Below, piece after piece: positions 1-35,165 of a stretch of 35,165 nt of DNA. The notes under the pieces were generated by a model, which saw only the letters and a list, made by a program, of their open reading frames with translations, ran no database searches and had not been told where the DNA came from. The stretch is from Minisyncoccota bacterium (GTDB lineage: Bacteria; Patescibacteriota; Minisyncoccia; Phycocordibacterales; UBA9973): assembly GCA_018062505.1 (NCBI GenBank), contig JAGOSA010000005.1:1-35165 (forward strand). Reading direction: 5' to 3'. The position numbers were made by a program, and so were the translations under genes. Every line of letters begins with the position of its first letter. Position 1 is the stretch's first letter.

Positions 1-2
1 AG

Positions 3-446
3 AAAAACCTGATCAATATGCTTTTGGACAAAGAGTACCAGACTGATTCTGATAGGTCTCTGTATGAAGAAACACGCCGAGAAATTGATATTGATGAGAT
101 CCGTCTCACAGCCGAACTTCAAAAGAGTCAAAGCCGAGTTTCGGAAACGCTTAAGATAGTAGATCTCGCAATTGCCCTGGCCTCAAATATCTACACTGCA
201 TTTAAAAGCACAAAAGATGACAACCTCCGTGGGTTGCTAGCTAGAACCCTATTTAAGCGTATTGAAATCAAGGATAAGCAAATAGCGAGCTTTGAGCTTA
301 ATGCTCCGCTCGATTACCTTTGCCGTTCCCAATTCAAGAAGGCTTCTTTGGCTATTCAATTCGAACAAGACACTATATGTGGACCGTACAGGACTCGAAC
401 CTGCCACCCCCTCATTGCAAATGAGGTGCTCTACCAGATGAGCTAA
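3..446 (+). CDS. Large serine recombinase, C-terminal fragment (5' end outside window)
   Basis: The frame is open to the left edge, so only the C-terminal part of the protein is visible. The visible part is a helical, charged coiled-coil-like stretch, followed by the pattern usual near the end of large serine recombinases: a helix with LAIALASNIYTAF, then a basic RGLLARTLFKRIEIKDKQI stretch, then a beta segment ending near a Pro-Leu-Asp. This family cuts and rejoins DNA through a catalytic serine in the N-terminal domain, which is not visible here. The last 21 or so codons are simply the antisense of the neighbouring tRNA-Ala gene, and the TAA stop lies inside that tRNA. The protein end is therefore supplied by the insertion target. 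Family assignment rests on the C-terminal pattern only. Another coiled-coil protein cannot be excluded. Confidence 0.7.
   Translation, partial: KNLINMLLDKEYQTDSDRSLYEETRREIDIDEIRLTAELQKSQSRVSETLKIVDLAIALASNIYTAFKSTKDDNLRGLLARTLFKRIEIKDKQIASFELNAPLDYLCRSQFKKASLAIQFEQDTICGPYRTRTCHPLIANEVLYQMS
376..446. other. Probable attachment-site region of an integrated element (tRNA-Ala 3' end)
   Basis: A recombinase gene coming from the left ends inside the 3' half of tRNA-Ala, the usual arrangement when an element integrates into the end of a tRNA gene and leaves the tRNA intact. Any core repeat must lie in this interval. The partner repeat would be at the far left end of the element, outside the window. 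This is inferred from the layout, since no second copy can be seen. Confidence 0.35.
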
Positions 447-452
447 CGGCCC
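380..452 (-). tRNA. tRNA-Ala, anticodon UGC
   Basis: The minus strand folds into a complete 73-nt cloverleaf. The 7-bp acceptor stem contains a G3:U70 pair, the alanine identity element. The anticodon stem CCTCA/TGAGG carries the loop TTTGCAA, so the anticodon is TGC. The T-loop is TTCGAGT. CCA is not encoded: the discriminator A is followed by CA. The 3' half is overlapped antisense by the end of the recombinase gene. A promoter and a leader hairpin lie upstream at 461-530. Confidence 0.97.
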
Positions 453-460
453 TTATATTT

Positions 461-530
461 AGTCAATTTTCGCGAAAGCGGCGAAAATGACTGACCAGAG
501 GATTCTACCAGTAAGCCCAGATTTTGGCAA
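461..530 (-). promoter_or_regulatory. Promoter and leader hairpin of tRNA-Ala
   Basis: On the minus strand a -35 box TTGCCA (525-530) and a -10 box TAGAAT (502-507) are separated by 17 nt, with TGG directly before the -10. Transcription would start near 495. The leader before the tRNA 5' end contains an inverted repeat at 461-473 and 481-492 (arms of about 12 bp with one bulge), which would form a hairpin that RNase P must remove. Confidence 0.6.
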
Positions 531-564
531 TAATCTGACTTAGATCTGGCCAAATTGGGCAGCA

Positions 565-606
565 AAAAAGCCGGTTGATGGAATATCAACCGGCTTCATT
601 TTTTTT
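565..606. terminator. Bidirectional intrinsic terminator
   Basis: A perfect 12-bp stem (568-579 with 585-596) with a 5-nt loop. A T-run follows on the plus strand (599-606) and an A-run precedes it, so it also works for the minus strand. It ends the 230-aa gene to its right and insulates the tRNA-Ala promoter. Confidence 0.85.
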
Positions 607-616
607 GTTTCCCTAT

Positions 617-1309
617 TTAGTAAACAGGGCTCAAGACTGGATCAACATCGTGATCCATAGCATCGAAAACTTGCTTAGAAACAATTGGTTCTCTGTGCTC
701 CAACCGGAGGGGCAAAGAAACAACAGTTCTGCTGTTGAGATCATTCCAGACGTGACATGGAGTACTTGGATTCAGCTTGCGCCAGAGTTCCAGACGGACT
801 GGATTGAGTTTGTGGCGCAGATCGATTCTGTCCATCAACATGCAGAGAAATTTCTCTTTTTGCATAGTTTGCGGAACTGTTCTGCGATTTTTCATTTTCT
901 CCAGACCAACCCACTGAAGTTTTTTAAGTACCTCGGCCGGATTTCTGTATGCGCCGATTAGATCGCTAATCGCGCGCTCAGTCATCCTTACCATTTGTGC
1001 TGGTTTGCGATGACGCAATAATTGGTCAATCGGAAAGCGAAGCGGATTTGATTCCATTTCTCTTTCGAGTTTTTCCAATGCTTTCAGCTGTTTTTCTGAA
1101 AGTGTTTCTTCATTAAGCAGCTTTACTTTTGGTGATGTTTTTTTACGCCAAGTAAACCAGCGTGGGTTATTCTGCGGAACTTTCCATGCCAAATAAATAA
1201 AAGCAGCCAAAGCTGTAATCTCTAACGTTGCCCATGCTGGGTCTTTACTCAGGGCGTGCGAGACATTATCTAAAAATGTACCCGATGCCTTTGTGTACTC
1301 AATAGCCAT
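617..1309 (-). CDS. Hypothetical one-helix membrane protein (230 aa)
   Basis: I do not recognise the family. One hydrophobic stretch at about residues 30-43 probably anchors the protein, with a short N-terminal part on one side. A charged helix follows at about 60-90, and then a basic, tryptophan-containing region to the end. No catalytic motif is visible. It has its own promoter with a 40-nt leader, and it ends at a strong terminator, so it is a single-gene unit. There is no Shine-Dalgarno site before the ATG. Its existence is well supported by the promoter, terminator and open frame, but nothing points to a function. Confidence 0.75.
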   Translation of the reverse strand: MAIEYTKASGTFLDNVSHALSKDPAWATLEITALAAFIYLAWKVPQNNPRWFTWRKKTSPKVKLLNEETLSEKQLKALEKLEREMESNPLRFPIDQLLRHRKPAQMVRMTERAISDLIGAYRNPAEVLKKLQWVGLEKMKNRRTVPQTMQKEKFLCMLMDRIDLRHKLNPVRLELWRKLNPSTPCHVWNDLNSRTVVSLPLRLEHREPIVSKQVFDAMDHDVDPVLSPVY

Positions 1310-1357
1310 AATAGTTTTTTGGTTTTTTTGGTTTGTGAATTGAACTTATTGGCCTAT

Positions 1358-1385
1358 ATTATAGCTTAAATACGTATAAAGTCAA
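1358..1385 (-). promoter_or_regulatory. Sigma-70-type promoter of the 230-aa gene
   Basis: -35 TTGACT (1380-1385) and a perfect -10 TATAAT (1358-1363) with a 16-nt spacer on the minus strand. The predicted leader is about 42 nt, A-rich, without a Shine-Dalgarno site. Confidence 0.75.
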
Positions 1386-1390
1386 TCGCC

Positions 1391-2359
1391 CTATTGCCTC
1401 ATTATTTTGAGAATGACGTGGTCGAGCGGTGCTCCAATCCCCTCTAAAATGCGTGTGAGCGGACTGTGTTCGTCGAAAGCAGGCAAGGCATCAACTTCAA
1501 GCAAGTAGATTTTGTTTCCGGCAACCAAAAAGTCCATAGTTGCATAGCCGGCAAGGCCGAATTTTTCAAAAACATCGCGAGCAAGCTTTTCAAGGCCAGC
1601 GTTCAAAGAATCATCTGAATGCTTAGCAAAAGAGCTCTTATAGTTCCCTGTTGCGCGGTTCTGTTCGCTGAAGATTTTTTCGCCATGGAAAATTTCGAGC
1701 GGAGGAGCAACATAGAGCGACTGGTCGCGCAAATTCTCGGCAGCAAACATATGAACTTCGCGTCCATTGATATGCGTTTCAGCCAAGATGTCATCAGTCG
1801 TACCCAGAAGTTCATAGACAGCTTTGACGAGTTCAGGAAAAGTACCAGCATAGCGAACTTGCTTCGAAGAACCGCTATTTGTCGGCTTCACTACCCACGG
1901 CGGAGCAACGTGCTCCCAAATTTCCCTTGCGCCTTTTTCAGCAAAAGCTTCGCGCATCGCTTCTGGCACGCCGCCAGCATCAGGAATGACGTAAGCGTCC
2001 GGAACATTGATGCCGAGTTCAGCCGCAATTTGCTTTGAAATTCTCTTGTCGTAAGTGCGGCCAATGTTTGCGCTATTGGTTCCGTTGTATGGAACGCCGA
2101 GTTCTTCAAGCGCTTTCTGGACGCGGCCGTCTTCGCCGAGCTTGCCGTGGAGAGCAATGAAAACGCCATCGACGAATTCCGGAATGCGCTCAATATCGGT
2201 TTCTTTTCCGTTGACGTGAAAAACGCCGTCCTTGGTGACGAGCATGTCGATGGGTTCTAATCCGCTGCGCTGCAATGCCTGAATTATTCTGCCGCCAGTT
2301 TTAATGGAGACATCATACTCATCGCTCATGCCTCCGCGAATAATGCCGATTCGATTCAT
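1391..2359 (-). CDS. D-alanine--D-alanine ligase-like ATP-grasp protein (322 aa)
   Basis: The family joins two D-amino acids with ATP to make the peptidoglycan stem terminus in the cytoplasm. Visible family motifs are IIRGGMSDEYDVS at the N-terminus, ALHGKLGEDGRVQ (69-81), the ATP-binding VVKPTNSGSSKQV (156-168) and the GYATMDF strand (271-277). Length is normal for Ddl. The C-terminal metal and substrate motif is altered: canonical E-[IV]-N-T-L-P-G-[FM]-T reads EVDALPAFD (288-296), so Asn, Thr, Gly and Thr are all changed. The usual omega-loop tyrosine/lysine signature is not evident either. The overall ligase family is secure, but exact substrate specificity is not. The gene lies 44 nt after uvrC on the same strand, and a weak TAAACT box stands 6 nt before the ATG. 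Confidence 0.8.
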   Translation of the reverse strand: MNRIGIIRGGMSDEYDVSIKTGGRIIQALQRSGLEPIDMLVTKDGVFHVNGKETDIERIPEFVDGVFIALHGKLGEDGRVQKALEELGVPYNGTNSANIGRTYDKRISKQIAAELGINVPDAYVIPDAGGVPEAMREAFAEKGAREIWEHVAPPWVVKPTNSGSSKQVRYAGTFPELVKAVYELLGTTDDILAETHINGREVHMFAAENLRDQSLYVAPPLEIFHGEKIFSEQNRATGNYKSSFAKHSDDSLNAGLEKLARDVFEKFGLAGYATMDFLVAGNKIYLLEVDALPAFDEHSPLTRILEGIGAPLDHVILKIMRQ

Positions 2360-2403
2360 GGATACAGTTTAGCGTGGATTATCGCGCTTAGATAGTGGAA
2401 AGC

Positions 2404-3765
2404 CTAGTCAATTTGAACAATTGGTTCATCACTACTACTTGATGTTCGCGCCTTTTTCAAGCCAAGCGAGTTTGTGCTTCTCTTTTTGCGGTGGAAATCG
2501 ATAGCAAATCGATGAGCTTCGCCGTTGACGAGGAGAATTGTCTGCTTATGCGGCAAAATGAGCGACTCTTTACCGAGGAGGCCTTTTGGTTTGTGCTTTT
2601 CATTTTTGACGACAGCAATAACTGGAATAGAAAGGCCAGCTTCCTTGAGCGCATCTTCGGCAACTTTTTTCTGAACCTTGTTGCCGTCGACAACGAAAGC
2701 TTTTGGATACGGCCATTCAGGATGATTGAGGCGACGCAAAATAACTTCGCGAAGCGCAGCCGGATCGTTGGCACCAGAAACTGTTTTAATGTTGAACTTT
2801 CTGTATTCGTCTTTTTGAATGACGCCGTTTTCAGCAACAACCATGACGCCAACCATGCTCGTTCCCGAAATGTGCGCAATGTCGTAGCCTTCGAAGCGCA
2901 TTAGCCCGCGCGATCCATCGATCGGATTTCCCTTTTCGTCAAAATTCCGGCCAGCAGGTTCCCAAACGCGATCGTCGCGCTTGAGCAAAGACACATCTTG
3001 GATGTGATTAAGAGCGAACAATTTTTGCTTTGCACTTTGCGCTTCTTCGAACTCTTCGCGCTTGGCAAAAGTATTCATCTGCTTTTCTAGCGTTTCGCGG
3101 AGCTCGCTGAATTTTCCAGAAAGGAAAAGCTTAATGCGCGTAATATTTTGCTTGTACTTTTTTTGCGCTTCTTCTGTGCGGAGGTCTGGCGCGAGTCCGA
3201 TTTGCCGATAGAAAATTTCTTTATCTTTTTGAAGCGAAGAAAAATCACGATACGGAAAAATGCGACGCAAGATCTTTAAGCCTTCTTTAATTGCAGAGCC
3301 AGATGGATACGGACCAAAAACCGCCTGCAGCTTTTGCCCTTTTACCCAAAGCGAACCGCGGAGCGAGCTCGATGCCATTTCTTTTTTTGCCCAATCGATG
3401 TCGCGCTGGCGAGCGAGGAAAATGCGAGGAAAATCTTCTTTGGTAATGATGACACAGTTGTAGCTCTTGTCGTCTTTTTCTTTGACATTATATTTTGGCT
3501 TGAAGTGACGGATAGCATTCGCTTCTATGATCAAAGCTTCAAGCGCATTTTGGCAAACTTCCCAAGTAATTTTTTTCGAAAGGAAAACCATGTCAACAAG
3601 GCGCGGCCCGCGAGTAGCCACAAGATCCGCAGAAAAATAGCTCCTCACGCGCTCGCGCAAGGAAGTTGCTTTACCGATATAGAGAATCTTGTCATTTTCG
3701 TCTCGGAAGAAGTAAATCCCCGGCACGGACGGCAAGCCCAATTGGTCGAATTCTGGCCTAGTCAT
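2404..3765 (-). CDS. uvrC: Excinuclease ABC subunit C, short form lacking HhH domain (453 aa)
   Basis: UvrC makes the two incisions flanking DNA damage after UvrA/UvrB loading. The order of domains is a GIY-YIG nuclease (GIYFF 16-20, YIG 29-31), a UvrB-interacting UVR helix pair at about 221-255, and an RNase H-like 5'-incision nuclease. The latter shows YDIAHISG (294-301), FVVDG with Asp360 and EAHRF with His418. The usual family length is about 600 residues. Here the protein stops soon after HRKKRS (425-430), with a short serine-rich tail and no helix-hairpin-helix DNA-binding domain. Only 44 nt separate the stop from the next gene, so no displaced HhH piece can follow. Upstream, TATAGT lies 10 nt before the ATG, predicting a leader of only a few bases. 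Confidence 0.92.
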   Translation of the reverse strand: MTRPEFDQLGLPSVPGIYFFRDENDKILYIGKATSLRERVRSYFSADLVATRGPRLVDMVFLSKKITWEVCQNALEALIIEANAIRHFKPKYNVKEKDDKSYNCVIITKEDFPRIFLARQRDIDWAKKEMASSSLRGSLWVKGQKLQAVFGPYPSGSAIKEGLKILRRIFPYRDFSSLQKDKEIFYRQIGLAPDLRTEEAQKKYKQNITRIKLFLSGKFSELRETLEKQMNTFAKREEFEEAQSAKQKLFALNHIQDVSLLKRDDRVWEPAGRNFDEKGNPIDGSRGLMRFEGYDIAHISGTSMVGVMVVAENGVIQKDEYRKFNIKTVSGANDPAALREVILRRLNHPEWPYPKAFVVDGNKVQKKVAEDALKEAGLSIPVIAVVKNEKHKPKGLLGKESLILPHKQTILLVNGEAHRFAIDFHRKKRSTNSLGLKKARTSSSSDEPIVQID

Positions 3766-3828
3766 AAGGTTTTACACTATATATAGATACTACAGGAAAA
3801 GAGCCATGTTTTGCTACTTAAATCATTG

Positions 3829-3856
3829 TTGACATTTTTTTTTAAAATGTTAGTGT
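3829..3856 (+). promoter_or_regulatory. Promoter of the 153-aa lipoprotein gene
   Basis: A perfect -35 TTGACA (3829-3834), a 16-nt spacer and -10 TAGTGT (3851-3856) preceded by TG one base away (extended -10). The start site would fall near 3863, giving a leader of about 26 nt without a Shine-Dalgarno site. Confidence 0.65.
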
Positions 3857-3888
3857 AAAGGCAAATAAACTACTAAAACAACTTCAAA

Positions 3889-4350
3889 ATGAAAAAGCTA
3901 CTCGTGATCATTGCCATTGCGGCAACCTCTATTTCCTTCTCTGGATGCGGAGAGAACAAAGAAAAACCTATTAACGCTGAAGGCGAAAATTCGGTCAAAG
4001 GATCAAATCTTACAAATATTGAGCTTGAGACTGTAACTCCAGTCGACATAGCAGTTAAAAATTATTCATATGACGGGAACACTAAACCGGCAAGATGCTA
4101 CTTCCCGATGATTATCAAACTGCCGGACATGGAAGCACAAGAAGTTCTCTGCCTACAGACACTGCCTGAGAAAGACGATTTTCAACTTGTCACCGTCTAC
4201 AATGAGATTATTGACAAAAAAATTAATGCCGCCGATCTTCGCGCCGACATTAGCAACGGAAACATAGTCAGGGTGTACATTCCTCAGACAAGAATTGGCA
4301 ATCTTATCACCGCAGAAAAAGTCCTTTACAGTAATAGTGTATTCGAGTAA
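3889..4350 (+). CDS. Small secreted lipoprotein of unknown function (153 aa)
   Basis: The N-terminus is a lipoprotein signal: two lysines, a hydrophobic core of about 12 residues and a lipobox Phe-Ser-Gly-Cys with the lipidated cysteine at position 20. The mature part is a small, mostly beta-looking domain with two further cysteines (about 62 and 84 in the mature region) that could form a disulfide. I do not recognise the fold. It has its own promoter and its own terminator, so it is monocistronic. It is transcribed away from uvrC and towards the giant propeller gene. Confidence 0.78.
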   Translation: MKKLLVIIAIAATSISFSGCGENKEKPINAEGENSVKGSNLTNIELETVTPVDIAVKNYSYDGNTKPARCYFPMIIKLPDMEAQEVLCLQTLPEKDDFQLVTVYNEIIDKKINAADLRADISNGNIVRVYIPQTRIGNLITAEKVLYSNSVFE

Positions 4351-4365
4351 TCACCTAAACAGAAA

Positions 4366-4397
4366 AAGAAAAGACTCTCAATCGAGAGTCTTTTTTA
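4366..4397. terminator. Bidirectional intrinsic terminator
   Basis: Stem AAGACTCTC (4371-4379) with GAGAGTCTT (4384-4392) and a 4-nt loop, flanked by an A-run on the left and a T-run on the right. It separates the lipoprotein gene from the convergent giant gene. Confidence 0.85.
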
Positions 4398-4426
4398 TTT
4401 TCAATTTTTAACACTACATTAGTCAA

Positions 4427-7400
4427 CTAGATTTTAAACTTCTTATTGATCACTCCTTTATTGTTGTCGAAAGCATTCGTCGTATGGAGCGCTTCATAGC
4501 TTTGGTCGTCATTCTTCTTTTCGACGACAGCGTAGTATGTTCCCTTCGGCGCGAGGGCATAATAGCGGCCGTATTTGTCGAGGACTTTTGTCGAAAGCAA
4601 TGTGCCCATATTTTTTGAATAGAACTTTACGACGCCAAACGGTATCGGTTCGCCGACATTTGAAACAGCACCATACGAAGGCTTCTTGATCACAAACTGG
4701 CGCAAGATAAACAAGACAATGTAGATTGCAACCAAAACGTAGTTGTATGTCGATTGTTGCAAGTAAAGCGCTGCGGCTGAAGCTGCGAAGCCGCCGTAGA
4801 AAAGAATGTTGGAGAATATCGCCGCTGCTCGTGCACGTCCTGCATGTCTTTTTACCAAATGCTTTTCATTTTTTATATATTCATTCCAATCAAAGTGCTC
4901 AGGATCGAGCGGAATATTTTTCATGACAACATCGCCTTCTTTTTTGACATCAAAGTAATCGCCGAAGTACAAGTCAGTGTAAATCTGATCTTTTCTCATT
5001 CCCGCAAGTTTTCGCGATGGGAACAAATAGTTTGTTTTATTTGCGGTAATGCGATACGAACCGGGCTGCACCAAAAATCCATAGCGGCCTTCAAGGTCAG
5101 TAATTGCCGTCGATACTTCTTTGCCGTCAGCATCAAAGAGCGAAACGTATGCAGGATCAAGCGGTTGCTTTGTCACAGCATCATAGACGACGCCCCAGTG
5201 ACGAACTTTTTTCTTGAAGCCAAGGAAACCAAGAATGAGCTGCCAAATGCGCGCCGGAATAAATGCGATTTCTGAAAGCGCTAGAGCACCGCCGAATGCG
5301 CCGAGCAGCATCGTGAAGAATCCCGCAATCAAGCCAATGACGCCAATTGAAGTAGTCACTTCTTCAACAGGAATGACAACGCCACCTCCACCGCCGCCTG
5401 GATCAATCGGAGGGTCGATTGGCGGATCAACTGGATCGTCAATTGTTGGAATTAAAGTACAGATACCAAGTATCGATTCATATCCAACTGGAACGGATGT
5501 TTGAATTCCTGAAATGTTTGTACAGACATCAGTCGGTTCTGGGAAGACACATGGCAAAGCGCCATTGAAGTTGGTTGCAGCTGGTTCCATGCAAAGCAAT
5601 GTTGGTGGTGGAGTACAACCTGGCAGAGATGGATTTGTGGCACATGTTGGTGGCGGATTACAGCCCGGAAGCGAAGGATTTGTCGCGCAGGTTTCTGGCG
5701 GATCAACTGGATCACAACCCGGCAATGTCGGATCGTCGTCGCAGTCTGGCGGCGGCGCAACTGAATAGTCGATGATAAGCGTGCGAGATGTCTGTAAGCC
5801 ATGGTTGTTGTAAGCGGTAACAGTAAACGTATTCGATCCCGGAATAAGAGTGAGCAGCGATGTCGTCCAAGCAGTTGTGCCAGTAGCAGGAGTTACAATA
5901 CTGCCATTCATTGAATAAACAACTGAAGTAACTGTGTCGCGATCAGAAGCAATACCACTGATTGCAATTGTATTTGATGAAATAGTGTACGTTCCAGTTA
6001 CTCCCGGACTTGTAATCGTCACCACTGGCGGATCGTATTCGCAGTCATTCTGCGCATTGAAATTGTTTGCCATTGGATCGGTACACTGAGGGATTGGATC
6101 GCCTCCGCCTCCACCGCCAGCAACAACAGTAATCGAATATGCAACCTTATTTGATTTAAAGGCACTTTGAGCAACTGTATCAATAGCCTGTATGGAAAAA
6201 TTATAAGTACCGGACGAACTTGCTGTTGAAGTACCTACAATTGAACCAGTTGCCGTATTGAGCGTTAGGCCCGAAGGCAAAACACCCGATACTAATTCAT
6301 ACGTAACCGCACCTTGGCTGTTGGTAACAGTATGTCCGGGAGATGAGTACGCGACACCTTCTGTAGAACCGGGGAGTGTTTCAGTCGACATGTCCGCAAT
6401 ATTATAATAAATAACTCTATTATTTTCGGAATCAGTGACATACAATCTTCGATTAACAACGTCGAATACCATGTCTCTAGGAGAGGAAAGCCCATCGCGG
6501 GATGTTTCGGCTGAATTCTGTGTAAAATCTGATTGGCCGATCACTGCAACAGCATCTTCTCCATCAACTATCGTTGTTACATCAAAAATTAAAACTCTAT
6601 TATTTTGTCCATCTGTCACAAAAAGCTGGTCGGAGTCCGGGTCAAATGAAAATCCAGAACTACCTGATGCAAATGAGAATGTGTTTCGAGAAGCACCGAC
6701 ATTGCCCGGCGTTAAAAGATCCGGTGCACCGAGGACATTGCTTGGCTCAACACCATCGGCGAGCGGGGTCAAATTAAAATCATAAATATTTATATGGCTA
6801 TTGGCGACATCTGCAACAAAAAGCCGATCATGATTTGGATCATATGCTAATGCAGTAGGACTTTGAAATAATGGTGCTTGTCCAAGCGTATATATTGGCA
6901 ACTCAGCATCACTTAACCCGTCTGAGACATCGTAAACAACAATATTAGTATCTTGAATACTGAAAAGTCGCCTGTGCACACTGTCGTACGCTGTTCCATA
7001 CACAGGCAAACTTCCGTCTCCCACTGTCACAACAATATCCTCGTGCTGTTCTACGGTACTTACATCAACGCCAAATAAAACATTGGATGAAGTTGAGTCA
7101 GAAAAATATAAAAAATCATTATCAGAATCAAATGTCATACTTAGCGGAATATATAACCCAAATGCGCTATATGAATATTGATTATTGGGTGCAACTACCC
7201 CAATGACATTGTCTGCTACATTATCAATAAGGTTGTTACTGACATCAAGATTAAACACAAGAATACGTGTATTGTGCGGCGAGACATTGCTATCAAGCAC
7301 AAATAATTTGTGACCATTTGGATCGAGCGCTACATCTGTAGGTGTATTGAAACCCACACCATCAATCACGCTGTTGCTGTAGACATCAGATTGATTATAC

Positions 7401-8689
7401 AAAGGCGAGTTAATGTCGCCGTATGTAAAGATATTTTGTTGACCCAAAAGATCTATCATTGGCTCATTATCAGCAATAGTTGTGAGGTCAAAAATACCTA
7501 TACGGTAACCAGAATCCACTGTATATAATCGCAAAGTAGATGGATCGTAGGCGAGAGAATATATCTGCTGCAGGGAAGTCGCAGTATACTCATAATTGCC
7601 AGAATTATTACTCACAAAATCAGCCTGCCCAAGGACATTAATTGCACTTGGATTGTCTGCGAGTGTTGCTATATCAAAAACAAGAACTCTATTTACCATA
7701 CCGACATACAGATAGTGCCGAGCGGGATCAAACGCCAAGTTAGTGTAAGGGATATTGTTGACACAAATTGATGCTGCAGTGATAGAATTACACGGATTAA
7801 TAGTTGTCAGGTTTGGCTGACCAAGCACATTAATGGCATTTTCACTATTTGTAATCGTTGCTATATCAAACACAAGCACACGACTGTTACCATAATCGTT
7901 TACAAAAAGATGCCTATTATCATCAAGCGCCATTCCAGCTGGATATTGAAATTTGCCTGCATTTGTAGCTGCTTGACCTAAAAAGTGAGCTCGAGCTTCT
8001 CCATTCGTAATGCTCGCTACATCATAAATATTTACAGTTCCATTATTTAATAAACTTGTAGAAACATATAGCATTCCATCGACAGGATCATAAGCAAGTG
8101 ACGTCGGGAAGTTAAGGTCAACAATACCGCTTGATGTAAAATCCGTTTGACCTAACACATTAATTGCAGGCTCGTTGTCGGTAATACTCGCTACATCATA
8201 AACAAGAACGCGTCTATTGCCGGGATCTGAAGCAAAGAGCCGTTTTCCAACCTCATCATACGCCAAACCATACACACCATACGTTTGATTAATATCGGTA
8301 TCATTTACAACACTGCTTTTTACGCCCAAAAAAGCGTCTGGTACTTTATCATCAAGTATATTTGTCGAAGGATTTAGATTATACACAACAATACGACTAG
8401 TATTGTCACCGCCAGGACCATTCCCAACAAACATTCGATGATCAATCGTATCAATGACTACTGAAGTAATAGGGTCTGCAGAGAAAAAAGCAGTAAAGTC
8501 TGCCACGCCCGTATCCGTTGGCTGAAATTGACCAAGCAATCCAGAGGCATCGTATGCCCCTCCTGCGCCTTTTGAATAATTCGCATTAATTGCCAAGACA
8601 GAAAAAACAGCAAGAACAAAACCAGCCACATAAAATAGTTGGCGATATTTAGGACGAGCGAAATCTGATGGCGACGGTTCGGATGCCAT
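4427..8689 (-). CDS. Giant membrane-anchored NHL/beta-propeller surface protein (1420 aa)
   Basis: The start at 8689 is preferred over an in-frame ATG at 8788 because the uvrA terminator (8707-8734) lies between them and an extended -10 box stands 7 nt upstream. From that start there is a hydrophobic signal/anchor at about 18-33. Next come roughly eleven propeller-type repeats of 50-70 residues, with the recurring pattern RVLVFDIATI...AINVLGQ.DF and Y(V/A)DPxxxRLYVxD. A putative Ig (He_PIG-like) domain follows, then a second Ig-like domain, and a Pro/Cys stretch repeating CATNPSLPGC-type units. A Gly-rich hinge leads to a hydrophobic hairpin at about 1115-1160. A carboxypeptidase-regulatory-like beta-sandwich (about 1164-1240), two more membrane helices (about 1290-1332) and a second similar sandwich (about 1340-1400) complete it. 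It probably displays a large recognition or scaffold domain outside the cell. Function is unknown. Confidence 0.85.
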   Translation of the reverse strand: MASEPSPSDFARPKYRQLFYVAGFVLAVFSVLAINANYSKGAGGAYDASGLLGQFQPTDTGVADFTAFFSADPITSVVIDTIDHRMFVGNGPGGDNTSRIVVYNLNPSTNILDDKVPDAFLGVKSSVVNDTDINQTYGVYGLAYDEVGKRLFASDPGNRRVLVYDVASITDNEPAINVLGQTDFTSSGIVDLNFPTSLAYDPVDGMLYVSTSLLNNGTVNIYDVASITNGEARAHFLGQAATNAGKFQYPAGMALDDNRHLFVNDYGNSRVLVFDIATITNSENAINVLGQPNLTTINPCNSITAASICVNNIPYTNLAFDPARHYLYVGMVNRVLVFDIATLADNPSAINVLGQADFVSNNSGNYEYTATSLQQIYSLAYDPSTLRLYTVDSGYRIGIFDLTTIADNEPMIDLLGQQNIFTYGDINSPLYNQSDVYSNSVIDGVGFNTPTDVALDPNGHKLFVLDSNVSPHNTRILVFNLDVSNNLIDNVADNVIGVVAPNNQYSYSAFGLYIPLSMTFDSDNDFLYFSDSTSSNVLFGVDVSTVEQHEDIVVTVGDGSLPVYGTAYDSVHRRLFSIQDTNIVVYDVSDGLSDAELPIYTLGQAPLFQSPTALAYDPNHDRLFVADVANSHINIYDFNLTPLADGVEPSNVLGAPDLLTPGNVGASRNTFSFASGSSGFSFDPDSDQLFVTDGQNNRVLIFDVTTIVDGEDAVAVIGQSDFTQNSAETSRDGLSSPRDMVFDVVNRRLYVTDSENNRVIYYNIADMSTETLPGSTEGVAYSSPGHTVTNSQGAVTYELVSGVLPSGLTLNTATGSIVGTSTASSSGTYNFSIQAIDTVAQSAFKSNKVAYSITVVAGGGGGGDPIPQCTDPMANNFNAQNDCEYDPPVVTITSPGVTGTYTISSNTIAISGIASDRDTVTSVVYSMNGSIVTPATGTTAWTTSLLTLIPGSNTFTVTAYNNHGLQTSRTLIIDYSVAPPPDCDDDPTLPGCDPVDPPETCATNPSLPGCNPPPTCATNPSLPGCTPPPTLLCMEPAATNFNGALPCVFPEPTDVCTNISGIQTSVPVGYESILGICTLIPTIDDPVDPPIDPPIDPGGGGGGVVIPVEEVTTSIGVIGLIAGFFTMLLGAFGGALALSEIAFIPARIWQLILGFLGFKKKVRHWGVVYDAVTKQPLDPAYVSLFDADGKEVSTAITDLEGRYGFLVQPGSYRITANKTNYLFPSRKLAGMRKDQIYTDLYFGDYFDVKKEGDVVMKNIPLDPEHFDWNEYIKNEKHLVKRHAGRARAAAIFSNILFYGGFAASAAALYLQQSTYNYVLVAIYIVLFILRQFVIKKPSYGAVSNVGEPIPFGVVKFYSKNMGTLLSTKVLDKYGRYYALAPKGTYYAVVEKKNDDQSYEALHTTNAFDNNKGVINKKFKI

Positions 8690-8696
8690 TCTGTAT

Positions 8697-8705
8697 ATTG
8701 TAGCA
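8697..8705 (-). promoter_or_regulatory. Extended -10 promoter, giant propeller gene (near-leaderless)
   Basis: TGCTACAAT on the minus strand, followed by 7 nt and the ATG at 8689. No good -35 box is visible, because the upstream DNA is the uvrA terminator. Normal -10 spacing puts the start of transcription at or within one base of the start codon. Confidence 0.6.
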
Positions 8706-8734
8706 AAAAACGGCCTATTTTTTATGGCCGTTTT
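8701..8734 (-). terminator. Intrinsic terminator of uvrA
   Basis: Stem AAAACGGCC/GGCCGTTTT (8707-8715 with 8726-8734) and a 10-nt AT loop, followed on the minus strand by a T-run. It lies about 80 nt past the uvrA stop and directly upstream of the next gene's promoter. Confidence 0.85.
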
Positions 8735-8811
8735 CCACATTTTTTGTTTATAACTATTTGAGGAAATATTGATTAGAAATTCATTCAAATATGCTTAGTG
8801 AGTTTTTTAGA

Positions 8812-11604
8812 CTAGAGGATTTTCTTGAGATATTTTCCAGTATGGCTTTTCGGATGGTTTGCGACTTCTTCTGGCGTGCCGCGAGCAATAATTTTACCGC
8901 CGCCTTCACCGCCTTCTGGACCAAAGTCGAGCAAATAGTCAGCACACTTGATGAGATCGAGGTTGTGTTCAATGACAATGACACTATTGCCTTTCGCGAC
9001 GAGGCGATTGAGGACAGCGATCAGGTTTTGAACATCGTCGTAGTGGAGACCGACAGTTGGCTCGTCGAGCAAGTACATTGTTCGCTCCAAGTGTGGACGA
9101 TAGAGTTCAGAAGCGATTTTCACTCGCTGTGCTTCGCCACCGGAAAGTGTTTTTGCAGATTGGCCGAGCTTAATGTAGCCAAGACCAACATCGTCGAGCG
9201 TTTTGAGGCGATCGTAAATCGATGGAACATCTTTGAAGAATTCCAGTGCTTCTTCGACTGTCATTTCCAAAACTTCAAAAATATTTTTGCGCTTGAATTT
9301 TACAGTAAGCGTTTCTTTGTCGAATCGTTTGCCGTTGCAGATGTCGCACGTCACATAAACTGTCGGCAAGAAGTGCATTTCAACAGCGATTTCGCCATTA
9401 CCTTCGCAGGCTTCACAACGTCCGCCTTTGACATTGAAAGAAAATCGATTTACTTTCCAGCCGCGAAGACGAGCTTCTTCTGTTGCAGCAAAAAGATCGC
9501 GAATGTGTGTGAATGCGCCTGTGTATGTCGCCAAGTTTGAGCGCGGAGTTCGTCCGATTGGAGATTGGTCGATCAAAATTGCGCGAGACAAATATTCATG
9601 GCCAGTAAATGACGCACAGTTAAAAATAGTATTTGTTCGATACTTTCTCTCAAATTTTCCTTGGAGGTTTTTATAGAGGACTTCGTAGAGGAATGAACTT
9701 TTACCTGAACCAGAAACGCCTGTGATCGCCACGAGCTTGCCGAGCGGCAATTCCATATTTTGGTTTTGAATATTGAAAATGTTTGCACCGACGATTTTGA
9801 TGATGCCTTTATCCCCTTCACGTCGATTTTCAGGAACGGCAATTTCAGCTTCTTTGCGAAGGTAAGCGAGCGTGCGCGAGCCGTTCGTTAGCTTTTTTGC
9901 AGCTGGAGTTTTTTCGAGCATGTCAGCGAGCCAGCCTGAAGCGATAACCTCCCCGCCATGGACGCCAGCTTTTGGACCGATATCAATAATGTAATCAGAT
10001 GCATAGATAGTGTCTTCGTCGTGTTCAACAACAATGATCGTATTGCCGAGATCGCGAAGGCCTTCAAGTGTTTTGATCAAGCGCTCATTGTCGCGCTGAT
10101 GGAGGCCGATCGTTGGTTCGTCGAGCACATACATTGCGCCGACGAGTTTTGAACCGAGCTGCGAAGCGAGTCGAATACGCTGGGCTTCGCCGCCAGACAA
10201 TGTATTTGCACGGCGATCGAGCGCCAAGTAATCGAGACCGACGTCATAAAGAAATATCAATCGGTCTTCAATTTCGCGCAGAACTGTTTTAGCGATTTCT
10301 TTTTCTTTTGGAGTGAGCTTGAGCGAACCGAAAAAGTTCACGGCATCAGTGACGGACATCGACGTGACATCGACAACGTTTTTACGCTTGTCATTGTATG
10401 TTAGAACATCGCCTTTCTTGGTGACATTTTTTTCAGTCGTTTTGCCGAGATCAGCGCCGAGGAAGACATTGAGTGCTTCTTTGCGAAGACGCGCACCGCC
10501 GCAGTCTTCGCATTTCTCTGTACCGAGGAAATATTTTGTGCCAAGGCCGTTGCAGGTTGGACATGCGCCATATGGAGAGTTGAATGAGAAAAGACGCGGT
10601 TCGATTTCTGGGAAAGAGAAGCCGTCGTTTGGACATGCGAATTTTGCTGACATCAGGAATTCTTCAGCTTCATCTGCTACAATTTCTCCTTTTTTCTTTT
10701 TGGCTTCTGGTTCGTCGCCGTTCTGCTCTTCGCCAAATGAAATTTTTACCAAGCCTTCAGTTTCGAGAATTGACCGCTCAACAGCTTCAGAAAGTCGGAT
10801 TTCTGTATCGCGAGGATTGTCAGTAAATTCATGGAGCGCAATTTCGTCGACGAGAATGTCGATGTTGTGAGCTTTGTGTTTATCAATTTCTATGCGATCT
10901 CGCAGGTTCTGAAGATTGCCGTCGATGCGAACGCGCGCAAAACCCTTGCCGAGCATGTCGTACAAGAGCTGATAGTATTCGCCTTTTCGCCCGCGAACGA
11001 GTGGCGCAAAAATCCGAACGAGCCGATCGTCGAATTCAACGCCCATTACATTTTTGAGTGCAGTTTTACCTTTTCCATCTTTTCCGTTTTTTAATTTTGC
11101 CTCTTTTGTCTTTTCCGAAACTTTATCTTGGATGAAGCGGCCGATTTCTTCGTTTGATAGTTTTTTGATTTCTTCGCCGCAGATTGGGCAAAAAGGACGG
11201 CCGACACGAGCATAGAGTACGCGCAAGTAGTCATAGATTTCAGTAATTGTCGCAACAGTCGAGCGCGGGTTGTTCGAGCGCGACTTTTGATCAATAGAAA
11301 TTGCTGGCGAAAGACCAGAAATCTCATCGACATCAGGCTTACCCATTTGACGGAGGAATTGGCGAGCATACGAAGAAAGCGACTCAACGTAGCGTCGCTG
11401 GCCCTCGGCAAAGATTGTGTCAAAAGCGAGAGATGATTTTCCAGAACCAGACATGCCGGTAATCGCAATCATTTTATTGCGCGGCATTTCGACGCTGATG
11501 TTCTTGAGGTTGTGCGTGCGTGCACCTTTGACCACAATTTTACCAGCTGAAAAATCATTTTCTCGGTTTACATTTTCTTTAGATTGTCTTGATGGGTTTT
11601 TCAT
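8812..11604 (-). CDS. uvrA: Excinuclease ABC subunit A (930 aa)
   Basis: UvrA is the damage-sensing ATPase dimer that loads UvrB. Both ABC modules are complete: Walker A GMSGSGKSS at about 50-58 and again GVSGSGKSS, with two LSGGEAQR signatures and the DEPT Walker B motifs. The C-terminal zinc module (CEAC...CDIC) is intact. In the first zinc module the second ligand is changed: C-P-N-D instead of C-x-x-C (Cys324, Asp327, then Cys348 and Cys351). A Lys/Glu-rich insertion lies just before that module. The ATG at 11604 is chosen because the upstream in-frame codons cover the leader and its GC hairpin. Length is typical for the family. The gene ends at its own terminator. Confidence 0.97.
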   Translation of the reverse strand: MKNPSRQSKENVNRENDFSAGKIVVKGARTHNLKNISVEMPRNKMIAITGMSGSGKSSLAFDTIFAEGQRRYVESLSSYARQFLRQMGKPDVDEISGLSPAISIDQKSRSNNPRSTVATITEIYDYLRVLYARVGRPFCPICGEEIKKLSNEEIGRFIQDKVSEKTKEAKLKNGKDGKGKTALKNVMGVEFDDRLVRIFAPLVRGRKGEYYQLLYDMLGKGFARVRIDGNLQNLRDRIEIDKHKAHNIDILVDEIALHEFTDNPRDTEIRLSEAVERSILETEGLVKISFGEEQNGDEPEAKKKKGEIVADEAEEFLMSAKFACPNDGFSFPEIEPRLFSFNSPYGACPTCNGLGTKYFLGTEKCEDCGGARLRKEALNVFLGADLGKTTEKNVTKKGDVLTYNDKRKNVVDVTSMSVTDAVNFFGSLKLTPKEKEIAKTVLREIEDRLIFLYDVGLDYLALDRRANTLSGGEAQRIRLASQLGSKLVGAMYVLDEPTIGLHQRDNERLIKTLEGLRDLGNTIIVVEHDEDTIYASDYIIDIGPKAGVHGGEVIASGWLADMLEKTPAAKKLTNGSRTLAYLRKEAEIAVPENRREGDKGIIKIVGANIFNIQNQNMELPLGKLVAITGVSGSGKSSFLYEVLYKNLQGKFERKYRTNTIFNCASFTGHEYLSRAILIDQSPIGRTPRSNLATYTGAFTHIRDLFAATEEARLRGWKVNRFSFNVKGGRCEACEGNGEIAVEMHFLPTVYVTCDICNGKRFDKETLTVKFKRKNIFEVLEMTVEEALEFFKDVPSIYDRLKTLDDVGLGYIKLGQSAKTLSGGEAQRVKIASELYRPHLERTMYLLDEPTVGLHYDDVQNLIAVLNRLVAKGNSVIVIEHNLDLIKCADYLLDFGPEGGEGGGKIIARGTPEEVANHPKSHTGKYLKKIL

Positions 11605-11638
11605 ATGAATATGCTTCGCTTTAGTATAGACAGAAACT

Positions 11639-11660
11639 CCCCTGCGCATTGCGCTCGGGG
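11639..11660 (-). other. GC-rich hairpin in the uvrA leader
   Basis: CCCC and GCGC arms pair with GCGC and GGGG across a 3-nt loop with a small internal bulge. It lies between the predicted uvrA transcription start (near 11673) and the ATG. It has no T-run, so it is not a terminator. A translational or stability role is only a guess. Confidence 0.5.
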
Positions 11661-11679
11661 GTTACTATCTCACGGCCAG

Positions 11680-11707
11680 AGTATAGCACGTAGAGCAAGT
11701 TTGACAA
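11680..11707 (-). promoter_or_regulatory. uvrA promoter
   Basis: -35 TTGTCA (11702-11707), a 16-nt spacer and -10 TATACT (11680-11685) with TGC before it (extended -10), read on the minus strand. The leader would be about 70 nt. A second TATACT at 11621-11626 (20 nt before the ATG) is a weaker alternative. No LexA-type operator is recognisable. Confidence 0.6.
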
Positions 11708-11728
11708 AAGGCAGAAACGCTATATATT
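11701..11728 (+). promoter_or_regulatory. Promoter of the 154-aa gene, back to back with the uvrA promoter
   Basis: A perfect -35 TTGACA (11701-11706), a 16-nt spacer and -10 TATATT (11723-11728). The start site would fall near 11735, about 11 nt before the ATG. Its -35 box overlaps the -35 box of uvrA on the other strand by five bases. Confidence 0.65.
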
Positions 11729-11745
11729 TAAGAAAAAAAATCGCT

Positions 11746-12210
11746 ATGACAACAAAATACTCATACTCAGAACTAGTCGAGAATCGGCAAAAGCCCATGA
11801 TAGATCTTCTGCTAGAAAATTACGAGCATCTCAAAAAAGCGCTACTAGACCGTAGAGTCACTATTACAGAAAGAGAAAAGCAATTCTCGTTACCATCTAA
11901 CTACTTTCAAAAAACTGAGAGTGTGGAACAAGATCATCCACTCCCCTTGCATGCTACTTTTGAACTGCTAACTTACCACGAAGACAGGATCATAACTCTC
12001 GACCTTTCTCTGATTTACAAAATGAATGGATTGGCACAAACAGAATTTAAATGGATTGGCAGTAGTGTAACAGCAATCAAAAGTACAGAATTTAATCGCG
12101 TTTCGCTTTTCAATCCAAACATCTTAGACCTGCTTGCTGATTTTTTCTGCACAAGCAGAAACCTCGAAGCAAAACTCTCGTTCGTAAAACATTTTAATCT
12201 CACTGCATAA
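11746..12210 (+). CDS. Hypothetical cytoplasmic protein (154 aa)
   Basis: I do not recognise the family. The ATG at 11746 is chosen because it lies just behind a good promoter, whereas the open frame upstream crosses that promoter. There is no signal peptide or membrane helix. The N-terminal third is helical and charged (about 5-45). The rest alternates beta-like and helical segments and ends in a helix with FCTSRNLEAKLSFVKHF. There is no Shine-Dalgarno site. The gene is a single unit between a promoter and a terminator, divergent from uvrA. The shared promoter region is the only hint of a link to DNA repair. Confidence 0.75.
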   Translation: MTTKYSYSELVENRQKPMIDLLLENYEHLKKALLDRRVTITEREKQFSLPSNYFQKTESVEQDHPLPLHATFELLTYHEDRIITLDLSLIYKMNGLAQTEFKWIGSSVTAIKSTEFNRVSLFNPNILDLLADFFCTSRNLEAKLSFVKHFNLTA

Positions 12211-12222
12211 TATTCATGCAGC

Positions 12223-12260
12223 AATCGCGCCACAGCAATAACTGCGGCGCGATTTTTTTA
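12223..12260 (+). terminator. Intrinsic terminator
   Basis: Stem AATCGCGCC (12223-12231) with GGCGCGATT (12246-12254), a 14-nt loop and a T-run to about 12260. It ends the 154-aa gene. Confidence 0.85.
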
Positions 12261-12320
12261 TTTTTCTCAAACATTTTTTTCTATCCACACTTTTTACTAC
12301 TTGTTGCGTGCGACTTCGCA

Positions 12321-12326
12321 TATACT
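12321..12326 (+). promoter_or_regulatory. Likely -10 box of the DoxX gene
   Basis: TATACT with only 10 nt before the ATG at 12337, so the leader would be 3-5 nt. A TTGTTG at 12301 is too close (14-nt spacer) to be a convincing -35 box. Confidence 0.45.
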
Positions 12327-12336
12327 GATATATAAG

Positions 12337-13407
12337 ATGCGTTATATTGCATTAGCATTTTCTTTTCTCTTTCTTGGCGCTCGTTCTGCGAGCGCGCATG
12401 TTGGCTATGTCGTTGAAACAGAAACACTCAAAAGTATCGGCGGCACAGACTTCAGTTTTTTGTTTTCTCCATTCCATGACATCAACAATGTCATGATCAT
12501 GCTCTGTGTCATTCTGATGATTGGCGCACTCTACTATCTTGGACACCACATACCGGCTTTCATACACGAACTTACTTTCATAAAAAAACAAATAGTTTCT
12601 TACAAAGACTATGCGCCATGGATACTTCGCCTCGGACTCGGCATCATGCTGATGGGGGCAGGCATACACGGTGTCCTCATTAGCCCAATCGCACCAACAG
12701 TTGTCAGTGTTGCAGCGCTTGAGCTCATAATCGGCTTCTGTCTTCTGCTTGGCTTCCTCATAACACCAAGCCTACTGATTGTTATCGGCTTTTACCTTGC
12801 TGGGCTCTTGAACAATGGTTACCTTTTCGGTAGCCTCGAAGTCATCGGCAGTGCGATTGCTCTCTTCTTGCTCGCAGACAGCCGACCAAGCTTCGATCAC
12901 ATTGTCGGCATTCCGATGCTGATGAGAAATAAACTCGCTGAATACGCCCCAATCGTCCTGCGTATTGCACTCGGTGGCGCTTTTGTTTTCTTGGCATTCT
13001 ACGAGAAAATATTCAACCCTCACTACTTCGAATCTGTAGTCGAAAGCTTCAACTTGCTTTCTGTCATGCCGGTATCAGCTGCAATGTGGACGCTTTCAGT
13101 CGGCATCATTGAACTGATCGTTGGCCTCTTCCTCATTTTTGGATTCAAGACGCGCATCACATCTGCAATTGCATTCTTTGTTTTCACCGCAACATTCTTT
13201 TTCTTTGGAGAAAAAGTCTACTCGCATGTTTCAATTTTTGCTGGCCTTTCTGCTCTCTTTATTTTGGGAGGCGGCATCTGGTCAGTCGACGAATACCTCG
13301 AGAACCGCAGCAACAAACCTGCGAAGCCAGCTAAGGCTCGCGCGCCACGAAAGATATCCTCCAAAAAGACTGTACGCAAGCCAAGGAAGGTGGTACTCTC
13401 AAAATAA
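12337..13407 (+). CDS. Tandem DoxX-like integral membrane protein (356 aa)
   Basis: The start at 12337 gives a clean N-terminal signal sequence (MRYIALAFSFLFLGARSASA) and follows the -10 box. The protein is highly hydrophobic with about eight to nine membrane helices. Two copies of the same motif, YAPWILRLGLGIMLMGAGIH and YAPIVLRIALGGAFVFLAFY, begin two four-helix DoxX-like halves, so the gene looks like an internal duplication. DoxX-family proteins are small inner-membrane proteins linked to redox or quinone processes. The precise role here is unknown. The last 40 residues are a Lys/Arg/Pro-rich cytoplasmic tail. It ends near a bidirectional terminator at 13607. Confidence 0.8.
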   Translation: MRYIALAFSFLFLGARSASAHVGYVVETETLKSIGGTDFSFLFSPFHDINNVMIMLCVILMIGALYYLGHHIPAFIHELTFIKKQIVSYKDYAPWILRLGLGIMLMGAGIHGVLISPIAPTVVSVAALELIIGFCLLLGFLITPSLLIVIGFYLAGLLNNGYLFGSLEVIGSAIALFLLADSRPSFDHIVGIPMLMRNKLAEYAPIVLRIALGGAFVFLAFYEKIFNPHYFESVVESFNLLSVMPVSAAMWTLSVGIIELIVGLFLIFGFKTRITSAIAFFVFTATFFFFGEKVYSHVSIFAGLSALFILGGGIWSVDEYLENRSNKPAKPAKARAPRKISSKKTVRKPRKVVLSK

Positions 13408-13427
13408 ACCAATAAAATCATAAGGCT

Positions 13428-13559
13428 ATGATGGCAAACGTTCACTATGGTTATCAGACATGGAGAAATCCATACGCAAACCGCAACCCAAGAGGGTTAT
13501 CAAAAACACACGGACACCACAGACAATTTTGCCGAAGAGATGGACGACGGCGAAACTGA
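13428..13559 (+). CDS. Possible 43-aa basic microprotein (doubtful)
   Basis: A short open frame begins with two ATGs 20 nt after the DoxX stop, with AAGG a few bases upstream. The product is rich in His, Arg and Asn and ends in an arginine cluster. No family is recognised. Its stop is TGA, which no confident gene in the window uses, and this counts against it being real. It would be cotranscribed with DoxX, before the terminator at 13607. Confidence 0.22.
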   Translation: MMANVHYGYQTWRNPYANRNPRGLSKTHGHHRQFCRRDGRRRN

Positions 13560-13606
13560 GCAATCCAGCTAAATCACATATTTAGCAACACGAACAAAAC
13601 ATTAAA

Positions 13607-13636
13607 AAAAATCCTGCATCATGTGTAGGATTTTTC
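13607..13636. terminator. Bidirectional intrinsic terminator
   Basis: Stem AAAAATCCT (13607-13615) with AGGATTTTT (13627-13635), extended inward by three weaker pairs. It lies between the DoxX gene and the convergent 245-aa gene. Confidence 0.85.
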
Positions 13637-13667
13637 TTTTACATATATTTCTGAGCAGTATCCTCGT

Positions 13668-14405
13668 TTAGCGATCGACTTTGACGACAATCGGTCCAGC
13701 CGCATACGGAGCAATGTCATACGGAGAGAAGAAGAATCGAATGTAGTCTGTGCCAAATGTAAATCGCTGGAATGCAGTTTCGTCGAGCTTACTAATGTCT
13801 TCAAAAAGCATTTCGTCAGGATCCATGCTGCCGTCGCCTGCATCTGCAAGACGCTTAGCGAGTTCATCGTGGACTGCGACTTTTATTTTCGGCTTGAGTG
13901 CACTCAAATATTTGTCGTCTGCAGGATAGAGATCTGCAAGCTTGAGCTCTTTGCCCGTATCAATGTCGTAGTTGAATGTTCTGAAGTATTGATTCGGATG
14001 AGCGCCGCCAGTGTATTCGTTGACGGTAAAGACGAGGCTGACATAGTCAGTATTTGCCTGCTCAACTTCGTACGTCGTTGAAAATGAATAGCTTGTGACA
14101 ACGGAGTCAGGCATGCCTTCTGAAACGAGCTTTTCGATATTCGCAACTTCATTGTCGATAAATGATTTGATGTCGCTATTGATAACAGCCGGTACATTTT
14201 CGAATTCTGGGTAAGTAACATTGATCGAAACATTTGCTGTTTCTTTTGTAATCTTTTTATCTGTCTTTGTGAGAATGTTGAGCGATTCGCTCGGCATTGG
14301 CTCGTTAGCTACAGGCAAGCCCCGCTGTGGCTTAAATAGCACTACTAATATGAGCGCAAGGACTGCGGCGGCGAATAATATGTATCCAAGTGTTTTCTTT
14401 TCCAT
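13668..14405 (-). CDS. Membrane-anchored DUF3298/DUF4163-type domain protein (245 aa)
   Basis: One N-terminal membrane helix (about 7-24) is followed by an extracytoplasmic domain. The tract YTGGAHPNQYFRTFNYD (131-147) and the late FFSPYDIAPYAAGP (about 225-238) match the DUF3298 pattern seen in RsiV-like anti-sigma factors and in the accessory domain of some peptidoglycan deacetylases. The RsiV-type domain binds lysozyme in Firmicutes; whether this one binds anything similar is unknown. It starts 15 nt after the uvrB stop but has its own extended -10 box, 6 nt before the ATG, so it may be expressed independently as a leaderless mRNA. Confidence 0.75.
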   Translation of the reverse strand: MEKKTLGYILFAAAVLALILVVLFKPQRGLPVANEPMPSESLNILTKTDKKITKETANVSINVTYPEFENVPAVINSDIKSFIDNEVANIEKLVSEGMPDSVVTSYSFSTTYEVEQANTDYVSLVFTVNEYTGGAHPNQYFRTFNYDIDTGKELKLADLYPADDKYLSALKPKIKVAVHDELAKRLADAGDGSMDPDEMLFEDISKLDETAFQRFTFGTDYIRFFFSPYDIAPYAAGPIVVKVDR

Positions 14406-14411
14406 ATGTAA

Positions 14412-14420
14412 ATAATACCA
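14412..14420 (-). promoter_or_regulatory. Extended -10 promoter, 245-aa gene (leaderless)
   Basis: TGGTATTAT on the minus strand, exactly 6 nt before the ATG at 14405. It abuts the uvrB stop codon. No clear -35 box. Confidence 0.6.
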
Positions 14421-16493
14421 TTAATCTGTCTCCACAAGCCGATGTCGCAAAATCTTGAGCTCGTCGCGCAAAATCGCAGCAGTCTCGAAGTCGAGTGACT
14501 TCACGGCTTCTTTCATCTGATCTTCTTTCATCTTGATCAGCTCTTCAAGCGGATGCTTTTTGCCTTTCTTGCTCTTTTTGCCGAACTTCGAGGTTTCAAT
14601 CGAGCCAATGACCGAAAGATCCATTTCAAGCTCAGCGCGGACAGCTTTGTCGTGATCGCTTTCCATTGATTCGGCAATGTCGTGAATGCGCTTTTCAATA
14701 GTCTTTGGCGTAATGCCGTTTTCTTTGTTGTAAGCGAGCTGCTTGTCGCGGCGGCGATTTGTTTCGTCGATTGCGCGCTCCATAGATCCTGTAATCCGAT
14801 CAGCGTACAAAATGACGCGACCGTTGACGTTGCGGGCAGCGCGGCCGATCGTCTGAATGAGAGACACTTCACTGCGCAAAAAGCCTTCTTTGTCGGCGTC
14901 GAGAATACCGATCAATGAAACTTCCGGTAAGTCCAAACCTTCGCGGAGCAAGTTAACGCCAACGAGAATGTCGAAGTTGCCGCGGCGGAATTCCGTGAGA
15001 ATTTTGATTCGATCAATTGTTTTGATATCAGAATGCAAATATTCTGATTTTATTTTTCGCTCTTTCAAATATGCTGCAAGATCTTCAGCCATTTTTTTGG
15101 TAAGAGTCGTTGCAAGCACGCGACCACCAGCGCGAATTTCGCCTTCAGCTTCTTCGATGAAATCCTGCACCTGACCAAGATAGTCGCCTTCTTCAAGAAT
15201 TGGCTTAATCGTTATTTTCGGATCGATCAAACCTGTTGGGCGAATGATCTGTTCAACGATCTGTTCAGAATTGTCGCGCTCGAAGTTGCTCGGCGTTGCA
15301 GTTGTAAAAATGAGCTGGCCAATGCGCTCTTCGAATTCTTCGAACTTGAGCGGACGGTTATCTTTGGCGCTCGGCAAGCGGAAGCCGAATTCGACGAGCG
15401 TATTTTTGCGGGCTTGGTCGCCAGCGTACATGCCGTTAAGTTGCGGAATCGTAACGTGCGATTCGTCGATGATCGTCAAGAAGTCTGCACTACCGTCAGC
15501 TTTGTGAGGAAAATATGAAAGTAAAGTATCAGGCGGATCGCCAGCCATTTTGCCAGACAAGTGTCGTGAATAGTTTTCAATACCAGAGCAGTAGCCAACT
15601 TCGCGAATCATTGCTATGTCGTAGTTGGTGCGGCGGCGGAGACGTTCAGCTTCGAGCAATCTTCCCTCTTGCGACTCAAAAACTTTGAGCTGCTCTTCAA
15701 GTTCATGCTGAATACTTTTCAAAGCACGCTCAACCTGATCGCCGTCAGTTACGAAGTGTTTGGCTGGGAAAATGTAGACAACTTCTTCCTCTTTCAAAAT
15801 GCGAGACGTTACAGGATCAATTTTCAGCATGCGATTTACTGAATTGCCGACGAGATCAATAGAAAAAGTCACGGCTTCAGAAACCGGCATGATTTCGACT
15901 TTTGTTCCAAGCGCGCGAAATGTTCCCGGTGTAAGATCTGCATTGGTTCTTTCAAAGCGAATTGAAATCAATTTTTCCAAAAGTTCAGTGCGCGTCATTT
16001 TTTGCCCAACCTCAAGTTTCAAGTTTGTCTTTTCATATTCAGCCGGCGAACCGAGACCGTAGATACACGAAACCGAAGCCACAATGATCACGTCTTTGCG
16101 CGTCAAAAGCGACTGCGTTGAAGCGTGGCGCAAACGATCGATTTCTTTGTTGATGCTCGCATCCTTCTCTATATATGTATCTGTTACCGGCATATAGGCC
16201 TCCGGCTGGTAAAAGTCGTAGTAGGAAACAAAGTAGTGGACGGCATTGTCAGGGAAAAATTCCTTGAACTCAGCCGCGAGCTGAGCCGCGAGCGTTTTGT
16301 TGTGGGCAATGACGAGCGTCGGCTTGCCCTGAGCGGCGATGACGTTTGCCATCGTAAAAGTCTTGCCTGTACCGGTCGCACCCAAAAGGGTCTGCCTCTG
16401 CATACCCTTTTTCAGTCCTTCATTTATTTTCTTGATTGCTGCAGGCTGGTCGCCGGCTGGCTCAAATTTTGGCTGCAGGTTAAAAACTCCCAT
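14421..16493 (-). CDS. uvrB: Excinuclease ABC subunit B (690 aa)
   Basis: UvrB is the damage-verifying helicase-like subunit that receives DNA from UvrA and recruits UvrC. Walker A is GATGTGKT at 38-45. The damage-probing beta-hairpin begins with YYDFYQPEAYMP, the Walker B box is DESH, and helicase motifs V/VI (LREGLDLPEV, QTIGRAARN) are intact. The C-terminal UVR motif (about 650-685) that pairs with UvrC is present. Length is normal. The ATG at 16493 gives the usual N-terminus (FNLQPKFEPAGDQPAAI). TATAGA lies 8 nt upstream, so the leader is predicted to be very short or absent. Confidence 0.98.
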   Translation of the reverse strand: MGVFNLQPKFEPAGDQPAAIKKINEGLKKGMQRQTLLGATGTGKTFTMANVIAAQGKPTLVIAHNKTLAAQLAAEFKEFFPDNAVHYFVSYYDFYQPEAYMPVTDTYIEKDASINKEIDRLRHASTQSLLTRKDVIIVASVSCIYGLGSPAEYEKTNLKLEVGQKMTRTELLEKLISIRFERTNADLTPGTFRALGTKVEIMPVSEAVTFSIDLVGNSVNRMLKIDPVTSRILKEEEVVYIFPAKHFVTDGDQVERALKSIQHELEEQLKVFESQEGRLLEAERLRRRTNYDIAMIREVGYCSGIENYSRHLSGKMAGDPPDTLLSYFPHKADGSADFLTIIDESHVTIPQLNGMYAGDQARKNTLVEFGFRLPSAKDNRPLKFEEFEERIGQLIFTTATPSNFERDNSEQIVEQIIRPTGLIDPKITIKPILEEGDYLGQVQDFIEEAEGEIRAGGRVLATTLTKKMAEDLAAYLKERKIKSEYLHSDIKTIDRIKILTEFRRGNFDILVGVNLLREGLDLPEVSLIGILDADKEGFLRSEVSLIQTIGRAARNVNGRVILYADRITGSMERAIDETNRRRDKQLAYNKENGITPKTIEKRIHDIAESMESDHDKAVRAELEMDLSVIGSIETSKFGKKSKKGKKHPLEELIKMKEDQMKEAVKSLDFETAAILRDELKILRHRLVETD

Positions 16494-16501
16494 TTGTCCA
16501 T

Positions 16502-16507
16502 TCTATA
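16502..16507 (-). promoter_or_regulatory. Likely -10 box of uvrB (near-leaderless)
   Basis: TATAGA on the minus strand with 8 nt to the ATG, located just past the preceding gene's terminator. No TG extension and no convincing -35 box. Confidence 0.4.
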
Positions 16508-16518
16508 GATTTGGCAGA

Positions 16519-16542
16519 GAAAAAGCCACCTCATTCGGTGGC
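16519..16542 (-). terminator. Intrinsic terminator of the 112-aa gene
   Basis: Stem GCCACC (16525-16530) with GGTGGC (16537-16542), a 6-nt loop, and a T-run on the minus strand. It ends the 112-aa gene just before the uvrB promoter. Confidence 0.8.
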
Positions 16543-16574
16543 CTTTCTTGTTACTTCTTTCTAATTTGTTCTTT

Positions 16575-16913
16575 TTACTTCTCCGACGGAAATGCTAGCG
16601 CAAAGACATTTTTGAATGTTTCTTTGTCTTCACTGTTAATGTCGGCAAACATCTTGCTACCGCCTTCTGGCAGAAGCGGGACAATTTCTTTTCTTTTCGG
16701 AATAGTGTCTGTGGTACTGCCGGTGTAGACGATCTTGTAGCCATCGTCCTCTTCGGTAAAGTAGCCCATAATAGTGAGATTGGCTCCGAATTTTCGAATT
16801 CTATATTGGTGCGAATCGTATTCAAGCTCAACATTTTCGGTGGAGAAAATAGTTGCAGCTACTCCTGCCACCATCAGCAGCAAAATAACGGGAAGGTAGT
16901 ATGTTTTTTTCAT
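16575..16913 (-). CDS. Small secreted or membrane-anchored hypothetical protein (112 aa)
   Basis: The N-terminus has two lysines and a hydrophobic segment (about 6-22) that would be a signal peptide or anchor. The short remainder looks beta-rich, with YRIRKFGANLTIMGYF in the middle. The family is not recognised. A promoter with both boxes overlaps the end of the upstream DUF1653 gene and a terminator follows, so it is monocistronic. Confidence 0.7.
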   Translation of the reverse strand: MKKTYYLPVILLLMVAGVAATIFSTENVELEYDSHQYRIRKFGANLTIMGYFTEEDDGYKIVYTGSTTDTIPKRKEIVPLLPEGGSKMFADINSEDKETFKNVFALAFPSEK

Positions 16914-16956
16914 GGTATTTGGTTTTAGTAAGAATGGAAATAATGTGATTTCTCCA

Positions 16957-16984
16957 ACTATAACCGAAATTACTCTTTTGTAAA
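16957..16984 (-). promoter_or_regulatory. Promoter of the 112-aa gene
   Basis: -35 TTTACA (16979-16984, overlapping the DUF1653 coding end), a 16-nt spacer and -10 TATAGT (16957-16962) on the minus strand. The leader would be about 38 nt. Confidence 0.55.
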
Positions 16985-17245
16985 TCTTGGCCTCATTTTG
17001 CCATCGATTTCAACTTCATCGATAAAAAGCGAAAGCGGACGAGTAAACATAGTCGCATGAGTGCCGTCCAAAATGTCGGCATGATAGAGCGGCTTGTAGA
17101 CAATCATAATCGAATCAGGATCATCGATTTCCATTTCTATATTTTTGGCAATGCCGATAACTTCGTAGACATGATCCATTCCTCCGGTCGATTTGTAGTG
17201 GCGATAGTGCTCGCCTATTTGCGGGATACTGATTGCTGATTCCAT
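16970..17245 (-). CDS. DUF1653 domain protein (91 aa)
   Basis: The pattern is that of the small DUF1653 family: GEHYRHYK near the start, then YEVIGIAKN, a central IVYKPLY, MFTRPLSLF and a final RPRFTK. The biochemical role of the family is not known to me. The ATG at 17245 is selected because a perfect TGTTATAAT box lies 6 nt upstream and the previous terminator lies just beyond it. The longer in-frame extension would run through both. Cytoplasmic, no signal peptide. Confidence 0.82.
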   Translation of the reverse strand: MESAISIPQIGEHYRHYKSTGGMDHVYEVIGIAKNIEMEIDDPDSIMIVYKPLYHADILDGTHATMFTRPLSLFIDEVEIDGKMRPRFTKE

Positions 17246-17251
17246 TTGGGC

Positions 17252-17260
17252 ATTATAACA
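17252..17260 (-). promoter_or_regulatory. Extended -10 promoter, DUF1653 gene (leaderless)
   Basis: TGTTATAAT on the minus strand is a perfect extended -10, followed by 6 nt and the ATG. Transcription should begin at the start codon itself. Confidence 0.7.
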
Positions 17261-17269
17261 AAAGTGCAG

Positions 17270-17299
17270 CAAAAAAGTCCCGACATAAGCCGGGACTTT
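17270..17299 (-). terminator. Intrinsic terminator of the VWA gene
   Basis: Stem AAAGTCCCG (17274-17282) with CGGGACTTT (17291-17299), an 8-nt loop and a T-run on the minus strand. Confidence 0.87.
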
Positions 17300-17303
17300 C
17301 AAA

Positions 17304-18020
17304 TTACTGCTGCGCTCCAAGCTGGGCCATTTCTTTGACGAACAAAGAATAGTCATTGCCGAAATATCTTTTCGGATCGCTTGCTAGGTCACGCATAAAA
17401 TCTGGAGCCGATTCGCAACCGACTGCAGCAAGAATTGAAGAAATTCTAATTGTTGTAGTGTTGTCGAGCATTCCTTGAGCATACAGCTTTGCGCACATTT
17501 GATCTGTCGCTAATCCATCAGAAATAATGACAATATCACTGAGCGAGAGTGAATCATCTTGCGACTCGTAGGAAATGAGATCATCAATAAATGAAATGCC
17601 GGCGCACATGTACGATGCAGATGTATCATTGTTTTCTGCAGCAATACTAGATATGCCTTCATATAACAATTTCTTGTCGGCAGTAAGCGGGACAATCAGA
17701 GCAAATGTATCAGCAAATATCGACAAGCTGATGCGAACGCCATTATTACTGAGCGGAACATCATCAGCAAAAGCAGCCAATATTCGCTCAATATATTCAC
17801 GCGTTTTTTTGTTGCCAACACTTGAAGATTTGTCTACTAATATATAGACATTGCGATGGCTGTTGTTTTGCCAGTCTGCTTGAGGCAGATCGACTTGATC
17901 AACGTCGTCGAGAGTACTTAAATACTTCTCGGCATTTTGTTGCTGTTGGGCATTTACATGAATCGGCGCCGAAATGCTAATAGCTGCGGCACACAGGAGA
18001 GAGATGTATATTTTTTTCAT
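17304..18020 (-). CDS. Secreted von Willebrand factor A domain protein (238 aa)
   Basis: A signal peptide (hydrophobic core about 5-20, likely cleavage after VNA at 24) leads to a short linker and a single VWA fold. The metal-ion-dependent adhesion site is intact: D-x-S-x-S as DKSSS at 63-67, a threonine at 133 and Asp168 in ISDG. VWA domains bind protein partners through a metal ion. Here an extracellular binding or adhesion role is likely, but the partner is unknown. Three cysteines after residue 135 (139, 176, 202) may allow a disulfide. No membrane anchor or sorting signal is visible. An inverted repeat lies over the start codon. The stop is followed at once by a terminator. Confidence 0.85.
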   Translation of the reverse strand: MKKIYISLLCAAAISISAPIHVNAQQQQNAEKYLSTLDDVDQVDLPQADWQNNSHRNVYILVDKSSSVGNKKTREYIERILAAFADDVPLSNNGVRISLSIFADTFALIVPLTADKKLLYEGISSIAAENNDTSASYMCAGISFIDDLISYESQDDSLSLSDIVIISDGLATDQMCAKLYAQGMLDNTTTIRISSILAAVGCESAPDFMRDLASDPKRYFGNDYSLFVKEMAQLGAQQ

Positions 18021-18049
18021 AAGGAGTGGTTTTCCTTAGAGATTACTCC
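18020..18049 (-). other. Overlapping inverted repeats at the VWA gene start
   Basis: TAAGGA (18033-18038 on the minus strand) can pair with TCCTTA next to the ATG (18020-18025). AGGAGT (18044-18049) can pair with ACTCCT (18022-18027). The two hairpins share bases and exclude each other, and one would bury the only purine-rich tract upstream of the start. Confidence 0.35.
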
Positions 18050-18072
18050 TGTCTACCCTATTTAGCAAGATA

Positions 18073-19335
18073 TTACTTTGCGATATAGCGCCCAAGAAAT
18101 TGCACTTTAAAAGCAGCAAATGAATCCGCCATGATAGATGAGCGAATGTCTTTGACGAGATTGGCAATAAAGTAGAGGTTGTGAATTGTGCCGAGCGTTC
18201 CAGCGAGCATTTCTTTTGAGCGATAGAGGTGCGATAAATAAGCGCGTGTGTAGTTTTGGCATGTGTAGCAGCCGCAGTCGTCTTCGAGCGGAGCAAAATC
18301 TTCGCGGAATTGCGCATTCAAAATATTTACTTTGCCGCTCTTGGTGTAGAGCGTGCCATTGCGCGCATTGCGAGTCGGAGCAACGCAGTCAAACATGTCG
18401 ACGCCGTTTTCAACGCCCATAAATAAATCTTCAGGCTCGCCAATGCCAAGCAAGTGCCGTGGCTTATCTTCGGGTAAAATATCGTTGACCCATTTTACAG
18501 CTGACGACATATCTTCTTTGGCAAATGATCCGCCGATGCCGAAGCCATCAAAAGTTTTTTCGCCTACTTTCATTTCAGAAATAATTTTTGCCGACTCTTT
18601 GCGCAGTGATTCGTTGCGGCCGCCTTGTACAATACCAAAGAGTGCGATTTGGTTTACTTCGTTTTCATTATTTTTTGATTGGGCGTTTTTTATTTTTTCA
18701 CTGCTGAGTTTTACATGTTCTTCCAAACATCGTTTCGCCCAAGCATGCGTTCGCATGAGAGCATCGCTCTGGTAGCGATCGTCTTCAGCGGGTGACGTGC
18801 ATTCATCAAAAGCAAAAATAATATCAGCGCCGAGGTTGTGCTGAATCTGAATTGATTTTTCTGGCGAAATGTAATGCATCGAGCCATCGAGGTGCGACTT
18901 AAAAGAAACGCCATCGCGATCAATCGTCGCAAGCTTTGGCGCATCGCTGTCGTCAAAGCGTTCTGGAATCATCAGAGATGGATCTGTAATTTTGACGACT
19001 TTAGAAATCTCTTTGCCGTAGGCCGCGCCAAGAGAAAAAACTTGGAAGCCGCCCGAGTCAGTGACGATCGGCTTGTGCCAATTCATAAACTTGTGGAGAC
19101 CACCGGCTTTTGCCACGAGCTCATCGCCAGGCTGCAAAAATAAATGGTAAGTGTTTGCGAGCACTGCCTGCGCACCGAGTTCGTTGACCTGCTCAGGAGT
19201 GAGTGCCTTGATTGTGGCTTTTGTGCCGACAGGAATAAATGCCGGCGTCAAAATATCGCCATGCGGAGTGTGGATTCTGCCTGCGCGGCCAAGACCGCTC
19301 ATCTTCTTATTAATTTCAAAATTAAATTTATTCAA
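18073..19335 (-). CDS. tgt: tRNA-guanine (queuine) transglycosylase (420 aa)
   Basis: Tgt swaps guanine 34 of GUN-anticodon tRNAs for a 7-deazaguanine. Visible motifs are TPAFIPVGT (30-38), the substrate loop DSGGFQVF (93-100), FGIVQGG (233-239), the catalytic region GVDMFDCVAPTRNARNG (311-327) and a zinc site CxCxxC...H (Cys354, Cys356, Cys359, His385). Two insertions relative to the usual bacterial enzyme are apparent, one of about 25-30 residues after SLGA (about 105-140) and one before the IVQGG motif (about 208-227). The start codon is TTG (19333-19335), 6 nt after mreC, and gives the expected N-terminus. No other queuosine gene is in the window. Confidence 0.96.
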   Translation of the reverse strand: MNKFNFEINKKMSGLGRAGRIHTPHGDILTPAFIPVGTKATIKALTPEQVNELGAQAVLANTYHLFLQPGDELVAKAGGLHKFMNWHKPIVTDSGGFQVFSLGAAYGKEISKVVKITDPSLMIPERFDDSDAPKLATIDRDGVSFKSHLDGSMHYISPEKSIQIQHNLGADIIFAFDECTSPAEDDRYQSDALMRTHAWAKRCLEEHVKLSSEKIKNAQSKNNENEVNQIALFGIVQGGRNESLRKESAKIISEMKVGEKTFDGFGIGGSFAKEDMSSAVKWVNDILPEDKPRHLLGIGEPEDLFMGVENGVDMFDCVAPTRNARNGTLYTKSGKVNILNAQFREDFAPLEDDCGCYTCQNYTRAYLSHLYRSKEMLAGTLGTIHNLYFIANLVKDIRSSIMADSFAAFKVQFLGRYIAK

Positions 19336-19341
19336 TGTATT

Positions 19342-20157
19342 TTATTTCTCCACCCCCACAAACCTAAGCTCAAAAATATTCACCGGAGATCGAAATAACA
19401 CTCTCTGAAATGGATCGCGCGAATCGGCCAAACTTTCTTCGGCAAAAGCGATTGTTTCGCCACTATCGACAGTCGCAACTGTTGTCCCTTTTTCGATAAC
19501 AATGTCGCGCGGCAATGTCGTTTCAAATGTGCCGCCGCCTTGGCCTTTTAAATCTATGAAAATATCTTTGCCAACAATAACGGCTTTTGTGACTTCACCT
19601 GACGTTGAGAATAATTTTATCTTGGCTGAATGCTGATCTGCTTCTGCTACAGTTCCGATCGGCGTGTCGCCGCGCGCGAGAACTTTTGCGCCGACAACAA
19701 TTCCCTCTTCCGTCCCAGTATCGACAACAATCGTGTCATATATAGACTCGCTTGGCTTAATCAAAATGCGCGCCATGATTAGCTGAATGCCTTCTTTTTT
19801 GCGTGCCAGCATTTCTGTAAGCTTTGCATTTTCGTCGAGCAGCGTCGGGAGAGCGGCAAGCTTGGCTTCAAGATCTTTTACTTTCTCATCAAGTTCGCTT
19901 TTCTCATTGATCAATGTGCTTTTTGATTTTGAAAGTTCAAGTCCGTCACTGATTCCCTGCCCAGCCGAGCGCTTTACTTTAAATATAGAGTTGCCGACGC
20001 TTGCGATAGCAGACATCGTTTGCTTTGGGCCGACAGCCACGAAGAAAATACCGACAATAATAATAACAACTGCAAGAACGCCAACGATCCGCTTTCTGTA
20101 GCTGCGGAAGTTTCGATCTCTGTATGAAATAAATTTATTTTGATCTCTCCGTATCAT
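19342..20157 (-). CDS. mreC: Rod shape-determining protein MreC (271 aa)
   Basis: MreC links the MreB filament to the extracytoplasmic wall-synthesis machinery. The order of parts is as expected: a basic cytoplasmic N-terminus, one membrane helix (about 23-44), a coiled coil (about 75-118), then a beta-rich domain with DTIVVDTGTEEGIVVGAKV and the pattern TPIGTV. Length is normal. The gene overlaps the end of mreB by 23 nt, so the two are translated from one mRNA. mreD is not next to it; tgt follows instead. Confidence 0.94.
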   Translation of the reverse strand: MIRRDQNKFISYRDRNFRSYRKRIVGVLAVVIIIVGIFFVAVGPKQTMSAIASVGNSIFKVKRSAGQGISDGLELSKSKSTLINEKSELDEKVKDLEAKLAALPTLLDENAKLTEMLARKKEGIQLIMARILIKPSESIYDTIVVDTGTEEGIVVGAKVLARGDTPIGTVAEADQHSAKIKLFSTSGEVTKAVIVGKDIFIDLKGQGGGTFETTLPRDIVIEKGTTVATVDSGETIAFAEESLADSRDPFQRVLFRSPVNIFELRFVGVEK

Positions 20158-21181
20158 AATCTGGAAGCAATACTTCCTTGTAGTATTCTAAATCTTCGAG
20201 CACAATACCCGCGCCGCGTGCAACTGCAGTCAAAGGATCTTCAGTAACTGTCACCGGAATCTTGAGCATGTTCTGCAAAAGTGTATCGAGCCCATGAAGC
20301 ATGGCGCCGCCGCCCGAAAGCACAATGCCGCGATGCATGATGTCGCCGAGAATTTCTGGCGGCGTCGTTTCCAACACCTCTTTGATGCCATCGATCAAGC
20401 CGAGAATAGACTGGCCCATAGCTTCTCGAATATCAGCATCAGTGATAACAACTTCGCGCGGAAGCCCAGTAACGAGATCTCTTCCGCGAACTTCAGCTTC
20501 CATCGGCTCGCCCGGTGCAACTGAGCCTATAGCAATCTTAACACTCTCTGCAGTTTTTTCGCCGATCAAAAGCTTGAATTCGTCGCGCAAGTAGCCAATG
20601 ATATCTGTATTAAATTTGTCGCCGGCGATTTTGAGGTTAACTGAACGAACAATACCAGCGAGAGAAATGACAGCGATATCAGTTGTGCCGCCGCCAATGT
20701 CGACGATCATGCTACCAACTGCATCTTTGACTGGCATGCGAATACCAATCGCTGCGGCCATCGGCTCTTCGACGAGATGCACTTCGCGAGCGCCAGCAGA
20801 TTTTGCGGCGTCATAGACTGCGCGACCTTCGACATTTGTAATGCCAGACGGAACGCCAACGACAACGCGCGGACGGAAAAATTTCTTAGACATTTTTTCA
20901 GCTTTGTTGATGAGGTATGCAAGCATTTCTTCAGTAACTTCAAAATCAGAAATGACGCCGTCAACAATCGGACGAACAGCGCGAATGTGCGGCGGCGTTC
21001 GGCCGAGCATTTTTTTGGCTTCCATACCAACAGCGACAATCTGACCGGTTTTGTGATTGACCGCAACAACTGAAGGCTCGTTGATGACGATGCCATGCCC
21101 GCGCAAATACACCAGAGTATTTGCTGTACCCAAGTCAATGCCTATGTCATTTGAAAAAGAATTGTAGATTTTTTTAAACAT
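20135..21181 (-). CDS. mreB: Rod shape-determining protein MreB (348 aa)
   Basis: MreB is the bacterial actin that positions cell-wall synthesis along the membrane. The actin-fold phosphate loops are present: IGIDLGTANTLVY (13-25), VDIGGGTTDIAV, and the adenosine motif LSGGGAMLHGL near residue 290. The N-terminal MFKKIYNSFS can act as the short amphipathic membrane helix. Length is typical. It is the first gene of mreB-mreC-tgt. Its promoter is at 21245-21273, leaving a leader of about 57 nt without a Shine-Dalgarno site. Confidence 0.98.
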   Translation of the reverse strand: MFKKIYNSFSNDIGIDLGTANTLVYLRGHGIVINEPSVVAVNHKTGQIVAVGMEAKKMLGRTPPHIRAVRPIVDGVISDFEVTEEMLAYLINKAEKMSKKFFRPRVVVGVPSGITNVEGRAVYDAAKSAGAREVHLVEEPMAAAIGIRMPVKDAVGSMIVDIGGGTTDIAVISLAGIVRSVNLKIAGDKFNTDIIGYLRDEFKLLIGEKTAESVKIAIGSVAPGEPMEAEVRGRDLVTGLPREVVITDADIREAMGQSILGLIDGIKEVLETTPPEILGDIMHRGIVLSGGGAMLHGLDTLLQNMLKIPVTVTEDPLTAVARGAGIVLEDLEYYKEVLLPDYDTERSK

Positions 21182-21244
21182 TTTTAAAAACGCTGCAGAT
21201 AGTGTGCCGGTCCATATATAGCTAGAAGAACTCTTTGCCTAAGC

Positions 21245-21273
21245 ATTTTACAGCAAAAAACGTTATTTATCAA
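21245..21273 (-). promoter_or_regulatory. Promoter of mreB-mreC-tgt
   Basis: -35 TTGATA (21268-21273), a 17-nt spacer and -10 TAAAAT (21245-21250) on the minus strand. Confidence 0.6.
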
Positions 21274-21359
21274 TTTTGGCAATATTACCATTGACAAAAA
21301 TCGAAAAGAATTTACTCTGCAAAAATAATCGGCATAATACCCTTTGCGCACATGAAGTG

Positions 21360-21422
21360 ATGAAAAAGTATGAAGTTATTTTGTTGCATGTGGGGTGCGC
21401 GATTGCTATAAAGATTCAGTGA
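21360..21422 (+). CDS. Possible 20-aa leader peptide before the GH26 gene (doubtful)
   Basis: ATG at 21360 opens a 20-codon frame whose TGA stop overlaps the GTG start of the glycosidase gene (bases 21419-21422 read GTGA). The peptide is hydrophobic. A TTGACA at 21291 with a weak TACTCT 16 nt later could drive it. The alternative is that this stretch only holds the leaderless promoter at 21404. The TGA stop, unused by confident genes here, weakens the case. Confidence 0.2.
   Translation: MKKYEVILLHVGCAIAIKIQ
21404..21412 (+). promoter_or_regulatory. Extended -10 promoter, GH26 gene (leaderless)
   Basis: TGCTATAAA followed by exactly 6 nt and a GTG start. TTGCAT at 21384-21389 gives a 17-nt spacer and may serve as -35. 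Confidence 0.55.
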
Positions 21423-22786
21423 AAAAGAAAATTTTAGTATCGTTATCGAGTTTCGTTGCTCTTTGTTTAATTATCGGAGCAATATCAATTATTAAAAAAC
21501 CAATTATTATTGCTAATGTCGAAGCGGACGCGACCACACAAGGAATCGTCATGGGCGAAATGGCCATGAACGTAGACGTGCCGAGCTGCGAAGACGAAAA
21601 TGGCGCTGCTGCTGATTGTTTCCCAATCATCAGCGGAGTAAACGCTAGCAGTCAGGCCGCAGATATCGAACTTGCCTGGAAAAGAATGTATAAACACAAA
21701 TCAAATACAACTACCACAACACCAAAAACAACTATCCCGACAACTCCAATCACTTCCACTCCAAAACCTGTCACACCAATACCAACGACAGCTCCAACTA
21801 AACCTGTAGCAACAACGCCAACAATTCCGACAACTCCCATCATTGCAACAACACCGATAATTCCAAAAACACCAGTTGCCACACCACCGGCAACTCCCGC
21901 AGTCCCTGCTCCAACGCAACCAATCGTCGTTACAAATAAACAGTGGGGCGCATTTTTGCCAAATAGCTCAACGGCAGATATCGCAACACTCGAATCGAAA
22001 GTCGGTTCGCCAATGGATATACGCGCAGTCTTCGTCGGCTGGGGCAATGGCGCTTCTGACTTTCCAAGCTGGCTCACTGGCAACATTAAATCATCTGGCA
22101 AAACGCTTTTGATGTACTGGGAACCGGCAGCAAATGGCGACACCGGAAATATCAACCAGCCAGCATACAACTACGACTCAATCACGAGCGGCAAATGGGA
22201 TAGTTCTATCATCGCTTTTGCGAAAGCCGCAAAAACGTATGGCGGACCGATCATCCTTGTTCCATTCGACGAAATGAATGGCGACTGGTATCCATGGTCT
22301 GGAACGAACAACGGAAATTCCCCTGCTAAGCACAATGCCGCATATAAACATCTCCACGATCTTTTTGCCGCACAAGGTGTGACAAACGTAAAGTGGGGCT
22401 GGGCTCCGAACAATGATTCGTGGCCAAATACACCAGCAAACGATTTGACTATGTACTACCCAGGAGATGCATATGTCGACTATGTTGGCGTCGACGGATT
22501 CAACTTCAATAGCCCATGGATTTCGTACAACCAAATCTTCGACAAGGCAATTGCAAAGCTCGAGAAATACAATAAACCAATTTACATTTTCTCGATGGCT
22601 TCAGGCGAAGCTGGTGATGGCGGAGCAAAGAAAGCCGCATGGATTGCAGACACATTTGCGCAGATCGCCAAAAATCCAAAGATTGCTGGCTGGATCTGGT
22701 TCAACGAAAATAAAGAAAAAAATTGGCTGCTCGATTCTTCTACTTCAGTTCTCAAAGCATTCTCTATTGCAGTCAAAAGTTTCTAG
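21419..22786 (+). CDS. Secreted GH26-like glycoside hydrolase with Thr/Pro linker (455 aa)
   Basis: Start GTG at 21419 is chosen because it follows the extended -10 box by 6 nt and gives a clean signal: KKK, then a hydrophobic core (about 5-28). A Thr/Pro-rich linker (about 96-165) leads to a (beta/alpha)8-type catalytic domain (about 175-455). ILVPFDEMNGDWYPW (about 280-294) matches the GH26 acid/base motif with Glu285. IAGWIWFNENKEKNWLLDSS near the end is also family-like. GH26 enzymes mostly cut beta-mannans and related beta-glycans. Where the nucleophile strand is expected (PIYIFSMASGEAGDGG) the usual Glu position appears to be Ser or Met, with Glu397 four or so residues later. Activity is therefore uncertain. 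It converges with the polysaccharide deacetylase gene. Confidence 0.82.
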   Translation: MKKKILVSLSSFVALCLIIGAISIIKKPIIIANVEADATTQGIVMGEMAMNVDVPSCEDENGAAADCFPIISGVNASSQAADIELAWKRMYKHKSNTTTTTPKTTIPTTPITSTPKPVTPIPTTAPTKPVATTPTIPTTPIIATTPIIPKTPVATPPATPAVPAPTQPIVVTNKQWGAFLPNSSTADIATLESKVGSPMDIRAVFVGWGNGASDFPSWLTGNIKSSGKTLLMYWEPAANGDTGNINQPAYNYDSITSGKWDSSIIAFAKAAKTYGGPIILVPFDEMNGDWYPWSGTNNGNSPAKHNAAYKHLHDLFAAQGVTNVKWGWAPNNDSWPNTPANDLTMYYPGDAYVDYVGVDGFNFNSPWISYNQIFDKAIAKLEKYNKPIYIFSMASGEAGDGGAKKAAWIADTFAQIAKNPKIAGWIWFNENKEKNWLLDSSTSVLKAFSIAVKSF

Positions 22787-22788
22787 TA

Positions 22789-22819
22789 AAAATAAAACCC
22801 CTTTGCGGGGTTTTATTTT
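22789..22819. terminator. Bidirectional intrinsic terminator
   Basis: Stem AATAAAACCCC (22791-22801) with GGGGTTTTATT (22807-22817), a 5-nt loop and T-rich flanks. It is shared by the convergent GH26 and deacetylase genes. Confidence 0.9.
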
Positions 22820-22850
22820 TTGCTAATCTTTTTTTAATAGAAAACTAATA

Positions 22851-25073
22851 CTAGTTTGCTACGCAGCTGAGAGCATTGATCTTTGCGCGAGTAAGCGTAA
22901 AGACATTGCCGTTTCCTTTTGTGAGCTTAACAGGAGTAAGGATTTCTGACTTGTACTTCATCTGGAAATTCTTGACTGCTGACAATGTCATCGTGCCGTA
23001 GAATCCAGTAACTGGAAGCTTGGCATTCATGTGCTTGTTCAAGAAAGCCTGAAGCTTTTTGACGTCTTCAACTTTGTTCTTGCCGTTATGGAAAGAAATG
23101 TTGTTAACGATAATTGCATTACATGTTGAGCCGAGAACTGAGCCGGGAGTTGTTGGTGTGACTGGAGTAACAGGAACAACAGGAACTACTGGAACGTATG
23201 AGCCGCCACCTGAGCTGCCGCCTCCACCGCCACCGCCTCCACCACTATTGCTATTGCCCTGAACGACAACAGTTCGAGTAACAGTTGTTGCTACTCCGCC
23301 ATTTGAGTCAGTGACTGTGTAAGTGATTGGATATGTATTTGCAGTATTTGTGTCGACTGAGCCTGTGCGGACAATCGATGCAGTGATGTCGCCATCTTCA
23401 GCATCTGTTGCTGTTGCGCCAGCGTCAGTGTATGTGCTTCCAAGTGTAAGCGTTACTGTCTCATTGCCGTTGAGTGTGATAACTGGAATTGTATTTTCAG
23501 TTGGAACTGCTGTGACTGTAACTGTTCGAGTTACTGTTGGAGCATTGTTGCCTGCAGCGTCTGCGACGTTGTAGCTGACGACATATGTTCCGGCAACAGT
23601 AGTATTGATGACTGCACCAGTCGCAACGATTGATGATGTAAGGTTACCGTCAACATTATCTGTTGCTGTTGCGCCTGCATCTGTGTATGAAGTTCCTGCA
23701 ACGATGCTCATTGTCGCATCGCCATTGAGGACAATAACTGGAGCAAGCGTATCGAGTGGATCAACTGGATCGACTGTAGAATTCGCCATTTCTGGAAGAA
23801 CACTTGTAACAGTCATAACGCGAATAGGATTTGTTGCACCGTCGCGAACTGCCTTGATGTGATCAATAATGATCTGGAAATTTTCTGGAGTAACGCCACC
23901 CTCATCATTGTTTGCCTGAAGTTCATCAAGTGGAGCAACTTGGTGGAAGGTCAAAATGAGCCAAGTCTTGTTTGTTGCTGCACTATCGATCCAACCCAAG
24001 ATTGTTGCCATTGGAACTGTCGTATCGACAACTTGTGTCTTGAGAGCATACTTGTCGCTGAAGCGAGTGTTGAAGCCTGCATCGATTGAACGAGCAGCGC
24101 TTGCATTTGATGCCATGACGTTCTTGATGCTGTCATTGTAGCCACCATTTGGGTAAGCAAAAGTTGAGATCATATAGCCGAGTGACGTGAGCGCATTCTT
24201 TGAACCCTGAATTTCATTTTCGACTGTTGTCGTTCCGCCTTCTGGAGCGAATGCACAACTTGTCACAGAAGGAAGGAGCGTCAAATTACAGTGGTTGATT
24301 GTATGGCCGCCGATTTCATTGTTATCTGCCTGAAGTTCAGAAAGTTGCGAAGCTGTCATGTAGCCGAATTCATTGTTGAGCGTAGTGCCTGACATAACGT
24401 AGTAGCTCGCTTTCATCCCTGCTGTTGAAAGGATTGGGCTTGCGGCTGTGTACTGGTTGAGCCAGCCATCATCAAAAGTAACAGAAACGATACCTGTTGA
24501 GAATTGATTTTCGTTAGCAGTATTGAGCTGAGCGAGAGAGTAGTTGTCAGTTGTCAATTCGCCAACACCTTTGAGCATATGGAGAACTGAAACTGAAACA
24601 GTGCCAGCTGGCGGAGTGAAATCCATAGTACCTGTTGTCCATGTTGCAGAAGGAGAAACTACAGCAATCTGTTCATATGTTGGAGGTGTATTTGCATATG
24701 TATATTCGGCAAAGAGATATGTCGTCGCGTCTGACTTGTAGCTGTTTGAAAAGCGATACAAAGAACCAGCTTCAACTGGAACTGGAGTGAAGTACCATTT
24801 TGCATCACCATCTATGTAATCCGTAATTGCAACTTTGATTGCTTTTGAACCACCATCATCGACATATGTATATACCGCAGTATTTTGACTAGGTGCTCCG
24901 TGACTCCAGCCTGTTGGAGTAGGTGTGCCGTCTTCCTGAAGATATGAAGCTTCAAGGTCAGCATTACCGATAAGGTTTGGGCCGACAGCTTTAACAGTAA
25001 AAATACCTGCTGCGAGTGTGAAAACTGCAAGCGAGGCGACGATGAATGTTTTTGTAAAAATGTTTTTTTTCAT
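22851..25073 (-). CDS. Secreted multidomain polysaccharide deacetylase (740 aa)
   Basis: A signal peptide (about 1-29) is followed by a carbohydrate-binding-like beta-sandwich (about 32-182) and a NodB-type deacetylase domain (about 193-425). The metal-dependent deacetylase motifs are present: TFDDG (199-203), the His pair in GHTINH (256-261), FAYPNGGY (305-312) and LTFHQV (374-379). Two DUF5011-type Ig-like repeats (about 443-522 and 528-604) act as spacers, then a Gly/Ser and Pro/Thr linker, and a C-terminal peptidoglycan-binding-like domain (about 660-735, with VKKLQAFLN and GFYGTMTLSAVKNFQ). It would remove N-acetyl groups from a surface hexosamine polymer or peptidoglycan while held at the wall. 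It is third in the GT2 unit, 65 nt after the 161-aa gene. Confidence 0.92.
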   Translation of the reverse strand: MKKNIFTKTFIVASLAVFTLAAGIFTVKAVGPNLIGNADLEASYLQEDGTPTPTGWSHGAPSQNTAVYTYVDDGGSKAIKVAITDYIDGDAKWYFTPVPVEAGSLYRFSNSYKSDATTYLFAEYTYANTPPTYEQIAVVSPSATWTTGTMDFTPPAGTVSVSVLHMLKGVGELTTDNYSLAQLNTANENQFSTGIVSVTFDDGWLNQYTAASPILSTAGMKASYYVMSGTTLNNEFGYMTASQLSELQADNNEIGGHTINHCNLTLLPSVTSCAFAPEGGTTTVENEIQGSKNALTSLGYMISTFAYPNGGYNDSIKNVMASNASAARSIDAGFNTRFSDKYALKTQVVDTTVPMATILGWIDSAATNKTWLILTFHQVAPLDELQANNDEGGVTPENFQIIIDHIKAVRDGATNPIRVMTVTSVLPEMANSTVDPVDPLDTLAPVIVLNGDATMSIVAGTSYTDAGATATDNVDGNLTSSIVATGAVINTTVAGTYVVSYNVADAAGNNAPTVTRTVTVTAVPTENTIPVITLNGNETVTLTLGSTYTDAGATATDAEDGDITASIVRTGSVDTNTANTYPITYTVTDSNGGVATTVTRTVVVQGNSNSGGGGGGGGGSSGGGSYVPVVPVVPVTPVTPTTPGSVLGSTCNAIIVNNISFHNGKNKVEDVKKLQAFLNKHMNAKLPVTGFYGTMTLSAVKNFQMKYKSEILTPVKLTKGNGNVFTLTRAKINALSCVAN

Positions 25074-25138
25074 AAATGTTTGCTAAATGATAATTGCTAA
25101 TTCGTAATTAATAATGAATCGATTGTGATAATGAATAA

Positions 25139-25624
25139 TTAATGTTCGTACGTCAGCTGAACTTTGTGGGTATACAAGCTGATGTATGGGCTTGATCTAT
25201 CTGAAAAGAATCGGTATGGAATGTAGAGATCATCTGAGACTTTCGTTTCTGGTATTGCTCGGTTTGGCTCAGGAGCGGGTGGCGATGGAATCTTGATGTT
25301 TTTGATTGCGGCACTGACGGTATGAGCTGTCTTGTCTGCAACTTTCCAGTTTGCATATTTGTCGTCGATCGCTCGGCCGACAAACATGACAACGAGCCAG
25401 CCCATGTAAACGCCGACGAGCAAGATAACGATGACCGAAGCAAATGCTTGCTTGCGGACATGCTTCTTGTTGAAGATTGCCGGACCTTCTAGTGCATTAA
25501 GTGCTTTTGTTTGAATGATTGAATTTGCAGCTGGTGCATTCTCAAAACCAAACAAAGCCAAAATCTTTCGGACAATGACGATGAGTGCGTGTATGACAAA
25601 TGTGAGGCCTGTTGGAGGTGTCAT
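25139..25624 (-). CDS. Small two-helix membrane protein of the polysaccharide unit (161 aa)
   Basis: No family is recognised by sequence. Hydrophobic segments lie at about 6-25 and 62-88, with a charged stretch between them. The last 70 residues contain a proline-rich run (IPSPPAPEPNRAIPE) and are probably outside the membrane. It begins 5 nt after the GT2 synthase stop, so the two are almost certainly cotranscribed and may form a complex. By position it resembles the small accessory subunits (PgaD, IcaD) of poly-N-acetylglucosamine synthases, but this rests on context and topology, not on homology. Confidence 0.72.
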   Translation of the reverse strand: MTPPTGLTFVIHALIVIVRKILALFGFENAPAANSIIQTKALNALEGPAIFNKKHVRKQAFASVIVILLVGVYMGWLVVMFVGRAIDDKYANWKVADKTAHTVSAAIKNIKIPSPPAPEPNRAIPETKVSDDLYIPYRFFSDRSSPYISLYTHKVQLTYEH

Positions 25625-25629
25625 ATAAA

Positions 25630-26646
25630 TTAGATATTCACTCGCTCTGGATGGAACCAGACGAGATTTTTCTTATTAAAGACGACCTCTTTTATTCCCT
25701 GTTCCAAGAAAACAAAAGCGTTGACGTAGATCATGAAAGGGTAAATGAATGGAACATACAGGATATCATATCGCTTCTCCTTAATAGAGGCAGCAATAGC
25801 GAATAGCATATTAAATGCGATATTACCTATGAGGAACAAAATTGCAAGCCGGAGGTTAACGATCGGCAATACGAAAAGGAATATTGAAAACAGTATTCCT
25901 TCAATATAGATGAGTGACATTTCGAGCGCACGGTTAGGGCTTGAGATAATAACACGGAAATGTTTCTTGAGACTTTGCCAGCCGCCGCCATACCAGCGTC
26001 GCATTTGGTTTTTGTACTCTGGCAAGCTGATTGGATCCTGTGTGTAGGAAATAGCATCGAGCGTGTAGGCAATCTTGAAACCAAACTTGTGAAGCTTGTA
26101 CGTAATGTCGAGGTCTTCTGTCAGCGTATCGTGCTCAAATGGCAAATACTCGCGGAATGTTTTTGTGCGGAAAGCGCCTGCTGCACCTGAGATGACAAAG
26201 ATGTAATCAAGGTAGCTCTGCGCAAGCTTGTGGAAGTAGTGAGCGACAATGTATTCGAAAGCTCGAACAGCAGTGAGCCAATTGTATGGCAAACTTTTGA
26301 CGATGCCTGAAACAGCGACAACTTTTTCATCCTGAAAGGCTTTTTCCATTGCAGCAGCAAATCCAGTGTTGAGTTTTGTATCGCCATCTGTCGCAACAAA
26401 AACGTCGCCAGTAACGAGTGGCAAACCTTTTTCTTGGGCGCGGCTTTTGTTGCCTGTCGCCTTTTCAATAGTGAGCACGTCAATCTTGTCGCCAAATGAC
26501 GCCAAGATTTCGCCGCTTTTATCAGTCGAACCGTCATTGATGACCAAGATCTGGTCAAATGGCCGTGTCTGAGTAAGACAAGACTCCACGCAAGCGCGGA
26601 TTGACTTCTCTTCATTGTGACATGGTATGACGACGCTGATTTTCAT
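25630..26646 (-). CDS. Membrane-bound family 2 glycosyltransferase, processive type (338 aa)
   Basis: GT2 fold with a complete processive-synthase signature: NDGSTD (37-42), TDGD (86-89), SGAAGAF (153-159), TED (176-178) and QMRRW (214-218). The QxxRW motif is typical of synthases that make and export a chain (NodC, hyaluronan, cellulose and poly-GlcNAc synthases). Three hydrophobic C-terminal segments (about 243-262, 264-290, 296-315) anchor it. The N-terminal helices of PgaC-type enzymes are missing, and the next gene may compensate. It heads a unit with the 161-aa protein and the deacetylase, driven by a promoter whose leader carries a terminator-like hairpin. Confidence 0.92.
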   Translation of the reverse strand: MKISVVIPCHNEEKSIRACVESCLTQTRPFDQILVINDGSTDKSGEILASFGDKIDVLTIEKATGNKSRAQEKGLPLVTGDVFVATDGDTKLNTGFAAAMEKAFQDEKVVAVSGIVKSLPYNWLTAVRAFEYIVAHYFHKLAQSYLDYIFVISGAAGAFRTKTFREYLPFEHDTLTEDLDITYKLHKFGFKIAYTLDAISYTQDPISLPEYKNQMRRWYGGGWQSLKKHFRVIISSPNRALEMSLIYIEGILFSIFLFVLPIVNLRLAILFLIGNIAFNMLFAIAASIKEKRYDILYVPFIYPFMIYVNAFVFLEQGIKEVVFNKKNLVWFHPERVNI

Positions 26647-26665
26647 TGGTATATAAGGGTTTTAT

Positions 26666-26705
26666 CGAAAACAAAAACAAAACAAGCCCTTCGCGGTTGC
26701 GAGGG
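26666..26705 (-). terminator. Terminator-like hairpin (attenuator candidate) in the GT2 leader
   Basis: On the minus strand CCCTCGC pairs with GCGAAGGG (26687-26705, 7 bp with one bulged A, 4-nt loop). A T-rich tract (26666-26686) interrupted by single G residues follows. It lies between the promoter and the GT2 start codon, so it could stop transcription conditionally. Confidence 0.4.
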
Positions 26706-26741
26706 TTGTAAAGGACTTGAGATCGATAAGAACGTGCCTTT

Positions 26742-26769
26742 ATATTATCATTTTTTAGATTTATGTCAA
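26742..26769 (-). promoter_or_regulatory. Promoter of the GT2-deacetylase unit
   Basis: A perfect -35 TTGACA (26764-26769), a 16-nt spacer and -10 TAATAT (26742-26747) with TGA before it, on the minus strand. The leader is about 88 nt. It diverges from the rpsB promoter. Confidence 0.65.
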
Positions 26770-26814
26770 ATTTCGACCTTTCCTCCTGTCAACTATTGCC
26801 GTATGGGTAGGCCA

Positions 26815-26843
26815 TTGTCTTACAGCCATATGTCTGATATAGT
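26815..26843 (+). promoter_or_regulatory. Promoter of rpsB-tsf
   Basis: -35 TTGTCT (26815-26820), a 17-nt spacer and -10 TATAGT (26838-26843) with TGA before it (extended -10). Transcription would start near 26850. Confidence 0.7.
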
Positions 26844-26849
26844 TTGCCC

Positions 26850-26996
26850 GAAGCCGATGGTGTCGAAGCCATTGGTTTTACTTTCCTCATCTGAATGTTC
26901 ATTTGAGGACAAATTATCAGGAAGCAAGGCGGACCACTAGGGTCAAGCAAAGGGTAACTGCCCTTTCCCCAAGAACCGCCTGTTAAATCAATAATT
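26850..26996 (+). promoter_or_regulatory. Structured 5' leader of rpsB
   Basis: About 147 nt of untranslated leader with three successive stem-loops. The first is CCGATGG/CCATTGG (26854-26860 with 26869-26875). The second is TCCTCA/TGAGGA (26884-26889 with 26904-26909), extended by an inner TGA/TCA. The third is GGCGG/CCGCC (26928-26932 with 26976-26980), enclosing AAAGGG/CCCTTT (26949-26954 with 26961-26966). No coding frame or Shine-Dalgarno site is apparent. In several bacteria S2 represses its own leader; the same is inferred here. The rest of 26647-26996 is the GT2 leader and two divergent promoters. Confidence 0.55.
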
Positions 26997-27698
26997 ATGG
27001 ATAACACAACCATCGAACCAGTTATCGAGAAGCTTTTCTCAGCTGGAGCGCACTACGGCTACAGCCGTACACGCCGACACCCGTCGGTCAAAAACTACAT
27101 CCTTACTACTAAAAATGGTACGGATATTATCAATGTCGAACACACACAAGAACAGCTCATCGCTGCCAAAGAATTTGTTGCGTCAGTTGCAGCAAAAGGC
27201 GGCGTCATCCTTTTTGTCGGCACAAAGCCTGAAGCTCGCGCAACAGTAGAGCGCGTCGCATCAACACTCGGCATGCCATTCATCGTTGAACGCTGGGTTG
27301 GCGGCATTTTGACTAACTGGAGCGAAATCAAGAAGCGCACAGCAAAGCTCGAAGAGCTCCGCGGCAAAAAAGAACGCGGCGAACTCGACATGTACACAAA
27401 GAAGGAACGCCTCATGATCGACATCGACATTGCAAAGATGACTAAGCTTTTCTCAGGCCTCGTCGGCATGACAAAACTTCCTGATGCACTCGTTCTCGTT
27501 GATGCAAAAGAAGAAGACATTGCAGTTAAGGAAGCTCGCGTTGCGCGCATTCCAGTTGTTGCAATCACAAACACTGACAACAACATCAAAGGCCTCGACT
27601 ACCCAATCATGGGCAACGATGCATCACGATCTTCTATCACGTACCTCATCGAAGAGATCGAAGCTGGCATCAAAAGTGCTACAATTACTACTCAGTAA
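26997..27698 (+). CDS. rpsB: 30S ribosomal protein S2 (233 aa)
   Basis: S2 joins the 30S body late and helps recruit S1. The sequence shows the family pattern: AGAHYGYSRTRRHPSVKNYI near the start (canonical form H-x-G-H-x-x-R-x-N-P-K), IINVEHTQEQL, ILFVGTKPEA, ERWVGGILTNW, LPDALVLVDAKEE and the VVAITNTDNN strand. Length is normal and somewhat short at the C-terminus. The ATG at 26997 lacks a Shine-Dalgarno site but follows a long structured leader. tsf follows after 49 nt, the conserved rpsB-tsf order. Confidence 0.98.
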   Translation: MDNTTIEPVIEKLFSAGAHYGYSRTRRHPSVKNYILTTKNGTDIINVEHTQEQLIAAKEFVASVAAKGGVILFVGTKPEARATVERVASTLGMPFIVERWVGGILTNWSEIKKRTAKLEELRGKKERGELDMYTKKERLMIDIDIAKMTKLFSGLVGMTKLPDALVLVDAKEEDIAVKEARVARIPVVAITNTDNNIKGLDYPIMGNDASRSSITYLIEEIEAGIKSATITTQ

Positions 27699-27747
27699 TT
27701 GAGTTGCATAAAAATGGTTTTTCTTACACATTAATTTTTTGTTCATT

Positions 27748-28527
27748 ATGTCTACTATAACTACAGAGCAAGTTAAAGAATTGCGAGATCGCACAGGCAT
27801 CTCAGTCATGCAGTGCCGCAAAGCCCTCGAAGAAGCGGCTGGCGATATGGAAAAAGCGATTATGATCCTCAAAAAGCAGTCAGGCGTCGCAGCCGCAAAG
27901 AAAGGCGACCGCGAAGCCTCAGCTGGACTTATCGTTGCAAAGAAAGAAGGCAACAAAGCTATTGCGCTCACGCTCAATTGCGAAACTGACTTCGTCGGCA
28001 AGAACGACGACTTCATTGCTCTTGCTAAAGCTCTCCTCGAGAAAGCTTGGAGTGAAGGCAAGGCTGCTATGGAAGCTGCTGCACCGGAAATGATTGCGCC
28101 AGTGATCCAGAAGATCGGCGAAAACATCAAGCTCGGCACTGTCACTGAAGTTGAATCTGCAAACAATCTCGGCCTCTACGTCCACGACGGCAAGCTCGGC
28201 ACGATTGTTGAAATCAAAGGCGGAGACGAAGCTCTCGCAAAAGATCTTGCTATGCATATTTCAGCAATGAAGCCTGAATACAAGACTCGCGAAGAAGTTC
28301 CAGCTGAAACTGTTGCTCAGTTCAAAGAAATTGCTGCAAAAGAAGTTGATACATCTAAGCCTGCTGACATTCAGGAAAAAATCCTCGCTGGAAAGATCGA
28401 TGCGTACTTCAAAGAACGAACACTCATGGATCAGCCATTCTTCAAAGATACTGACAAGAAAATCAGCGACGTCCTCAAGTCTGGTGGTGCTGAACTCGTT
28501 AACTACACTTCCCTTTCACTCGTCTAA
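27748..28527 (+). CDS. tsf: Elongation factor Ts (259 aa)
   Basis: EF-Ts recycles EF-Tu by releasing GDP. The N-terminal UBA-like module (VKELRDRTGISVMQCRKALEE) and the nucleotide-exchange core (LNCETDFVGKNDDF) are plain, and the C-terminal coiled region ends with LMDQPFFKD. The ATG at 27748 is preferred over an in-frame TTG three codons upstream because MSTITTEQVKELR is the usual form. No Shine-Dalgarno site lies upstream; the 49-nt gap after rpsB is AT-rich. Cotranscribed with rpsB. Confidence 0.97.
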   Translation: MSTITTEQVKELRDRTGISVMQCRKALEEAAGDMEKAIMILKKQSGVAAAKKGDREASAGLIVAKKEGNKAIALTLNCETDFVGKNDDFIALAKALLEKAWSEGKAAMEAAAPEMIAPVIQKIGENIKLGTVTEVESANNLGLYVHDGKLGTIVEIKGGDEALAKDLAMHISAMKPEYKTREEVPAETVAQFKEIAAKEVDTSKPADIQEKILAGKIDAYFKERTLMDQPFFKDTDKKISDVLKSGGAELVNYTSLSLV

Positions 28528-28544
28528 TTCATTCTTAAGCAATT

Positions 28545-29045
28545 ATGTTATCCCTCCTTATAACTGTCTTCATCTTCTGTGTGGTAGCCATGCTCATCAT
28601 GGTTATCCGCAAAGCAATCGCTATCCGCGGCCTGCCGCAAGCGCCGGAGAAGCCTTTTATCCTAGACGCAACTCCCCATCCTCACCGGATCCGAAAGTTC
28701 ATCATGGAAATCAGCAAGGAGGGCGTTCATATCATTTTGCTGACGTTCACCAAAGCTTGGCTCCTCATCGAGAAGCAGTGGAAGAGAATGCTCAAAAATC
28801 ATTTTCCGAAAATGCATAATGCCCTCTACGAACATCCAGAAATTGGCGATCGGACAACAAGCTCATTTTTCCTAGCCACGATCACGGAGTACAAAGAAAA
28901 GACAAAGCGACTCCGCGAACGAATCAAGAAAGAAGATAGCTTGCCAGGGTCTGCAATTGCCAGAGTCCGCAAGCCGAGAGCTCTAAAAGTGCCAAAACCG
29001 GAGCCAGATGAACCAGTAGAAATGCCAGTTGAATCTCAAGAGTAA
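28545..29045 (+). CDS. Hypothetical one-helix membrane protein (166 aa)
   Basis: An N-terminal hydrophobic helix (about 2-22) is followed by a mostly cytoplasmic, basic, helical domain with two tryptophan/leucine-rich helices (about 55-90) and a charged helix (about 113-130). The tail is rich in Pro, Glu and Lys. I do not recognise the family. It begins 17 nt after tsf and probably belongs to the same mRNA. The promoter of tRNA-Thr overlaps its last codons. Confidence 0.75.
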   Translation: MLSLLITVFIFCVVAMLIMVIRKAIAIRGLPQAPEKPFILDATPHPHRIRKFIMEISKEGVHIILLTFTKAWLLIEKQWKRMLKNHFPKMHNALYEHPEIGDRTTSSFFLATITEYKEKTKRLRERIKKEDSLPGSAIARVRKPRALKVPKPEPDEPVEMPVESQE

Positions 29046-29077
29046 ATAAGGTATAGTCTTTTAGTCCTTCGGGACTA
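29029..29077 (+). promoter_or_regulatory. Promoter and leader hairpin of tRNA-Thr
   Basis: -35 TTGAAT (29029-29034), a 17-nt spacer and -10 TATAGT (29052-29057). Just before the tRNA, TAGTCC and GGACTA (29062-29067 with 29072-29077) form a 6-bp stem closed by a TTCG tetraloop, ending 2 nt before the tRNA 5' end. Confidence 0.65.
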
Positions 29078-29079
29078 TC

Positions 29080-29155
29080 GCCGGAATAGCTCAGTTGGTA
29101 GAGCAACAATTTTGTAAATTGAAGGTCGTGGGTTCGACTCCCTCTTCCGGCTCCA
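29080..29155 (+). tRNA. tRNA-Thr, anticodon UGU, CCA encoded
   Basis: A 73-nt cloverleaf plus CCA (29153-29155). The acceptor stem GCCGGAA/TTCCGGC is perfect. The anticodon loop TTTGTAA gives anticodon TGT. The T-loop is TTCGACT. Two stem positions are mismatched: A27:A43 at the top of the anticodon stem and U50:U64 in the T-stem. The discriminator base is U. Unlike tRNA-Ala in this window, the CCA end is encoded. Confidence 0.96.
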
Positions 29156-29168
29156 AAAAACATACAAG

Positions 29169-29195
29169 AAAAAATCCCCTCTCGGGGATTTTTTC
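29169..29195. terminator. Bidirectional intrinsic terminator
   Basis: Stem AAAAAATCCCC (29169-29179) with GGGGATTTTTT (29184-29194) and a 4-nt loop. It serves tRNA-Thr and the convergent thioredoxin-like gene. Confidence 0.9.
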
Positions 29196-29200
29196 TTATT

Positions 29201-29893
29201 CTACTGAGCTGGGACTGCAGCTTTCGGAGCAGTAACTTTCTTCGTTGTTGTAGCCTTTGTATCTAGGTTAAGTTTGAGCACATCTTCGATCTGTTCTTTG
29301 GTCTGGAGACCAGCGTACACATTGCCGTTAATAATCAATGCTGGGAGATCGCTTGGAACCTTGTAGATTGAGATAAGCGTGCGGATTGCAGAGAGATCGA
29401 GATTGTAGTCGAAAGAGTATACGCGAAGCTCAGGGTAGGCATCGTGGAGCTCTGTGAGGATGTATCCTTGGCGGACACAGTCAGGGCAAGTATCTTCATT
29501 GGCATAGAAATAGAGGACGAAAACGCTCTTCTTGCCGCAGCGCTCGCTGATCTTTTTCATGAGCAAGTAATCTTTGATTTCAAGCAAAGAATACGACTGC
29601 TTGAGCTGCTTGATCTGATCGCTTCCCGATCCAAAGTTCTGTTCAGTAAAAGCGATTTTGTCAGCGAGAGATGTTAGTTCGTCCGAAAGCACAGAAGTTG
29701 TTACTTCTTTGCAGGAAAGTTCTTCAAGGAGCGAATACTGGACTTCTGAAGACAAAATGTCGACAGAAAGCTTATCCTCGATAGACTTGAGCTCGTTGAG
29801 CTTTTTGCTGTTGAGGGTATTTGAAATGTAGAGCGCCGTGCCGAAGACGCCAAGGGTAATTATGAAGACAATGAGGTATTTTTTCCAATCCAT
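29201..29893 (-). CDS. Membrane-anchored thioredoxin-like protein, CPDC motif (230 aa)
   Basis: One N-terminal helix (about 7-25) anchors a helical linker (about 28-120) and a thioredoxin-like fold. The active site is CPDC at 136-139 (after NEDT), and SDLPALIING (about 181-190) supplies the cis-proline strand. Two further cysteines (61, 119) lie in the linker. It is probably a redox partner on the outer face of the membrane. It is the second gene after the GT2 synthase, separated by 11 nt. It is one of the few genes here with a GGAGG/AAGG tract upstream of its ATG. The tail is rich in Thr, Lys, Ala and Pro. Confidence 0.8.
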   Translation of the reverse strand: MDWKKYLIVFIITLGVFGTALYISNTLNSKKLNELKSIEDKLSVDILSSEVQYSLLEELSCKEVTTSVLSDELTSLADKIAFTEQNFGSGSDQIKQLKQSYSLLEIKDYLLMKKISERCGKKSVFVLYFYANEDTCPDCVRQGYILTELHDAYPELRVYSFDYNLDLSAIRTLISIYKVPSDLPALIINGNVYAGLQTKEQIEDVLKLNLDTKATTTKKVTAPKAAVPAQ

Positions 29894-29904
29894 AGACTCT
29901 TACC

Positions 29905-31143
29905 TTACCTCCATGCCGTCTTTTTGGCAAATATGGTGTTATAGACAGCTTTTAAGAGCCATAGTGGCGCAATGACGCTATAGATGGCGAAAAACCAGAG
30001 GTAATTGAGAGAGAATTTTGGGCGTCCTTCTGCCATGCGGCTGCCGATAAGCATAGCGAGGATGACAGTACTATAGAGCGTAATGACAACGATATTCATA
30101 GCTTGCGTATTCAAATAGAACGGATCGAAAAGGTGCGCTGGCCAAGTAAAAGTGAGCCCGACTGTAGAAATCCTGACTGTTTGCTCAACAATAAAGTTGA
30201 ATAGCTTATAAACTGAGAAAAAGAAAATAAAGCAAACAGAAATGACAGATAGGACACCGGACGGCACTGTGAAGAAAGCGAAATTGCCGAACTCTTTTTT
30301 GAAAAGGAGATGGCGGTAGTCGATTGTATTTTGGATGAAGCCGTAGATCCAGCGAAGACGTTGCTTGTAGAGTTTTTTGACTGTGTTTGGCGTAACAGTA
30401 TAAACGAAAGCATCGTTCGCGTGTTCAATCTTCATGTGATTCGCCTGCATGCGGTAAGCGATTTCCATATCTTCAGTATTGTGGGCCGAGCGGAAGTTGC
30501 CGATCTTAGCAAAAACCTGCGTGCGGAAAATAGAAAAAGGTCCAGGCGCCACGTGGATGGCATTGTTGAGGCCGAGCATTTTCTTTGTGTAAATTGCCCA
30601 GTGGTATTCGATCTTTTGGATGCGTTGAATGAGATTTTTTGGCTTTGTGACGATAATCGCAGGAGCAACAGCCATAACTTCTTGATTGTCGAAATAGGTC
30701 ATGATGCGCTTGAGAGCCTGTGGGTCAACGAAAGAGTCAGCGTCGAGACAGCCAACAAAGTCAGTTGTTGTTTTTTCAATACCGAGGTTCATAGCAGTGT
30801 GCTTACCGCCATTTTCTTTTGTGTAAGCAGTAATCTGCGGATGACCAACATAGTGCTGCATGACATTCCACGTATTGTCAGTCGAGCCGTCGTCGACGAG
30901 GATAATATTTACTTTGTCGCTTGGGTAGTCGAGAGCAAGCAAGGATTCGATTGTGCCGCCGATTGTCGTTTCTTCATTCCAGCAAGGCACAATAACCGTC
31001 ACAGACGGGTAGGTTTTGAGGTCGATTGGACCTTTTCGGTATTTGATTTCCTTTCTGCGCTCTATAAAGGTGACTAACAAGAAGATTTGGACGTAGATAG
31101 ACAGAAAGGAGAGGCCATAAAAGACAATTTCCTGGATTTGCAT
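29905..31143 (-). CDS. Membrane-bound family 2 glycosyltransferase (412 aa)
   Basis: A GT2 synthase with N-terminal helix (about 5-27), catalytic domain and several C-terminal helices (about 288-320, 348-368, 378-402). The motifs are DDGSTD (84-89), LDAD (133-136), GPFSIFR (201-207), TED (223-225) and QRLRW (261-265). The QxxRW motif marks the processive or membrane-exporting class. It is closer to full PgaC/NodC topology than the GT2 at 25630-26646. The start at 31143 follows TGGTATATT by 10 nt; the upstream in-frame extension would run through that promoter. The thioredoxin-like gene follows. The sugar donor and product are unknown. Confidence 0.9.
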   Translation of the reverse strand: MQIQEIVFYGLSFLSIYVQIFLLVTFIERRKEIKYRKGPIDLKTYPSVTVIVPCWNEETTIGGTIESLLALDYPSDKVNIILVDDGSTDNTWNVMQHYVGHPQITAYTKENGGKHTAMNLGIEKTTTDFVGCLDADSFVDPQALKRIMTYFDNQEVMAVAPAIIVTKPKNLIQRIQKIEYHWAIYTKKMLGLNNAIHVAPGPFSIFRTQVFAKIGNFRSAHNTEDMEIAYRMQANHMKIEHANDAFVYTVTPNTVKKLYKQRLRWIYGFIQNTIDYRHLLFKKEFGNFAFFTVPSGVLSVISVCFIFFFSVYKLFNFIVEQTVRISTVGLTFTWPAHLFDPFYLNTQAMNIVVITLYSTVILAMLIGSRMAEGRPKFSLNYLWFFAIYSVIAPLWLLKAVYNTIFAKKTAWR

Positions 31144-31153
31144 GATCGAGAAC

Positions 31154-31162
31154 AATATACCA
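31154..31162 (-). promoter_or_regulatory. Extended -10 promoter, second GT2 gene (near-leaderless)
   Basis: TGGTATATT on the minus strand, 10 nt before the ATG, so the leader is about 3 nt. Confidence 0.55.
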
Positions 31163-31195
31163 CAAAAGCGGCTTTTTCTCAATGGGGAGAAGGGA

Positions 31196-31204
31196 TGCTA
31201 TACT
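31196..31204 (+). promoter_or_regulatory. Extended -10 promoter, DsbA-like gene (leaderless)
   Basis: TGCTATACT followed by exactly 6 nt and the ATG at 31211. It diverges from the second GT2 promoter 34 nt away. Confidence 0.65.
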
Positions 31205-31210
31205 TCTGGC

Positions 31211-32017
31211 ATGGAAAATTCACAACAGAAGCGAAATATTGTGCCTTTATTCATCTTGCTCGTCGTCGTGGGCGGATTAATTGCTGCTTTTTACAAACCT
31301 GCTGCAAAAACAGCCTCGGATGACACGCTTGGGGCTTCCGCTCTCACATCAATTACTACGGGCATCGCGCCAATTGTTCCGGCGGATGATTCAACTACTT
31401 TTGAAACATTCTGCCAGACTACATGGCCTGGAAGTGAAGGTAAGACTGCAGTGCCAAATGTCCCAGGATACGCAGAGGGCGAACATTACTGCGGCAACCC
31501 TGATGCAAAAGTGATTATTGTGGAATACACAGATTTTGAATGTCCTTACTGCAAGCAATTTCATCCAACGCTCCAAAAGCTTGTCTATGAAAGCAATGGC
31601 CAGATCGGCTGGGTTCTCCGACACTACCCTATCGATGGTCTCCACGAGCGGGCGCGTCATGAAGCAGAAGCTGCTGAGTGCGCAGCAGAACAGCAAGGCG
31701 AAATTGGCTTCTGGAAATATGCCGACAAGATTTTTGAAGTAACATCGTCAAATGATTCTCTGTCGCCTTCTCTTTTGCCATTGATTGCGAAAGACCTCGG
31801 TCTCGATCGTGCTGCATTTGAAACATGTTTGGCGAGCGGCAAATACTTGCCAAAGATCGCAGCTCAAGAAGCTCTCGCTGAAGCAAATGGCCACGGCCCA
31901 ATCGGCACGCCAAATTCACGCATCATCATGAACGGCAAAGAAGTTGAAGAAGTGAGCGGCGCTGTGGACTACAATACGCTCAAGGCGAAGACTGATTTGT
32001 GGTTGAAGGCGGACTAA
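31211..32017 (+). CDS. DsbA-like thiol:disulfide oxidoreductase, membrane-anchored (268 aa)
   Basis: A signal anchor (about 10-27) and a linker of about 60 residues precede a DsbA-type thioredoxin fold. The active site CPYC (111-114) follows YTDFE, and GTPNSRI (232-238) supplies the cis-proline. A helical insertion between them is as in the DsbA/BdbD family. The cysteines at 68 and 94 in the linker and at 157 and 206 in the fold may form extra disulfides. It would introduce disulfides in secreted proteins; the Cys-rich giant surface protein is a plausible client. The start at 31211 is set by the promoter 6 nt upstream. No operon partner on this strand. Confidence 0.9.
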   Translation: MENSQQKRNIVPLFILLVVVGGLIAAFYKPAAKTASDDTLGASALTSITTGIAPIVPADDSTTFETFCQTTWPGSEGKTAVPNVPGYAEGEHYCGNPDAKVIIVEYTDFECPYCKQFHPTLQKLVYESNGQIGWVLRHYPIDGLHERARHEAEAAECAAEQQGEIGFWKYADKIFEVTSSNDSLSPSLLPLIAKDLGLDRAAFETCLASGKYLPKIAAQEALAEANGHGPIGTPNSRIIMNGKEVEEVSGAVDYNTLKAKTDLWLKAD

Positions 32018-32147
32018 GCACGGAAGCGCGGCTATGATCAGAGGCTGTGGTCAGAGAGAGAATGGAACAGTCCTCACTATATGCCCAAAACTCCCTCACT
32101 TAATTTTTGCTTAAGAAAAGATAAACAAAAATGTAAATGAAAATAAT

Positions 32148-32178
32148 AAAAATACCCTTATTTTATAAGGGTATTTTT
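32148..32178. terminator. Perfect palindromic bidirectional terminator
   Basis: A 14-bp perfect stem (32148-32161 with 32165-32178) with a 3-nt loop, A-run and T-run at its ends. Upstream, 32018-32147 holds nothing I can support. It can serve both the DsbA-like gene and rpoD. Confidence 0.88.
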
Positions 32179-32194
32179 ATATAAGAAATATGTT

Positions 32195-32282
32195 GCTAGT
32201 TTAGCCAAAGTAAGCTAAAGCTTGCTTTGACGTCGCTCGGACATAATGAATAAATTCATTATCGTCCTCGCTAGTCAAAGTA
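32195..32282. repeat. Short palindromic element behind rpoD
   Basis: Two inverted repeats lie side by side: AAAGTAAGC/GCTTGCTTT (32207-32215 with 32220-32228, one mismatch), and a strong one with ATAATGAAT/ATTCATTAT (32243-32251 with 32254-32262) nested inside GGAC/GTCC (32239-32242 with 32264-32267). They are flanked by an imperfect direct repeat, GCTAGT then CAAAGTA (32195-32212 and 32270-32282). The right copy includes the end and stop codon of rpoD. No T-run follows either hairpin. Confidence 0.5.
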
Positions 32283-33560
32283 GTTTCTGAGTCGTGCCAC
32301 CTTTTCGTTCTGGCGGAGCTTCTCGTGGACTTTGGCTTCGATCTGGCGGATACGTTCGCGAGTGACGCCGAATTCGGCACCAACTTCTTCGAGCGTGTGC
32401 TGCACGCCATCGAGCAAGCCGTATCTCATTTCCAAAATTCTGCGTTCCTTTGGCGAGAGATCGTTGAGGGCTTCGCGAATCTGGTCTTGGAGAATTGAGC
32501 GAGATGTTTCTTGGTCAGGGCGGAGAATTTTATCATCTGGAATAAATTCGCCGAGTGTCGACTTTTCATCATCATCGCCGACTGGAGCTTCGAGTGAGCG
32601 AGTGTCTTGGTTAATGTTTTCAATCACGTGAACTTTTTCGACTTCGATTCCCATTTCAGTTGCGATTTCTTCTGGAAGAGGATCGCGGCCGAGGTCTTGT
32701 GCAAGACGGCGAGAAACTTGTTTGTATTTAGAAATGGTTTCCACCATGTGCACAGGAATACGAATTGTGCGAGATTGATCGGCAAGTGCGCGAGTAATAG
32801 ACTGGCGAATCCACCATGTTGCGTACGTCGAGAATTTGAAACCCTTGTGGTAATCGAATTTCTCAACGGCTTTGAACAGACCAAGGTTACCTTCCTGAAT
32901 CAAGTCGAGAAGCGTGAGGTCAGGCGATCGTCCAACATACTTTTTCGCAAGCGAAACGACGAGACGAAGGTTCGCACGAGCAAGCAAGTTTTTGGCTTCC
33001 TTATCCCCTGCTTCGATTCGGCGAGCGAGCTCGCGTTCTTCTGCAGCAACGAGAAGCGGATACTGGCCGATTTCCTTCAAGTAAATCTGAATGGAATCGT
33101 ATGCAGCAGCTTCGCGTCCTGTTTTGCCTGGCACGAGGTCGATACCGTCGACATCGAGCAAGTTGCCGCCTTCGAGCACGTCGATGCCAGCAACTGAAAA
33201 CTTATCGTATAGCTTATCAAGGAACATAATGTTGTTCTCGATATCAGGAAATACTTTCAAGATCTCGTCATACGTAATGAAGCCACGCTTTTTGCCTTTG
33301 ACGACGAGCTCATCAGCTTTGACGTCGAGTGCTTTGCCCTTTTTTTCCGAAGCAGAAAGCTTGCCTTCTTTGACAACAACTTTCTTGGCAACTTTAGGCG
33401 AGCTCGTTTTCGGCGCAGCTTTTTTAGCGACTTTTTTCGCAGGCTTTGCGACAGTCTTTTTGACAACTTTTTTGACGACCTTCTTGGCTTTTGGTGCGGG
33501 CTTTTTCTTCCCTGCGGCCTTGGTCGTCTTTTTTATTGTTTTCTTAGCCATTTTTTTCAT
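32271..33560 (-). CDS. rpoD: Primary sigma factor, sigma-70 family (429 aa)
   Basis: It directs RNA polymerase to housekeeping promoters. A region 1.1-like module lies at about 91-133, region 1.2 begins at [15 protein letters not shown], region 2 contains the [19 protein letters not shown] and [14 protein letters not shown] motifs, and region 4.2 is [23 protein letters not shown]. All DNA-contacting regions are complete. The first 75 or so residues are an unusual Lys/Ala/Pro/Val-rich tail resembling a histone H1 tail. Two ATGs (33560 and three codons on) are possible starts; neither has a Shine-Dalgarno site. It starts 16 nt after dnaG, so it is cotranscribed with it. Confidence 0.97.
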
Positions 33561-33576
33561 ATAGTTATTGCTTCGC

Positions 33577-35165
33577 TTATGAGAGCTCCGTCAATTGACG
33601 ATTATGCTTGATCTTGTAAATAATATCTCCTAATCTTTTTGATTCAGTGTGAAGTGTTAAGGCTTCGCTTCCTGCTTTGCGTATTTCGGCTTCGCGCATT
33701 TTTCTGAGTACATCTGCAAGCAGTTCTTCGTAGTGGGCAAGGAGTAAGGTTGATATCAGTTCTGATGCGATCTTGTCGAGAATGTCACTGCCGCCATAGT
33801 AAAGTTCGGCTTCGAGTTCGAGTGCTGGCATCCTTTCGGATGAAATCGATGCTGCAAATGATTCGAGCGGCACACCCATGGCTTCGACAAATCCTTTCCG
33901 TATCTCCTCAAAGTTAACTTTATCACGGAATACTTTTTCGAAACCCACAATTCGCTCGGCGGCTGATTCTTTTGCCGAACGAACTTTCAGAATCGGAGGC
34001 GATTCGTTTTGCTGATCTGGATTGCTGTTTTGATTTCTATCTAACGAACCATATTGATTACTGCTATATGTTCCGCTGGTCGTCGCTGGCTTCGGCATGA
34101 GTTTTTTCAAGTCATCGCGAACAGCAGCTTCTGGAATATCGAACAAATCAGCAACGCGCTTCATGTAGTACGATTGCTCCATGTTACCAGGAAGAGCTGC
34201 AATGAGCGGTAGAACTTCTTCTTTGGCTTTCTTGATCTGATCTCTTGGTGAATCGCTTGCGCGCTTCGCCGCAAGCATCAAGTAGTCGATTACTGATTGA
34301 GCATTCGCGAGAGCTTCTTTCCAAACTTCAGGATTTTCTTGGATAACATCGGCTGGATCTTTTGCTTTCTTGCCGTCTGTCTCAACGAGCGTCACCGCTT
34401 TTGCTTCAAGTCCAAGCTCAAATGACAGCAATGCAGCTTTCCTGAGTGCTGCCTGGCCTGCTGCATCATTGTCGAAACAAAAGACGAGCTGATCTGTAAA
34501 GCGCTTGAGAAGCTGCAAATGCTCTTCTGTGAGCGCAGTTCCGGAAACAGCTACGACATTTTGGTTGCCGGCTTGATGGATCATGACTGCATCCATCTGG
34601 CCTTCAACAATAATGACTTTGCCTTCGCGTAGAATCGCCGACTTTGCAAGATCAAGTCCATAGAGCACAGATGACTTGTGGTACATCGTTGTCTCTGGAG
34701 AGTTTACGTACTTCCCCATTTGGTCGTCGCCGCCCGGAAGAATGCGTCCAGTGAATGCAATTGGCTTGCCTTGCGTTGAAGCAATCGGAAACATTATTCG
34801 ATTGCGGAAGCGATCGTACGGATTGCTCTTGCCTTTGATCGACAGCCCAGCTTTTTCAATGAGACCTTGCTGCCAACCTTTTTGACGAAGATGATTCACA
34901 AGATTTTCCCAGCCGTCTGGAGCAAAGCCGATGCGAAATGTTTTTGCAGTCGCACCAGATATGCCGCGAGACTTTAAGTACTCAATTGCAATCGGAGATT
35001 TTCGGAGTTCGGATTCGTAGAACTTGGTTGTTGCTTCGAGAACATCGTAGAGCATTGCCTTCTCGCCGCCATCGCGTTTTGCGCGAGCATCGAGCGTGAC
35101 ACCAGCGCGTTCAGCCAAAAGCCGAAGCGTTGCCGGAAAATCCAAACCTTCAATATCCTGCACAA
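33577..35165 (-). CDS. dnaG: DNA primase, 5' end cut by window edge
   Basis: Primase lays RNA primers for replication. The N-terminal zinc-binding domain and gene start lie beyond the right edge. Visible parts are the RNA-polymerase/TOPRIM core with [35 protein letters not shown], the TOPRIM glutamate in [17 protein letters not shown] and the acidic FDNDAAG (canonical DGDxAG with Gly to Asn). A spacer rich in Ser, Asn and Gln follows (about 365-395 of the visible part), then a helical C-terminal helicase-binding-like domain. It is followed by rpoD after 16 nt, the classic dnaG-rpoD order. Confidence 0.96.

Follow-up and report, generated by a model that had tools for sequence, protein, structure and literature searches.

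Among the closest described counterparts of the locus reported here are the poly-GlcNAc systems pga and ica, whose product is a beta-1,6-GlcNAc polymer and in which a GT2 synthase (PgaC/IcaA) is likewise encoded with a small membrane partner (PgaD/IcaD) and a CE4 deacetylase (PgaB/IcaB); pga also has a glycosidase domain. PgaD and IcaD are described as non-homologous partners that are both needed for glycosyltransferase function (PMC7112194), and a third partner related to neither would be in keeping with this. The clostridial cellulose synthase likewise has a cognate glycosidase on an N-terminal membrane anchor, the GH5 protein CcsZ. Unlike the GH26 protein considered below, CcsZ has both catalytic Glu residues and is an active endoglucanase (PMC7710045). 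The wps-1 exopolysaccharide cluster of Actinoplanes missouriensis also holds a GT2 and a GH26 protein in one cluster, which belongs to a Wzx/Wzy pathway (PMC13390465), whereas the cassette proposed here is synthase-dependent.

Within the window (the whole 35,165-nucleotide stretch of patescibacterial DNA that was analysed) four genes encode a GT2 glycosyltransferase, a small two-helix protein, a NodB-type deacetylase and, convergent with these, a GH26-like protein that we call GH26-S (Table 1). Reading frames and sequence agree with the positions given in a preliminary description and with its gaps of 5 nt between the GT2 and small protein genes and 65 nt from there to the NodB gene. Its proposal of one terminator common to both convergent genes also stands, in that the hairpin folds on either strand (-19.9 and -17.9 kcal/mol, z -5.2 and -5.6), although a consensus terminator scan did not contain it. 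The same four genes occur in identical order in the two further genus genomes examined (three of three with the window), indicating that the set is beyond chance. We think it probable, with some reserve, that the locus encodes a compact, synthase-dependent cassette for an extracellular polysaccharide, which is found again in scattered Patescibacteria and whose four proteins have the roles proposed below. Searches of open-licence papers gave no description of such a cassette, nor of any patescibacterial GH26 without its nucleophile.

Table 1 Features of the four-gene locus, in window coordinates
Feature	Position	Strand	Basis or remark
GH26-like protein (GH26-S)	21419..22786	+	GTG start; ORF list start is 21395
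Glu285, counterpart of acid/base Glu109 in CtLic26A	22271..22273	+	alignment
Phe361, mostly Tyr in other GH26 proteins (Lic26A 185)	22499..22501	+	alignment
Ser392 (TCG), at catalytic nucleophile Glu222 of Lic26A	22592..22594	+	alignment
Bidirectional terminator-like hairpin between convergent genes	22784..22826	.	folding of both strands
NodB deacetylase, 740 aa, secreted or membrane-anchored	22851..25073	-	reading frame, Pfam, hydropathy
PG_binding_1 domain, residues 669-707	22953..23069	-	Pfam, 33 bits (cut-off 23)
Two Ig-like domains, about residues 445-604	23262..23741	-	PF16403 Bact_surface_Ig-like, two stretches
NodB/CE4 domain, residues 192-405; TFDDG, HTINH, AYPNG, FH	23859..24500	-	Pfam, motif scan
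Two-helix partner, 161 aa, without Pfam family	25139..25624	-	reading frame, Pfam, hydropathy; positional counterpart in relatives
Helix 2 of partner, residues about 62-86, then polar tail	25367..25441	-	hydropathy
Helix 1 of partner, best-conserved part	25565..25624	-	partner alignment
GT2, putative polysaccharide synthase, 338 aa	25630..26646	-	Pfam, motifs, model, fold search
Three C-terminal membrane helices of GT2, residues 237-322	25681..25938	-	AlphaFold2 model
QMRRW motif (QxxRW), GT2 residues 214-218	25993..26007	-	ortholog alignment

The GT2 protein matches several Pfam GT2 families (best 85.9 bits) and has the complete processive-synthase motifs D, DxD, TED, and QxxRW, the last of which we take to be the motif of processive GT2 enzymes. 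Residues D38, D87/D89, E177 D178, Q214, and R216 R217 W218 are invariant in all 13 aligned orthologs. In an AlphaFold2 model the GT-A domain is followed by membrane helices at residues 237-263, 265-290, and 293-322, and hydropathy gives two stretches, both C-terminal. As previously claimed, neither the model nor hydropathy gave an N-terminal membrane helix, and the protein thus lacks the N-terminal helices of the PgaC/HAS-type processive synthases. A fold search with the model returned hyaluronan synthases first and chitin synthases next (by E-value). The closest solved folds were CvHAS and XlHAS1 (TM up to 0.79 over the query), although at 14-18% identity this likeness is one of fold alone; hyaluronan synthase, which polymerises UDP-GlcNAc and UDP-GlcA in alternation, is presumably a single-protein synthase with N-terminal helices. 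The best NCBIfam model was PgaC_IcaA (TIGR03937), at 123 bits against a cut-off of 422.3 that was not reached, with MftF and others at lower scores.

The 161-aa partner has no match to a Pfam family. Its hydrophobic stretches are residues 1-19 (weak, 1.41) and 64-82 (2.81). Within helix 1, M1, P3, and G6 are invariant and T2, L7, and H12 are at least 90% conserved among 11 partners, whereas in loci L061, L063, and L157 the final His of the motif is replaced by Asn. None of 11 partners scanned gave a Pfam match to PgaD or IcaD up to E 10, in a search that detects short membrane proteins poorly. Outside the genus the likeness consists of position, two helices, and the short motif, at 13-20% identity. 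Across the genomes having a GT2 ortholog the partner is found intact, split, or fused to the deacetylase. In L059, L063, L157, and L154 helix 1 is a separate micro-ORF of 26-33 aa. Helix 2 is fused to the deacetylase in L154. A helix 1-helix 2-deacetylase fusion is present in L156, where the GT2 is an ortholog, as well as in the more distant L064 (GT2 at 40%). Such natural fusion suggests that both helices and the deacetylase would be placed at one exit site. A profile of the small protein matched 5 of 148 genomes at E <=0.01, three of which are the genus members, where all matches adjoin the GT2 gene, and two of which are weak (15.5 and 14.7 bits). At the same threshold it matched 16 of 379 genomes; besides the window's own, only the match in genome G192 covers the helix 1 end, and it adjoins a GT2 ortholog. 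The remaining 14 lie elsewhere, mostly over the helix 2 hydrophobic stretch. Hence neither search gave a convincing small protein away from GT2 genes, the finding that would have counted against the preliminary description.

Assignment of the deacetylase to the CE4/NodB family rests on its Polysacc_deac_1 match (59.4 bits, Pfam cut-off 23.1) and on the metal/base motifs TFDDG, HTINH, and FH. Of 12 NodB-type deacetylases from the cassettes that were scanned, 11 have intact CE4 motifs over the available sequence and the other has TFDNG. The Ig-like spacers and wall-binding domain proposed earlier were recovered as two PF16403 stretches and a PG_binding_1 match. The IcaB model TIGR03933 gave only 20.6 bits, whereas its cut-off is 248.

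These scores bear on the earlier statement that the genes encode the same functions as pga/ica, which holds as an analogy but not as family membership, since the GT2 and the deacetylase fall far under the PgaC/IcaA and IcaB cut-offs. That the cassette is nevertheless a diverged pga/ica system would account for the four identical roles and for PgaC_IcaA being the best NCBIfam model. Given both missed cut-offs, the lack of a PgaD match among the 11 partners scanned, and a GT2 devoid of N-terminal helices, we regard this as very improbable; membership has already failed by sequence. GH26-S, moreover, stands in place of the PgaB hydrolase domain. The cassette would thus work like pga/ica without belonging to it.

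GH26-S falls within its family both by sequence (Glyco_hydro_26, PF02156, 49.1 bits, cut-off 20.2) and by its (beta/alpha)8 fold. An N-terminal membrane stretch and a Thr/Pro-rich linker precede a TIM barrel that begins at about residue 165. The fold matches that of the lichenase CtLic26A (2bv9/2bvd) with Z 33.3 over 267 residues (rmsd 1.8), and the acid/base Glu and the NGDWYPW segment are retained, whereas Glu222 is changed to Ser, Tyr185 to Phe, and His108 to Asp. Note that this closest solved relative is a beta-glucanase, which favours a glucan over a GlcNAc polymer. The nucleophile is Ser in all 15 S-type copies (14 aligned plus L199 by eye), all of which reside in genomes having the GT2 ortholog, whereas Glu is present in 21 other patescibacterial GH26 homologs. 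Tyr is replaced by Phe near the nucleophile in 14 of 14 aligned copies. The acid/base Glu is retained in all 15 (again 14 aligned plus L199 by eye), together with Trp293 and much of the cleft. In the S-type alignment no conserved carboxylate substitutes for the lost nucleophile, the acids near Ser392 of the window copy not being conserved. Because the nucleophile is Ser and the nearby Tyr is Phe in all aligned copies, GH26-S is, judged from its sequence, unable to use the normal GH26 double displacement, and the earlier label of GH26 hydrolase is not borne out as worded. The residue preceding the acid Glu is D in seven aligned copies, H in three, S in two, and E and P in one each; an adjacent Asp-Glu pair, which we take to be the GH20 arrangement, was rejected as a general explanation of the active site because of this variation.

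The GT2 ortholog is rare, with 6 carriers among 148 relatives and 5 among 379 genomes of the phylum. Orthologs are set off by a score gap (at least 456.9 versus at most 128 bits in the 148 genomes and 481 versus 212 bits in the further search), and one search gave seven strong loci outside the genus plus L064 at 40%. The ortholog occurs in 17 distinct genomes of scattered patescibacterial lineages. The helix partner adjoins it in 16 of these (G253 has none in view) and the deacetylase is next in the set in 13; in G334 no deacetylase lies within 10 kb. The 6 of 148 genomes with a strong GT2 match are also those with a strong GH26 match; they belong to 4 of the 83 genera, and the chance of such an overlap, counted by genus, is 5e-7. 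Co-occurrence of the four genes in relatives, as anticipated, holds in the three genus genomes but is not universal, since five of the 17 genomes gave no GH26-S and one has no small protein in view. In G192, a genome without a GH26-S match, an intact chitinase-type GH18 (DGIDLDFE) lies beside the GT2 ortholog instead, and GH18 genes also lie beside the more distant GT2-deacetylase sets L064, L158, and L160. As 7 of 21 inner branches of the GT2 tree are open, no order of descent or transfer is claimed.

From its motifs and fold, the GT2 would polymerise a nucleotide sugar at the inner membrane face and thread the chain outwards. The two-helix partner would sit with it and probably complete its membrane part, in which the N-terminal helices present in PgaC, IcaA or hyaluronan synthase are missing. 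The deacetylase, held at the membrane or the wall, would strip acetyl groups from the emerging chain, and the product would therefore most likely be an N-acetylhexosamine polymer, partly deacetylated and cationic. Attachment to a host, as put forward in the preliminary description, may or may not be a role of such a polymer. No match to the MurA/EPSP family was found in any of the three genus genomes (79-87% complete), so a UDP-GlcNAc supply for the wall cannot be assumed and the GlcNAc reading stays an inferred one. An alternative is that the GT2 does not polymerise but adds single sugars in the making of a surface glycolipid or glycoprotein, the deacetylase and GH26-S acting on other glycans such as a neighbour's wall. 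Three membrane helices alone, none N-terminal, would suit such an enzyme, as would the archaeal mannosyltransferase 6yv7 among the fold matches (TM 0.66), the lower-scoring MftF and other models, and the PG_binding_1 domain of the window deacetylase; QxxRW is also present in non-polymerising families. We nonetheless consider this rather unlikely, given that hyaluronan and chitin synthases are the best fold matches by E-value, that PgaC_IcaA is the best NCBIfam model (though under cut-off), and that linkage to the helix partner and deacetylase is tight over distant lineages.

In the favoured synthase-dependent cassette, GH26-S would handle the polymer outside the cell with its altered active site, either by cleavage aided by the substrate acetamido group and the retained acid Glu or by chain binding alone. 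It is quite possible that GH26-S is a dead glycosidase, a membrane-anchored barrel that binds the polymer and keeps the chain at the cell, as the loss of nucleophile and nearby Tyr and the membrane stretch and long linker of the window copy suggest. Retention of the acid/base Glu argues against this, because a pure binder could lose the acid, and Trp293 and much of the cleft are also kept. Catalysis on N-acetylated chains with Glu285 as acid, in the substrate-assisted manner by which GH18 enzymes work, would explain that retention and is consistent with a deacetylase as partner enzyme and with the intact GH18 genes adjoining the G192 ortholog and three more distant sets. We hold this to be possible but doubtful, as no conserved acetamido-orienting residue was identified in GH26-S, the pre-acid residue varies, and Tyr is Phe. 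The GH26-S fold matches also include an engineered GH26 glycosynthase, the Cellvibrio Man26A nucleophile mutant (1odz), in which presumably the nucleophile is replaced and the acid/base intact. The change there was made in the laboratory, whereas in GH26-S it is natural and present in every copy of the type. An unlikely but broader proposal is that GH26-S is a natural counterpart of such a glycosynthase, or a GH26 fold converted to substrate-assisted chemistry. Having lost the nucleophile, it would no longer cut its own polymer in the GH26 manner but would cleave, transfer or attach N-acetylated chains leaving a new kind of three-part synthase, whose missing channel part would come from a separable micro-protein helix.

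Patescibacteria presumably live for the most part on other cells, yet little is known of the polymers that coat them. The cassette, which can be recognised in at least 17 genomes, provides a concrete target for work on patescibacterial surface polymers. The split and fused forms of the helix partner offer a test of how processive synthases assemble a membrane channel from separate pieces, and the nucleophile loss, seen only with the GT2 ortholog, is a natural experiment in functional change of a retaining glycosidase fold.

The cassette lies on contig C17 of a 671 kb genome (79.5% complete), between genes that, by eye from their translations, are rpsB/tsf-like and mreB-like. The GH26-like gene faces the deacetylase gene, and the hairpin between them folds on both strands. 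Reading frames, domains and sequence bore out the coordinates and spacings of the preliminary description. Both other genomes of the genus examined carry these four genes in unchanged order. Identities to the window were 91 and 87% for the GT2, 73 and 59% for the deacetylase, 72 and 66% for the GH26-like protein and 54 and 47% for the small protein; by pairwise identities the small protein evolves fastest within the genus and the GT2 slowest. Separately, the window encodes a second GT2, closer to PgaC/IcaA (183 bits; cut-off 422), and another contig of this genome (C13, 9.8 kb), on which no GT2 was seen, encodes another NodB-type deacetylase.

Coordinates of the cassette and other features (G-numbers are genomes and L-numbers loci of relatives; GH26-S, GH26-like type with Ser in place of the nucleophile Glu)
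Feature	Location	Coordinates	Strand	Remarks
GT2 synthase	window	25630-26646	-	338 aa; 5 nt to next gene
Two-helix partner	window	25139-25624	-	161-aa membrane protein; 65 nt to next gene
NodB-type deacetylase	window	22851-25073	-	740 aa
GH26-like	window	21419-22786	+	GH26-S
Secreted VWA-domain protein	window	17304-18020	-	near tRNA-guanine transglycosylase-like gene
Second GT2	window	29905-31182	-	N- and C-terminal membrane stretches; followed by 230-aa protein, weak thioredoxin-like match
DsbA-like	window	31142-32017		facing the second GT2
NodB-type deacetylase	L010 (C13)	5423-7609	-	preceded by repeated GDAKW-type modules
Long surface protein	L052	2405-5887		Ig-like and GDAKW modules; after partner
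Long surface protein	L060	8347-13026		as L052
Long surface protein	L061	11686-15153		as L052
Secreted protein	L063	5113-6201		upstream of Zambryskibacteria cassette; by eye resembles another glycosidase-type barrel
GH26 homologs, deacetylase	L059	14828-19917		Shapirobacteria; two Ser-type and one Glu-type copy beside deacetylase with two NodB domains
Glu-type GH26	L059	15831-16790		in cassette locus

A GT2 profile search of 148 relatives, with 22 genomes listed at E values up to 1e-30, gave six genomes scoring at least 456.9 bits and no match from there down to 128 bits. Strong GH26 matches (best per genome at least 256 bits) occurred in the same six genomes, an overlap expected by chance at about 5e-7 when counted by genus (4 of 83); in two more relatives the GH26 matches were weak (53 and 39 bits), and both have Glu at the nucleophile. 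An even sample of 379 genomes of the phylum contained the GT2 ortholog in five (at least 481 bits; next 212). A scan of named genomes (80 loci kept, neighbourhoods taken for the first 10 of the 80) added Vogel-, Shapiro-, Taylor-, Magasanik-, Zambryski- and Portnoybacteria plus one other bacterium, all at 49-59% identity; a Pacebacterium (L064) reached 40%, the next match being 35%. The total is 17 distinct genomes plus the distant Pacebacterium, with a top identity of 81% outside the genus trio. The cassette is real, conserved and rare.

The deacetylase comes next in 13 of the 17 ortholog neighbourhoods, and in three the contig ends within an adjoining long surface protein. G334 has no deacetylase within 10 kb, its sole Polysacc_deac_1 match lying about 18 kb away. 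Cassette deacetylases (for example window residues 30-185; L058, L059, L060 and L062) share a recurring module, NLIxNPSxE ... GDAKWYF, without a Pfam match; in 7 of 12 NodB-type cassette deacetylases, CE4 motifs 1 and 2 are more than 150 residues apart, a stretch that a similar module can occupy. The long surface proteins of L052, L060 and L061 begin, ahead of the Ig-like and GDAKW modules, with what by eye is presumably a sugar-dehydrogenase-type propeller.

The GT2 catalytic motifs are invariant among aligned orthologs. In the model (pLDDT 83.6, 9 sequences), the QxxRW helix is followed by three membrane helices, and in a fold search hyaluronan synthases ranked highest (TM 0.78 over the query), ahead of chitin synthases. 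Sixteen of the 17 genomes have a helix partner downstream of the GT2; none was seen in the GT2 neighbourhood of G253. It is a single gene in 11, whereas in three (L059, L063 and L157) a 26-33 aa micro-ORF with the helix-1 motif (proline, one or more residues, Gly, hydrophobic, Ser/Thr) precedes a one-helix protein. In L154 a 27-aa micro-ORF is accompanied by helix 2 fused to the deacetylase, and in L156, as in the distant Pacebacterium, both helices are so fused. Note that these very small micro-ORFs are putative coding genes, recognized by position and motif. Of the 11 intact partners, 10 have an inter-helix loop in which K/R outnumber D/E, which suggests an internal loop and an external tail. 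A deacetylase is expected to be outside the cell, and its fusion to helix 2 agrees with this topology.

The GH26 domain is closest to the lichenase CtLic26A by sequence and by model (pLDDT 77.9; Z 33.3, 267 residues, rmsd 1.8). A gap-free strand alignment (KPIIIAEFAS in Lic26A, KPIYIFSMAS in the window) puts Ser392 at Glu222 (Lic26A chain numbering), which we take to be the catalytic nucleophile. Ser occupies this position in 14 of 14 aligned S-type copies and, by eye, in a fifteenth (L199). Glu is kept in 23 rows of other homologs; besides Lic26A these represent 21 distinct patescibacterial genes, one gene being entered a second time. The row L183 did not align and was excluded. As the groups are defined by this very residue, what carries information is that the Ser type goes with the cassette: every one of the 15 Ser copies comes from a genome that has the GT2 ortholog. 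Three of them lie outside the GT2 stretch (G002 contig 31, G128 and the L061 genome). The exception is the Glu-type copy in L059, beside two Ser-type copies. At the position of Lic26A Tyr 185, all 14 aligned S-type copies have Phe and 19 of 23 Glu-type rows have Tyr; the acid/base Glu is present in every aligned row of both types. GH26 enzymes use two Glu residues, according to PMC6556568. With Ser for the nucleophile and Phe for Tyr, normal retaining hydrolysis is not expected of GH26-S. The preliminary outline of a four-gene polysaccharide set stands, but its hydrolase label does not; the role in host attachment that it suggested is hypothetical. GH26-S may either cleave an N-acetylated chain with substrate assistance or only bind it.

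GH26-S is in the cassette stretch in 10 of 17 genomes and elsewhere in the genome in two (G128 and the L061 genome); genome searches did not find it in five (G153, G192, G334, L062 and L065). In G192 a GH18 gene whose DGIDLDFE motif is intact converges with the deacetylase gene, and GH18 genes also lie beside more distant GT2-deacetylase pairs (L064, L158 and L160). GH18 occurs in 3 of 13 ortholog genomes searched (G128, G192 and the L061 genome), so it and GH26-S are not mutually exclusive.

We propose that the GT2 would polymerize and extrude a chain containing N-acetylhexosamine, with the two partner helices at the exit completing the channel; the deacetylase would modify the chain, and GH26-S (or GH18) would handle it outside the cell. 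The association of the genes, their motifs, the fusions and the loss of the nucleophile are direct observations; polymerization, the N-acetylhexosamine content, the channel role and the handling of the chain are the proposed steps. Against this mechanism, the nearest solved relative of GH26-S is a glucanase, and the EPSP_synthase (MurA) family has no match in any of the three genus genomes (G000, G001 and G002), all incomplete. Despite this, that set does contain mreB-like genes and a PG_binding_1 domain.

The cassette works like pga/ica, yet falls below the pga/ica sequence cut-offs. According to PMC7112194, PgaD and IcaD are non-homologous partners, each required for its glycosyltransferase, and the helix partner may be a third of this kind. 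A GH26 in an EPS cluster has already been published, in a Wzx/Wzy pathway (PMC13390465). Among synthase-dependent EPS systems, the cassette is a new variant.
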